A DNA stretch of 64,000 nt, taken from Prorocentrum cordatum. Taxonomy: Eukaryota; Sar; Dinophyceae; Prorocentrales; Prorocentraceae. This document shows, piece after piece, positions 1 through 64,000 of the stretch. The notes under the pieces are model-generated. The model was not told the origin of the DNA. It worked only from the letters and a program-made list of their open reading frames with translations, and did no database searches. The stretch lies in assembly GCA_963575745.1 (NCBI GenBank), contig CAUYUJ010015948.1, positions 1,753,630-1,817,629 of the forward strand, given 5' to 3'. Position 1 is the stretch's first letter. Each line of letters starts with the position of its first letter. A program made the position numbers and the translations under genes.

Positions 1-305
1 CCCCACAGGGCCTCCCCTTCGGAGACTGCCGGCGCCGCTGGCGGCTGGAACCCGTGACCCTCGAGGACAGCCACGCCGGCGGTGATGGACGGCCTCGAGG
101 GGGCCGCGTCTGGCTCCGGTGACCGCCCGAGCCTGGGCGGGGGAGGGGGCACTCTCTCGGACCACCTGCCGCTGGCACGAGGGTCGAGAACCACCCTGCT
201 CGTGGCGAGACACGCTCGTGCCTTCCGTGCTTGGGCCCTGCGCGAGGAACAAAAGCTGCATGCACACACAGACTTTCCAGGTTCCGCGCTGGCGCGCTGG
301 GGGAC
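1..305. other. GC-rich stretch, nothing assigned
   Basis: Several overlapping short frames are open on the plus strand but have no recognisable composition or motif. I see no gene, hairpin or tandem repeat here. Confidence 0.4.
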
Positions 306-470
306 TGTCCCCTAAAACCAACTGTGAGCTCCGAGTCGTTTGTGGACGGTCCGGAGGCCCGCGGGGGACCCCAGGAGGCCGAGAACAGGGAAAGCAAACG
401 TAGCAGCGCAAATGTGAGCTTTCGAAACGCGCGGATGTCTTGGATCGGCGCTGGACCCCCCATCCACTGG
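306..470. repeat. Dispersed repeat R1, copy 1
   Basis: This block aligns by eye with 3905-4068 in the same orientation. Shared words include AACTGTGAGCTCCGA, TTTGTGGACGGTCC and GCGCGGATGTCTTGGATCG, separated by substitutions and small indels. A weaker third copy lies near 17462-17555. No coding sense is conserved between copies, so this is a repeat family and not an exon. Confidence 0.75.
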
Positions 471-596
471 CGCGTGGGCGGCGTCGTTTTGCTGACACTC
501 CTGGGGCACGCGTGGAGGGCCCAAGGGAGGCCCACACAGCGGAGAGAGACCTCGGGATCCGTTTCCCTCGTGACCCGTCTGCTTCCTGGCGATACA

Positions 597-775
597 ATCA
601 CCCCGTATAGTGAATAAGAACGCACGGTAAGGACGCAAAGGCCTTGGATGGCAATGTTGACGTTTTTTGAGCGGGGCTGGCCAGCGAAAGTTGCAAGGGA
701 TGGGACGAAGGGGCAAGGATGCAAGAGTAACCATGGAGAGTTGCTCATTCTTACTATGCGGGTTGGCTGTGTCTG
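597..775. repeat. Dispersed repeat R2, copy 1
   Basis: The block aligns with 15683-15853 over about 170 bp in the same orientation. Conserved words include GGTAAGGA, GGATGGGACGAAGGGG and CTATGCGGGT. It is followed by 776-1025, where I recognise nothing beyond a short CGTCGT run at 895-925. Confidence 0.75.
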
Positions 776-1029
776 CCCTCCTCGGTTGGCACGCCCGACA
801 TGGGTGCGGAAAAAATGACACGATTCCTAACAGCAAGCGTTGCCCCAAATCCGCCGACCGTGTCGGCGTGTGGAAGACGCTGTTCTGTTTGACTCGACGT
901 CGTCTTCGTCGTCGTCGCCGTCGCGTTTGACCCTGCTCTCCCTGGACCTGTCGATGCTCCCCCCCCTTCACTGAGCCATCCTCAAGCCAGCGAGCGAAAG
1001 CGAAACCAAAGCGAACTTGAGCAACCTCG

Positions 1030-1465
1030 TGATTGAGTCGAAGGGGAGCCAGAGACGGCCCCAAAACGACCCAAGACGGCCCCGAGACGGCCCTAGAGGC
1101 CTCCGAGACGACCCAAGAAGACTCCATAATGGCTCCACCAGGGTGCCCACATGGGAGCCCGAGCGAACAGTTCGAGCCCTCGACCCCGAGAAGCTCCCAG
1201 GAGGCCCCGAGAGGCCACCAGGAAGCCCGAAGGGGCCCCCAAGAGGCTCCCAAGAGGCCCCCAAGATGCTCCCAAGAGGCCCCAAAACTGCCCCCGAGAA
1301 GCCTACGAGCGCGCTCCGAACAGACCCCACGAAGTATCCCTGAGGACTCAGCCACACATCAGCGTCGTCGTCACCGCCGACGCCGCCGTCGTGGTCGTCG
1401 TCCCCCTTCAGGGTCGGCGGCGCCTGCCGTGCAAGGTCTTCCCAATGCACGCTACGTGTTGCCTC
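1030..1465. repeat. 11-bp periodic array with CGTCGT tail (R3, copy 1)
   Basis: Between about 1200 and 1310 the motif CAAGAGGCYCC recurs at 11-bp spacing, with looser copies upstream. The array passes into a CGTCGTC/GCCGCC tail and then a unique-looking stretch ending near 1465. Array plus tail are repeated at 18325-18560. An 11-bp unit keeps all frames open, which explains the long Leu-Gly-Ala-Ser-Trp frames on the minus strand. They are not genes. Confidence 0.75.
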
Positions 1466-1593
1466 AAACGAAGAACTGCCGCGGCGACGCCGACAGCGAG
1501 CCCTGCTCAAACTGGACTGGAATGAATGGCAATCGGTCTTCGTCCCATTCTTTCCGTGTCAAGGCGAGGCGAGGCGCCGGTCAGTCGTCCAGG

Positions 1594-1653
1594 GGAAAGG
1601 CCGTACGAGAGCCTGGCGATGGCGGAAAGGCCGTACGAGAGCCTGGCGATGGC
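1594..1653. repeat. Exact 30-bp tandem duplication
   Basis: A 30-bp unit containing GGCCGTACGAGAGCCTGG occurs twice head to tail (1594-1623 and 1624-1653) with no difference, which suggests a recent duplication. Confidence 0.95.
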
Positions 1654-2600
1654 GCCGGAGCGACGCGAGAAACACCTATGTGATCATGCCTGCTGGCAGC
1701 CAAATTCCACCAGTCATTCTGTGGGCCCGTGAAGGTTCCACCGCACCATTCCGATCGTACCTGTGGCACTTTCGGGCGGCCGCCCAGGGGCACCCCTGCG
1801 GCCACTCCTCCCAGGCGGCGGCGACCATCAGTCAGCCCGCCGCGGGGCAGCGCGCGCGCGCGCCTCGTCCTCGCCCGCTTCAAAAGGGGGCCTTGTCCGG
1901 AGCCCTGTGACCCCCGCGGGTGGCGCGGGGGCCTTGGGCGACCACGGCTGCGAGGAGCAGAGGAACGAGGGGAAGAAGAGGGCGAGAGGGGAATGGGCAA
2001 AGGAGGAGGGGCAAGAGAAGGGAGGGGGAGGGGGAGGGGGAGGAGGGATGGTGGGCAGGCGGGGGGAGAAGGACCAGGGTGAGGGAGTAGGACGAACGAA
2101 TAAGCCACGGATCCCGCTGAAGCGTCTACTATCGCAGGCCCCTCGCATCCCTGGACTACTCGCACCGAGCATCTGGCTGAGACTATCTAGAAAGACCTGG
2201 CCCGACCGCACACAGCCTCCACCGAGGAGGCACTAAAGGCGGGGCAGCACCCGCTAAACAAAAGCATGCCTGCCACCGTGCCTCAGGCCTCGGCCCTTGC
2301 CCGTGCCCCCGCCCCGCCTCACGCATTGCCCTTCGAGCCTCGGCTCGGGGCAGAGGCGGCCTGGAACGAGTCGTGACTGGGACAGCAGCAAACGGAGAGG
2401 CATGGAATGAGGGGAACCTGCCAGCCAAAGCCAGTTCCCTCAGAGGTGCGCTATCGACGAATGGCGCAGGGAGTGGGGTAACGACAGGGACCAGCCGCAC
2501 GTCAAGGCCCCCCAGGGACCCCTCCAAATTCCCTGCGGAACGCCCCCAGCCCTATCGGAACCGCTGCAGGCCCCGTGGCGCACGCCTTCTGCCCCGCCGA
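1654..2600. other. GC-rich stretch, no gene seen
   Basis: It holds a purine-rich AGGGG tract at about 1950-2075 and otherwise high-GC sequence with open frames in several registers. The frames lack conserved motifs and are biased to Pro, Arg and Ala. I find no supportable gene. Confidence 0.4.
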
Positions 2601-3255
2601 CTGGCTGGCCCTCGGCGGCGCGGGCGGCGCCGCCGCTGCTGCCCCCCTCCGTCGCCGCGTCGTCGTCGGCGTCGGAGTCCTCGCCACGGGTGCGAGGATG
2701 GCGGCAGTGGGTGGCGACGACGACGGCGACGAAGGCGGCGGTGGCGACGAGCGAAGTAGTACAGCGACAACGGCGACGGCGACGGAGGCCGCGGCGACGA
2801 CGGCGGAGAAGGTGGCAACTGCGTGGCGTCGACGACGAGCAAAGACGACGGCAGGACAACGACGACGAGCGGCGACGAACGACGTCAACGATGGCGGCGA
2901 CGATGGCGGCGGCGGGACGACGGCATGACGGCGGCGGCGGCGGCAACGACGGCGGTGGCGGCGGCGATGGTGGCGACGACGACGGCGGCAACGACGGCAG
3001 GCGACGACGACGGCGGCAACGACGGCAGACGACAGACGACAGACGGCAGACGACAGACGACAGACGACAGACGACAGACGACGACGAGGACGACGACGAC
3101 GACAACGACGACGGCGAAGACGACGACGACGACGACAGACGACGACAGACGACGACAGACGACGACCGAAGACGACGACGACGACGACGACGGCGACGAC
3201 AACGACGAATTCTAGAACGATAGCGACGACGACGAAGGAGAAGACGACGACTCCG
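2600..3255. repeat. Degenerate CGA/GCG triplet tract
   Basis: About 650 bp are dominated by GAC, GGC and CGA triplets. A run of GACAGAC-type decamers lies at 3030-3080. All frames stay open and encode Arg, Asp, Ser or Val runs, so the frames called here are repeat artefacts. Confidence 0.9.
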
Positions 3256-3904
3256 CTCTCACCCCCCTCCGACGATGGTGGACGACTATCAGCAGGGCAC
3301 CCAGTACTATCTGAGGGGCGATGACCAGGGGTCGCGCGGGGCAAACGAGGGGGCCGCAGTATCCTCTAGGGCGTCCCACTTCGAGTAGTTGATGTCGCAG
3401 CTCTTCTTCTTGGCCGCGGGCTTGAAGCCTGAATTAATGTTGCATCGCTTGGCGTTTGCGACATTGGACATCGCGTTTGCTATTGGCGTTTGTGCTTCAC
3501 TCACCCCCCGCCCTTAATTGAATATTGGTGACGGTCCGGGGCCGCCGAAACGGTGGTGCAACCGTTTGTCCATCGCCCCAGACATTCCCGCAGCCCGTTC
3601 CCCATTTGCCACCAATGCTGAGCTGGGGGAAGGGGGTACCCATGTAGAAGCATGCGTGCGAAGACCAGCCCAAAACGATGCAACATGCTGTCGATTTACG
3701 GTGCCACGACAGAAACGTTCCTGGGGGACACTCGGGTGCGCCGAAGAGGAGGTCCAGGAAGAGGGGCTCAAAGAATCATGACCCGAGGACTGTGCACGGA
3801 CAAGGAGGGGGCCGCGGAATGTGTTGAAAAAAAGGGGTGCATGAAATTTGGGATCACCCCCCTTTCGGACGCCCCCGAGGCACGAGTCCTGGACATGGGG
3901 GGCT
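3256..3904. other. Unassigned stretch
   Basis: This is mixed-composition DNA without obvious tandem structure. No frame on either strand has a recognisable domain or a clear splice pattern. Confidence 0.4.
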
Positions 3905-4068
3905 TTCCCCAATGACCAACTGTGAGCTCCGAATCGTTTGTGGACGGTCCCGAGGCCCGCGGGGGGCTCCAGGATGCCGAGAGCAGGGAAAACAAATAAA
4001 TCAGCGCAAATGCAAACTTTCGGAATGCGCGGATGTCTTGGATCGACACTGGACCCCCCTCCCCTGGC
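3905..4068. repeat. Dispersed repeat R1, copy 2
   Basis: Second copy of the block at 306-470, same orientation. It differs by scattered substitutions and short indels, so the copies are not recent. Confidence 0.75.
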
Positions 4069-4284
4069 GCGCGGAACACACCAAGGGCAGCGCCTGGGGC
4101 GCCGCCAAAGGCGCCTAGACAAGATCCAGAAAATCCGCGTCGACCTTCTCCTTCGAAGACGACCTCGGGACCCGTGTGCGCGGGGCATGGGGTTATCCAG
4201 AAACACCTCCTGGGGGATCGACCTTCGCTGACCTCGGCCAGCAGTTGTTGATATGGATAGATGTGCCCCCAAGGACCGAATATA

Positions 4285-4345
4285 TCCATACCCACCGCCT
4301 GCAGAGGTCCCCAACGACAAGTCCCCCAGACGGCGGGAATCAATC
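4285..4345. repeat. Dispersed ~57-bp repeat R4, copy 1
   Basis: The core CCACCGCCTGC is followed by a CCCC-rich stretch and CCCTCAGGCGG-like sequence. Two better-conserved copies lie at 18305-18365 and 18545-18603. The rest of 4069-4840 shows no gene I can defend. Confidence 0.6.
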
Positions 4346-4840
4346 AATTCCCGCCTCGGAGATCGGTCCATGGCCACAGAAGTCCGCCGACGGCCGCCAA
4401 TCACGTGCGGGAGGCCGCCCTTCTGACCGCACGTGTGCAAGTTCGCCCGCACGGTCCCGCCAGCCGGTGCCAGACGATCTCCAGCACTCGAAGGTGAGCA
4501 TGACGCTCATGGGTCGGGTGGGGCACCTGGGCTCTGCCATCCTTGAAGGCTGTGATCGTGAAGGTTGGGAGGGCAAACCTTCTGGTCTAAGAGCCAATTG
4601 CAAGGACCTTCACTGGCACATGCATGGGTCGATGGCATGTGTATTCCGAATACCCTGTGGCAAACGCCTCTGCTTAAAGCAGCTGTGCAGGACCAACGAC
4701 CGGCCATGGATGGGAGTGGTGCAGCATGGAGGAAGCGGGTCCTGGACTTGGCTCGCCGTTCGCAGGCCTCGGCGGCCCTCCACGTGTCAAAAGAGAGCCC
4801 GGGATGTTGAGCTGGCCCTGTGGGGTCTGCAACCATCGTG

Positions 4841-4985
4841 CTGACACGTGAGGAGCGAACGAAGGCGTCTGTCTGACCACGCCGAGCCTTGGCCACGAAC
4901 GAGGACCCCGACGCACATCTGAGAAACGGCCCAAAACACCCGAACACCCCCTGAGTCCAAAGCAGTCCTTATTCCAGGCCCCCCC
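4841..4985 (-). mobile_element. Introner-like element, divergent copy
   Basis: Read on the minus strand, this is a diverged relative of the elements at 51771-51928 and 38078-38240. It shares the central block around TCGTGGCCAAGG and a conserved 3' edge, AG followed by CACGATGGTTGCA. The 5' GT seen in the other two copies is not evident. It may be a decayed copy or a non-intronic relative. Confidence 0.5.
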
Positions 4986-5900
4986 TCGCGGCGAGATGGC
5001 GTCGCTCTCGCCTCTCGGGGTGGGGGCACTCGCCACCTCGCATCGCCACCGCCTCTGGATCGGGTCCCCGGAGGCCCTCGGACGTCTCCGTGCGTGGGGC
5101 CTCCGGAGGCCCCCCGGGAGGCCTCAGGTGGGCCCAGCCTGATGGAGCAACGGGCCCCGACCTCAGAGCACGAGTGGGCACGACTTGCGGGAAGGCGAGG
5201 AAGTGAGCCTCTCTGGGCCTTGGTCGGACACGGGGCTGAGGAAGGAGGGGGCAGGGGAGGACGAGGAGGAACGAGAGAACTGGGAGGCGAGAAGCTGGGG
5301 AAGGGGAAGGGGGACTAGCAGGAGCGAGATGAGTATGGAGACGGAGGGCGGGAGAAAACGAGGAGGGGAGGAGGAAAGAGCATGGAGAGCAAAGAGGGCG
5401 GAAAATATCAGGACGGGAGCAAGGACGAGGCAGAGCACGACTGAGTGAGCTGGCAGAGGGAAGAAGGGTGGGGCAAGGGAAAGACAAATAGAAAGAAGGA
5501 AGGAAGCACGAGGGATACTTGAGGAATCACACAGAAGGAGGGAATCCAACTGCTGATTCCAGCTGTTCCTGCCTGCTTCCTTCATCAAAAGGAAGGAGGC
5601 GAAGAACACACAAAGAGACCCACGCGGAATGCCAAGACAGGCATGGGACGGATGACGATAAATCACAGCTTTGAGAAGGAGAGCCTCTCGAAGGCTTCTT
5701 GCCAACCCACTGGGGCGTACCCTTTTTTCCGTAGGACCCCTCGGGGAGCAAAACGCGCACGAGGTGTGCAATGGACCGACGTCGGGAATTCCTCGAACTG
5801 CCGTTCGGTTAAAACCTTGCTGTCGACCACGACGCCGCTTCGGCGCCACACTGGACTGTCAAGGATTGCTGCCTAATTGGCGAACTCTTCTGCCTGAATA
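4986..5900. other. Unassigned, purine-rich in the middle
   Basis: Positions 5180-5480 are strongly purine rich (GAGG and GAGAA runs) and yield Ser/Leu-rich or Glu-rich frames by composition. No motif or splice structure is visible. The stretch lies downstream of psbF on the minus strand and could include its 3' untranslated region. Confidence 0.35.
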
Positions 5901-6126
5901 AAAAGCCCGATGTCAGACTGCTGCCGGGTGTAGGAGCAAAGTCCCCCTTCGAACATGAACGCCACCGCCGGCGGCCACCTCAGCGCAAGAAATGCGCCCT
6001 GCTGAAGAGATTCTCAGCGTGGACAGTGCGCGGCGGAGGTTCGCCATGCATGCCCTCCCCGCCGATTCATGGCTGGCCGCGGGCCCAGCGACCCCGGGCC
6101 GAGCGCAAACTCCTCGGAGCGGCAAC

Positions 6127-6504
6127 TTAGCGCTGGATGAACTGCATGGAGCTGATGGCCCCGAGGAAGAAGACAGTGGGCACCGCCAGCATATGCACCG
6201 CCAGCCAGCGGAAGGTGAAGATGGGGTAGGCCACTGGAGTCCGTGCCGCCGCGATCTGCGGCTTCGGCTCCGCGCGGCGGGCCGTCCTGGCCTTCGAAGC
6301 CACGGCGGCAGCGTACCCGAGGCCGAGCCCGCCCAGGATGCAGGCGCCAAACGGAGCAGGCTCCGTGGAGGACGTGGGACGGCCCGCGCTGCCAGCGGCC
6401 GCGGGCGCCGTCGCCTGGGCCGAACGTCCGCGCACAGTCCCCGGCACGAATGCGCAGGCGCCAGTGGCGAGCGCGAGCAAGGCGGCGATGCGAGCAAGCA
6501 CCAT
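6127..6504 (-). CDS. psbF: Nuclear-encoded cytochrome b559 beta subunit (PsbF) with plastid leader
   Basis: PsbF is the small one-helix subunit that, with PsbE, binds the heme of cytochrome b559 in the photosystem II core. The 125-residue product ends in a near-canonical PsbF from about residue 92: [12 protein letters not shown], then [20 protein letters not shown]. His104, in RWLAVH, is the expected heme ligand. Family members are about 39-44 residues long, so ~90 residues are leader. That leader has a hydrophobic signal peptide (residues 1-18), a Phe-Val-Pro motif at 19-21 where plastid transit regions of red-lineage secondary plastids begin, and a second hydrophobic segment (about 51-70) followed by Arg and Lys, as in class I dinoflagellate leaders with a stop-transfer helix. 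The frame is uninterrupted and intronless, from ATG to TAA. Met105 replaces the usual Gly after the heme His. A spliced-leader-like relic lies about 55-75 bp upstream. Confidence 0.95.
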
Positions 6505-6542
6505 GGCTTCCGGGCCCTAAGCGCTGGGAGGCTGGAGGCGGC

Positions 6543-6580
6543 AGCTACGGCTTTGGCCAAGACACCAAAAATAGCTACGG
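6543..6580 (-). promoter_or_regulatory. Possible spliced-leader relic upstream of psbF
   Basis: On the minus strand, 6580-6565 reads CCGTAGCTATTTTTGG. This matches the 5' part of the dinoflagellate spliced leader (CCGTAGCCATTTTGG) apart from one C-to-T change and one extra T. The leader's 3' end (CTCAAG) is not well preserved. A second CCGTAGCT occurs at 6550-6543. Position and orientation fit a 5' untranslated region, but the match is short. Confidence 0.45.
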
Positions 6581-6775
6581 AACGACTCCCTGGGGCGCCT
6601 TGGGGCTCTTACTGGGGGCCCCTATTAGAGGCCCCCTTGCAGGGCTATTGGGCCCCTTTGGGGAAATGTTGGGGCCCTCTTGGACCGTCATGGGCTCTTG
6701 GGGCCCTCATCATCAGGGCCTCTGGAAGGTCAGGCGACTCGGCCCATGAGGCCCTCCAGGAAGCAGCTTAACTCG
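6581..6775. repeat. GGGGCCCTTGG-type periodic array
   Basis: Loose ~11-bp repeats of CTTGGGGCCC type run to about 6770. The consensus is the complement of the arrays at 1200, 31110 and 47640. It sits directly upstream of the psbF leader relic. Confidence 0.6.
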
Positions 6776-7153
6776 TCTTGGTATCCGATCAATAAACTAC
6801 AGCCGATCATAGGATCAACGAAAACTATCATTCAAGAAATCTGAGACAACTTCCTGACAATTCCTTCAAGCAAGCCTAGGACAAATACTTCCGTTGACGC
6901 TGGAGGGGCAAACGTGCGCAAGAAACTGGGCCAGCTTTCCAGCAAGTCGGTTAAGAAAGGCCTGCCCAGCATTTCGGGGGCGAGGTTGTTTGATCGGATG
7001 CTCGACTGTACTTCCGAGGGCACACTCCCCATCGATCCTGGAACTACGCCCACTTCCCGAACCGGCTCTCCCTTGACCCTGCGACCCTGCGGGAAACGGG
7101 CCCTGGACCCCAGAACCTTCCCCCGGCACCACCTCATCATCCTGAGCGATATA
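6776..7153. other. Unassigned stretch
   Basis: Lower-GC DNA with no tandem structure. Short frames are open on both strands, none with a motif I recognise. Confidence 0.4.
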
Positions 7154-7358
7154 CTCGGGCCGGGCGAAAGGGGGGGATAGCAAAGGGGAGGGGGTGAAAA
7201 TCAGCTCACGTAGCTGATTTTCCGGCGCCTCCCGGCACCTGCGCCGGGAGGCGCCCATGTATCGAGGAATGGGCCCGGCGTCGGGGCCGAAACCAGCTGC
7301 ATTCAGCAGATTTCGTACCCCCCCCCTCTCCCTATCCCCCCCTTTCGTTCGGCCCGAG
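7154..7358. mobile_element. 205-bp fold-back (MITE-like) element with nested hairpins
   Basis: The outer ~55 bp (from 7154) and the last ~55 bp (to 7358) are imperfect inverted copies: CTCGGGCCGGGCGAAAGG pairs with a right arm reading CCTTTCGTTCGGCCCGAG. Inside are two perfect stems: GAAAATCAGCT...AGCTGATTTTC (7196-7222, 5-nt loop) and GGCGCCTCCCGGC...GCCGGGAGGCGCC (7224-7255, 6-nt loop). There is no coding capacity. A short non-autonomous transposon or a structured RNA locus are the likeliest explanations. Confidence 0.8.
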
Positions 7359-7522
7359 CTACCCGGGGAGACCCGCCTCCCGCCGACCTCCGCGCAAGAC
7401 CTCTGCCAGAGCCCCCCGAAACTCCGCCGACGCCCCACGCGGCCGCGCCCGAGCGAGCGACCGCGACCTCCGCGCGGCCGCACACGGGCCGACACTTCGG
7501 CCGCCGAGCGGGGCCGTCTGTC
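7359..7522. other. GC-rich spacer between two fold-back elements
   Basis: High-GC DNA without visible repeats or a defensible gene. Confidence 0.4.
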
Positions 7523-7727
7523 GCAGGCCTAGAGGTTGACACCAACACCAACATCGGCGGTGTGCTTCCACCGAGGGCAAAAGATCCCGATCTCGGTGAG
7601 GGTGGTAATAACTCTGGCTTCCAAGGTGGCCGACGTACTACCACCAGCACCGAAGTCTAGGATCATCTTCCCCCTGTGGAGGCAACCCCTTGTGTTGGGG
7701 TGTTGGTGCGGATTTCCAGGCATCTGC
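7523..7727. mobile_element. Second 205-bp fold-back element
   Basis: Left arm (about 7523-7612) and right arm (about 7632-7727) are imperfect inverted copies. CACCAACACC near 7540 pairs with GGTGTTGGTG near 7701-7709, CTTCCACC pairs with GTGGAGG, and TCGGTGAGGGTGGTA pairs with TACCACCAGCACCGA. The loop is about 20 nt. An open 64-codon minus frame is a by-product of this structure. The element abuts a CTC tract. Confidence 0.75.
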
Positions 7728-7855
7728 CCTCTCCTCCTCCTCCTCCTCCTCCGTCTCCTCCACCTCCTCCACCTCCTCCCCCTCCTCCTCCTCCTCCTGC
7801 TCCTCCTCCTCCTCCTCCTCCTCCTCCCTCCTCCTCCTCCGCCTCCTCCTGCGGC
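7728..7855. repeat. CTC triplet tract
   Basis: About 125 bp of (CTC)n with minor interruptions. The long Pro, Ser, Leu, Glu or Gly runs in all frames are artefacts. Confidence 0.95.
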
Positions 7856-8684
7856 CAGCCGCCGACCGCGCGCGGTCCAGGCCGCTGGGGCCGCGGGCCC
7901 GCGGCCAGGAGCCGCTCCTCGGGGGAGAGGGGGGCGAGCTCGGCCGCCACCGCTGCGCCACGCGGCGGCGCAGCGGCCGCCGCAGCGCCGGCGGCGGCGC
8001 TGGAGGCGCCTCCGCGCTCACCAGCGCAAGACGAGGTCAGGACGAGGACAAACTCGGGTGAGGACAGATCGAGAATCTCTGGGATCTGGCGGCTCTGGAG
8101 GACGTCTCGGCCGCCGCAGCCTGCTCAGAGCATCCTGGAGCGCTCTGAGAGCGCTAACGCTCGGGAGCGGATTTGTACTGGTCCTAGTCATGTCCGCCAA
8201 CGGCTGCGGCCCTCACAGATCCGACGATTGGATGCTTTCAATCCTTGCGTTTTTCTTTGATTCTGGCACCTGGCGGACGCCTGTGGGCCCTGGAACCATG
8301 AAAATATACCCGGGACGAAAAACTCCACCCAGAGAAGGGGTCGGGAACAGGTACATGTGCAACCTGCAGGCCAATTCCGGAGAAGCCGTCCCGCCGAGGG
8401 GCATACGGCGACTACGGTGAAACATGTTGGGTGGGAGCTTGAGCGCTGGCCACTCACGTCTGGTAGAAGAAGGAAGAAGGGCGATCCCCAAACGCCCCCC
8501 CCGGGGACTGCATTGGAGGCATCCCGAGGCAAGAAAACTTCCAAGAACCAGCGAGGACGCACCACAATCCCCGATGCCAAGGGGATCGTGTCAGTCAGCA
8601 TCAAAATCGGGAAATTGGATTGGATCAGAACGTGCGTCGGATCGGGCCGCATCGGCACAGTGTCAGAATCGAGTCGGATCGCCC
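7856..8684. other. Unassigned stretch with a possible exon
   Basis: It begins GC rich and becomes mixed after 8170. The minus frame at 8213-8491 (for example LGGVFRPGYIFMVPGPTGVR near its centre) and a plus frame over the same bases both look protein-like, so the strand cannot be decided. Nothing is recognisable. Confidence 0.3.
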
Positions 8685-8765
8685 GCGCCAGGATGCACAG
8701 CAACGCCATGCAGGCGTCCGGCCCGATCGGATCGTGAGAACGTCGAAATCGAATCTGATCGGATC
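8685..8765. repeat. Dispersed ~80-bp repeat R6, copy 1
   Basis: The block aligns with 36088-36165, same orientation: CCAGGATGCAC, CAACGCCAT, ATCGGATCGT and a trailing GTCGGATCGG-type word. The surrounding 8640-8805 is rich in CGGATCGG words. Confidence 0.65.
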
Positions 8766-8929
8766 GCCAGAACGTCATAATCGGAACGGCATCGAATCGG
8801 AGCAAGAGTGACCCTGGGTAAGACTGGTCTTTGGTGCGCGGCTTTCTGGGAGCCGCGGGGAGACCAAAGACAGGCGCGCAAGATGATGGGTCTGTTTTCC
8901 ACCACCACCACCAGAAGTTGGGTGGGGGG

Positions 8930-9005
8930 AAGGAGGAGGAGGACGAGGAGGGCGATGAGGAGGAGGAGGAGGAGGAGGAGGAGGAGGAGGAGGAGGAGGA
9001 AGAAG
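8930..9005. repeat. GGA triplet tract
   Basis: About 75 bp of (GGA)n with few interruptions. The Glu-, Arg- and Leu/Ser-run frames over it are artefacts. Confidence 0.95.
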
Positions 9006-9624
9006 AGGAGGACCCCCTCCCCCTCCAACTTCTGGGGGTGGCGGGAAAACAAGGAAGGGCCACTCCGGCGAAGGGCCACTCTCACGTGTAGCCGAAGAGG
9101 AATCGGGCCGCCGGCTGGTCGGCGCCTGGCCGCCGCCTGCCGCAGAGGCTGCAGGGCCCGCGCCACGGGGGCCCTGCGGCGCTCATCGGTGCCGCGCGGG
9201 CGGAGCGCCGCCCGCGCGCGCGGGCGGGCGGCTTCCTCGGAGCCTCGCTGGCGCCGCCGCCTCCGGCACGGTTGCCTCGTTTACCCCCCTTCTCCTCTAC
9301 CCTCCAGCCCGCCCCCCGCACCCTCCACAAATACACAACATGAATGCTGCTCTCCTCTCTCCCCTGACTCTGTCCAGAGAGTGTCCCGTCCTCTCCGCGC
9401 CTGGATTGTTACACAGGATTTCACTTCTTTCAAAATGGTGCTCCCGCTGCAGCGCCGCCCTCACTTCCGCGTTTCGGTCATTCAGAATCGTGTTCCAGTG
9501 GCAGCGCTGGCCTCGTTCCCGCGCCTCCGAACGGCACTTGGCATTCGAAAGCGCCAACATCGGGCAAGCACGGTTGCGCAGGATATGGAGCTGGCATTCA
9601 GGACAGCCCCTGTCCTCTAGTACA
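9006..9624. other. Unassigned stretch
   Basis: GC rich until about 9300, then lower GC. Frames at 9340-9600 are open on both strands without a motif. No gene is supported. Confidence 0.35.
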
Positions 9625-9804
9625 TTAGGTCGGGCATGTCCCCGTACAGGCGGATTTTGGACGAAAAAATCAAAACTACTTAACACATACTCGAAAGAAG
9701 TAATCCATATTCTTTCTCTTCTGTTTTGTTTAAACAAAAAACGGCCCGGACTATTTTGGCTATGTAAGAAGATTCCCCCTGTAGAGGGACATGCCCGACT
9801 TAAT
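9625..9804. mobile_element. ~180-bp inverted-repeat (MITE-like) element
   Basis: The left end (9625-9660) contains AGGTCGGGCATGTCCC, and the right end (about 9769-9804) contains GGGACATGCCCGACTT, its near-perfect reverse complement. CTGTAGAGG/CCGTACAGG extend the arms to about 35 bp. The spacer is distinctly AT rich compared with its surroundings. No coding capacity. Confidence 0.65.
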
Positions 9805-10061
9805 CTTAGACGGGCCGCTTGACCTCCAAGTCATCCGGTGCCATGCCACGGCATGCAATGCGATGCTGTGGTGTGCACAGCTGTGCGATGCCATGCTTCC
9901 TGCCGTGCTCTTGTACACCATGATTTTCCATCGATCGTGTACCCTCTTGGGATCATTGCCCTGCTCGACATCCGAATTTGCGAATAGATAGGAGATCTGC
10001 GCCATGGTAAGGGATGGGAGGAAGGGGAAGGACGTCAGATGTGACGCCAGCGCACCTAGCT

Positions 10062-10312
10062 GTCAACCCCCTCCTCCTACTCCCCCTCATCCTTCACCCA
10101 CCACCTCCTCCTCCTCCTCCTCCTCCTCCTCCTCCTCCTCCTCCTCCTCCTCCTCCTCTTCCTCCACCGTCCAGCCCGCCCCCCTCTACCCTGCTCCAAC
10201 CTCCTCCTGCTCCACCACCGCCCTCCTCCTCCTCCTACCTCCTCCTCCTCCTCCTCCTCCTTCTCCTCCTTCTCCTCCTCCACCACCTCCTCCTCCACCA
10301 CCTCAAAAATGA
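10062..10312. repeat. CTC triplet tract
   Basis: Two (CTC)n blocks separated by about 60 bp of C-rich DNA. All overlapping frames are repeat artefacts. Confidence 0.95.
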
Positions 10313-10609
10313 CAGCAGCAGGGTGCCTTTGCCCTGGCTGCTGGGGCCAGCGCGAAGCGCTGTGAAACATCTTGAAAAGCCCCCGAGCCGAGGGGCCCGG
10401 GCGCTAAGCGGAATTATGACGCCCCCGGGCCCGGGCGCGAAGCGGGAATGACGTCATGTGACGACCGGAGCGAGCCACTTCGGCAGCAACCGACACCTCA
10501 ACCACCACCACCACCAGGAGGAAGAGGGGGGAGGTCGTCAACGTCGGCGTCGCTCGTCCCGCCGCCCGCCGCGCCGCCGCCCGCCGAGGGGGGCAGGGAG
10601 GGGAGGGGG

Positions 10610-10840
10610 GGGAGGCCCCGGAAAGCTCTCGGCGAATGGACAGCGTCCCCGAAAGCCCACCCGCCGCCGCGGCCGGCCCCGCAGAGGCCAGCAAGCGCCT
10701 GCAGAATGGCAATGCCGAGGCGGCACGCCATCACCTGCAGCTCAGCCCGGCGCCGAACCGAGCCACCAGCAACCTTAGTGATCCACCCCGACTTCGAGGT
10801 GACCCTGGGCTGGGCCCCCCACCAGGCAGGCGCGACCCGC
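10610..10840 (-). CDS. Candidate exon, unrecognised protein
   Basis: A minus frame (open over 10498-11016) contains a stretch of ordinary composition: WITKVAGGSVRRRAELQVMA, then CRLGIAILQALAGLCGAG and WAFGDAVHSP. I do not recognise the family. The lower end of the frame runs into a Gly/Pro tail that is probably non-coding, and no clear splice sites could be placed. Confidence 0.3.
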
Positions 10841-11587
10841 AGCTCCTCCACCTCCTCTTCCGCGGCTGCGCGATCATCATGCGCAATTTCCCATCTTTGG
10901 CGTGGCGGGTACACAAGGTGCGCCGGGCCTTCCGGCAGGCCCACTGTCGGCACGGGTGCCCATCGGATTTGATCTGCGGCGGAGGACGCCAGCAACGACT
11001 CCTGATGCGGCCGCAAACCTGTGGACTCGTCCGGGTATTGCTGTTAGGTCTGTGCGTGGCGATCTCCACCGACTCGATGGATCTCATTTGGCTGAACGTC
11101 CCAACGCAAGCGACTAGGAAGCAAAACCTTTCAAGGGGCCAGCGGCGTGCTAATCGGTATCGCAATTCGCCCGCTTCTGGGCTCTGCCGCCGAGCCGTGA
11201 GGAAGAAGTGATCCATCCATCGTGCAACCGCCCCTGATTCTTGAGGGTGGCTCTGCCTCCTCAAATGGGCTATGCCAAGGTAGCGGAATCCACGCCACCA
11301 CTGGTACACACACACATCCTACTTCAGGATTTTGCGGCCCTCGCTATAGCAATCGTTCGCGATTTACCAGGTCGCGCAAGGCACGTATCTCTTGCACGTC
11401 GGAGGGTCAGAAGGATTGACTGGCACGGGCCTCGCTATCTGGCAAGACTCGAAAAACTGCGCGTCCGCGTGGTTCACGCCCGTGCGATTTCAATCGTACT
11501 ACCCCCCAGGCAGCAAGCACGACGGCCAAGAATACCTCTCTGGAAAAAGGCATGGGTGCAACATTTTCGGGGTTTCACTCAACTTAC
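10841..11587. other. Start of a low-repeat island, no gene assigned
   Basis: From here to about 14300 the DNA is lower in GC and almost free of simple repeats, unlike the rest of the window. Several frames on both strands have normal composition, so the sense strand cannot be decided here by composition alone. Confidence 0.35.
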
Positions 11588-11690
11588 ATATTAATCTTCC
11601 ATCGCCTCTAATGTTGAACGAGCTACCGAACACGGTATCGAGAATGGCAACAGAAAAGACTTTCACTGCATCGTCATTTGAGCAGGTCGG
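11588..11690 (-). CDS. Candidate exon c of a minus-strand spliced gene
   Basis: On the minus strand the frame reads SNDDAVKVFSVAILDTVFGS and SFNIRGDGRLI. It then meets a consensus donor (AT followed by GTAAGTTGAG, with GT at 11587-11586). Normal composition plus a good donor argue for an exon. The acceptor side is uncertain and the family is unknown. Confidence 0.35.
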
Positions 11691-12254
11691 CCCGCGAGTT
11701 TCCGCAGTGCCTTGAATATGGAACCACTGGATCCAGCACTGGCCCACGACCTGCCTCACACTAGCGCAATGTCGGGTGTCAATGCCTTCCTCCTGGTGGC
11801 GACCGCTCAAAGGCTCGAGTAGGGAGGTACGTCACTCCGTTGCCGTGTACAAGCAGCCGCAAAACGTGGAGCAAACACTCACCTCCGGATTCAGCCTAAA
11901 CTCTTGCAAAAACAAGGGCGCGCGTTTGTTCTCCGCTGCAACACCAGACCCATGACATGTGCACCGCCGCGAGTGCACAGAAATAGCGGTTTGAGTGCCG
12001 GCCTAAACCTGATGTGCCTTGAGCACGAGATGGCAAAGTACGGATGTGATGTGAAGAAGAGGAAAGTATGCAATGCTTGCCAGTGTGGGCCCCAAGCAGC
12101 GCGCCAAAGGCAATGTCAGAAGCCTAGGTGCCCGCACTGTTTGGGGACCAGTCCGATCGGCATCTCTGGAGCCTGAACGCAGTAGCAGTTCACACAATCA
12201 CCTTTCGAAGGCTGTCGGAGGTTCACACAACTTCCAGACTTCGAGTACGACACC

Positions 12255-12470
12255 GTGTAAAATACACAAATCTGCCATAATTCGTATCATCTGGCCTGTG
12301 TGACCAATATATACTCCCGATATGATGTCCATATCAGTCCGTCCTGTATTCCTGTTGTTTGGATTGGTCTGGGAAGCCTATCAGGAAGCTGGCACTGCCT
12401 CTCAGCCTCGAACAAGATACCGCACAAGATACAATTCGGCCGGATTCCGTATCATCTGGCTTGTGTGACC
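12255..12470. repeat. Imperfect direct duplication, ~163 bp apart
   Basis: TCGTATCATCTGGCCTGTGT at 12283 recurs as a close variant (CCGTATCATCTGGCTTGTGT) at 12446, with similar flanks of about 45 bp. The intervening sequence is not obviously repeated. Confidence 0.6.
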
Positions 12471-13155
12471 CGTTCCATACCCTCGAACTTCTGGAGGCGC
12501 GTCTGCACCCCGTCGGAGACACCCCAAACAGCTGATGACGTACACAGGGCGAAAGACGTATGAGGAACGGAAGTTGCACGTCCGTGCATCCGCTGTTTAG
12601 GGAACGACTCAGGAATGGCACTGCCAAGCTGGTTCCCATGAACAGTTCTTTCGAGGCCTTCGCCAATGCCCCCCTGAAGCCGTCATCGCGCGCAAGGATG
12701 AAGATCCTGCGACTGCTTGGATTCATTGGGTTTTGCCGTTGATGGAACGGCGGGCGGACTCGCTATTCGGCGCTAGCCAACGCTGGCGGAGATTTGATTG
12801 CATTTGCCGCGATGCTATGAAATATGATCGCACTTGGTTCTGTAGCTGCGCCCCAAAATTCTCACGCGATGGTTCGGCTGCCTTCTCGCGTAAGTGCGCG
12901 CCTATCATGCGCCCTACCTCCTGCGAAGCGGAAGCGCTATAACACAGAGTGGCCGCTACCACAATTCATTACTCGTGGCGTGGTTCCTGGGCTCTTCCGC
13001 CCAACATGGCGCGCGCGTGCTAGAAGCCGAACCATTCGCGCATGCGTGATCTTGTCAGGTTTGCCAAGTTCACAGTCCCAAGGCTCTTTCGCAATGCATC
13101 CCGTGTTTGACGTGCACTGCCTGGCGAGATTCCCAACGCGTGGGCCGTCCCTTAC

Positions 13156-13350
13156 CTGGCTGAAACTGGCGATGCAGTCTGGACAGGTTTCGGAGATCTG
13201 CAGGCGCCTTCGCAACATCGTTGCCTCAATTGCAGTGATGAGCTCTTGTGACCTACGTTGGTTGTGTACGATGTCGGGCAGACGTACGACATTAACAGGC
13301 AATCGCCGCTCGCATCTGCCCTCAATCCTGTACTTCGCACGGCTGAACGG
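13156..13350 (-). CDS. Candidate exon b of a minus-strand spliced gene
   Basis: The minus frame reads VVRLPDIVHNQRRSQELITA, IEATMLRRRLQISETCPDCI and ASFSQ. It ends at a donor (CAG followed by GTAAGG, with GT at 13155-13154). The composition is that of a soluble protein. No family is recognised. A reverse-transcriptase C-terminal region was considered on the weak basis of its basic, helical look and not accepted. Confidence 0.4.
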
Positions 13351-13483
13351 ACAAGAACTGGCATGCAGCAAGTTGTCCGATCACCTGGGGCTCTTGTTAC
13401 GCAGACTCGTTCTTTCCACAAAGAGAAACGACCGTGTGGCTCTCTTTCCGAAGACAATACGGACTGTTGTCATCCGTGCTTAC

Positions 13484-13546
13484 CTGTTCTTTCATATGTA
13501 TCGAACTGGATATGCAATCGTACAGCAAGTTGCGGGGGTTCTGGTT
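13484..13546 (-). CDS. Candidate exon a of a minus-strand spliced gene
   Basis: A short minus frame, NQNPRNLLYDCISSSIHMKE then Q, ends exactly at CAG followed by GTAAGC, a good donor. It lies upstream of exons b and c on the same strand. Exon phases have not been verified. Confidence 0.3.
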
Positions 13547-14640
13547 GGAGGCTACCTTTCATTCGCTTTCTTGTGTCTGCCCTCATCCTCCTCGGAAAAT
13601 ATGTTCGATAAAAGTACGTGGCCTGGTATGACACGTCGCTTCAATTTGACGGCGCGGCGCGTACTTTTTGCCGGCACGGTATGGAGAAGACCTCGTTGTC
13701 ATGTCGTTGGTGGTGTGTCCACGCTGCATGCAGATCTTTGTGAACTCTGCGTGCGCTACCCCGGCGACTTTCGAAAGAAACGATGATTATTGGCAAGCGT
13801 CGATAATTGAAGCACGTAATGAGTCTTCTAGATCTTCACCTAACCCTCAGCTTTCCAAATCTTATGGTTCGTATGTCTCACACGAATTCCCTTACAGTCT
13901 CGCGGTGGGACCCAGCTGCTCTGGTCAAGAATCGCTGTCCTCCTGCCGTTGGCAGTCGCAGTGATCGCTGGCACCGTCTCACAGCAAATGTCATGTCACG
14001 ACGTGCGCGGTGGGCGCAGCCCAAGTTGTCACCATAACAAGCATCACGCGCAGCTCTCATGGACGTCCTTGAACTTATCCTGACTGACCATAGTAAGCAA
14101 GATGTTGTTCAAGCGTGGAATGCTATGTTCGCCCATTACCCATACTTTGCATTTGGCAGCACGATCATCGACCTAGCTCAAGCATTGCCGCTTCGCCAGG
14201 CAGCGCCGTGGCAGATCCCTGTGGCAAGTGCCGATGCCTGTGGCAAGTGCCCATGCCCTTAATAGGATCTATGGCACTTCGGCGAAGGATCTCCGAAACT
14301 TCGGTGTGAGCGGCTAGGCTGCGCTCCGTGTTGTCAGGGGCCGCACGGTTTCCAACCCTTTGGGAGGTGTGCGTGTGCGCGCGTGGGTGTGATACTGTGT
14401 TTCTTCCATGTGTCTCATTGTCGAAGGTATGAGCTGTTCTCTTCGAAGACGTTGTATCTTCAGATTCCCATCGGCTTAGATCGACGCTCAAAGCCTGCAG
14501 ACTGAACATATCCGAGCTGCACATGCATGGGTCGATGTCTATCTGAATCCTGGTGCCGCGCGCCTGCCCAGGAGTGGACAAAACATATTGCCGCATCAAA
14601 CTCGTGAAGTTTGTTGCAACACGCGATACCAATCCTTGAC
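13547..14640. other. Low-repeat island, possible plus-strand fragment at 14059-14262
   Basis: A plus frame starting at 14059 begins MDVLELILTDHSKQDVVQAW and continues NAMFAHYPYFAFGSTIIDLA, which has normal composition. No domain is recognised and there is no independent support. The remaining sequence to 14640 shows no gene. Confidence 0.25.
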
Positions 14641-15058
14641 ATGTTGTGAGTGTGGGTGCGAGTGTGGGAATGGGAATGGGTGTGGGTGTGGGTGTGGGTG
14701 TGCGTGTTCGTGTGCGTGTGCGCGAACGTGTGCGTGTGCGTGTGCGTGTGCGTGTGAGTGTGAGTGTGTGGCTGTGTGTCTGTGTGTGTGTCTGTGTGTC
14801 TGTGCATGTGTCTGTGTCTGTGTCTGTGTCTGTGTGTTTGTGCCTGTGTGTGAATGTGTGTGTTGTGTGTGCGTGCGTGCGTGCGCGTGTGTGAGTGTGA
14901 GTGTGAGTGCGAGTGTGAGTGTGAGTGTGAGTGTGAGTGTATGTGTTTGTGTGTTTGTGTGTTTGTGTGTTTGTGTGTTTGTGTTGGCGTTTGAGTGTTT
15001 GTGTGTGTGTTTGTGTGTGTTTGTGTATGTGTTTGTGTGAGTGTTTGTGTGTGTGTGT
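14640..15058. repeat. GT-rich microsatellite tract
   Basis: About 420 bp of TGTG, TGCG, GAGTGT and TTTGTG variants arranged in blocks. The His/Thr and Val/Cys frames are artefacts. Confidence 0.95.
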
Positions 15059-15660
15059 TTCACAGGCCCGTGAACACTGCGATGTCGCAGGCACCGCGCT
15101 TGGATTTCCCAAGGAAGAAGCTCGCCAGGGGGCGTGATATGGGCCAGGATTGCCGGCACCTCTCAGGTACGATGGCAGGTGAAGATTGCATGTTTCCAGA
15201 GATCCATGATCACTGCGACGTAGCAGACATCGCATTCGGTCCCGAGGAGAGCCGCTAGGTCTCGTGACACGGGCCCGTTCAAGCACATATTGTCGGGAAC
15301 TCTCAGGCAGCAGCAGGGCAATTTTCGGAGAAACACGCTTCTGTTATCAGAGGCCCCATGATACATGGCGTGTGGCAGGAATCGCACTTGAGCCTCCCAA
15401 AGGGGGCCGCCACGAGGCGTGACACGGGCCCGTTCGCGCCCAGATTGCCGGGACCTCCCAGGCAGCATGGCAGTCTTGGCAGGCGGACGCATCTCTCATC
15501 AGAGCCCCGTGATCACCGCGGTGTAGCAGGCGTTGCTGCTGGGCCTCCCACGGGAGGGCCGCCATGCTATGGGTGTCACGGGCCCGTTCGCGCCCGTGTA
15601 TTGCCGGCACCTCTCAAGTAGAGTGCCTCCTCTCCTCCCCCTATGCTCCAGGAGGTCTCG
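15059..15660. repeat. ~150-bp tandem repeat, four diverged copies
   Basis: The marker GTGACACGGGCCCGTTC, with diverged forms, and a following TTGCCGG-ACCTCYCAGG word recur near 15132, 15259, 15417 and 15570. Spacing is about 130-155 bp. Each unit also holds a GATCACTGCGATGTAGCAG-like segment. I see no coding conservation. Confidence 0.75.
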
Positions 15661-15682
15661 GGAGACTCAATGAGACTACAGT

Positions 15683-15853
15683 CAACCCGTATACTACGGA
15701 TGCGCGGTAAGGATGCAAGGCCTTGGACGGCCATGTCGACACTTTGCGAGCGGGGCGCGGCCAGAGAAAGCGGCCAAGGATGGGACGAAGGGGAAGGATG
15801 CCAGGATACCCTTGGAAAGTCGCTGATCCTTTCTATGCGGGTCGCCTGTACAG
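15683..15853. repeat. Dispersed repeat R2, copy 2
   Basis: Partner of 597-775, in the same orientation. Confidence 0.75.
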
Positions 15854-15899
15854 GAGGCTCCAAGAAGGACGCCATGGAGACTCCAGCAAAGGAGGCCAT

Positions 15900-16650
15900 C
15901 GCTCATGTTCAGACTCGCTCATGCCCAAATCCACTCGTACTCATGTCCGTTGAAACGCAAACTCACTTTTATTCAATCATAATGAGACCCACCCGCACTC
16001 AGACCCTTTCATATTCAGACGATCGTACTCAAACGATCATGCCCTCATGCTCACTCACACCCAGGCGCTACTACCCGGATCCAATCACCTAGACCCACTC
16101 ATACTCAGACCACTGCGCCTCAAACACCGACTCACTCACCCTCATTCCCCAATACACGACTCGGACGCGCACCCACTCCCGCAGATACGCACCCGCGCTC
16201 ATTCAGTAACATTCGGACTGACTAACGTTCCTTGTCAGACTCAGCCATACGCAGAATCCCGCCTCTCCAGATCCACCCAAGCTCAGGCACATTCATACCT
16301 CTCATCACTCAGACCCAGACTCGCTCACACTCAGACCTTTACAACTCGAATCATCCCATGCGTGGGCCCATTCATGCTGGGAATGCGAGCGCACACCCAG
16401 ACGTACTCACATCAGCACCCACTCCTGTTCAGACTCAGAGGTACGCAACCACTAATCCACTCATGCTGAGCCACTCACTCACACTCGGACAGATTCGTAC
16501 ATAGCCCCACTCGCTCCTCATGTCCACGTCCGACACACTCACACTTAGATCGCATCGTATTCAGATCCATTACTACTTCGGAACCAATTTTCAGGCCCAC
16601 TCGCATTCAGACCCTCTCGTACCTCAATTACTTATTAGTATCAATTGAAC
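15900..16650. repeat. Degenerate ACTCAGACC-type minisatellite
   Basis: CACTCAGACCC, CTCATACTCAGAC and similar words recur every ~20-25 bp for about 700 bp with heavy divergence. No gene is apparent. Confidence 0.7.
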
Positions 16651-16739
16651 TCACCGTCAGAACCGCACATACCCTGACACTGAGAAGATACCAAAGCGCT
16701 AGGGAACAGATGCATACGGGGATCTACACGCCAACTTAC

Positions 16740-16979
16740 TGGAGTACGAAGCCACCAGAAGTCCCGGCACCTACACTCGGCCCGGAGAGCGCTCTTGTCC
16801 TGGATCCAATGTTTGATTACCTCGGAGCCTGGAGACGGCATCAAGGCACCAAAGATGGCGAAGCGACTCCGCCTCGAGTTCTTCAGAACGGGTCTCCGAG
16901 TTCCCTCAGGCAACGGCGACGAGAACCTCCACAGGCCGCCAAAAACCTCAGAAGCGACGACGAAGAACGACAACGGCAA
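16740..16979 (-). CDS. Candidate exon ending at a consensus donor
   Basis: The minus frame includes FAIFGALMPSPGSEVIKHWI and SALRAECRCRDFWWLRTP. It then meets GTAAGTTGG (GT at 16739-16738). Composition and donor favour an exon, but the family is unknown and a plus frame over the same bases also looks reasonable. Confidence 0.3.
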
Positions 16980-17069
16980 GGAAACGAACCATCTTCAACT
17001 AAGGGGGGGGACCAGCTCAGGGGGAAAACATCGAGCTGGAACCAGCGATGCATCGCAAATAGATCGGCG

Positions 17070-17400
17070 GTGGGCCCTTATAGCAAACCCGCACGCTCCT
17101 GGGAGGGGCGGGCTGTCAGGTCTCTTATCGGTGATGAATGGGCGATTGGGGGTCGATGCGGTGCCCCGTGAGCCTACCCACACCTAAAATTGCCCCTGAT
17201 CAACGACGGATGGGCGTGGTGGGCTATCCGGCCCCACGCCGATAAGTGGGCAGTTAGGGGTCCTAGCATTCCCCCCCGAGCCAATACCGCCCTAACTTTG
17301 CCCCTGACCCTCGACTGATTGGCGGGGTAGTCTATCAGGCCCCTACCGGCGATGAAGAGGGCGAGCGACGGTCGATGCATCCCCCCCTAAACCCATACCC
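17070..17400. repeat. ~108-bp tandem repeat, three diverged copies
   Basis: Words such as GCCCCTGATCAACGACGG, CGGGGTAGTCTATC-like and GGCGATGAAGAGGGCGA-like segments recur near 17080, 17190 and 17295. One fragment (GCCCCTGATCAACGACGG) reappears at 17600. Confidence 0.65.
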
Positions 17401-17744
17401 CCCTAACCCAGAACCCCGACGTCGTGTTTGTGCTCCGATACGTGCACCTCCGGAAGTCTCGACCCATTCCTCGGGGCCAACTGTTCATTCTGAACCGTTC
17501 TTTGACAGTCCCGCGTCCCGGTGAGGGCCCCCAGAAGCCGAAAACGGTCAAACACCTCCCAACGTGGCTTCTTCAAAACGCGAGGGACTCCGGGAACGCT
17601 GCCCCTGATCAACGACGGCCGCGACCGACCGAGCAGCGACGGCGGATGGTGGGGTGCCGAAACACCGCGCGGGGCGCTCCAATTGCGCCCGCCTTGGCCA
17701 CAAGGCTGTCCGCCTTCGAGACGCTGGCGTGCAGGTCCGCCACC

Positions 17745-17955
17745 CTCTTGTTCAGCGCGGCCTGTCTTTGGCGGCGCGAAGGAATGGCCCTGCAGCGGGT
17801 TCGTGCCGTGACGACTTCCGCATCGGACTCTGGCACCGCGCGGCTCGTTCAACCCTGGACGATCGGTCGCCAGGTCTTCCCACATTGGCCGCTTCCGGGC
17901 CACTGGCGGCGTTCAACTGTGAACGCCAGCGGCGGAGTCGCTGCCGCGTCGACAA
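17745..17955. repeat. Dispersed repeat R7, copy 1, with conserved palindrome
   Basis: This aligns with 28290-28560. Both share a block ending in an inverted repeat: GGCGTTCAACTGTGAACGCC here (8-bp arms). The second copy has GGCGCTCAAGCTTGAACGCC, where the pairing is largely kept despite changes. Confidence 0.65.
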
Positions 17956-18304
17956 GACGCGCAAGATTGGCCCTGTAGCCAAACCCACTCGCGTCGTGAC
18001 AGCAACAACAAGTACGACGGGAAGATTCTGGGCTTTTGGGGGACCCTGGGGCCCTCGACGGGCCCAGGGACCTTCAAAAGACGACTCGCGATGAAAGGCC
18101 GGTCCTGGGATCTGGGCGAAGACCTCCAGGGGCCCTTAGGACCCACATCAGAGATCACTCCTGCGAACGGTCACTCGTTACGTATAGCCGACGGGTGTGC
18201 GAGGCGGGGATCGATCCATGACCACCATCTGGGCTCCGATCTTCGGGAACCTCGGCGGGCGGTGGACACGGATATGCTTGAGCCTCGAGCCCGCCCCAGG
18301 GCCC

Positions 18305-18603
18305 GAATAAATTCAGATCCACCGCCTGCCGAAGCCCCCAAAGGTCGACACCCTCAGGCGGAACCTAGAGGCCCACAAGAGGCTCCCAAGAGGCCCCGGA
18401 ATTCCTCCCCAGAGGCCCTCGAGAGCCTCCCAAAGAGACCCCAGGAAACATCCCTCTCCCACGTCAGCGACGTCGTCGCCGCCGCCGCCGTTGTCGTCGT
18501 CGTCCCGCATTCAACGTCGGCGGCACCGGCCGCAAGGCCTTCACAATACATCCACATCCGCCGCCTGCCGAAACCCCCGAAAGTCGACTCCCTCAAGCGG
18601 TGG
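18305..18603. repeat. R4 - R3 - R4 composite block
   Basis: Two R4 copies (18305-18365 and 18545-18603, with CCGCCTGCCGAA and CCCTCAAGCGG-like ends) bracket a second copy of the 11-bp array plus CGTCGTC tail (R3, 18325-18560). R3 and its tail match 1030-1465. R4 was also seen alone at 4285. Confidence 0.75.
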
Positions 18604-19757
18604 TGATCGACAGATCTCCGCCTCGGACGCCACGGCGGGGCGCGCCGAACGGCCGCGCAGGCGGCGGGGAGCAGCGGCGGGCCCGCTTGTCCGACAGCTG
18701 CTTCGCCTTCGCCTCCTCCTCCGCGCGCTTCTCCCTCGCCCTCGCCTCGGACCTACGCCAGGGCGGCGTCGTGTCGTCGCCGCCGTCGCTGCCGTCGCCG
18801 CCGTCTGCGCCGGCCCCGTTGGTTATCCCAGCTCGGCCGGCACATCCCCCTCTCATCCTCTGCGTAAAAAAATACAATGCGCGCGCATTCGTTCATCAAA
18901 AATCACCCGTGTTCAACTCCTTTTGTAACAAAAAACGAAACGAAGTGCACACGCGCGCGTCGTGGCGCGCATGCCAAAATCACTTTAAAACCGTATGGTT
19001 CGCAGAGGTTGCAAAATCGGGTGCCCCAAAAGCATATGAAAACGCAACGCGGGTGTTCAAACAAAATTTGCGCGCGCGTTCCTGCGAATTTTTAAGAAAA
19101 CCAAAAGTTTGTTTCCCCCATTGTTCGTAATGTGCTACGAAAAGGGCTTCGCAGGCGCATGCCGGGATCGTTCGGAAGCCTTTGCGCGCGTGATGGGGGG
19201 GCACGGTTCGTGTCAAATAACACCGTGCGCCCACCCTCGCGCGTCGGCCGCGCGCGCATGTCCATTTTTTCCAAAACCTTCATCACCGACGCGAGGACGC
19301 CGTCGTCGTCGTCGGCGTGACCAGCATCGGCGCCGTCACTGGCCGTGCCGTCGTCGCTGTCAACATCGCCACCAGCATCGCTACTATTATCATCGTGTCT
19401 ACCGTTGTCGACGCTGCCATGATACTGCCATGATACTTCGCCCGCCCAAGTGAAGTGCCCGCTGGGATGCGCCCAGCGGTCAGCGCCGCCGCGGCCGCGT
19501 CGTCCACGCCAAACTAGCTAGCCGCTGCGCGCGCGTGCATTCGCGGGCGGGCTGGCGCGGCCGCGCCAAGCACTCATCGCAATCGCCGCAGCATGGCTTT
19601 TGCCAACCAAGTTGCGGGTGGGTGGGTGGGATGCTTGCAAAGGCATGGAATTTATCAACTCGCTAGTAACTACTCCGACGGTAGGACCCACATGAGAATC
19701 CTCTCGGCGAATCTGGAAATAACCCCCACCGTCTTCCTCGCGATTAGTGGGTCGCCC
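18604..19757. other. Unassigned; A-run and CpG-rich patch at 18860-19280
   Basis: Positions 18860-19280 alternate A-runs (AAAACC, CAAAAA) with CGCGCG words, unlike the surrounding DNA. Several CG-alternating tracts could adopt Z-form. GCACGGT...ACCGTGC (19201-19228) forms a 7-bp stem. No gene is evident. Confidence 0.4.
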
Positions 19758-19964
19758 TTACTGTCTCCTCCGAGTCATTCTCCTTCTCGCCGTGGCGCAG
19801 GCACTCCTCCCGCTCCCTGCGTTGCCCCCTCCTCGCCTTCTTGTTTTTTTTCGTTCCCCGCCACTTCCTCCCCTTTCTACTGCATGATCGCGCGTGCCGG
19901 TTTTCTTCGGCGCCGTCGCCGTCTCGGCCAGCACGGGCGCAATCTCAAACTGCCACATTGCGCC

Positions 19965-20065
19965 GCAGCCGTTGGGACAACCCCGTGGGCCAGACCGTCG
20001 GGGCAACCCCGCGAGCAGCCGGCGCGCGAGACCAAGCCGTTGGGACAACCTCGCGGGCTTCGAGC
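19965..20065. repeat. Three imperfect ~30-bp repeats
   Basis: GCCGTTGGGACAACCCCG, ACCGTCGGGGCAACCCCG and GCCGTTGGGACAACCTCG recur within 100 bp. They lie just downstream of the helicase exon on its coding strand and keep its frame open without adding a domain. Confidence 0.75.
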
Positions 20066-20175
20066 GGGGCGCCGCCGCGCTCAGGCGGGGGGCAGCACGA
20101 AACTCAGCTCTGCCGCGAGCTGCTCCGCCGGTGCCCTGAAGCTCTCCGCTCTGACGTCGGACTAAAGGGGCGCCT

Positions 20176-20381
20176 TTCAAAAAGGGCGCCGGCGGCCAAC
20201 GCTCCAGGAACTCTCGCGGCGGCGGCCGCAGGATCAGCATGTTCCGCATGCACATGGCGCGGGAGAGCATGACGTAGAAATACAGCCACCACTGGTCGTC
20301 CGACATGCCCGTGCGGCCAGCGTCCTCGTCTCTCGCGCAGTCGATGGTGACGCCTTTGCGCAGCGTCTGGGGGGGGCCCAC
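20176..20381 (-). CDS. Superfamily-1 (Pif1-like) helicase exon with motif VI
   Basis: The minus-strand exon starts after a polypyrimidine tract and TTTCAG (boundary 20382/20381). It reads VGPPQTLRKGVTIDC, then GMSDDQWWLYFYVMLSRAMC and MRNMLILRPPPREFLERWPP. The YVMLSRA...LLIL pattern is the SF1 motif VI region near the C-terminus of Pif1/RecD-like helicases, whose conserved Arg contacts ATP. TIDC before it fits the strand preceding motif VI. Motifs I-V are not found in this window in a readable form, so this is a partial gene. The frame stays open to 19758, but the part beyond about 20176 is low complexity. A genomic gene or a Helitron-type helicase fragment are both possible; there is no evidence for Rep. 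Confidence 0.55.
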
Positions 20382-21420
20382 CTGAAACTTCAGGGGGAAA
20401 AGGCGGGAATGGGAAACGGGGGAAGGAACACGGGAAGGGGCCAGCCCGTGGGACGGCCAAGGTCGCAATGCACTCACAATTCGACAATTTTCCATACGCG
20501 CACCATGGAGCCATACCTGATTGCAGTCTCCACTGAACTCCCGAATCACGCGCATGCTGTCCGACGCCACCAGAAACCATTACGAAGGTCAGGCGCACGC
20601 AGCTACTGCTATGCCAGCACCTACAGACGATTGACAACCCGAGGTGCACAAAGCGACCACACCTAAAACGTCGACCAAATGTCGACATTAAGGCGATCAT
20701 CGGATCTGACATCTGGCACGTCACAGCTGCCGAGTTTACGGTTCCGCGGAGCGCGGCATTCTCGCCACGCTGCTGCTGACCGATTGGGTTGGCGCAGCTG
20801 CTGATACCCATCGAGCGCCTGCCAAGTGGGGTCCTGACTCGCGTGGCTACTGCTGGGCGGAAGGCTGAACTCGTCCGGCGTCGGCTCCCGAATATCACTC
20901 CTCTTGGAGCCGTTGTCACAATGCCTTCGCACGCGCGCCCGTTGCAGTCAGAGGGCCACAAGCGTCCACTTCCCGGGGCCCCAGCGCTGCTGATGGTGGC
21001 AGTTCTGACTGGCCACGGTGGCAAGAGTTGCATCAGCTGCCAAGGCCGTGCAACCAAGAGCACGTGGGGGGAACGGTCGCGGACTGAGTGCGGCAATTTA
21101 CAGCATGCACCGAGTAGCCGCTTTACGTTGCCTCCAGGAGCGGTGTTGCACTTCGGTGGAGATCACGTGCTGTACGCCCATACAATGACTTCAAAAATAG
21201 CATGAGCTGCTTGATGTGCTGTAGGTGTGGCCGGCAACGCAAAAAGAGACTTAAAAACCTCACGGGTCCGTGTAACGAGTTCCCCACGGATGCTGGCTGG
21301 ACGTATCTTCGCCGCCTTCACACAAGCAAAGAGCCTAAGGTTCTCAACAATGCTAATCAATTGCGCCAGGGGGGCACCGGAACATTCTTCTGCCTTAGGA
21401 ACTGATTTCGCCACGACCCA
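20382..21420. other. Upstream of the helicase exon, no exon assigned
   Basis: Open frames exist on both strands (for example 20789-21205 plus), without motifs. Earlier helicase exons should lie here or beyond on the minus strand, but I could not identify them. Confidence 0.35.
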
Positions 21421-21699
21421 CTTCTTTTTCCCTGGTCCTCCGCCTCCTCTCCGCTCCTCCCTCCTCCTGCTGCTGCTGCTCCGCCGCCTTGGTCCTTTTC
21501 CCTCCTCCTCCTGTTCACCAGAGCCCTCGGGAAGATAGCGCGGAGGAGGAAGGAGCAAGATGGTTAGGAACACGGGCACAAAGAAAGGGCGGGGGAAGCG
21601 GAAAGGGGTCCTGGAGACGTTCGGGTTCTCAAGGGTTCTCACAAGCTCTGGGGGTTCTGGAGGTGTCTATAGGGAGAAATGGTTGATGACCAGGCGAAC

Positions 21700-21845
21700 A
21701 AATCCTCCTCCTCTTCCTCCTCCGCCTCTTCCTCTTCTTCCTTCTCCTCCTCTTCCTCCTCCTCCTCCTCCTCCGCCTCCTCCTCCTCCTCCTCCGCCTC
21801 CTCTTCCTCCTCCTCCTCCTCCTTCTCCTCCTTCTCCTCCATTTC
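21700..21845. repeat. CTC triplet tract
   Basis: (CTC)n with CTT and GCC interruptions, about 145 bp. All frames over it are artefacts. Confidence 0.95.
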
Positions 21846-21964
21846 TTTTCATTATAACTAACCTTTCCCTGACGCCCCCCGAGGCCAGTTTTTAGGGCGG
21901 ACCTGGCGTTTCGCCTGAGACTTCCTCACCGTTTATGAGTATGAAGCTTAAAAGTTGGCACCAG

Positions 21965-22500
21965 CTTCGCAAATGGAGGGTGGGTGGTTTTGACAACGTG
22001 GTTCGCCCCAGCTGGGCGCACATTCGTTGCAAAGATTCGAAAACAAATTCACGGATTGACGGCTGGTGGTTTTCAAAATGTGGCTCTCGCCTTAGCGCGG
22101 CGCACGTTCGTTTTAGAAGAGTTTCACGGATTGAAGGCGGGTGGTTTTCAAAATGTGGCTCTCGCCTTCGCGCGGCGCACATTCGTTTGAAACATGTGCA
22201 AGGATGTATCGGATTGAGGGCGGCTCCTTTCCAAAATGTTGCTCTCGCCCCAGAGCGGCGCACATTCGCCTTAAACATGTGGAAGTGCTTCACGGATTGA
22301 GGGCGGGTGGTTTCCAAAATGTGGCTCTCGCGCCAGCGCGGCGCACATTCGTTGCAAATATTTGCAAGAATTTCACGGATTGAAGCTTAGCGAAGCGCAC
22401 ATTCGTTTGAAACATGTGCAAGAGCTTCACGGTTTGAGGGCGGTTCCTTTTCAAAATGTGGTTCTCGCCTGAGCGCGGCGCACATTCGTTGTTTTAAACC
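21965..22500 (+). repeat. ~82-bp tandem repeat (family C), about 7 units
   Basis: Each unit carries GTGGTTTTCAAAATGTGGCT, CTCGCC, GCGGCGCACATTCGTT and a following TTCACGGATTGA-like word, with starts near 21975, 22056, 22134, 22217, 22301 and 22436 plus a truncated unit near 22386. Inverted single or double copies lie at 43170-43300, 47160-47230 and 51255-51415. Translated frames differ between units, so it is not a protein repeat. Confidence 0.85.
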
Positions 22501-22830
22501 TCAACGTACCAGAAATTAGGTCATGAAAGGATTCAGATTACGCGGGCGCAATAGTTACGTTGATTCGCTGTGTTGAAGTCCAGGAATGGCTTTCAAGGCG
22601 TTCTGGCACAATGCTGGATCGTCAACACGCAACACTCAGGTTGATCCGTGGCGTTGGGATCCCGAGAACAATGCTTTAGCATGCTGCAGGGTCTTCTAAC
22701 GATTGTCTTCCAACGAGGAGTGCCCTCAATGAAAATGCACCGTTGCAGGGCCCTAAGGAGAGGGAGCTTGGAGGGAGGGTGTATTACAACATCGTTGATG
22801 CCTCTTAGGATTACACTGGTCCTCCTCCTC
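22501..22830 (+). repeat. Composite element body (left copy)
   Basis: This flank of the tandem array is conserved, inverted, at 50960-51240: ACGTTGATTCGCT...GTTGAAGTCC, CTCAATGAA, CTTGGAGG-AGGGTGT and TTACACTGGTCCTCCTCCTC. In both places it runs straight into a CTC tract. The order family C, body, CTC tract is therefore conserved as one unit. Confidence 0.75.
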
Positions 22831-22887
22831 CTCCCTCTCCTCCTCCTCCTCCTCCTCCTCCTCCTGCTCCTGCTTCTGCTCCTGCTT

Positions 22888-22918
<31 letters not shown>

Positions 22919-22980
22919 ACCTCCTCTTCCTCCTCCTCTTCCTCCTCCTCCCCCTGTTCCTTCTCCGATTTCCTCCAGCT
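22817..22980. repeat. CTC/CTGCTC tract
   Basis: Triplet tract with a hexanucleotide block (TGCTCC)n in the middle. Confidence 0.9.
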
Positions 22981-23034
22981 ATTCCCTCCTTTTTCCACGC
23001 CGTCCTCCACCTTCTCGATCTTATACTACACCAG

Positions 23035-23830
23035 ATAAAACTCCAATCAGTGGATGGTTGGAAGATGAGATCGATGGTGAGATCGACTGCCTGAGGTAAA
23101 TCGTGAAATCGATCATGAGATCGATGATGAATTGTGGGATCGATGGAAAATGGATAAGGAGATCGACCAGGAACCCAAGAACCCGGGCCCCTGGAACTTA
23201 GAACCCACCGAAATCGGCCTGGAACCAATAACCAGGAACCAAGTAACCTGGAACCGGCAACCTTGGAACCCTACCGGCCACCAAACTCGGCGGGAAACTT
23301 TCGCCAAATATTTCAATTACACAAAAGAAAAGCCCAAATCAGTGGATGGTTTGAACAATAGTGATCTGGATATTGAAATCGATTGTGAGATCGATAGTGA
23401 CATCGATAGTGGAATCGAAAAAAGGGGACGATTGTAAGGTCGATCGTAAGATCGAGAAAAAAATCGATTCAATGAGATCGATAATGAGATCGATCGCGAG
23501 ATCGTTCGTGCGATCTATAGTGATATCGCCTGTGAGATCGATAGTGCGATCGAGATCGATGGTGAGATCGATAGAGAGGTGGGTACTGAGATCGATGGTA
23601 AGAGCGATCGATCAGAAGATCGACCAAGAACCCGGGAACGCGGGAACCCCGCCGGCCACCGATAATCGGCCCAGAACCAAGAACCAAGAACCCGGGCACC
23701 CAGAACCAGGAACCCGGAAACCCGGAACCGGGAACCCAGGAACCCAGCCTGCTACCAAAATCGGCGGGAAACTTTCGCCAAATCTTTCCACTTCCGCTGG
23801 GACCCTTTCAGTGCAAGCACTGATTGGGGA
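23035..23830. repeat. GATCGATAGTGA and GAACCCGGAACC repeats in a duplicated block
   Basis: GAGATCGATAGTGA-type ~10-12-bp repeats (23060-23150, 23360-23620) alternate with AACCCGGAACC-type repeats (23165-23275, 23625-23750). Markers CAGTGGATGGTT and CGGCGGGAAACTTTCGCC each occur twice, so the whole block is a tandem duplication. The second copy is expanded. Similar GATCGA repeats recur at 41150-41370. Confidence 0.8.
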
Positions 23831-23861
23831 ACATCCTTCTGCACCTCGTTATCCTTCACCC

Positions 23862-24046
23862 TCTATCCTCCTCCTCTTCCTCCTCCTCCTCCTCCTCCTC
23901 CTGCTCTTCCTCCTCATCCTCCTCCCCCTGCTCCTGAACCTCCCTCCACCTTCTCCTCCTCCTCCTCCTCCTCCACAACCTTCTCCTCCTTCTCTTCTCC
24001 TCCTCCTCCTCCTCCTCCTCCTCCTCCTCCTCCTCCACGTCCCCCT
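23862..24046. repeat. CTC triplet tract
   Basis: (CTC)n with TTC and ACC interruptions, giving only artefact frames. Confidence 0.95.
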
Positions 24047-24119
24047 CATTCTCCATTCTTTGGACCGCATGCCGCCTTCGCTGCTCCGGCGCTGGTTGTC
24101 CCCGGCGGACGGGGGAACG

Positions 24120-24590
24120 CGCCCAAGACTCCATAAATGGTTTGGGGGCCAGCACCGACGACCTGCGTGCCGCGTGGGCTGCGGCGTCGGGGCCGCCCGT
24201 TTTCGAAGTCTGGAGTGGGTCTTCTGACAGTCTGCCAGCGACTCAGCGAGCCCTACGGCCCTACAGCCTGCCGCAGGCACGTCATGCCCGGTGGTCGCTG
24301 GATGCCCGGAGGGGGTGGGAGGTGGCTCAGCGAGAGGTCAGGATGAGGGGGCGGGCCAGCGCGTTGCGCCCATTCCCCTGTTGCTCCTGTCTCCGGCTCG
24401 CGTCTTTCTGGAGAAGATCGACAATGACGAGCAGCGCAGGAGGGAGGATATCAAGAACCAATCAAGATCGACTGGCCAAGGGCGAGGCGTGGTGGGCAAC
24501 GCAGGGAGGAGATCACTGAGCAGCACCAAAACCTTTTGCCACTGCCCGCCTGTCTCGCATGCGATGATCCTTCTGGAACGATCATAGGAG
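24120..24590 (+). other. Possible plus-strand coding fragment, unrecognised
   Basis: Two plus frames have normal composition: GASTDDLRAAWAAASGPPVF (from 24144) and RVFLEKIDNDEQRRREDIKN (about 24402). They are in different registers, so a splice or frameshift would be needed. No family is recognised. Confidence 0.25.
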
Positions 24591-24629
24591 GCAGAGTCCG
24601 TCATTCAGCACGGGTCCCCCAAACAAGGC

Positions 24630-25573
24630 TCAGAGCGAGGCCCGAATACGATGAAGTGCGCGAGGTCCCAGAGGGTGAGCCAGGCCAGGGTCATTCAACG
24701 CCACATCCTGCACACCATCCCAAGCCAGCACGAACATGCACACCCACGTGAGCCAGCCCCCATGACAAACCAAACAACGTTGAGAGGATCGAGCGAGACG
24801 CCGAACATGAAGGAGACGGTGCCACCGTGAGACAGGAACACGAAGATGAACGTAAGAGGGTAGCTGCAGAACTCGGCCAGCATCACCACAATGTCGATGT
24901 CATAGTATGCCCTCTGCGTCCTTGCTACTGCACGTCGTCGTGGAGGCCTTCTCTAAGCCCGTCTCGTCTAGCATTGCGGCGCCCCGCAAGGCCATGAAAC
25001 CGCCCTCTGACAGTGAGGGCGCAGGTGTCGTACATGGACACGTACAGGATGTTGACAAAGTCGCAAGCGGTCTTGCAAGTGACCGAATTATTGGATTCCA
25101 CCTCGCTGGACATGTTGCCCAACAGGTTCAGAAAGTACTTGAGGACGAAAGAGTCGATGGCCTCCAGCTCGTCCAGCTTGTCAGCGATGCCCCAGAGACT
25201 CTTGAAGGTCATCTCGTCCACGGCGGGGATCTTCGCGAGTTCCGCCAGAGACTCCTCGTCTAGCGGGGGCGCCTTGGCTCTGTACAGGCCCTTCGACTGA
25301 GACTTGAAGAGGTCCGTCATGGCCTCGACGTCCTTCTCCTCGTACCCCGCGCCGCCACCGTGGAGGCCCGTGGAGGTGAGAGGGGAAGGAGCCACCCCAA
25401 GGCACCGACGAACATCAGAGTTTGTGCCGCGCGCCACCGCTAACGACGCGCCAGTCCCATCCGCCCCGCCGCACGCCCCGAAAGAGACCCGACGCGAGGG
25501 CGGCGCCACTGAGCCAGACAGGCTGAAACAGGGCTCTCGCCCCGTTTGGACCCCGATCGAAGTCCAAGCGGGG
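24630..25573 (-). pseudogene. Retrocopied membrane-protein gene, probably decayed
   Basis: Minus-strand coding sense runs through this stretch without a convincing intron. The first part (open from the leader relics; first Met at 25320) has a soluble helical region (MTDLFKSQSKGLYRA, FKSLWGIADKLDELEAIDSF, CDFVNILYVSMYDTC). Coding sense then shifts frame near 24997 (FMALRGAAMLDETG), near 24905 (YYDIDIVVMLAEF, then hydrophobic YPLTFIFVFLSH and GVSLDPLNVVWFVMG) and near 24763 (WLTWVCMFVLAWDGVQDVAL), ending at TGA 24632-24630. The hydrophobic segments suggest a multi-pass membrane protein of unknown family. Loss of introns, three apparent indels and tandem spliced-leader relics at the 5' end fit an mRNA-derived copy that has decayed. 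Short introns or assembly indels are alternatives. Confidence 0.6.
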
Positions 25574-25603
25574 CTTGAGCCAACATGGCTTGAGACAATA
25601 TGG
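25574..25603 (-). repeat. Two tandem relict dinoflagellate spliced leaders
   Basis: Read on the minus strand, 25603-25589 is CCATATTGTCTCAAG and 25588-25574 is CCATGTTGGCTCAAG. They are adjacent with no gap. The conserved 3' part of the dinoflagellate trans-spliced leader is CCATTTTGGCTCAAG, so the copies match at 13 and 14 of 15 positions. Tandem cores cut at the internal AG are expected when an mRNA is retroposed, trans-spliced again at the relic and retroposed again. Coding sense follows on the same strand. Confidence 0.85.
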
Positions 25604-25659
25604 CTTGGCCTCCTCCTCCTCCTCCTCCTCCTCGTCCTCCTCATCATAGAACACAAGCA

Positions 25660-26330
25660 TTGATCTAGGAGCCCAGGAGCCTCCTGAATTACTCACAGAC
25701 CTCCGCAAGCCTCCGAACTCCATCTTCCTCTCATCCCCTGCTTCCTCCCTCCTCGTCATTCGAGTCATCTCTTCTCATCACCCCCCCCTCATACTGATGC
25801 TTCTCCCTCCTGAGGCAGGAGGAGGAGGGTGATCGAGAAGGACGGCGAGGGGGGTAGGAGAAGCAGGAGGAGAGAGAAGCACGAGGACGAACGAGGGAGG
25901 AGGGGAAAAAGGAGAGGGGGGATACTGCTGATGAAGGTGAGGAAGGGGGGTGCGGGGCACGAGGGGGGAGCACCTCTCCCCCCTCCGTCGTCCAGGCATG
26001 CGGGGGCCAAACACCTGGGCCCTCCTTCATATCCCCCTCCCAGGAGGAGCCTTCCTCTGCTGAACCTTCGGGAACCGCCCTGCTTTTCGTCTGTTTTTCA
26101 ACCCAGAATTGCGCACCTCTGCAACGACTGTGCCACCCGATTGCACCAAGGAAGCCCAGAGCCACGCGAAAACCAACCTGCAATAGGCGAGTCCGCACGC
26201 GACACCTTCGCTTGTGCAGCAAAGCGCTGATAAAATCAGAGGGGGAAGACGAAGAAGAGGAGGAAGACAGAGAGGGGGTGAGTGGGCAGCGTGTTAGCCG
26301 AAATCGGCAGTCCCGCGCACCACGCGCTTC
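25660..26330. other. Unassigned, purine/pyrimidine-biased
   Basis: Positions 25780-25990 are purine rich on the plus strand. The long Ser/Pro-rich minus frame over this region follows from composition. No gene is supported. Confidence 0.35.
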
Positions 26331-26479
26331 AAACCTTGGCAGCGGCCAGGAGTGAGAAAGCACCAGAAGCGAGGGGAGGGCGGAAGCGGGGGAGAGGGGA
26401 CACGCTCTGCTGGGATGCCAGGCCGTCCACCCTTCTCGTTTCATCGCTGTGCTGTCTCTTGGGCGGTGGCGAGGGTGGC

Positions 26480-26690
26480 CTCCCTGCGCCGCCCGCCCCG
26501 AGGCAGACCGAGCGAATCGAGCACGATCTGCGCGAAGCCGCTGGCCGACGACGACCCCTCCCCCCCTCCCCCGCCACCCCCTGCACTCCCTGCGTGCCGG
26601 CCAGCCTCGCAATCTCCACCACGGAGCGCAGGCGCGCGAAGCTGCCCAAAGCCACCCCGCCCTCGGAGCCGAAGCCTGGAGAGGGGGGGG
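26480..26690 (-). other. Possible coding fragment in two registers
   Basis: Minus-strand stretches GGVALGSFARLRSVVEIARL (about 26610-26665) and SASGFAQIVLDSLGLPRGG (about 26497-26553) look protein-like but are in different frames, separated by a Gly/Pro-rich segment. Unrecognised. Confidence 0.25.
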
Positions 26691-28289
26691 GCAGCGGCAA
26701 CGCGGCGGGGAGGGAGGGAGCAGCAGTAGGATCCAAGAAGGAGAACGCTGGGGCCGAGCCCCCATAGGTAAAAGGCCAGGAACGCCTTGAAACCTCGATC
26801 CTCGAGACTTGAGCCTCCTCTTCCGTCGGAAGGGAATAGAATCGACACCACCACCGCCAGCGGGGCACTTCCAGCCAGGCGGTCCATGGAGCATCCCCGA
26901 GCTGGGGGCAGGAGATGACTCGAGCGGGACACTGCAACGCAGGGGGGTCGAACCTCAAAGAAGCCCTCCATGGCTCCTCCCGATGGTGGTGGTGGGGTGG
27001 TGGTGGTGGTGGTGGTGGTGGTGCTGCTGCTGCTGCTGCTGTTGAGTTTCTCTGCTCCTACATTCGGGTATGATCAGCAGTTAGGTTTAAGGGGGGGCGG
27101 GGGGAGAAGCCTGAGGAGAGCATCGGAGGTACGGGAGGAGGAGGAAGAGGAGGAGGAGGAGAAGGGAGAGGTGCAGAAGGAGAAGGGGGAGACCCCGACC
27201 TCCCTCTCCCTTCCATCTGGCAGGCAGGGGCTCGTTACCCCTTTGTTCTGTGCATCGACCCACGTATCAGATGTCATTCGGCCACGTATCAAACTCACCC
27301 CTAACTCAAACGAAAACGGGATGAAAGCACAGTGAGGCCGAGATTTATCGGACACCACTGAAGGTCCTGCGGATCTGGGCGGTGTACTGGGCGCCGCGGC
27401 CAATCCAGAGCGCTCTGGAACGTTCCAAGAACATCCTGACCCCACAGCCACCTCCCCCACCCTCAGCGGTAGCCAGGCGCCCTGAACAGAATCGCCCTCC
27501 GCGAGCGGCGGAAGACTGCGGGGCTGGCGGTGCAACGAGGCAGGGGGCGGAGACTGCCGGCGCCCGGATTCTGGCTCAATCCCAGCACCCTCTTCGCGAG
27601 CCTGCTTGCATTTATTGGCTTGGCATTGTCTGCGTGCTTTTGCAAACACCATTCGAATTTATTCTACATGAGCTAAGGAATGAATTCTCGACGTCGGCTT
27701 TTCGTTCGCAGGGGCGAGAGAGGGGTCGCGAGGAATGTTGAGCCTTCCAGCGCCCCAGAACTGTCCGAAATCGGCGCGTTTCCCCGAACACGGCCCCAGA
27801 TCTGGCTCCAAGTGTGGACGAAATGCCGACCGCAGCACTTCGATCTGACTTCAATCGGCCGGCACTTCGGCCAGAGCCCCGCTGGTTATTTTCGAATGTT
27901 CTCAGATACCGGCGCCTCTCAAACGTATGGACGTTCTGAGCGGGGGCCGTCCTCTGCGAGTCCCGGAGGGTGGCCGACACGGGGCTCCAGGATCCCTGGC
28001 TCGGACAAGAAACCGCCATCGCGATTACTCATGCGACGCCAGAAGTCTCAAGAGGTCCCGTGGGGTCCCCGAAGTCCCAGGAAGGTGTCCACAGGCACCC
28101 TGGAGGCACAAACAGGCCCCCAGAACGTCCAACAGCCATTGCACTGGTCCTCCTCGGCCTCAAGGCCAGGCTCAAGAGCTCCAACAAAGGACGGTCGTCG
28201 CGCTGCTCTCGCGACGCCCAGGAGTCTCGGGCTCTCGTCCGAGTCTACCAGCGGGCGCAAATCACACACGGCAGGCTGCGAGCGTGCTG
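26691..28289. other. Unassigned; GGT/GCT tract at 26985-27042
   Basis: A (GGT)n(GCT)n tract at 26985-27042 and a GGA-rich patch at 27130-27185 are the only clear structures. Frames at 27680-28370 plus are long but Arg/Ser/Pro rich and lack motifs. I do not call a gene. Confidence 0.35.
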
Positions 28290-28560
28290 GGTCGCATGCT
28301 GACCTCGCGCAGTTCGGTCGGTCGGATCTGGGTGGCTGCCGCCCGTTCCACTCTCTGCGTGGCCGTCGTTGACAAGAATGGCCAGTCCGCGTCGCGACGC
28401 CGTGCGAGCTGGTCTCTGACACCGCCTGGATCGTCGAGCTGGAACCGTCGCGGCTTTCCAAAACCGCAGATCGTTCGATGGCGGCCGATTCTGGGCCACT
28501 GCCGGCGCTCAAGCTTGAACGCCCGCGCTGGGGCCGCCGCCTCGCCAACGCGGCGCGGAC
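28290..28560. repeat. Dispersed repeat R7, copy 2
   Basis: Partner of 17745-17955. It keeps the GGGCCACTG-CGGCG block and the near-perfect palindrome GGCGCTCAAGCTTGAACGCC at about 28504-28523. Confidence 0.65.
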
Positions 28561-28921
28561 CTGCCGTACCACAAAAGGTGACGAGGGACTCAGACGACAG
28601 ACGGCGACGGACGGCGACTGACGATCGGCGGAGAGCGGGGCGGCTGCCGCTGATCCACTTCTCCGCTTGGTCGTCGGTGGGGGTGAAATCGTACTCGGCC
28701 TGCACGGGGGGGGGGGCGCAAGAATCGAGGCCTCCGGCCGGCCTTGGGGCCCTGCTTGGCCTCGGAGGGGCCCTCGGAGGCTCTGGGGAGCTCTGGGAGG
28801 CTTGAGAGGGAGGCCAGAAGAGGACTCCGACTCGTGGACACGCGCAGGGCCAATGTTCGAGATGCCTCAGAATTGGCCCAATGAAGCGCATCGAGCTTGA
28901 TCTGCCGCACTTCGAGAGGGC

Positions 28922-29071
28922 CCCGAACAAACCATGTGCGCGTTCTGCTTCAGCCCCTTCACCGGGTGGGGCCTTGGCGAACGCCACTATCTCGTCCTTG
29001 CTGAGCTTGCCATCGCCGTCGGCATCGAACTTTGCAAACGCGGCCTTCTGCTCCTGGTTCGATGCATCGCA
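28922..29071 (-). CDS. EF-hand calcium-binding exon
   Basis: The minus frame reads NQEQKAAFAKFDADGDGKLS, then KDEIVAFAKAPPGEGAEAER. The loop DADGDGKLSKDE (29026-28991) has acidic or oxygen-bearing residues at positions 1, 3, 5, 9 and 12 and Gly at 6: a complete, presumably Ca2+-competent EF-hand with helical flanks. Only one hand is present, so this is one exon of a larger protein such as a calmodulin-like protein or a calcium-dependent kinase. The frame is closed upstream by a TGA at 29074-29072, so the 5' exon border lies at or below 29071. Its 3' border is not clear, and the same frame continues as low-complexity sequence to 28262. Confidence 0.65.
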
Positions 29072-29128
29072 TCATGCTCTCAACACCCGACTGTAGGAGA
29101 TCATGCTCTCAGCACCCGACTGTAGGAG
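29071..29128. repeat. 29-bp tandem duplication next to the EF-hand exon
   Basis: A 29-bp unit, ATCATGCTCTCAACACCCGA plus nine bases, occurs at 29071-29099 and again at 29100-29128 with one difference. It lies immediately upstream of the EF-hand exon on the coding strand. Confidence 0.9.
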
Positions 29129-31105
29129 TACCACCAGAGCCGATCCTGGCACGGCCCCTTCAAGGACTGGTGCAAGCGCCCTCCCCGCTTAGCCATGGAG
29201 GCGGATCCACCAATCTCGGGAGAAGGATTTAGCCTGGCCAAGAGATCGGTGTGCGTGGTCAGCTGGCGTCGCAAGCCGCTCGGCGTCTGTGTCATGCCTG
29301 CATCTGCTCATACAGCGAGGACGCACCAGCGACAGATCCCAGCAGAACCAAAACTGAGGAAGAAGAGATGCTTCATCCTCCTTCTCCTATCCTGCTCGAG
29401 CGTTGTGCACTTGTGCGTCGACCCAAATATCTGGTGCAGTGGTAATCCCCTCGCATTCCGTTGAGCCTTGGTCACGATCATGTCACTGATCCGAACAACT
29501 GATGCATCCTATCGAAGAAAAATGGGCGCGGTAGCCCCAACCCCTCCGTGGACACTCTATATGGGGCACTTGAGGAGAACAGTTACAGAATTGCGAACAG
29601 ATTGGCTACTCTGTCGAGACAGAACGTCGGGTGCAGCGGCCGACACCGCTTTTCCCCCACGGACCCCATACGAAAGTACTTGGAGACGTCAACGAGAAGG
29701 CCCCCCCGCTGACACTGACGCATCGCACGAGGAGCAAGCGAGGACAAGACATGCGCCGCGAATTCGGCAGCTGGGGAAGCTCACATACTGGCGAGGCACA
29801 AGCTTGCGGGCTCCTCCTCCTTCTTCGCGGCCGCTGCCTCGGGGCGGGCCGTTACTTTCGCTACGGGTGCAGCCGAAAATGCCAGCCACATGATAAACGC
29901 AGGTTTCACAACGTGGACCCCAAGCATTGGGTTATTGCACTCTCGACGTACACCCTCTGTGGCGCAAGGTGGGGGGGGGAACCTTTACAGTGCGTATCAC
30001 CAGCCTGCACCGCGCGTGACCACCTCCGATTCCTGTCGTCAACCCCAATTCTCGAGCACATATCCCAGCCACCCACCGACATCTTGTTGGTAAACCTAAT
30101 TGGTTACGCTCATGACGAAGGTGACGACAACGACGATGACGATGACGATAATGATAACGGAGGTGGGGATGATGACGACGACGACGGTGATGGTACGAAA
30201 ACTGATGCTGAACCTGACTCCCCCTTCACGCGAGTCCTCAACCCCAGGTCACTGAGGCGAGACAGTGAGCAACTTGCAGTAGCAGCGCACTGATGCAGCA
30301 GCACTCGCACCCCTCTGTGCTGCGTAATGAAGCTGATAGTGATGATGGCGATGCTGGCGACGAAGAAAGCCATGGTGCTGATGAGGTCGATGCAACGTAT
30401 GCGCGCGCAGAAACTCTTGCGTTGGATCCCTGTTTTCTTTGAAGCAGCATGGGCATGTGGTTGACGTGACATCTGTCTTGAATTGCTAAGGCAAGTGGTG
30501 GTGTTGGGGTGACTTCGTCGTGCGCGCGCGAGGTCGCGCGCGTGTGGCCCGCATGATGTGATTAGCGGTCGGATCTGGCGGGTGCGGGTGCGCGCGTGCG
30601 GCCCCTGTGGCAAATTTTGGCTGCGACGTGAATCCACGGAAGCGTGCGCACAGAAATCTGGCCTCTTGCTGATGGGAATCGAAAAGGTGTTTCATAGACA
30701 CTGCCGGTTAGATTGAACACGCTGACGTTTTTGGCGGCGTGGGTCATGTGCGCGAGCATGGGGCCCGCACGGTATGATGTTGAAAGGGATTCGAACAACA
30801 CGCCCTTGTAATATCAACGCATGGGCACAACATGGAGATCTGTGAAAACGACGAGGAGGGAAAATATAACGCGCCAGTTGGCAGAGTGGTACTTGATGCA
30901 CTGAACAAGTCTGGGTTTCCTTCTTATATTCTCTTTAATGCTTTCAATACGAGTCTTTACTTTCGATCGTACTCTCTATAATGGACTCTTCAGTACCCTA
31001 AAGAGCAGTGTTTCGCATTATGTTGCCAAGGATGCAGTTGTACGAGTTTGGCAAAGTCGCCTTCTCGGTATGCAGAGTCTCCAGTAGAGCCCACGAGACC
31101 AACAA
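29129..31105. other. Low-repeat stretch; weak coding candidates
   Basis: A plus frame at 29631-30293 (220 codons) has normal composition for ~160 residues (for example YFRYGCSRKCQPHDKRRFHN) and then an acidic Asp run from a GAC tract. A minus frame near 30290-30410 contains a hydrophobic segment (LISTMAFFVASIAIITISFI) that could be a membrane helix. Neither is recognised, and splice sites were not resolved. Confidence 0.25.
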
Positions 31106-31315
31106 GATCACCACGAGATGGTCCAAAGAGCGCCCAAGAGGGCGCCCCGAGACGCCCAAAACGGACCGAGAGGGGCCCACGACAACCCAAACGACCACGA
31201 GGCGCCTCAAGGAGGCTCCCAGATGGGCTCCAGGCAGCCCAAGAGAGCCCCAAGACAGCCAACCAGGGCCACCAAACGCCCAAGACTGCTCCAAGAGACA
31301 TCGCAGCCGCATTCC
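31106..31315. repeat. CCCAAGACGGCC-type periodic array
   Basis: Degenerate 10-12-bp repeats (GCGCCCAAGA, CGACCACGAGGC), related to the arrays at 1200, 18360 and 47640. Open frames here are by-products. Confidence 0.65.
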
Positions 31316-31718
31316 CCTGAACGTAATCCCATCAACCAGAAGCCCAACAAAACAACACAACATCACAACATGTCGTGCTACAAACACTTGCGTTGGCACG
31401 CGCACCTGATCTGCGCGCAAGATGCCCAGGATCCCGCGACGCGAGAAGCCAAACAAAGTGCGACGCAACAAGACAATCACAGTGTGGCGCAAAAAGACGA
31501 GCAACATTCAACACGACAATGCTCTCGGCTGTAAAATAAGAATGTGGGGCGGCCCGCGAGAAATCTCCACCCCGACGCTGAATTGCGACCTTCTTGTCAA
31601 CAATGTATGGGCGAGCGCCCTTGCACCCCAATGGGAGGCGACTCGGGGGAACTGTGACAGCCCCGAGATGCGTCTATTCGTCGGTCGAGGTATTCCGCTG
31701 GCGAAGATTGAAACATGG

Positions 31719-31754
<36 letters not shown>

Positions 31755-31999
31755 GATACCTGTCCGTTACAAAGGGATCCTGGCCGTGAGAGGCCCCGAT
31801 GAGAGCCCCGATGGGATCAAGACGGCCCAACATGAGCCCAAGACGGCCCAACAGGCCCCCCGAAACGGTCTGGAAACGGCCCCAAGAGACCCCTCATAGC
31901 TGCCCCCTCGCAACACTGCACTCGTATGTCGTTGGCCTGATGGTATACACATGCGCGTGCATGCACGTGCAGATACACACGTGTGTATAGGAGCCTGGC
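31316..31999. other. Unassigned; GTT tract and a short periodic array
   Basis: (GTT)n occupies 31717-31753, and a CCCAAGACGGCCCAACA array lies at 31800-31895. Nothing else is recognised. Confidence 0.4.
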
Positions 32000-32096
32000 G
32001 TATTTCTATATACATACATACATATCTACATACATACATACATACATACATACATACATACATACGTACGTACGTACGTACGTACATACATACATA
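32000..32096. repeat. CATA/CGTA tetranucleotide tract (left flank)
   Basis: (CATA)n with a (CGTA)n block. It directly borders the fold-back element, and the same repeat in the same orientation borders its other side. Confidence 0.95.
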
Positions 32097-32097
32097 C

Positions 32098-33220
32098 GAG
32101 AGAGCGTGATCCACCGCCGCTTTACTGTGGAAAATTGCCAACCTTTTCCTCCGGAACCCGGGGGTCTCCCCCCCCCCCCCCCTCCGAAACCCCCCCCCCC
32201 CCCTGCCGGAACCCCTCCCCCCCCCCCCCCCCCTCCCTCCCGGCAAACCCCCCCCCCTCCCCTAACCCCTCCCCCCCCCCCCCCCTCCGGATCCGGAAAA
32301 CCGGGGGGGTCACTACCGGTTGGAACCCCCCCCCCCCCCCCTCGAAAACCGGAGGGGGGTCACTACCGGTTCGACCCCCCCCCCACGCACCGCCAGCAAA
32401 CGACTCCCGGTCCCTACCACCGCTCGCATCACATCCCCCACTGTTGTTCCCAGCACCACTGTCCTCACCACCACTGTCCCCACTGGTTCCACCACCGTCC
32501 CTATTGTCCCCACCAATGCCCCCACCACTGTCGCACTGTCCCCACTGTTCCCACAACTGTTCCCACCACGGTTCCACTCTCCCCACTGTCTCCACGGACC
32601 CAACCACTGCCTATCCCCATTGTCCCCACTGTCCCACTGACTCCTCCGCTGTCCCACTGAGCTGTCCCACTGTTTCCACCACTGTCCCCACTGTCCCCAC
32701 CACTGTCCCCACTGTACCTCTGTCCCATTGTCCCACCGCCGTCCTCGCCACCGCCTTTACCAGTGTCTCCACCACCATTGTACCCTCCACTGTCCCAGTG
32801 TTTCCACCTCATTCCCACTGTCCCCACACCACTGTCCCCACCACCACCGTTCCCACCACTGTCCACTGTCCCCCCTGTTCCCACCATTGTCCCCACCACT
32901 GTCCCCACCACTACCGTCCCCACCACTGTCCCACTGTCCCCCCACTGTCCCCACCACTGTCCCGCTGTCCCCTCACCACTGTCCCCACCAACACCGTCCC
33001 CACCACTGTCCGCACCCCCACTCGGTTTTCGAGGGGGGGGGGGCGGGTTCGAACCGGTAGTGACCCCCCCCCTTTTCATGATGAGCTGGGGGGGGGGGGG
33101 AGGGGTTCGAACCGGTAGTGACCCCCCCCGGTTTTCCGGAGGGGGGGGGGGGGGAGGGGTTCGAACCAGTAGTGACCCCCCCCGGTTTTCCGCCAGCAGC
33201 GGTAGAACACGCTCTTTCAT
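32098..33220. mobile_element. 1.1-kb fold-back element with poly-C/poly-G arms
   Basis: The ends are inverted copies: GAGAGCGTGATCCACCGC at 32099 pairs with GCGGTAGAACACGCTCTTTC at 33199-33218. Inside, the unit GGGGTCACTACCGGTT followed by poly-C occurs at 32309 and 32357, and its reverse complement, AACCGGTAGTGACCCC, occurs at 33050, 33110 and about 33165. The core (32395-33010) is a CCCCACCACTGT minisatellite. This layout (repetitive inverted arms around a unique or tandem core) is that of fold-back transposons. No transposase frame is present. Confidence 0.7.
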
Positions 33221-33290
33221 ACATACATACATACATACATACATACATACATACATACATACATACATACATACATACATACATACATCG
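33219..33290. repeat. CATA tetranucleotide tract (right flank)
   Basis: Pure (CATA)n, same strand phase as the left flank at 32000-32096. Confidence 0.95.
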
Positions 33291-34500
33291 AGAGGGGTGG
33301 AAAGATCGTATGAGCAACTGTACGAATAATGTAAATGCACGTGCGCGTAAGCACCCTGTCAATCATGATCAAGCTCCGTGCCCTTCCTCACCTTCCTTTC
33401 CCAGCGCGCTATGGTCCTTCGGTGTCCTCCTTTTCATTCGAACAGCAGTGGGCACGTGTGTTGACGCGCTGACTGTGCAACCCACATGGGCACATGGGAG
33501 CAAACAGCAGGACGGAACGGAAACCTGGGGAGAAGGCGAGGAGAGAGCTAGGAGCAAACGTAAGTGTTTGGAGAAAGAGCGAGAAGAGAGAGGAGGTCAG
33601 AAAGAGGAGAGGAGAGTCATAGATAGAGAGAGGGATAGAGAGAGAGAGAGAGAGCGAGGCTGGATACAAACAACTGAACGAGCGAAGACAGACGAGAGAC
33701 GAGGGTAGAGAGAAAAGACGAGAGCCAGGGATGATGCAGGAACGCTGAAAAAGGATAGCGGAGAGAGAGAGAGAGAGGGAGGTACCACAGAGAGAGAGAG
33801 GGAGAGAGAAAAAACCTGTATATATAACAAAACAAAACAACATGAGACATGAACAGAGACACATACCGGGAGAGGGAGAAACAGACGAGATAACGATGCA
33901 TGTGCAGCTACATCTATGTACGATCGAATCGAATATTATCACACAGGGACAGGTAACTACTTTGGATTGGGACCCTAGGACAGAAGGCGAGGAGACAGAG
34001 GCATGCACAGATGTATAGATAAGATGCACGTGTACATAACGAATGAGTCAAGGACAGCGGATACTAGGAGAGGAGGATGGCAGGGGAGAATCGATAAGAT
34101 GAGGTATTACAGAGATGACCGGATGATAGGGGAGGATAGAGGATGATAGTATATTCCAAAGATGAAGAACAAAAAGAACTGGGGAAGAGTAGGAAAGATT
34201 GACGGCGAGAGAAACAAGATGCGAGAGGCGAGATGAAAGCGGAGAGAGGAGAGGAACGAGAAGAGGGAACATGCGCAAATGCAGGAGGGCGGCGCAGGAA
34301 AACGAGGAAGAGTACGAGGATGCAGAGGATAGAGGGGGGTAGGGATCCAGGCCGAGATGGACTCACGGCAGGAGCCGAGCCTGCGGCCGCAACAGGCGTG
34401 AGGACGTAGAGGGCTGACAACGCCGCGGCCCCCCCTTTGGGGAGGCCGGGTGCGCTGAGGCTCCAGGCTGGAAAAGCCGTCTGCACGGACAGCGTCGTGG
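33291..34500. other. Unassigned, purine-rich
   Basis: GAGA-rich tracts at 33540-33660 and 33760-33810 and generally purine-rich DNA to 34340. The Ser/Leu-rich minus frames come from this bias. Confidence 0.4.
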
Positions 34501-34504
34501 GACC

Positions 34505-34640
34505 CCTGCCGAGGGGAGGAGGATCGAGGATCGAGGCGGCTTCGAGAGTCGAGGAGGCTTCGAGGACCGAGAGAGCTTCCAGGGTCGAGGAGGCTTCCAG
34601 GATCGAGAAGGCTTCGAGGAGGCTTCGACGAGGGAGCGCG
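34505..34640. repeat. ~20-bp minisatellite (CGAGGAGGCTTC)
   Basis: GTCGAGGAGGCTTCGAGG-type units repeat about six times with variants. Confidence 0.75.
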
Positions 34641-36087
34641 AGTGCGGCCGGCGGCAGCCCGCACACCTCGGCCGATACCCAGATCTCCGAGGGAGCCGCC
34701 CTCTTCTCTCGAGCTGGCGGCCCCCACAGCTCTCGCGGCCCCCTGCCTCACAGGACCTCGAGCCCGCTGCTCCCCTCGGCCACGCGGCCCGGAGACGGCC
34801 CCCAGGAGGCCGAAGACCTGGAGAAACGATCGGTGCGGTTGTCTGGGTCGCCAGAGGTCTGGGGGCAAAGATCATCAATTGTAGCATAAGTGATGTCGCC
34901 CGTGGGCAAAGCGGGGCTGGAATCGCTGTACCCCCGAGGCGGCACATGGGCGCATGAGGCGTTTTTGGTTGAGGGGTTGATATCTTGTGAGCGGAGATTT
35001 GTTGGCGCACGCGGAGCAGCAATTGTTGACGATGCGGGAAGGAGAGACGGATGGCTTGTAACCTTTTGGCTCATCCCGGTGCTGCTCGACGTGCCTCCTC
35101 TTCCATGTTCCTCCTTATCATTCTGCTCCTATCTTCCTCCTCATCCCTCCCCTATATGTTCCCTCCTTCACCCTTCCACTCCCTCCTCCTCCTCCTCCTC
35201 CTCCTCCTCCTCGAAGATCGATGGGAAAACGAGCACAGGATAAGGCACCAGGCAACCACATTTCGCGCATCGCGCATCGCCATGCGCTCCGCGCGGTCAT
35301 CCTCGCGCCCTCGCGCCGCCGCCCTGGAGAAGCAACAAAAGCCGCGGTGCGCGAGTGTCTTCGCGCCCCTTCGGGTGGCCCAGTAGAGGAGCCACCAAGG
35401 AGGGGCGAGGGGGGCGCGGAATGAGGAGACACCTAGACGACTGGCGAGAGGTACGCGTGAGGAGGGCCAGGCGTCGAACGAGAACGGACAGATGGGTAAA
35501 ACTAGGGTCGCAGAGCGTTCTGGTGGTGCCTGTGATTCGATGCACTGAGAATTTGTACAACACTATCTCAGGCCAGCGTGCGACAAGGCCAGCTGGGGGC
35601 CAGCCGTCTCGCGCCAACAGAAGAAGAGATGAGACGGAACTGCTCCACTGCTTGCGCAGAACGGCATTGCCCACAGCACAGTGGTGCTGCTGGAAAGGTG
35701 ATAAACGCACTTATCGACGTTCCGTTCGATCCACACCCCATTCGCCTGCCTCCCTGCGGACGTGGGAAAAAGGGGACGCCAACTGCACACAACTACACGG
35801 GCCCTGGCCAGGCCAGTCCCGTGGCGAGGATCGACCCATGGCATATAGTTACACCGATCCGTTGGCCCAAGATTGGCCTGGGCACGATCGGGTTAGGTAC
35901 ATAGTTCGCGAAGCCCGATGGTAATACTGATCAGCTGGGGTATCTCTGACACCCAAACAATCATACCCTCTTGAGGCTGCGAATCCCGCCTGTCTCGCGG
36001 GAACTTCTTCTCGCACTTGCAGATGCGATCGAAACGGGTGTCGGATGGGGCTGCAGCGGCGACACGGCGGCATCGCGTTGGACCAGC
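34641..36087. other. Unassigned; CTC tract at 35180-35213
   Basis: Mixed GC-rich DNA. A short (CTC)n lies at 35180-35213. No frame has a recognisable domain. Confidence 0.35.
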
Positions 36088-36165
36088 CGCACCAGGATGC
36101 ACCACAACGCCATCCAACACTTGGGCGCATCGGATCGTCCGAGCGTCGGCAGTCGGATCGGACCG
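36088..36165. repeat. Dispersed repeat R6, copy 2
   Basis: Partner of 8685-8765, same orientation. Confidence 0.65.
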
Positions 36166-37673
36166 GGCCAGCCAGAATCGCTGCCGAGCTTTTCTCACCC
36201 CGAGCCGCTGCCTGACGGGCTCGGAGGGGCCCAGCGTGGGCCCCCAGGAGTAGAGAGCGGCCCACCCTCCGTCGGGAGCGCCGAGAGGGGGAGCCAGCCC
36301 GAAAGAGGGGTGGGTGCGCATCACGGCCCGAGGCAAGTGCGCGGACGAGTAGAGCCAAATGACGTGCTGAGAGAAGAAACGTGTACCATGAAACATCGGG
36401 GGGACATCCCCATCCATGATACAGCTGGACCTAAGCCAGGATAACATCCTTCAACCGCATGAGACCCGTCTCGGCCGAAGCAGACAGACCATCCAAGGGA
36501 ACATCCAACAAGTACGAAGAACATGGGGTGCCCTCCCAGAAGCGACCTCGATCTTGTACCTCGGCCTGGCTGCATCCGGCCCCCCTGGTGGGCAGCACCT
36601 CCCTCTTCGACGCCCCCGACTCCGACGCCGACTCTTGCCTCCACGGCGCGGGGAGGCCCGGGGACGGCCACATCGGGGGGCACTGGCGCGCGTCAGGGCC
36701 CAGCTGCGCGCCGAACTCTCCGAGAGGCCATCGATGTGTCCACGCCCGCGGAGAGGGGCCGTGAAGCGACGGGCGGCGATGTGGCCCACGGGGGCCGGCC
36801 TCCGTGGGGCCTGGCAGGCGAGCGGGCCGCCGCGTCCTCGAGGGGAAGGGGCACCAGCGCCGGCACGAGGAGCACATCGGGGGGGGGGGGTCGTCCTGGT
36901 GGTGTGGTGCCTCCTGCCCGCTCGAGGCATCCACGACCCCGGGCTCGGGGATGCCTCGAGGACCTCCCCGCCGAAGGTCGCACCACTGGTGGTGGTGGTC
37001 TCGCGCTTCATCCCTCCGAGGGCCTGGCGACCTCGCTATCCCAGACTTCTCAGGTGTTTCCGACTGGACGCAAATATGAGGGCGCAACTCAAGGATAGAT
37101 ACGACGAGGGTGGCGTCCAACCTCAATCGGGCTGCCTTCAAATAGGCCCCCCCGGGGTGCATACCCGAGTTCACCATCTTTCATTGAACTCGGGGAATGG
37201 GGGCCAGAAATCGCCTGCGAGATCCTCATCTCCGTCGCACTGCCGCCTCAGCTTCCGCGAGAAGACGAGGGGAGTGGACGAAAAAATCGGGCACGCGCGA
37301 ACAACTCGAATTGACTCTGAAAGCTGGCAAATCGGGGAGACGTGCTGGGCGCCGCGGCCGCTCAGGAGCGCTCCAGACACTCTGAGAAGGCTCTGGATCG
37401 AGCCATTCGTATCACAGGACTGCCTGATTCGATAACGCCCGTCCCCCCGCCTCGCCCTACCTCGCGCGCACAGTCCGGTCCAGAACAACATCATGCTAGA
37501 CACCGTCGTGGAGCTGAGATGCGTGCACGGATGCTCCGAAAATCAGCGTCAGAATGGGCGCGGTCACTGGAGGAGCCTGCAATCAATGGCAATTTTCTCT
37601 CCGCCAGGGACGGTGTCAAGACGACCCTCTTCCACAGAGCCGAACTACGCTGGGTCAGGCTGCTCGAACTTAC
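36166..37673. other. Unassigned; weak minus-strand candidate near 36290-36440
   Basis: The minus frame FFSQHVIWLYSSAHLPRAVM (about 36380-36320) follows a TTTCTTCTCTCAG acceptor-like tract and could be an exon. Nothing supports it further. The rest is GC rich without motifs. Confidence 0.25.
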
Positions 37674-37717
37674 GTTCGTAGAGCACGACGAACTCGGGGT
37701 AAGCCAGCTCCTGCTCT
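37674..37717 (-). CDS. Micro-exon resembling the C-terminal strand of a PARP domain
   Basis: On the minus strand an acceptor-like CTCTTGCTCCCCTCCC...CAG precedes QELAYPEFVVLYE, which ends at a consensus donor (GAAC then GTAAGT, GT at 37673-37672). A YPE(F/Y)-(L/V/I)-x-x-Y core after a Gln-containing turn is the usual end of the PARP/ADP-ribosyltransferase catalytic fold. The exon is only about 14 codons, so the identification rests on a short pattern. Two other PARP-like exons lie upstream on the same strand (51.9 and 56.4 kb). Whether they form one gene is inference. Confidence 0.4.
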
Positions 37718-38077
37718 CTGCGTAGTGCCCAGGTCCGCGGGAGGGGAGCAAGAGGCAGAGGATGCGGGCGAGGACGAGGAAATGTACGAATATGGCGGTG
37801 GAGATTGGGACGATGATGGTGGTGACACCCAGAGATCGATGACGATAATCACGCGAGCTCTCGCGAGCCAAGCGGAAGAAGCAATGCCCCACCGTCAATG
37901 CGGGAATGGGCACCGTTCAACCGATCCCCATCCCAAATGCCACTGGCGTGGCCGTGGCCCCGCTGGCTGGCCTACCCCCATAGGTGGGCATACATGCTGC
38001 CCCCCTTCGGGCTTCGCGGGGCCTACTTATCCCAGCCTGGAGCGGTGGGCTGGTGGGGCTGAGATACAGCGATCGTG
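37718..38077. other. Unassigned
   Basis: Nothing recognisable between the micro-exon and the introner-like element. Confidence 0.35.
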
Positions 38078-38240
38078 CTATTGCCAGAAGGCACGCTGAT
38101 TAAGGAACGAGGGGGCCCCTCCTAGCCACGGCGAGCTCCGGTCACGAATAGGTTCCACGCCCAGATCGAAGGAGCGGCCCGAAAACCAGAGATCCCCTCT
38201 TGAGCTCGACGTGTCCCTTGTTTCAGCGTCTTGGCTGTAC
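38078..38240 (-). mobile_element. Introner-like element, ~163 bp, GT...AG
   Basis: Read on the minus strand this begins GTACAGCCAAGACGC and ends CAATAG. It aligns over its full length with 51928-51771 (begins GTAGAGTCAAGACGC, ends GATAG). Similar length, same orientation relative to candidate exons and intron-type ends point to one family of intron-generating elements. The conserved interior includes GGGG-TCTCTGGT-TTCGGG and CCTATTCGTG. Confidence 0.65.
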
Positions 38241-38738
38241 CAGATCGAGAACCAAGACCCCGTGGGCATGGGGATCGGTCAGACGATGCCGAGGGAACGG
38301 CTGAACGCCCACCCATCCCGAGCACCGCGCCCGACGGCAGGCGAGCCCGCGCCCGAGGCACGGCCCCACGAGGCTCGGGCGCCGTCGCCGCTCCGAGCAC
38401 GGCAGCTGCGGCGTCAGCGACCTCGCAGCCCAGCGCTCCTCGGCGGTGGGCCTGCGCCCTGCTCTCTGCCATCTGCGGGCCGGCGGCGCTGGTGTGCGAG
38501 CTTCTGGGGCGAACCGGCCCCGCCTCTCTCGCTGCGAGGTGGGCCAGATCTGCTCTGGCACGCCCAGCTCGCGGGAAAGGTCCCAGGCCGTCCGACCCCG
38601 AGGGGCGGCGGCGGGGCGGTCTGGCCCTCCACGGTGGGGACGCAGCCACGCTCCTCCCGGGGCTGTGGCTAGAGTCGCCAAACCACGCCCCTTCACGGGA
38701 CTCGTCAGCCACAAGGCACGCCTCCCAGGAGGCTCCAC
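38241..38738 (-). CDS. Candidate exon before the introner-like donor, possibly ankyrin-like
   Basis: The minus frame is open from 38738 and reaches the introner GT at 38240 through PRHRLTDPHAHGVLVLDL. It contains RGRTAWDLSRELGVPEQIWP (about 38610-38550), which resembles the GxTAxDLAxxxG consensus of an ankyrin repeat, but only one such unit is seen. Much of the rest is Arg/Ala/Pro rich. The identification is weak. Confidence 0.3.
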
Positions 38739-39978
38739 CTAGGGCCTTCCTGGTCTGGGCCGACCTGCTTACCCAACTCGATTGTATACCGATGAGCGTG
38801 CCTGGGCAGGAAACGGCCCCGAGCAGCGGTGGCACGACGCTCCCCACAAGGAAGGGGGGGCCGGCAACTGGGCGGATGGAAGGACGAGATCCGCCCCCGC
38901 CCGTGTCCCCCCGGGCTGGAGGCGCTGCGCCACAGTCGGGACCGATTGCAGAGGGCACCCAAGGAAACAATCAGACTCGTTCGAGGGCAGCCCATGCTCC
39001 AGACGCGAAGGGGACGCGCGGCGCGACAGACAAGGCACGAGGGCCGAGGTTGGGGTAGCTGCGTGGGGTGGGCACAGAGGCGTTCCCAAAAGTGAGGCGC
39101 CCGTGCAGCAGGCTGCCTGCGGCGCGCCGCGCCGGCACTTGGGGCGGGACCCGAAAAGGGCGGGGCCCGCGTGCCGCCAGCGGCAGCTCCCCAACCGCGC
39201 GGCGTGCTGCCTGGCTGCGGCCTGCCGCTGGAGCTGGGCCTGGGCTGGGGCACCCGCGCCCGCACGCGCGGCGTCTGCGGCCGTGTGCGTCGCCTCGTGA
39301 TTGCATCGTCGGGCTGGACAAGCGTTCACCGAGCTCTGGTGCCTCGCCTACTTCTCCTTTCCATCCGTGCCGTCTTGGGTGGCGCGCGCGGCACACGCCT
39401 CAAGGTGGAGGCTGGTGCCAGCCGTGCCGTCGAGCTCGCCTGCTCCAAGGCCTACTCAATGCCGGCGTCCGTGGCCTTGAGGCCTCTTCTGGGGAGGCTC
39501 CCGCGGCGCCGCATCCGCGGGCTCTGCAATGCAACTCTGATAAAGATTGGGCGGCACGTTCATTGCGTGGAACCAGGACGGCGAGACATGGATGTGAAGC
39601 CTGGCAGGATACAGCTGTGCTGGATTTCCGGAATATGGCCGCGCCCTCTACGCAGAAATGATTCGGTTGCTGGGTGTAGTATCGGAGGTGAGGGGGTGAG
39701 ATCGAAGTGGAAAGGAGGGCCCCCGTAGCGGGAAATCGGTTTCGGTTTCGTGTTCGTGCGTGCCGTGCGTGCGGGCGAGGCGAAACTGCGTGGGCGGGCG
39801 AGAAGAAAGCCTCCTCCGACTGAGGCGCGGCCGGACCAAATGATTCCTTTTCCGGGGGCCACAGTGGCCCGCGGTGTCCCGCCGGTGTCCCGCCTCCGGC
39901 TGAGGCGCGGCCGGACCAAATGATTCCTTTCCGGGGGCTGGTGGCCCGCGGTGTCCCGCCGGTGTCCCGTCGGTGTCC
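38739..39978. other. GC-rich, no gene assigned; short direct duplication near 39830-39960
   Basis: TGAGGCGCGGCCGGACCAAA and its following ~70 bp occur twice (39820 and 39900), just before the GAT tract. A possible donor (GTAAGC at 38769-38764, minus) suggests another exon near 38770-38830, but no protein is recognised. Confidence 0.35.
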
Positions 39979-39979
39979 C

Positions 39980-40033
<54 letters not shown>

Positions 40034-40034
40034 A

Positions 40035-40068
<34 letters not shown>

Positions 40069-40168
40069 GGCTGACGATGATGATGATGATGACGATTATG
40101 ATGGTGTCGATGATTTTGATGAATATGATGGTGATGATGGTAGTGATGATGATGGTGTCGCGATGATG

Positions 40169-40200
<32 letters not shown>

Positions 40201-40493
40201 GTTGTTGATGATGATGATGATGGTGATGAGGTGGTGATGATGGTGGTGCCCCGATGATGATGTTGATGATGCTGATGATGATGTTGCTGATGATGATAAT
40301 GGTGCCCCGATGATGATGATGCTGATGATCCTGATGATGTTGATGATGATGGGATGATGATGGGATGGTGATGGTGATGCCCATGACATGATGATGATGG
40401 TGTCCCGATGATGACGATGATGATAAGGTTGATGATTATGCTGTTGATGATGCTGGTGATGATGATGATGGTGGTGTCCCGATGATGGTGATG

Positions 40494-40524
<31 letters not shown>

Positions 40525-40917
40525 TAACGATGATGGTGTCCCGATGATGATGACGATGATGATGAGGCTGATGCTGAGGTGATGTTGATGATTTTCATGA
40601 TGGTGGCCCGATGGTGGTAATGGTGATGATGCGGCTGTTGATGATGATGATGATGATGATGATGACGATAGTGCCCCGATGATGACGATAATGGTGATGA
40701 TGATGATGATGATGCTGGTGGCGTTGATGACTGTGTCCCAAGGATGATGTTGATGATGATGATGCTGTTGATGATGATGGTGTCCCGATGGTGATGATGT
40801 CGATGAAAGTTTCATGACGATGATGAAGTGATGATGATGGTGATGTTCCGATAACAATGATGATGGTGTTCCGGTGATGATGATGTTGACGATGATGGTG
40901 ACTATGACGGTGTCCCA

Positions 40918-40950
<33 letters not shown>

Positions 40951-41010
40951 GTGGTGCTGATGATGATGTTGATGATGATGGTGATGAGGTGATGATGATG
41001 ACGGTGTCCC

Positions 41011-41098
<88 letters not shown>

Positions 41099-41140
41099 TT
41101 TGTGACGCTGGTGGCGGTGATGTTGATGATGATGATGACG
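39979..41140. repeat. GAT/ATG triplet tract, ~1.15 kb
   Basis: (GAT)n interrupted by GGTGTCCCGATG words that recur through the tract. Asp, Met and His/Ile frames are artefacts. Confidence 0.97.
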
Positions 41141-41144
41141 TTGA

Positions 41145-41370
41145 TTGTGAGATCGATTGTGATATCGATGGTGGGATCGATTGTGAGACTGAATGTGAGA
41201 TCGATTGTGAGAGCGATAGTGAGATCGATAGTGAGATCGATAGTCAGATCGAGTGTGAGATCGATCGAATGAAATAGATCGAGAGAGATCGAGTGTGAGA
41301 TCGAGCGAGTGAGGTCGATCGAGCGAGACCGATCGTGAGATCGATAGTGACATCGATAATGAGACCGATC
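41145..41370. repeat. GAGATCGATAGT repeats
   Basis: Around twenty imperfect ~10-12-bp units of the same type as at 23060-23620, directly following the GAT tract. Confidence 0.85.
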
Positions 41371-41887
41371 GAGTGAGACGTTGGTTCCCCCTCCCCCCGA
41401 ACCTCCTTATCACCCGAAGGGTGGTCGTATAGGTAGGTTGACAGATTGCATGCGTACCGTGTCATCTGTTTAAGGACATTTGCCTTTCGGGCCACCAGTC
41501 TGCCAGTAAGATTACATGACGGCGCAAGGTGTTGTTCAAGACGGAAGGGTGGCAATCATGACGAACGATGAAGGTTAACGGGTGGCGGGTGGTGTATGAA
41601 TCAGGGAATGACGGTAGTAGCGCAGATGAGTGAAAAGGAGGGAGGATGAGCGTCTTCGGGCCCCCCTGGAGACCTTGACACCTGAGCTGGAGCGGCAGGG
41701 ACAGCGCTAGGCGGTGGAGGCGAGGCAGGGGAAGAGTAGCGAGGACACATAGCAAACATTGAGGGAGATAAGGGGGCAAGGGACAGAGCAGGGGGGGATG
41801 GGAGGGTGTGCGAGAAGAGGGATACATCGGCTCGGAAAAGAAAGGGATATAGAAAAGGGGGGGGCACACCAACGAAAATCTGTATAC

Positions 41888-41919
<32 letters not shown>

Positions 41920-42700
41920 ATTCATATATATCTATATGTGTGGGCTGGGATATAGAAACTAAGACAACATCCCACTTTCTCAAGAGAGACGGCGGAAGAC
42001 TGAGGAGGTGGGGAGAGAGGAGGAATGAGAGAGAGAGATACAAAGAAAGAGAAAGAGACAGAGATACATACAGGTGTATATATATATATATACATATTTA
42101 ACAAACACATGTTTCATCAGCGGCGAGGCGGCGACTTCCGCTCCAGCGAGAAGCTAGATCGGGACACTAAGTAACGAATTGGCCGGCGAGCAAAGAGGGG
42201 GGGGACGCCGGAGAGGCAGAAGGGACGCTCAGACGCCGAAAAGAACACACACGCACACACACACACACACAAACTTCATGACGAATATGCAAGAACAGGA
42301 CGAGGGCGAAAAGGATTCTAATGATGAAGGCGAGCGGGCGTGGGATGGAGGAGAGTTGGAGTCGGAGGGAAGATGGTCGACAGTGGAAGGTAAAATGGCG
42401 GGACTGTAGCGATGGGGTGTTTACGAAACTAAACACTCTTGCACCCTGTATAGTCACGTACAAACACCCGACCAACCGTGGATCGGAAACTAGCGAAGAA
42501 GCAGGTCAGAACAGCAAGGAGCGACGCGACAATGATGGCGGGAAGAGCGCAGGTGTAACACACGGCTTTGTAGATACGGCACGGAAGAATGTTAACAACT
42601 CCTCATCGTACGCGACGAATTCCCTGTACCTCACGAGGCCACTGCGCTACCGCCAGCTGATTACAATGCTACGCTTCTCCTCATACACTCCCCGACCCCT
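41371..42700. other. Unassigned; TA and CA microsatellites
   Basis: TA-rich runs at 41887-41912 and 42076-42096 and (CA)n at 42246-42270. The rest is purine rich without motifs. Confidence 0.4.
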
Positions 42701-42706
42701 CCACCA

Positions 42707-42952
42707 TCAACTCGGTTCCCTGTTTCTCCTGCTTGCTCGCCTCCCCTCGAATACAAACATTAACTGGTCCGAGCATGCTGCCTGCTGCTGCACCTCCTCC
42801 GAGATGATCCTTTCTATGTCTGCTGGGCCCACGCACGCTGTCCGTCCATATACTCCCAGGGGGAGAAGGGAGGAGATCATCGACAAGGCAGATGCCTCCC
42901 TCAAGGTGCTGAGTCCGCTACGCGATGTGTCTTGTGAGAGCATGGCGCACAT
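42707..42952 (-). CDS. Candidate small ORF or exon, 81 codons, unrecognised
   Basis: The minus frame has normal composition: SGLSTLREASALSMISSLLP, VGPADIERIISEEVQQQAAC, SDQLMFVFEGRRASRRN. No family comes to mind. A plus frame over the same DNA is also open. No splice sites or leader relic are evident. Confidence 0.3.
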   Translation of the reverse strand: MCAMLSQDTSRSGLSTLREASALSMISSLLPLGVYGRTACVGPADIERIISEEVQQQAACSDQLMFVFEGRRASRRNREPS

Positions 42953-43169
42953 GGAATCCCACTAGCGAGTAATACTCGTCCCACCCCCCCCAACAGTCTC
43001 ATAATCCATGTGGGAGGAGTCAACCCCTCTCCGTGGCACTTCCCCGGGGTCCGTGCAAATGCTGAAATATGTCAAAAGTTCTGGTCCTAACGGTTGCAGG
43101 TGTCTCAGGCGAAAACCCCATTTTCACCAGGGGCCGCACAATTTGGAACTCTGGGGAATAGAATTTGTG
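42953..43169. other. Spacer, nothing assigned
   Basis: No gene or tandem repeat seen. Confidence 0.35.
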
Positions 43170-43300
43170 AAGGTCGCAATCGAGAGTCACATGCTGAAAA
43201 CGAACCAACGTCCATCCAAATAACTGTCAGGAATAGTTCCAGCAAGTGCACCTGGCGCTGAGGCGAGATCCGGAATATCAAAACGTACCGGCCTTCATCC
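43170..43300 (-). repeat. Family C repeat, two inverted units
   Basis: GAGAGTCACATGCTGAAAAC...CCATCC (43181) and GGCGCTGAGGCGAGATCC...CATCC (43253) are reverse-complement relatives of the 82-bp units at 21965-22500, spaced about 80 bp. Confidence 0.65.
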
Positions 43301-43554
43301 TTGTAACCGCTGCCTTTCCTTACCCGACAAGCCGGTGCCATTATATTATTATTTGCCCAACATCGGCGGTGGACAAACCTCCCTTTAGTAAACCACCCTT
43401 TAGTGAAAACGGCCTAGGATCGAAACCGACGGACCTGGACCCGCAAAAATGACGGCCGAGACGCCATCTCGCGAACCGAAAACGGCCAATTCGCTAATCG
43501 ACGTGTCAGAGTAAGAGGTCGATCAACCTCTGGTAAAAAAACTCTCGACCCGCC

Positions 43555-43800
43555 CCGATCGCCCTGCATGCATCGGCCGACAGGCCCCAGGACTCCAGGT
43601 GGTCCCTGGTATCCCGCGTCGGCCGCCCTGCGCACCGCTGCCGGCAGGCCCCACGACTGCCTGGTGGTTCGTGGGTGTACCGCCCTGCCAGCCCTGCATA
43701 CCGCGGCCGTTTTGGCCTAGAGCCTCCGGGCGGTGTCAGGGCATCCCGCCACGCCCGCCCTGCATGTCGTTGTCGCCTCGCCCCAGAGATCCCCGAGAGT
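43555..43800. repeat. ~65-bp tandem repeat, about four copies
   Basis: CGCCCTGCATGC/CCGC-TGCCG-CAGGCCCCA blocks recur near 43560, 43623, 43690 and 43750 with divergence. Confidence 0.65.
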
Positions 43801-44870
43801 CCAACGACGGCATGATGAACAAACATGCAAGACAGGAGTGATTGACAGACAATCCCATCAAGGACGCGTCACGGCGTCACGACGTCCAGGCGTCACGGCG
43901 TCCGCAGGTATTCTAGAACAGACACAAAGTGCATGCACGAAGGACTGGCAACAATACTAAGGAATAGCACGCACCAATGATAGGCACCACGGGCGCCCAT
44001 GAAACGCAGACACCAACAACATAGATCAAGCACCGACGTCAATAACTACATCCATAACCATAACATACACCAGCATCCGGCATCCATGACTTTTTGATCT
44101 GCAGGGCGAGAGCGAACCTTTTCCGCTGAAACCTAAGCGGGACGCGCACAGCTTTAACTAGCAAAGAAAAAGCGGAAGAGGCGGGGCCCCACGCGGCCGG
44201 TAGAGGGCGAAGCCCAGGGATCAGGCGGTGCCGAAGGTGACGCGCAGGAGAAGGTACGCCTTGGAGAGGAGCCCGGAAGTGAAGTCGCGGGAGGAAGATG
44301 GCCGGCGGTGGTGCCGTCAGCGGCGCTTCGAAAACACCAGCCTCACAAACTGCGGAAGAGGACGCGCCGCGTCACCAGGTCGACGTCCGAGAGGGAGAAG
44401 AGCACCACTGAGCCGGAGTGCAACGTTGTGCCACCAGAGTGATGCCAGGAGGACCAGCCGTGGTAGTCCAATCCACGAACTTGTGGACCCGCAATCTGAG
44501 GCGCGGCAGCCAGGCGAACCGTAAACTTGCCGCCGACGACCGACAGGATGCAGGCGTGCTGCAGGGAGGAAGCCTGCCCCGCATCGGCAAGCGCGTGAGG
44601 ACGGGCGGAAGCCACACACGTTGCGCTGCCGATCCGCAGTTTCAAGGGCCGGGCCTGATTCGCGCAGCGCCAAGACCTGCGGGGCCGCCGAAGCGGCAAG
44701 GAGCAGGCGCCCGGAACCGGGCCGGAGCCGCGCAGTGCCGGGCGCTGCCGCCATGGGAGGGGGGGGTAGCGAGCGGGGGGGGGAGAAGCGGGCAGGAGGG
44801 AGAAAAGCCGGCCCAGCGAGCCAGCCCCCGCGCCAGAAGTAGCACGTGGCCGAGTGGATCAGGGCACCCT
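43801..44870. other. Unassigned; minus frames of mixed quality
   Basis: Overlapping minus frames at 44317-44889 contain stretches such as LQHACILSVVGGKFTVRLAA and HSGSVVLFSLSDVDLVTRRV, suggesting coding DNA, but no family or splice structure could be settled. Confidence 0.3.
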
Positions 44871-44871
44871 G

Positions 44872-45450
44872 CGGGATCAGGAGGGACAAACGGTCCCAAT
44901 ACCAGTTGAAAGAAGGAGGAGGGAGGTGGAGGGCAAGTCGCCGAAGACGTGGACCAGGCCGACGTGGACGCGGACGCGGACGCCGCCTTGCCGAGCATGA
45001 AAGCCCGGGCGGTCCGGATCAGGTGGGCCCAGCGGATCAGGGGGGACTAACGGTCCCATAAGCAGGTGGAAAAGCGGGGGGGGAGGAGGGAAGCAGGTAG
45101 CCGAAGGCGCGGCCCAGGCCGCACACGTGAGGGACGACGTGGCGCCAGAGCCAGGTCTTCGGCATGGGCAAGGCACCCGCGGCGAGGAGGACCTTGCGGC
45201 GCTGCTGTGCATTAGCGCGTAGCCCTGCACCCCTTAACAGTGCTCCGAAGGGGCCATGAGCCCGTTCCCTGCGCCCGAATTGGACGGCCGTGCCCGTGGG
45301 CTGTCGGGCTTCTGCGGTCGGACGTTCAGTCCCAGCCATTGTCGGAACCGGTGTGGGATCAGGGGGACTAGCGGTCCCAAGTCCAGGTGCGAAGGGGGAG
45401 GGGAAAGGGGGGATCAGGATGGGCGCGTGTCCAGCGGTGTGCTGGTTGTA
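44872..45450 (-). repeat. Repeat with GGGAC...GTCCC stem, three copies
   Basis: On the minus strand GGGACCG-TA-GTCCC, with a 5-bp stem, is followed by CCTGATCC and preceded by a CACCTG-like word and a pyrimidine tract. Copies are at 44872-44960, 45036-45130 and 45356-45450. The first two are similar over about 95 bp, including a GTCTTCGGCGA/CCTTCGGCTA segment that may be a duplicated exon edge. Confidence 0.65.
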
Positions 45451-45533
45451 CGCACAGCGCCAAGGGTCAGGGAACAGGAGGTGCCGGGTGTGGCCCCCTG
45501 TGCGCCGTCAGGGGGGGCCAATTCCAGAGCTGG

Positions 45534-46334
45534 TCAGCGCCTGGGGCGTTTCCCGGTCCAGTTGTCGGTGTACCCAGAGCTGCGTGCCTGGCCCTCTCCG
45601 CGTCCTTCACCCTTGGTTACCCCCCTTTTCTTCTGGAACTCCTGGTACAGGGCGTTCTCCCGTTCCCAGTCCATGTAGACGCCAGTGTTCCGGGCCCACG
45701 TTTCCACGTGATGGTGGTTATTGGCCATGTCCTCGAGAAACTGATCGTTTATCTTAGGCTGCCAGCAAGTCGGGTCGAACTTGACTTGGTCCTTGGACTT
45801 GCCCTTGTCCTGCTCCTGACGCCTATGCCCGCATCACAAGTGCCAGGCTGCGGTGAAGTGGTAGCCTCCCTTGGCCTTCAGCCTCTTCAGGTGAATGGCC
45901 GCCGTCTCGTGTGGGCGTCGTGGCCACCTGACACGGCGGGCTTCCCAGGGGCGGATGGGATCAGGATAGCGGCGATCGTCCTTGTGCTGAAGGTTGCGTC
46001 GATCGTTCTGCTGGTGCCAAAGGGCCCACCCTATGCCCCTGTCACGATCGCGGTCCTGGTCGCGGTTGCGCTCTCTGACTCGGTCCCGATCGCAAGTGCC
46101 TTGTTGGTGCCAAGGGGCCCACCCTACGCCCCTGTCCCGATCGCGGTCCCGGTCGTGGTCGCGCTCACTGGCTCGGGCCCGATCGCTGGAATCTCTTGAC
46201 GAGCGCCGCACTGCACTGTCATACGGTTCCCAGGGGGCTTGAACCCACGACCTGCCGCGCTCGCGCCCGTGTTCGTGCGAGGGGTGGGGGTTGGGTGCCG
46301 GCATCCATGACACACACACACACGCCAATAACAA
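45534..46334 (-). pseudogene. RD-repeat protein gene with one in-frame TGA
   Basis: One minus frame runs for 267 codons, interrupted only by TGA at 45836-45834. Upstream: RSWVQAPWEPYDS, then ERDHDRDRDRDRGVGWAPWH, then NRDQDRDRDRGIGWALWHQQ, then RPHETAAIHLKRLKAKGGYH. Downstream: KFDPTCWQPKINDQFLEDMA, ETWARNTGVYMDWERENALY, then a Gly/Arg-rich end and TGA. The motif G-x-G-W-A-x-W-H-Q-Q recurs after Arg-Asp runs, as in RD-type RNA-binding or splicing proteins; the exact family is not recognised. Both halves have normal composition and share frame, so the TGA looks like a point nonsense change, a selenocysteine codon or an unrecognised intron edge. Confidence 0.5.
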
Positions 46335-47159
46335 ACCTCCATCACGTGCAACAGCTATTTAGCACATCAAATACATTGAGAACACGCGTACGTACCAGTC
46401 ATCACATGCATACTGCAACAACGTCGCATACCAATCACATATGCCCATAGCCTGCATCAGTACCATGAACCAGGCATACAAAGGCGACAAGCAGGAATCC
46501 ACACCAGCATCATACATCGACAACGGACGACCGCAGCATGAAGCCATAACAGGCACCGAAGACCTTCACCAATCGCTGACACCTAGAAAAATAACACATA
46601 GCACCCACCTAGAACAGCAATCACTAGCAGGCGCCACTCATCTGCAGTAAGAACTCACACCAAGAACATGAACCAACATGTATACAGACATAGCATTCGT
46701 AGACCACATACCTTACGGTGAGGGCATTGGATAAGGAACCATTGGATAAGGAATCCAGGGTCTGGAAGCCCGTGAAACTCTAATCGTGGATCGGTCATTG
46801 ATGTCAACGCCGCGCTAATTAGATAAATAACCCTCCAGGGTCTGAAGCCTCCTGGGTACATTCCTTAACCAACGCCCCCCACCGTAGCATGCATCACCAA
46901 GTGTACACCACCATAACAACAATCAAGACCATGGCAAAGAAACAGACGGCCAGACTTTGCAACACACCAGAAGCAAACATCAATATTACACAACCTAAAC
47001 AGTGATGGATCACTGATGCCAGCTGACAACACGACTAGACGGCAAGACCACACATCAAGAACATGTATAACGAACAAAGACATCTGTTAAGAACGCTCAC
47101 ACTTATACACTAAACCCACTGGAGGTGACCAGTGTAAGCACACCACTCCAAACAAATAT
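46335..47159. other. Low-GC, low-repeat stretch, no gene
   Basis: A/C-rich DNA (ACACAC at 46313-46322, many CATCA words) with a short duplication, ATTGGATAAGGAA at 46727 and 46741, and another, CCAGGGTCTG, at 46757 and 46833. No frame is convincing. Confidence 0.4.
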
Positions 47160-47230
47160 GCACGGCGCTAGGGCAAGAGCCACATCTTGGAAACAACAAG
47201 CCCTCCATCCTTCAAAATGTCGAAGTTGTC
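47160..47230 (-). repeat. Family C repeat, one inverted unit
   Basis: GGCGCTAGGGCAAGAGCCAC followed by an A-rich word and CCTCCATCC is the reverse complement of the 82-bp family at 21965-22500. Confidence 0.65.
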
Positions 47231-47389
47231 AACCTTCATGGTAATCCACCTCCTTGCCTTCAGCACATAGTGGAGTGCCCCACGGTTCGTCAGTCAACTG
47301 TCAGCGTTGAAGGCGTCCACTTCAAGGGTCTCGGTCTCAGGGCCCCGACCCCTGATTTCCCGTTCGCGTGAGCTCTCTGGACGCTGAGC

Positions 47390-47820
47390 TGGCCCAAAAC
47401 GACCCACCTAACCCCCAAGAGGGCCCAGGTCCCCGAGACGGTGCATGAGCGCCCAGCCCAAGGGCGCCCCAGGACGGCCCAAGGGCGCCCCAGACGGCCC
47501 GAGAGGGCGCTGGGCCAGAGGAAGCAAACATCACTGATGCTCCTTAGGTGTTTGGCAGAGTCCAGTATCCTCGATTTTCCGACGCTCTAAGACGGCCTAA
47601 GAGAACCTCAAGATCGTCATAACACTGCGCAAGAAGCCTCCAAGAGGTTCCCAAGACGGCCCCAAGAGGCGTCCAATAAGCCCAGGAGGCCCCCACGAAG
47701 TCCGAAAGAGGCCCCAAGTCCAAGAGGCCTTCGAGAGACCCCAAGACATCCCAAAACTGCCGCCAAGAGGCTTCCGAGAGGCCTTCCAAGGGATCCCAGC
47801 AAGCATCCAAGAGGCCTCTG
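47390..47820. repeat. 11-bp periodic array (AAGAGGCCCCC)
   Basis: CCAAGAGG-type words at mostly 11-bp spacing, same consensus as at 1200. Minus frames with Leu-Gly-x-Ser-Trp repeats are artefacts. Confidence 0.75.
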
Positions 47821-48224
47821 CCCTACAACCCAGGCGCGGTGGCGGGATGGACCGAAAGCCACTAGATCCGCCGCCCCCTGTAGCTTGCCACAGGGGCGCA
47901 CGGCGTGTCAAATGTTATGTTGCTCCCATCGTACTTAAGGACCACATCCCATAAATAATTTCGAGCACCCGGAAAATTGTCGAAAGAGTGTCGGAACAGT
48001 GTCGAAACAGTGTCGGACGCGTCTCCCAGGGCCCGACACGTGAAAACCCTCGCGCATCGGTACTTTTTGGGGGGGCTCGGAATTCTTCCTCGTGAACAAA
48101 GCTAAAAAGTAGGCTGGAACATCATAAGTCAAATGTTAGGTGATTCTCTGTCTGTTTGTTTGGAAGATCCCCCAATTAGGCCTCGGTCCAGCCCGCCGGC
48201 CGCGCGGAAAGCCGCGCAGGACGG
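47821..48224. other. Unassigned
   Basis: No gene seen; a run of G at 48069-48074 and GTCGGAACAGTGTCGAAACA-type short repeats (47988-48018). Confidence 0.4.
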
Positions 48225-48900
48225 GTCGGCAAGGATGTTGTCCGCTCCAGGCGGCTCCAAAATGTCCCAAACTTGCCTCCAAGACGACCAACATAGCCTC
48301 GAATACGGGTAAGATGGCCCTAAGAGAGTCCAAGATGGCCCCTAGATGCTTCCAAGAGCGGCCGACATGCTCCCACGGTGGCCGAATACGGCCTCAAGAT
48401 CTCCCCAGACGGCCCAAGAGGCCCCCCAAACGGCCTAAGAGGCCATCAAGAGTACCTCCAGGAAGGCCCGAAGATTGCAAAACCGTTGGTGTCCCTTAGG
48501 TTTGAGGGAGGACTCTGGCGTTGCTCAGTTTCGGCTCTCCGACGGCCCGAGACGGTCCCAGCGGCCACCAAGATGGCTCCAAGAGCGCCCAAAAGGCCTC
48601 CGAGATGTCCCCAAAGACGGCCCCATGAGGGGCCCAAGACGCCCAGGAGACTTCCAAGACTCCCAAGATGGTCTCCAAGACGGCACTGAACCGCCCCAAG
48701 AGGGCCCCAGGAGGCCCAGAAAGGCCCTTAGGACGGCTTACAACGGCGTCAAACGGGCCAGGAACGCCCTCAGACGGCCAAAGAGCCTCACAAGGACTCC
48801 GGAGGCCACCAAGAGGCCCAAGGAGGCCCCCAAGAAGAAGCCACTGGGAAGCTCCCAGGAGGCCCCAAGCGTGCCCCAAGAGGCTCTCAAGAGGCCTCCT
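48225..48900. repeat. 11-bp periodic array, second long block
   Basis: GGCCCCAAGA and GACGGCCCAAGA words repeat irregularly at 10-12 bp over about 650 bp. The array ends in a CTC tract (48897-48928). Confidence 0.75.
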
Positions 48901-48929
48901 CCTCCTCCTCCTCCTCCTCCTCCTCCTGC

Positions 48930-49670
48930 TTCCTCCCCCCCTCCTCTTCTTCGTTCTCCCCCACCGGTTCCCCGAACGGGGGGGCAACACGTAGTCCGAT
49001 AGCTTTGCCGAGCTATGGCCGCAAAGTTCGGCCCCATAGGCGCTTCCAAAAGGCAGGGGGCGGCAGTGATTAGTCGTAGGCGTCGTCGATTAACCGTAAG
49101 GAATTCTCGAGCGAAGCGCCAGGCCTGGCCTACGGACACGTCTGGTGGTGCGACAGGAGGGAGTTGTGTATGAGAGATACGGGGGAAGATGATGCCAGAC
49201 AACGACGATGACGTCTCACAACGAGCAACGACTGACGACAACGAAGAAGACTACGACAACAAGGAGGACGACGACGTCGACCGACAACGACAGCGAGGAC
49301 AGCGTCGGAGCGAGGCCGCGGGGGCACGTGCCAACCGAGGCCTCGCGGTCGCCGAGGGCGGAGTCGAAGCTCGTGCTGTCCAGCGCCTCCTCGATCGCCT
49401 TGGGGGGGTGGGAGGTAGGGGGAGGAAGAGTTGTAGGAAGAGAAAGGGGGATGAGGAGCCCAGAGGGTGGAGGGAGGGAGGAGGAAGTTTTCTGGCTGCG
49501 CCAGGCCTTAGCCAGCCAGCGTGGCCTCAGGTGCGCAAGGGGTGCCAGGCTGGCCAGCGCGCCCGAAACCCAAATGAGACGATCACGGCCTCGCAGTAGA
49601 CGCCGGCCCAGGGATCCTGAGGTCAACTCAACGCTGTGGCGCTTGGCTGTCGATGGGGTAGGCGGTCACG
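48930..49670. other. Unassigned
   Basis: An ACGACG-rich patch at 49200-49300 and purine-rich DNA at 49410-49480; no defensible gene. Confidence 0.35.
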
Positions 49671-50260
49671 GAGTGGGGGTGAGCAGACGAATTTCACTCT
49701 GCCCCAGTGGGCCACACCCTGCCTTGAAACAAGCGCTTAGACCCCTCGCCGGCGCGCACGTCCACCTCCTTGGCCTCGGCCTGCCTGGGCGCCGTCGAGC
49801 TGGTTGCAGGGCCGCCTCGGGGAGGACGGGCGGCTCGACCTTCGCAGGCGCGACGTCCAGCTTCTTCGTAACGCCCTTCAGGCCGTCGGCGCTGACATGC
49901 TTGGGGAGCGCAACCATCATCCCCTCCAGACTGGGGCAACGGCCTTCACCAGGGCCACCCGCATTCTCCCGATTGCTCCTGCCATCATCAGTGCACTCCT
50001 TCTTTGTTGTCTCATGCGCCTCCGCCGCCTCTGGCAAGGCCTGTGGTGGACTCGGCGGCCTCGGTCGGAACGTCGACGTCAATATGAACAGCGGCATCAC
50101 GCCCAGCGCCGAGAAAGAGGATGGCCGCGCCCATGCTTGCAGACTGCGGGGCGGTAGCGGCGGCTGGAGCCACTGCCACTGGGGTCGCTGAGCCTCCGTG
50201 GGCTCGGGCTGCAACGCTGCTCAACATCCGAAACACACCGACCGCGCGCGCCAGTTCCAC
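49670..50260 (-). other. Possible coding region in several registers, unrecognised
   Basis: Minus frames contain MELARAVGVFRMLSSVAARA (from 50260), a hydrophobic SALGVMPLFILTSTF (about 50115-50071) and PKHVSADGLKGVTKKLDVAP, then a further register with AEAKEVDVRAGEGSKRLFQG. These look like exons or frameshifted parts of one gene. No family is recognised and no donors were placed. Confidence 0.3.
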
Positions 50261-50959
50261 TCATGCTGGCACTGCCGACTTTGCGCATGTTGCTGTTCGG
50301 TCACAGTGCTAGGAATTTGCCTCGAACGTAGCATGGGCGACTGCGAGGGCAGTGGAAGAGGAGGAGGATGGAAAAAAGGAGGAAGGGGAAGCAGAAGCGA
50401 GAGGATTGGCACGATATGGAGGCGGAAAGTGGAGGCCTCCCGAGTGAGGCCGGACCGGATCGGGTCGCAGGATTGCACGGCATCGCCAGTGCATCGACGA
50501 TTCACCAGCGACATCGCGACGGTGAAAACCAGACCCTGGATCGTGCTACATCGCCTATGCATCGGCGATCAAGCGCGATCCTCGGACCCCATCTACTCTC
50601 ACCCTATGCGGGAGGCCTAGAAAGGATCAGGGGAGGGGAAAGGAAACCCTAAACAGGCCGAGGAGGAGAAGAAGGAGGGAGGAGGAGGACGACGACGAGC
50701 AAGCGACTAGAACTGAGGATGTATCAGGTGAAGATGTACCTTTCAATGCCCTCGTGAAGGCGGAATGAAGATACCAAAGGATACGCCTAAGGCGGTCACG
50801 GAAGCTTGGCCAGCTTCCGTGCCCCAGAACCGAAAAGGCAGAGGCAAAGGGAAGACCATTACAGCAGGCAAAGGTGAGAAGGGACAGGTGAGCTGCCGTT
50901 CGAGTAAGAGGAGGAGAGGAGGAGGAGGAAGAGAAAGAAGAGGAGGAGGAAGAGGAGGA
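50261..50959. other. Unassigned; imperfect ~80-bp duplication at 50470-50600
   Basis: GCATCGCCAGTGCATCGACGAT and TACATCGCCTATGCATCGGCGAT-type words occur about 80 bp apart. The rest is purine rich. Confidence 0.4.
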
Positions 50960-51415
50960 GGACCAGTGTAAACAGAAGCCGCATCACCGACGTTGCAAGA
51001 CACCCTTCCTCCAAGTTTCCCCTGCATGGGTCCCGACAGGAATATCGCTTCATTGAGAAAAATGCCCCATGAAAAGACAACCGTCTGAGAATCCTAACTC
51101 GTGCCAAAACACCAATGCGGGGACTTCAACGAAAGCGAATCAACGTGACTGCTGCCTCCTGATAATCATGATCCGTACAATTCCAGGGGCTTCAATACAA
51201 CGGATCAATGTGACTTGTGCGCAATGCAATGGCAATCCGACAAAGAACGGGCCAAAACACTTTTCTGGGACTTCAAACTGCTGCAGCAGCGCTAACGCGA
51301 GACCCAGGATTTGAAACAGATCCCCCCCATGCTTGAAAATGTTGCGGCGCTAAGGCGAGAGCCACATTCTGAAAACGGCCCACCCTCCATCCTTTCAATT
51401 GCTGCATTTCTCAAG
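50960..51415 (-). repeat. Composite element, inverted copy (family C + body + CTC)
   Basis: Read on the minus strand: family C unit (51412-51340; GGCTCTCGCCTTAGCGCCG), a second weaker unit (to about 51255), then ACGTTGATTCGCT...GTTGAAGTCC and CTTGGAGGAAGGGTGT, and TTACACTGGTCCTCCTCCTC at the end, as in 21965-22830. The preserved order shows that these parts move or duplicate together. Confidence 0.75.
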
Positions 51416-51770
51416 CTTCAAGATCATTCGAGGCGAAGAAGTCGTAGGCGAAACGCAGAGCCCACCCTACCGACACGCGCCTGAGGGCGCGACAGGGAGG
51501 AGCTATTCGTAAGGAAGAATGCGGAGGCGGAGGAGGAGGAGCAGGAGGGAGTAGGACGAGCAGGACCAGGAGAGAGGTCTGGAAAGGCGGAAGCGGGAGG
51601 ATTGTGGCTGGAGGCTCGGCCACACGCTAGAGTGATGATAAGCCAGAGTGACTTTTGCCGAGCGGCTTCACGGGGCCGCGGGGGAGGTAAGTGTACCGCG
51701 CAGGCCGGGGCTGGAGGGCCCAAGCGAGCCCGCACCACAGTGGTGAAGGGTCACGCTTGCAACCATTGTG

Positions 51771-51928
51771 CTATCATAAGAAGTGCCGAAGAAGGACCAA
51801 AGGAGCGTCTCTAGTAACGGCAGGCCTCGGCCACGAATAGGCTCCCCGACCCAACTCTAAGGAGCAACCCGAAGACCAGAGCCCCTCCTGAGCCGATTGT
51901 GACCCGTCTTTCGGCGTCTTGACTCTAC
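51771..51928 (-). mobile_element. Introner-like element, 158 bp, GT...AG
   Basis: Minus strand: begins GTAGAGTCAAGACGC directly after the PARP-like exon and ends TTATGATAG. It is homologous throughout to 38240-38078, and partly to 4841-4985. Homology with the third copy continues about 13 bp past the AG (CACAATGGTTGCA), so the repeat may extend slightly beyond the intron edge. Confidence 0.7.
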
Positions 51929-52075
51929 GCGCAGCTGGGAGGACGCCTTGTCGTCCGGGGCGGTGAGGCGGAAGACGCTCCCGCAGGTCACCCGGCACAG
52001 GAGCAGAGCGTACACGCCTCGCGCGCCCCCCTCCCCGCCCCCGCGCCCTTCGAGGATCAGCCCCACGGTGGCAGC
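51929..52075 (-). CDS. Exon resembling the central part of a PARP catalytic domain
   Basis: The minus frame reads VGLILEGRGGGEGGARGVYA, LLLCRVTCGSVFRLTAPDDK, ASSQLR and then meets the GT of the 158-bp introner-like element. A short hydrophobic strand LLLCRVxxG after an aromatic residue is a well-known feature of PARP/ADP-ribosyltransferase catalytic domains, which transfer ADP-ribose from NAD+. The HGT and GIYF motifs are not seen here. The 5' border is uncertain because a GC-rich run precedes it. Confidence 0.45.
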
Positions 52076-52124
52076 GGCGGCGACGGCGGCGCCAGGAGAC
52101 CGACGATACGACGACGGCGAAAGG

Positions 52125-52695
<571 letters not shown>

Positions 52696-54050
52696 TGCTG
52701 CTGCTGATGATGATCAGGAGGAGGAGGATGAGGAGGGGGATTAGGAGCAGGAGGAGGACGAGGGGGATGATCGAAGGTCGAGGAAGAGAATGGTTAGGAG
52801 GATTAAGTAAAAGAAGAAGGCCACAAAGCTACTCTATCAAGGTTCGAAGCGGCAATAAAAGATGGAGGGTCGAGACGGACCCTGGCAGAGGAGGAGGAGA
52901 AGGAGCCTTGTGTAGCAACACGGACTTTTATAGAGTATCGAGGGAAACCGAAGAGGAGGATGAGGAGGTGACGAGGACAGAGGACCGAGGTTGCTTGCAT
53001 CGGGGATCGAAGATGTGTAGGGAGGATGGTCGAAGATGGAACACCGGGGATAAATGCGGAGGAGGAGGAGGCGTATCGAGGCAGAGAACGAGGATCTAAT
53101 CAGGAAGTAGAAATCAAGTATCGTCTTTCGAGGTCCAAGAACCCTTGTTCAGGAAGAGAAAGAGGTGAAACGAGCCCAGGATGGGAGAAGAATCGACCAT
53201 CGTGGATCTAAGCTCCTAAACGCTGCCAGTCGGACCCGAGAGGCCTCCTGTGGCACCGGGGACCTCTGGAGAGCCCCAGGGACATTCTCCCATCCCCAAG
53301 TGTTCCTCGTTCTGCCCCAGTTCTTCAACACACTTCTCCAGCTCGTGGGCAAGTCTGCGCCCGTCTACTGAAGCGTCATTCCAATCAATCCTCCCCTCTC
53401 CCCTGCTCCCGATGAGTCCTCTGCTCATTGTTCATTGCCCCCGTCGTCCTTCACCTCTTCATTCTCCTGGTCGTGATGATTCCAGCTGCTTCTGTAGCCC
53501 CCGACCCCTCTCCCCACGCATCCACGTTCTCCTCGTCCCGTCCACCTCCCACAGAATATCCCGACGTAGCTCTTCTCCGTCCACCATCTACGGCTTATGC
53601 TCCTGATCATCCCCTGATCACAAATCCTCATCATCTTCCTCCTCCTCCTCCTCCTCCCCCGTCTCCTCCTTCCCATCCGTTTTCGCGTTGCTTTCTCCTC
53701 CTCCTCCTCCTTCTCCTTCTACCCACCATCATCATAGCCGTTCCCTGTTGTCACTGTCTCATTCCCGCCATCGTCGTATACAAACACTGTCATCACGACT
53801 ACCAGCGCCATCGCCAGGGTCAGCATCTCCATCCTCCTCCTGTCCCTCATCCTCCTCCGCCGCATCCCCCTTTTCCCCCTCTTCCACTCCGTCCGCATCA
53901 GAATCCTCCCTCCTCCCCTCTCGCCCCTGTTCCGCTCCTCCCGCGTGCGTCCTCAAAGCGGCCGCTGAACCTGCCTGTAATGAGAATGTTGAGTCCGATG
54001 CCACATAACAAGACCAGCTTGGGCTTGGGCGTCGCTTGAGAGACCATAAA
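52696..54050. other. Unassigned, purine-rich then pyrimidine-rich
   Basis: GAGGAGGA-rich DNA to about 53100 and CTCCTC-rich DNA at 53635-53730 and 53820-53900. Ser/Pro frames follow from composition. No gene is supported. Confidence 0.4.
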
Positions 54051-54119
54051 TGCATTCGTGGGGAATACCACATGTTACCCTGGAAGGGGGGCGGGAGGGG
54101 TAACCGGAACGGGGGCCGC

Positions 54120-54129
54120 GGCGCGCACC

Positions 54130-54160
<31 letters not shown>

Positions 54161-55345
54161 GTCGTCCAATCCCACGGTGCTTGTGCACACAACACGGGCT
54201 CTGTACTCCACGATGCCTTTGTGTACCAGAACAGCTACAGACATGGTATGTGTGTGCACCACGACGACTGCATACACCAAAACAACCGTACGCACCACAA
54301 CGCCTTTGTACATCAAAATGTTTGTGCACACCACGGTGCCCGTAAGCACCACAGCTGCTGTTTCAGCACCGCCTGTGCACCACAGTGCCTGCGCACACCA
54401 CAAAAATTGTGACACAGGAAGGCACCGACGGAGCCAAACTCCAGAACGCTGGGGGGCCGAACGTATTAAATTCAATATGTGAGTTCGATTTGATGATTTG
54501 GTCTTCTGGCTCAAAGAACGCTCTGATATTTTGGGTCCGCAACGCCTGTGTACGCCATAGCGACTGCGCACGTCATGGCAACTGCGCGCACCACGGCGCC
54601 CGTGAACACCACGCGGTGTGGGGGCGCGCGGAGCGGCATCAGTCGAGGGAATGCACGCAGGAGAAGCAGGAGTAACAGCAGCACCAGCAGGAGGAGCAGG
54701 AGGGGTAAAGGAGCCCCACGAAGGCGTCGACAGCACGGGGCCCGCGCTCTTTTTCAAAGAGCACTCCCAAGACGCACGCCACCATCTGAAAGCATGTACA
54801 CCGCTGCGGCCCCGACGGAGTCAAAGTCCGCATCATATTCAACATGTGATATGATTGTGATTATTGGTTTTTTCTGGCCCGGAGAACGCTCGGACATTTT
54901 GAGCCCATGGCGAAGATGAAACACAACGCCTTTGTGAACCACAAGGCCTGTGTGCACCACAATGCTTGTGTACATCACAATGCCCGCGTCCTGTATGCTA
55001 AGGAGGACGACGACGAGGAGGACGAAAATGACGAAGGAGGAGGAGTAAGAAGTGGGAAGAGATGCGTGAGTACATCATAGCCCACAACGCACGCTTACAT
55101 CATAGCGACTTTGCGCACAACAACGATTGTGTTCATCACGGCGCCTGTGTACACCAGAGGGCTTGTGATGTGTGTACACCACAATGCTTGCGTCCACTCA
55201 CTATGCCTGTGTAAACCACAGCTGCTGCTGCAACGACAGTTGTGTGCGCCACAACGCCGGTGTACACCGCAATGCCTGCGTACACCAGTGCACACCCGCG
55301 TGCATCGTGGCACCAATAATGCTCGCGTGCACCACAGCCCATAGG
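54120..55345. repeat. ~27-30-bp GTGCACCACAACGCC minisatellite with higher-order duplication
   Basis: Units of GTGTACACCACAACGCCT type fill 54175-54415, 54540-54615 and 54915-55340. The two interruptions contain homologous segments (54420-54545 and 54805-54912, sharing ACGGAG-CAAA and AAGAACGCTCTGATATTTTG-like words). So array plus interruption were duplicated as a ~390-bp unit. A CGT tract lies at 54130-54160. Confidence 0.75.
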
Positions 55346-56426
55346 CTGTCCGGGCTCGCGCACTGGACCGGGCCGGGGCGTTACAGTTACTGGGGGGGCA
55401 GGAGGTGGGTTACATGTGCTATCGTTTGGCAGGGTAAAAGATTGTTTCTAATGGGGGGCGATAAATGGGAGGGGAAGGAAGATGAACTTCTTGGGCCTTG
55501 AAGGCTCCGTTCTGGGTCCTAAGAGGCCCCTCCAGGGGGGCCCTCAAGAGCCTCTTTTCTGCAGCCCTCGCTACCCCCCCACTGATCGCCCCCCCATCAC
55601 GCGACGCCCAATGGGCCTCGTGTCCACCAGGGCAAGGCGTGTCGGCCACAGGTCCCAAGCCCATCACGAGGAGAGGCGCGTGTGCCCATCAAGCGTGCGC
55701 TTCGCAGCGCTCGAGCGGAAGGCGAAGGGCCACCTGGATGCCGCCGCTCCTGCCCGTGCTTTGGGCTGCGCTCCTGGGCCTATGCCTCCATCGGCCTTCC
55801 GCCGGTCTCAGGGCGTGGTCCCAGGAAGGGGGCGGCGGAGATCGGCCAGGCACGTTTGGCGGGGAGCGAGACAGGTGTCAACGGCACGCCGCTGTAGGAA
55901 AGGCACCCGCGTGTTACTGTTAATGACCCGCCAAGCCTTGTGACAAAGGCGAAGGGAAAACGCTTCTTCCTCCCCCCACGACGGGAGACTTGACAGTCTC
56001 CAGCCTCTACGCCCTTGAGCCTTGCCTGGCCCCAGGACCGCAGAGTACGACTCGGCATGAAAAGGCGGAGTCACATCTTGAGAAACAAGCACGACGTCGG
56101 ATGTCTGGGTCGTCCTCCTCCCCGCCCTCCTCCCCGCCTCCGCCGTTCCCCTCCTGTCTCCTCCGTTCCAATCCTCTTCCTCCTCCTCATCAACATCACT
56201 ATCATTAGCATAGTCATCAGCAACGTAATCATCATTATCAAAATCCGTGAATCGTCATGATCATAATCTCCCTCCTGCCGCTCTCTCCACTCTCTCTCTC
56301 TCTCTCTCCCTCCCTCCCTCCCTATCCATCTCTATCTCCCCTCTCTCTCTATCCCCGTCTCGTCGTCCTTTCTCCCCCTCCTCATCCTCCAGAGTCCGCC
56401 GGCAGAGGGCATGGCCCCCCCCCCAC
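55346..56426. other. Unassigned; CT tract near 56285-56350
   Basis: No defensible gene. Pyrimidine tracts CTCTCTCC and CCTCCCTCC occupy 56280-56350. Confidence 0.4.
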
Positions 56427-56483
56427 CAGCGAAGATCTCGTCGCCCTCCTTCGCGTACTCGTCCGCCTCCGCTGTCTCTTGCT
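56427..56483 (-). CDS. Exon resembling the ADEYA part of a PARP domain
   Basis: The minus frame reads KQETAEADEYAKEGDEIFAG with a possible acceptor (AGACAG) just before and a GGTGGG donor-like end. KADEYA-type sequence directly precedes the LLCRV strand in PARP catalytic domains, and here the LLLCRV exon lies next on the same strand at 51.9 kb. Only about 19 codons are available, so this is a pattern-level call. The phase at the junction was not verified. Confidence 0.35.
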
Positions 56484-57837
56484 TCCCCGCCCAAGCGCGC
56501 CGTTGGCGCCGCGGAGGGCCGCCGGGCAGGCTGGGGCGCGCCAACGCCGCGTCGACACGCCGCGGGGGGAAGCAGAAGAGAGAGGCAGAGCTCCCGGCCC
56601 CGCAGGGCAGGGGAGGCCGGCAGCAGGGGAGGAAGGCGGGCGGCGAGACGCGCGGAGGGGGAAGGAGGAGAAGCAGAGCGCCCGATGGTGGGCCACTTTC
56701 AAGCCTTCTGTCTGGTCCCTCCCAGGCCGTGTGGAAGCCATCGTGGAGGCCAGGCCTGTTGGGCCCCCTTCGAAGCTCTCTGGGGCAGAAGAGGGCGGGC
56801 GGCGGAGCGCAGAAGGGTCGGGGCGGGGGGGGGGGAGGCGGCACAGGGAAGGGATGGCCTCGGGGGTACAGGAAGGGGGGGGGAAGGAAACTACGAAGGG
56901 GGGCGGCGGAGGGGGGGCAGGGAACCGGCTGCACGCGGCCAGTCAGGACTGTCCAGCAAGCGCCCAGGACTGGCTGCCAAGCGCCAGCCACGGAGGTCGA
57001 GGTGCTCGTCTCGCCTGGCGTCCGTCCACCCATGGGGGCTGGGCAGAGCGGGAGCGCGGGTGGGCTGGGGAGCGCGAAAACAAGGGGGCGGCGCCTGGGA
57101 GCGGGGCGGGAAGGGGGAGGGCCCGGGCAGGGATGGGACAAAAAGGGATGGGACAAAAAACCAGGCGGAGGGGGCAAGGCAGGGATGGGAGCGAGGCGGA
57201 GGGGGCAAGGCAGGGATGGGACAAAAAAACACCAGAGCCGAGAGCGACCCGAGAGCCCTGAGACCAGCCCAGAACACTTCGACACCCTCCAGAAGCGAAA
57301 GATGTGACATGTCCAGGGACATACTCAACCCACCTGCAACAAGTGGCTTCATCAACAAGAACACTCGGTGAGGGACGCGACCTCTTGTGAATGCTACACA
57401 AGAGAGCGCTGTGTTGCACGCTCAGGGGGCCTTCATGGTGCACCGCCGAAGGAAATGGGCCGAAGAGAACTGGGAGGCAGGCGACGACGATCAAAAACAG
57501 GCATACCTTGAGTTCGCGCAGACCTGCACTCCGCTGGGGCTCCCAGCAGCCCACGAAGGTGGCGACAGTTGCCCAGCTGACTGCGGTCGCAGTGCTCCCA
57601 GGAGCGCACGAAAGGGGCGATAGTGTCGCAGCTGGCAGCCCCGAGGGGAGCAGCGAGGGCTACGGTCAGGTATCTATGTATAGCGTGTATCGCTTTCTGG
57701 GGCAGAGTTTCGACGCTAGGTTCCACGCTAAGTGAAAGCTGCAACAAATCTTGAAAACGGGAGGCGGGGTCCCCCAATTGATTGTACACATAAGCGTTCC
57801 ATGAAATTCTCATCAAGCCTAGCGCTATTACGAATAG
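56484..57837. other. GC-rich, no gene assigned; AGGGATGGGACAAAA repeats
   Basis: GGGATGGGACAAAAA occurs near 57133, 57148 and 57215, and GGGGGCAAGGCAGGGATGGG occurs twice (57170-57220). Long frames are Gly/Arg/Pro rich. Confidence 0.4.
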
Positions 57838-57913
57838 TACGAGTACGAGAACGACTACGACTACGACGACGACAACGACGAATACGACGACGACGATGGC
57901 TACTACGACGACG

Positions 57914-57986
<73 letters not shown>
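57838..57986. repeat. ACG/CTA triplet tract
   Basis: ACGACTACGACGACGA passes into pure (CTA)n from 57918 to 57984. Confidence 0.95.
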
Positions 57987-57987
57987 G

Positions 57988-58545
57988 ATATGTCAGGATG
58001 TCTCACGCGATGTGGGCAATTCTACAAAGAAACGTGAGGATGTCTTCGGCGATTTGGCCAACTCTTTAAGAAATACAAGGGTGTCTCAAGCGATTTGGCC
58101 AATTCTGCAAAGACATGTCAGGACGTCTCAAGCGATTTGGCCGATTCTATAAAGACACGTCAGGTTGTCTCAGGCGATTTAATCAATTCTATAAGAAATG
58201 CGAGGATGTCTCAAGCGATTTTGTCAATTTTATATATATATATATATATATAAAAACGTAAGGATGTCTGAGCGTTTGGGCAAATTCTATAAAGAAATGT
58301 GAGGATGTCTCAGGCGATTTCGCAAATTCTATTCAGAAATGTGAGCAGTCTCAGGCGATCTGGTCAATTCTATAAGAAATGTAAGGATGTCTGAAGCTAT
58401 TTGGTCAATTCTATAAGAAACGTAAGGATGTCTCACGCGATTTGGGCAATTCTACAAAGAAATGTGAGGATGTCTTAGGCGATTTGGCTAACTCTTTGAA
58501 GAAATTTGAGGATGTCTGAGGCGATTTGGCCAATTCTCCTCCTCG
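57988..58545. repeat. ~43-bp minisatellite, 13 units, with embedded TA tract
   Basis: Units carry GAGGATGTCTCAGGCGATTT and CAATTCTATAAAGAAATG. The sixth unit ends in (TA)n at 58232-58251. Units 11-12 resemble units 1-2 more than their neighbours, hinting at a higher-order repeat of about ten units. Confidence 0.85.
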
Positions 58546-58960
58546 GGCGCGGGGAATGTAATCGTTTCGCCGAATGGGGGGGGATTCTTAAGTGCTTCCT
58601 CGAGTTACACGAAATATTTCGTGCGAAAAATGAAAAAAATTAAAAACACCCTCCACAATGATTAAAAGAAATGGTGGCAACAGCGTCCCCTGACCATTGC
58701 TTTACTGTCCCGACGTAATCGTCGGCGCAACAATGAAGCGCGAAGGAAGAAAACAGTACAGGTCAATTCTCTTGGCCCTGTTCCCGGGAGGAGGGGGGAG
58801 GAGGGGGGCCAAGAGAACTGGACAGGTCAGGGGGGGAGGGGCAAACGGTACAAGTCACCTCTCTTGACCCTCCTCCCAAAGGGAGAAACACAGCGAAGGT
58901 CAGTTCTCCCCGCCCTCGAGAAAAATCAGGGAAAGAGGGGGGAGAAGAAACGCTCCTGCT
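58546..58960. other. Spacer between tandem tracts
   Basis: No gene seen. AGGTCA-TTCTCTTG-CCCT words recur near 58761, 58850 and 58898 as an imperfect ~50-90-bp repeat. Confidence 0.45.
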
Positions 58961-59339
<379 letters not shown>

Positions 59340-59380
59340 GCACCCGCCCTAGCAAGCCCCCAATCCATCGCAAACGCAAC

Positions 59381-60890
<1,510 letters not shown>

Positions 60891-60979
60891 AACTGCTACG
60901 CGCCTGCCCATTCAAGAAAAAACTGTGCCGCTTGTTTGTTTCGTTTGTTGGCGTCGCGTTCATGGCGGGCGCAATTGAG

Positions 60980-61161
60980 CGCGTTGGAATGCGCGCGCGT
61001 ACACCGCGGGCGCAGGAAGCACGCGCCCAATTGTGGCATCGTTCAACGCGAAATCCACCCGGGAGCGGCCGAACTCGCACCAAATTGCGCCGCGCTTGGA
61101 AATTATCAAGAATCGCATACGCGCGAGCACTGCGACCGCGCCGCACCCTCACGCAAACCAA
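60980..61161. repeat. Body segment of the modular repeat, copy 2
   Basis: Second copy of the segment at 59830-59975. It is cut by the assembly gap. Confidence 0.7.
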
Positions 61162-61261
61162 NNNNNNNNNNNNNNNNNNNNNNNNNNNNNNNNNNNNNNN
61201 NNNNNNNNNNNNNNNNNNNNNNNNNNNNNNNNNNNNNNNNNNNNNNNNNNNNNNNNNNNNN
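61162..61261. other. Assembly gap, 100 N
   Basis: Exactly 100 unknown bases, the conventional length for a gap of unknown size. It separates a modular-repeat body from a CTC tract (61262-61306), so the true gap may be a long triplet tract. Confidence 0.99.
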
Positions 61262-61380
61262 TCCTCCTCCTCCTCCCCCTCCTCCTCCTCCTCCTCCTCC
61301 TCCTCTTCCGCCCTTTCCTCCTCGTCCCCATCGTTCCCCACCTCCTTGTCCTCGTCCTCCTTCTCCTCCCCGTCTTTTGA
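61262..61380. repeat. CTC triplet tract after the gap
   Basis: (CTC)n, pure to 61303 and degenerate to about 61370. Confidence 0.95.
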
Positions 61381-61539
61381 GCTCTGTGACAGGTCTTTGG
61401 CTCGGTCGTAGGACGTCGAAACGCAATCAGCAGCGTCGAGACCGCCCCTGGCGACCGCGAAGGCCCACAGCCCACAGCCCTCTCTTGTGGCCCTGATCGG
61501 CCGCTCCTCGTCGGCGCCGCTTCAGCCGTCAGGGTGTCC

Positions 61540-62275
61540 TCTGGTGCCGTCATGGAGCACGGTTGGGAGCCGCTGGAGCCGCAGCGGGGCAGTCTTGGGG
61601 GCCTCTAGGACGAGCTTGCACCGTCGAGAAAGAGAGAGGGTTGGGTGGCCAGAAACCCAAGAGAAACCATTGGACGAGCTAGGAAGCCTCCGGGGGCCCT
61701 TGTGGGAAGCCTATAGGAAGCTTCTTTTGCTTGCGGAGTGGCCTGGAGACCTGTCATGGGGCGTCGTCGGCGTCGCGCAGGCCTGGAAGCGACCCCGGCG
61801 GTTCGTGGAGCCTACTTGGGGGCGCTGGTCCCCCCATGCGGAGCCGTCTTGGATCACGGTTGGGAGCCCCGAGGGCCCGGGACACATCGGTCTGGACGCT
61901 CTATTGGGCTGCCGTGCAGCGTGGGGATGCAAAACAAGCTGGATGAGTGAACGCGTGGAAAAGCAATGGGGGGAATAAGGAGCAAGGCCTCAGAGAACCC
62001 TTCGGGGAGGCCTCTTGGAAACATGCCGTGTCGACGAAGTCGTTCGGGGGGCTGTCTGTGATCGTCGGCGTCGACCAGCCCCTGGAGGCGACTCTGGCGG
62101 CTCGTGGAGCCTACTTGGGGACGCTGGCCCTCCAATGCGGAGCCGTCTTGGATCACTGTTGGGAGCCCCACGGGCCCGAACCACATCGGTCTGGACGCTC
62201 TCTTGGGCTGCCGTGCAGCGTGGGGGTGCAAAACAAGCTGGATGAGCGAACGAATGAAAAAAAATTATGCTAACG
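61540..62275. repeat. ~300-bp tandem repeat
   Basis: A segment from GCCGTCTTGGATCAC through GACGCTCT...GGGCTGCCGTGCAGCG to AAACAAGCTGGATGAG occurs at 61843-61949 and 62142-62248, 299 bp apart and highly similar. A shorter related copy starts near 61546. The upstream part (AGGCCTCAGAG-ACCCTTCGG, 61985) is repeated at 63811. Confidence 0.85.
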
Positions 62276-62323
62276 GAGTTCCCCACATAAAGAGATTAAC
62301 GGTTTCGTGGGACCCATTTTCTT

Positions 62324-63447
62324 GATGCCCTCCTCGCTTTGGCGGGGCCCCGCTGGAAGGGGGGAGGGCTACGAAACCTGGCGAAGAGTAATGCTTTCCG
62401 CGACCCTCCTCGCTCAGGCGGGGCCTCCCTGGAGGGGTGGGAGGGGCACGAAACCATGTAAATAGTATGGTTTTCCGGATACCCTCCTCGCTCAGGCGGG
62501 GCCTCCCTGGAGGTGTGGGAGGGGCACGAAACCATGTAAATAGTATGGTTTTGCCTCCCTGGAGAGGTGGGATGGGGCACGAAACCATGTAAATAGTATG
62601 GTTTTCGGATACCCTCCTCGCTCAGGCGGGGCCTCCCTGCAGGGGTGGGAGGGGCACGAAACCATGTAAATAGTATGGTTTTCGGATACCCTCCTCGCTC
62701 AGGCGGGGCCTCCCTGGAGGGTGGGAGGGGCACGAAACCATGTAAATAGTATGGTTTTCCGATACCCTCCTCGCTCAGGCGGGGCCTCCCTGGAGGGGTG
62801 GGAGGGGCACGAAACCATGTAAATAGTATGGTTTTCCGATACCCTCCTCGCTCAGGCGGGGCCTCCCTGGAGGGGTGGGAGGGGCACGAAACCATGTAAA
62901 TAGTATGGTTTTCCGATACCCTCCTCGCTCAGGCGGGGCCTCCCTGGAGGGGTGGGAGGGGCACGAAACCATGTAAATAGTATGGTATTCCGATACCCTC
63001 CTCGCTCAGGCGGGGCCTCCCTGGAGGGGTGGGAGGGGCACGAAACCATGTAAATAGTATGGTATTCCGATACCCTCCTCGCTCAGGCGGGGCCTCCCTG
63101 GAGGGGTGGGAGGGGCACGAAACCATGTAAATAGTATGGTTTTCGGATACCCTCCTCGCTCAGGCGGGGCCTCCCTGGAGGGGTGGGAGGGGCACGAAAC
63201 CATGTAAATAGTATGGTATTCCGATACCCTCCTCGCTCAGGCGGGGCCTCCCTGGAGGTGTGGGAGGGGCACGAAACCATGTAAATAGTATGGTTTTCGG
63301 ATACCCTCCTCGCTCAGGCGGGGCCTCCCTGGAGGGTGGGAGGGGCACGAAACCATGTAAATAGTATGGTTTTCGGATACCCTCCTCGCTCAGGCGGGGC
63401 CTCCCTGGAGGTGTGGGAGGGGCACGAAACAATGTAAATAGTATGGC
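62324..63447. repeat. 77-bp satellite array, about 15 units
   Basis: Units contain CCCTCCTCGCTCAGGCGGGG, CCTCCCTGGAGGGGTGGGAG and CACGAAACCATGTAAATAGT. The first unit is diverged and the fourth has lost about 27 bp (near 62547). Inner units differ mainly at TTTTCC/TATTCC/TTTTCGG junctions. The 65-codon frames recurring every 77 bp are by-products of one repeat sequence. Confidence 0.97.
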
Positions 63448-63690
63448 TTTCAGTATGGAGTGGTATGGAATGGTATGGTAGGTATACTATGGTACGGTAT
63501 GGTATGATATGGTATGGTATGAAACTGGAGGTATGGTATGGTATGGTACGGTGTGGCATTGGTGTGATATGGTATGGTATGCTATGGTACGCCATGGTAT
63601 GGTATGGTACGGTATGGTACGTATGGTGTGGTATGGTATGGTATGGTATGGTATGTGTGGTAGGAACTATGGTATAGTATGGTGTGTGGT
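63448..63690. repeat. TATGG pentanucleotide tract
   Basis: (TATGG)n with many short variants (TACGG, TATGA) continues directly from the satellite array. Confidence 0.95.
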
Positions 63691-64000
63691 AGGAATAATA
63701 TTGTGCTGTATGGAAGATGGAGCGGGAGGTGGGTGGGAAGGAGAGGGTGTTCTGGGAAAACAAGAACCCCACTCAGGATGTGGGGAAAAAGACATGAAAC
63801 ATAAAGAGTAAGGCCTCAGAGAGCCCTTCGGGGAGGCCTCTCGGAAGCATGACGTGTCGACGAAGTCGCTCGGGGAGCTGTCTCGGGGTGATCGTCGGCA
63901 TCGCAGGGACATTGGAGCGTCCGTGGCCGCTCTGTGACCCTGCTGGGGCGCGCCGATCCTCCTATGCGGAGCCTCCTGGGGACAAGGTTGGGAGCCTCTG
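63691..64000. repeat. Resumption of the ~300-bp repeat
   Basis: From 63811 the sequence matches 61985 onward (AGGCCTCAGAGAGCCCTTCG, then GTGTCGACGAAGTCG). It ends in the GGTTGGGAGCC word at the window edge. The ~300-bp array therefore continues on both sides of the satellite. Positions 63691-63810 are spacer. Confidence 0.8.

Follow-up and report, generated by a model that had tools for sequence, protein, structure and literature searches.

The window analysed here, a stretch of 64,000 nucleotides from the dinoflagellate Prorocentrum cordatum with a G+C content of 59.3%, carries two adjacent 15-mers on its minus strand, which the first-pass annotation had read as tandem relicts of the spliced leader. 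Both are present where they were claimed to be, one and two mismatches away from the relict reference 15-mer, CCATTTTGGCTCAAG. The relicts and the sequences that adjoin them are as follows.

25589-25603, minus strand: outer (5') spliced-leader relict CCATATTGTCTCAAG, two mismatches to CCATTTTGGCTCAAG
25574-25588, minus strand: inner (3') spliced-leader relict CCATGTTGGCTCAAG, one mismatch to CCATTTTGGCTCAAG
25604-25610, minus strand: GGCCAAG, readable as a third, worn relict (GGCTCAAG minus one base) or as the start of a full leader, CCGTAG in worn form, two readings that are indistinguishable
25609-25642, minus strand: (GGA)n microsatellite, a tandem repeat (CCT on the plus strand) that abuts the 5' end of the leader array
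25540-25573, minus strand: imperfect inverted repeat CCCCGCTTGGAC...GTCCAAACGGGG, directly after the relicts and within a predicted hairpin

The window was scanned on both strands with a limit of four mismatches to the reference. All remaining matches, on either strand, lie at that limit, and none has three mismatches or fewer. A loose search for the single motif yields at least two matches in 22 of 100 shuffles, so that a match of this kind is weak evidence by itself. The two relicts, however, abut exactly and in register, with a period of 15, and an order-3 Markov model predicts 3.6e-9 in-register pairs per window with at most three mismatches in total. The pair is not a product of chance. 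The outer relict is preceded by GGCCAAG, without an exact CCGTAG, and a GGA run of 24 nt ends 6 nt before it. The predicted fold of 25520-25610 on the minus strand has a z-score of -2.6, with 3 of 200 shuffles equally stable. Rfam searches of the window and of 12 sampled loci gave no match, neither to an SL RNA gene nor to any other known structured RNA.

The host genome (4,128,499,153 bp, or 4.13 Gb, in 21,875 contigs) contains the degenerate motif CCATNTTGKCTCAAG 12,591 times on one strand and 12,595 times on the other, 25,186 matches altogether, as opposed to 7 and 1, that is 8, for the same pattern read backwards. This excess identifies the genome as that of a leader-using dinoflagellate. 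Together, the in-register pair and the excess over the reversed control bear out the identification of the motifs as dinoflagellate spliced-leader relicts.

We sampled the first 100 listed motif matches in contig order, which is not a random sample; they fall into 94 places, or 93 after one pair with identical flanks was merged. An exact CCGTAG precedes the relict in 55 of the 93 places, and at a further 18 it does so with a single mismatch. In-register arrays of at least two units, with at most three mismatches allowed per added unit, occur at 15 of the 93 places, L031 included, and their period is exactly 15, the length of the piece that splicing at CCGTAG leaves behind. Past the array, the next 15-mer is within five mismatches of the leader at 8 of 93 places, compared with about 0.09% of random 15-mers, which argues that worn inner relicts are commoner than our counts. 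Arrays may also have been shortened where a new leader was spliced at an inner AG, in which case the number of relicts would be a lower bound for the number of rounds. Related 5' ends with differing numbers of relicts, as judged by eye, are seen in L034, L069 and L091, and again in L011, L012 and L051. L031 has relicts in both orientations at about 3990-4070, forming an odd palindromic array. We considered and rejected an ageing gradient from the outer to the inner relict: in the window it is the inner relict that has fewer mismatches, and the sampled arrays have no clear gradient.

On the minus strand below the relicts, the window contains the following features.

25012-25320, minus strand: coding-like block of 103 codons from the ATG at 25320, recognized by codon-position G+C and periodicity; no known family found
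24914-25011, minus strand: candidate intron of 98 nt, GT...AG followed by AGG, frame-keeping, proposed from the loss of periodicity between the blocks
24760-24913, minus strand: second coding-like block, hydrophobic and in a different frame, recognized by periodicity and translation
23866-24047, minus strand: (GGA)n array (TCC on the plus strand), a possible though weak 3' flank of a 1.56-kb insertion

Across 120 minus-strand codons of 25025-25387, the first, second and third codon positions have a G+C of 0.54/0.37/0.86. The first-pass annotation had placed the relicts immediately 5' of coding sequence. A coding-like block does lie downstream, but its first in-frame ATG, at 25320, is 253 nt below the inner relict, outside the 50-100 nt given as usual for dinoflagellate 5' UTRs (PMC6050394), and codon periodicity is missing from the intervening bases until it sets in near 25390-25410. 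Near 25000 the periodicity weakens, and at about 24930-24760 it is seen again in a different frame; from this pattern a short intron probably splits the block. The AGG after the acceptor is usual in P. cordatum, with a figure of 79.7% given in PMC10666404. Pfam returned no match for four stretches around the locus, nor for the joined reading of 156 amino acids, and a PDB search with the ORF of the window returned none at E-values up to 1. The joined reading had one match in PDB (E 0.085), which we took to be chance. Compared with the sampled loci, 24500-25800 has no homology beyond the leader and the microsatellite, except for one match of 52 bp (E 0.001). That the gene downstream has been recycled twice, as the first-pass annotation proposed, is plausible.

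The 5' junction with a microsatellite is a recurrent feature of relict arrays in this genome. A perfect TCC/GGA run of at least 12 bp lies within 45 nt upstream of the array at 46 of the 93 sampled places, and within 40 nt downstream of the relict at 0 of 93; by comparison, random 45-mers contain such a run in 3.8% of cases when drawn from the 8-kb loci and in 1.8% when drawn from the window. In 20 loci of 8 kb, successive upstream bins of 45 nt contain such runs in 10, 7 and 5 of the 20, and the farther bins tested in 0-2, limiting the signal to the first 135 nt. Read on the leader strand, 32 of the 46 upstream tracts are TCC and 14 are GGA. At several sampled places other simple repeats (CAT, AT, CAGACA, TCG) abut the relicts. 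Places grouped by their first bases share the strand of the repeat in 22 of 22 pairs (permutation 0.00025), the grouping being partly by eye, and in 16 of 16 pairs (permutation 0.004) if only explicitly listed links are used. Since group members may differ entirely at the DNA level beyond about 65-110 nt, the shared strand does not simply reflect one insertion that was duplicated. One group (L029, L064, L084) adjoins repeats other than TCC/GGA.

For the window itself we considered the (GGA)n array at 23866-24047 as a 3' flank that might prove a microsatellite target, and set it aside as weak, since every tract over the next 4 kb downstream is GGA and (GGA)n in this orientation is common in this part of the window. 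At eight places with a 5' tract, the next tract has the same orientation in six and the opposite one in two. No poly(A) was seen near the presumed 3' end of the window insertion.

What follows the leader was read for 4 kb downstream at 20 places that are consecutive entries of the list (L029-L048). Long open frames are found after the leader in several of them, and at 10 of the 20 (L029, L032, L034, L037, L038, L039, L042, L043, L044 and L046) an APE-type, that is LINE-type, endonuclease domain lies 1.2-2.9 kb after the leader and on its strand. A single ORF of L029 matches both Exo_endo_phos and RVT_1 in Pfam, L032 matches Exo_endo_phos and L038 RVT_1, all above the curated cut-off; the Exo_endo_phos match in L037 is below the cut-off. 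In L034, L039, L042, L043, L044 and L046 the endonuclease was recognized by local comparison and iterated local profiles, hence by homology to the loci identified with Pfam, and the E-values of these profiles are inflated because they were built from the same loci. No endonuclease was found upstream or antisense in the 20 loci, and L039 has one RT fragment that is both upstream and antisense. Twenty further ORFs had no Pfam match. Outside the 20 places, L003, L095, L096 and L098 carry such domains, and L097 has none within 3.2 kb. L047 is different: the one open frame behind its relict (4028-7498) has the domains of a RuBisCO large chain (Pfam), making this a leader-tagged ordinary gene.

The ends of some LINEs could be defined. 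L023 (with L095 and L100) and L038 (with L099) are 91% identical over 5.7 kb, from the leader to the 3' end, and then differ, and their different flanks make them separate insertions. Both have (TCC)n in the same orientation at either end, and their 3' ends are proved by the comparison of copies. L037 is located between GGA tracts about 6.0 kb apart, with GGA tracts also inside near 2.9 kb, and L029 is flanked by AT tracts at a distance of 5.2 kb; in both elements the 3' end is deduced from the repeat alone. The TCC/GGA junction is present at 7 of the 10 LINE places and at 3 of the 10 places without a LINE domain. L034 and L044, both LINE places, themselves carry tandem leaders, indicating that LINE cycles, like the recycling of genes, lengthen the arrays. 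Taken together, these data show LINEs in this genome acquiring the spliced leader and inserting into microsatellites, and make them likely agents of retroposition. We found no report of leader-headed LINEs or of relict-microsatellite junctions in dinoflagellates in the open-access literature searched, PMC11453091, PMC3942190 and PMC4640811 included, which is not proof of novelty.

For the relicts in the window we favour, as the probable reading, the 5' end of an RNA-derived insertion beside (GGA)n, the product of two or more rounds, copied and integrated by LINE enzymes. A leader would have been trans-spliced onto an RNA, and the leader-bearing RNA copied back into the genome. The transcript of this copy would then have gained another leader at the AG within the first, which would have been trimmed from 22 to 15 nt, and the re-leadered RNA would have been copied back again, with the last insertion into or beside the (GGA)n microsatellite. 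Copying and integration would be the work of LINE enzymes acting on leader-capped RNA; LINE enzymes are the most likely agents because the (GGA)n junction is common to this locus and to leader-headed LINEs inside microsatellites. The coding-like block may have been part of the inserted RNA. We count against this reading that searches of the window gave no endonuclease or RT domain, that CCGTAG does not precede the outer relict, that poly(A) was not seen near the presumed 3' end, and that the coding block is 253 nt off and probably interrupted by an intron. The near-absence of homology between 24500-25800 and the sampled loci, the abundance of (GGA)n in this orientation around the locus and the lower frequency of the junction at places without a LINE domain also weigh against it. 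The first-pass annotation had concluded from the tandem arrangement that the mRNA was recycled at least twice. In-register tandem relicts are indeed taken in the literature as a sign of trans-splicing and retroposition in more than one round, but a leader array alone is no mark of a recycled gene, given that half of the 20 places followed downstream lead LINEs.

The same observation lends weight to an unlikely but serious alternative, in which a decayed or 5'-only LINE, or another leader-tagged RNA, landed upstream of an unrelated gene, so that the coding block was never recycled. The distance of the block from the relicts and its likely intron fit this alternative. It is opposed by the outcome of searches with three local models, which gave 0 endonuclease or RT matches in the 64-kb window, and by the sequence past the relicts, which matches none of the 5' ends of the sampled LINEs.

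It is improbable that a single relict was inserted once, in just one round of retroposition, and was then duplicated by slippage at the DNA level. There are just two copies, and the unit is short enough, but the two units share no departure from the consensus (one has A and the other G at position 5, and one unit alone is changed at position 9). This comparison is a weak test, since it involves two variable positions only. The period of exactly 15 in the sampled arrays, as the published mechanism predicts (PMC3229502), also argues against slippage.

We give little credence to the idea that the microsatellite is a splice signal, with (TCC)n acting as the pyrimidine tract when a leader is trans-spliced onto the retrocopy, and maintained by selection. 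The preponderance of TCC over GGA on the leader strand would fit such a role. The 14 tracts with purine GGA on that strand, the window locus among them, do not, and neither does the presence of the same repeat at the 3' end of the LINEs that were followed. Resemblance to the leader by chance, for which the two matches in shuffled sequence could be cited, is already close to refuted by the expectation for the in-register pair and the genome-wide excess of the motif over its reversed control.

In its tandem relicts, the window locus is ordinary, since such relicts are already in print. Tandem relicts, shortened at the AG that follows nucleotide 7, have been read as repeated rounds (PMC3229502, PMC6050394, PMC12014239); 17 of 238 Alexandrium transcripts are reported as retroposed more than once (PMC6050394), and at least two relicts are given for about 5% of 6,544 retrogenes (PMC12014239). 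The locus resembles these DinoSL relict (DinoRL) retrogenes in having truncated relicts of 15 nt, in register and in tandem, 5' of an RNA-derived copy. It differs from them in that its 5' end abuts (GGA)n and in that the coding block is 253 nt off and has a probable intron; retrogenes with introns are on record (PMC6050394). A further difference is that in this genome the tag often heads a LINE. What makes the locus a variant is its microsatellite junction, which leader-headed LINEs share.

Non-LTR retrotransposons specific for microsatellites are known in the HERO and Togen families (Kojima and Fujiwara 2004, as cited in PMC4640811). They share with the elements described here the location of LINE-like elements inside simple repeats. 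However, the microsatellite examples named in that source encode a restriction-like endonuclease (PMC4640811), whereas the leader-headed elements start with a trans-spliced leader and their endonuclease matches the APE-type Exo_endo_phos. Target specificity is also described for some APE-type elements, in the R1 and Tx1 clades (PMC4640811). As the source of reverse transcriptase for dinoflagellate retrogenes, Ty1/copia LTR retrotransposons have been proposed (PMC6050394, PMC3942190); our junctions and the domains downstream of the leader instead favour non-LTR elements.

A 2018 review described the retroelement behind dinoflagellate retroposition as unknown and leaned to Ty1/copia (PMC6050394). 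A junction common to LINEs and to other leader-tagged insertions makes the question of the agent directly testable. We consider the chances evenly balanced that LINEs in this dinoflagellate receive the leader as mRNAs do, enter microsatellites with a strand preference that follows the type of element, and carry leader-capped host RNAs with them. The relicts would then mainly be scars of LINE cycles, and the long-sought machinery would be a LINE that carries the leader at its head and is directed to microsatellites, in place of an LTR element. If so, relict counts over-estimate the recycling of genes.

The rest of the window contains an N run at 61162-61261 (at least 50 from 61162; 100 N in the window in total) and long arrays of the GAT type at 39980-41138 (about 1.2 kb) and 52124-52714 (about 0.6 kb). 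A minus-strand open frame of 99 amino acids at 45537-45833 has high third-position G+C and is exon-like. At 62553-63451 lies a tandem repeat of 77 bp with 11.7 copies and 97% matches.
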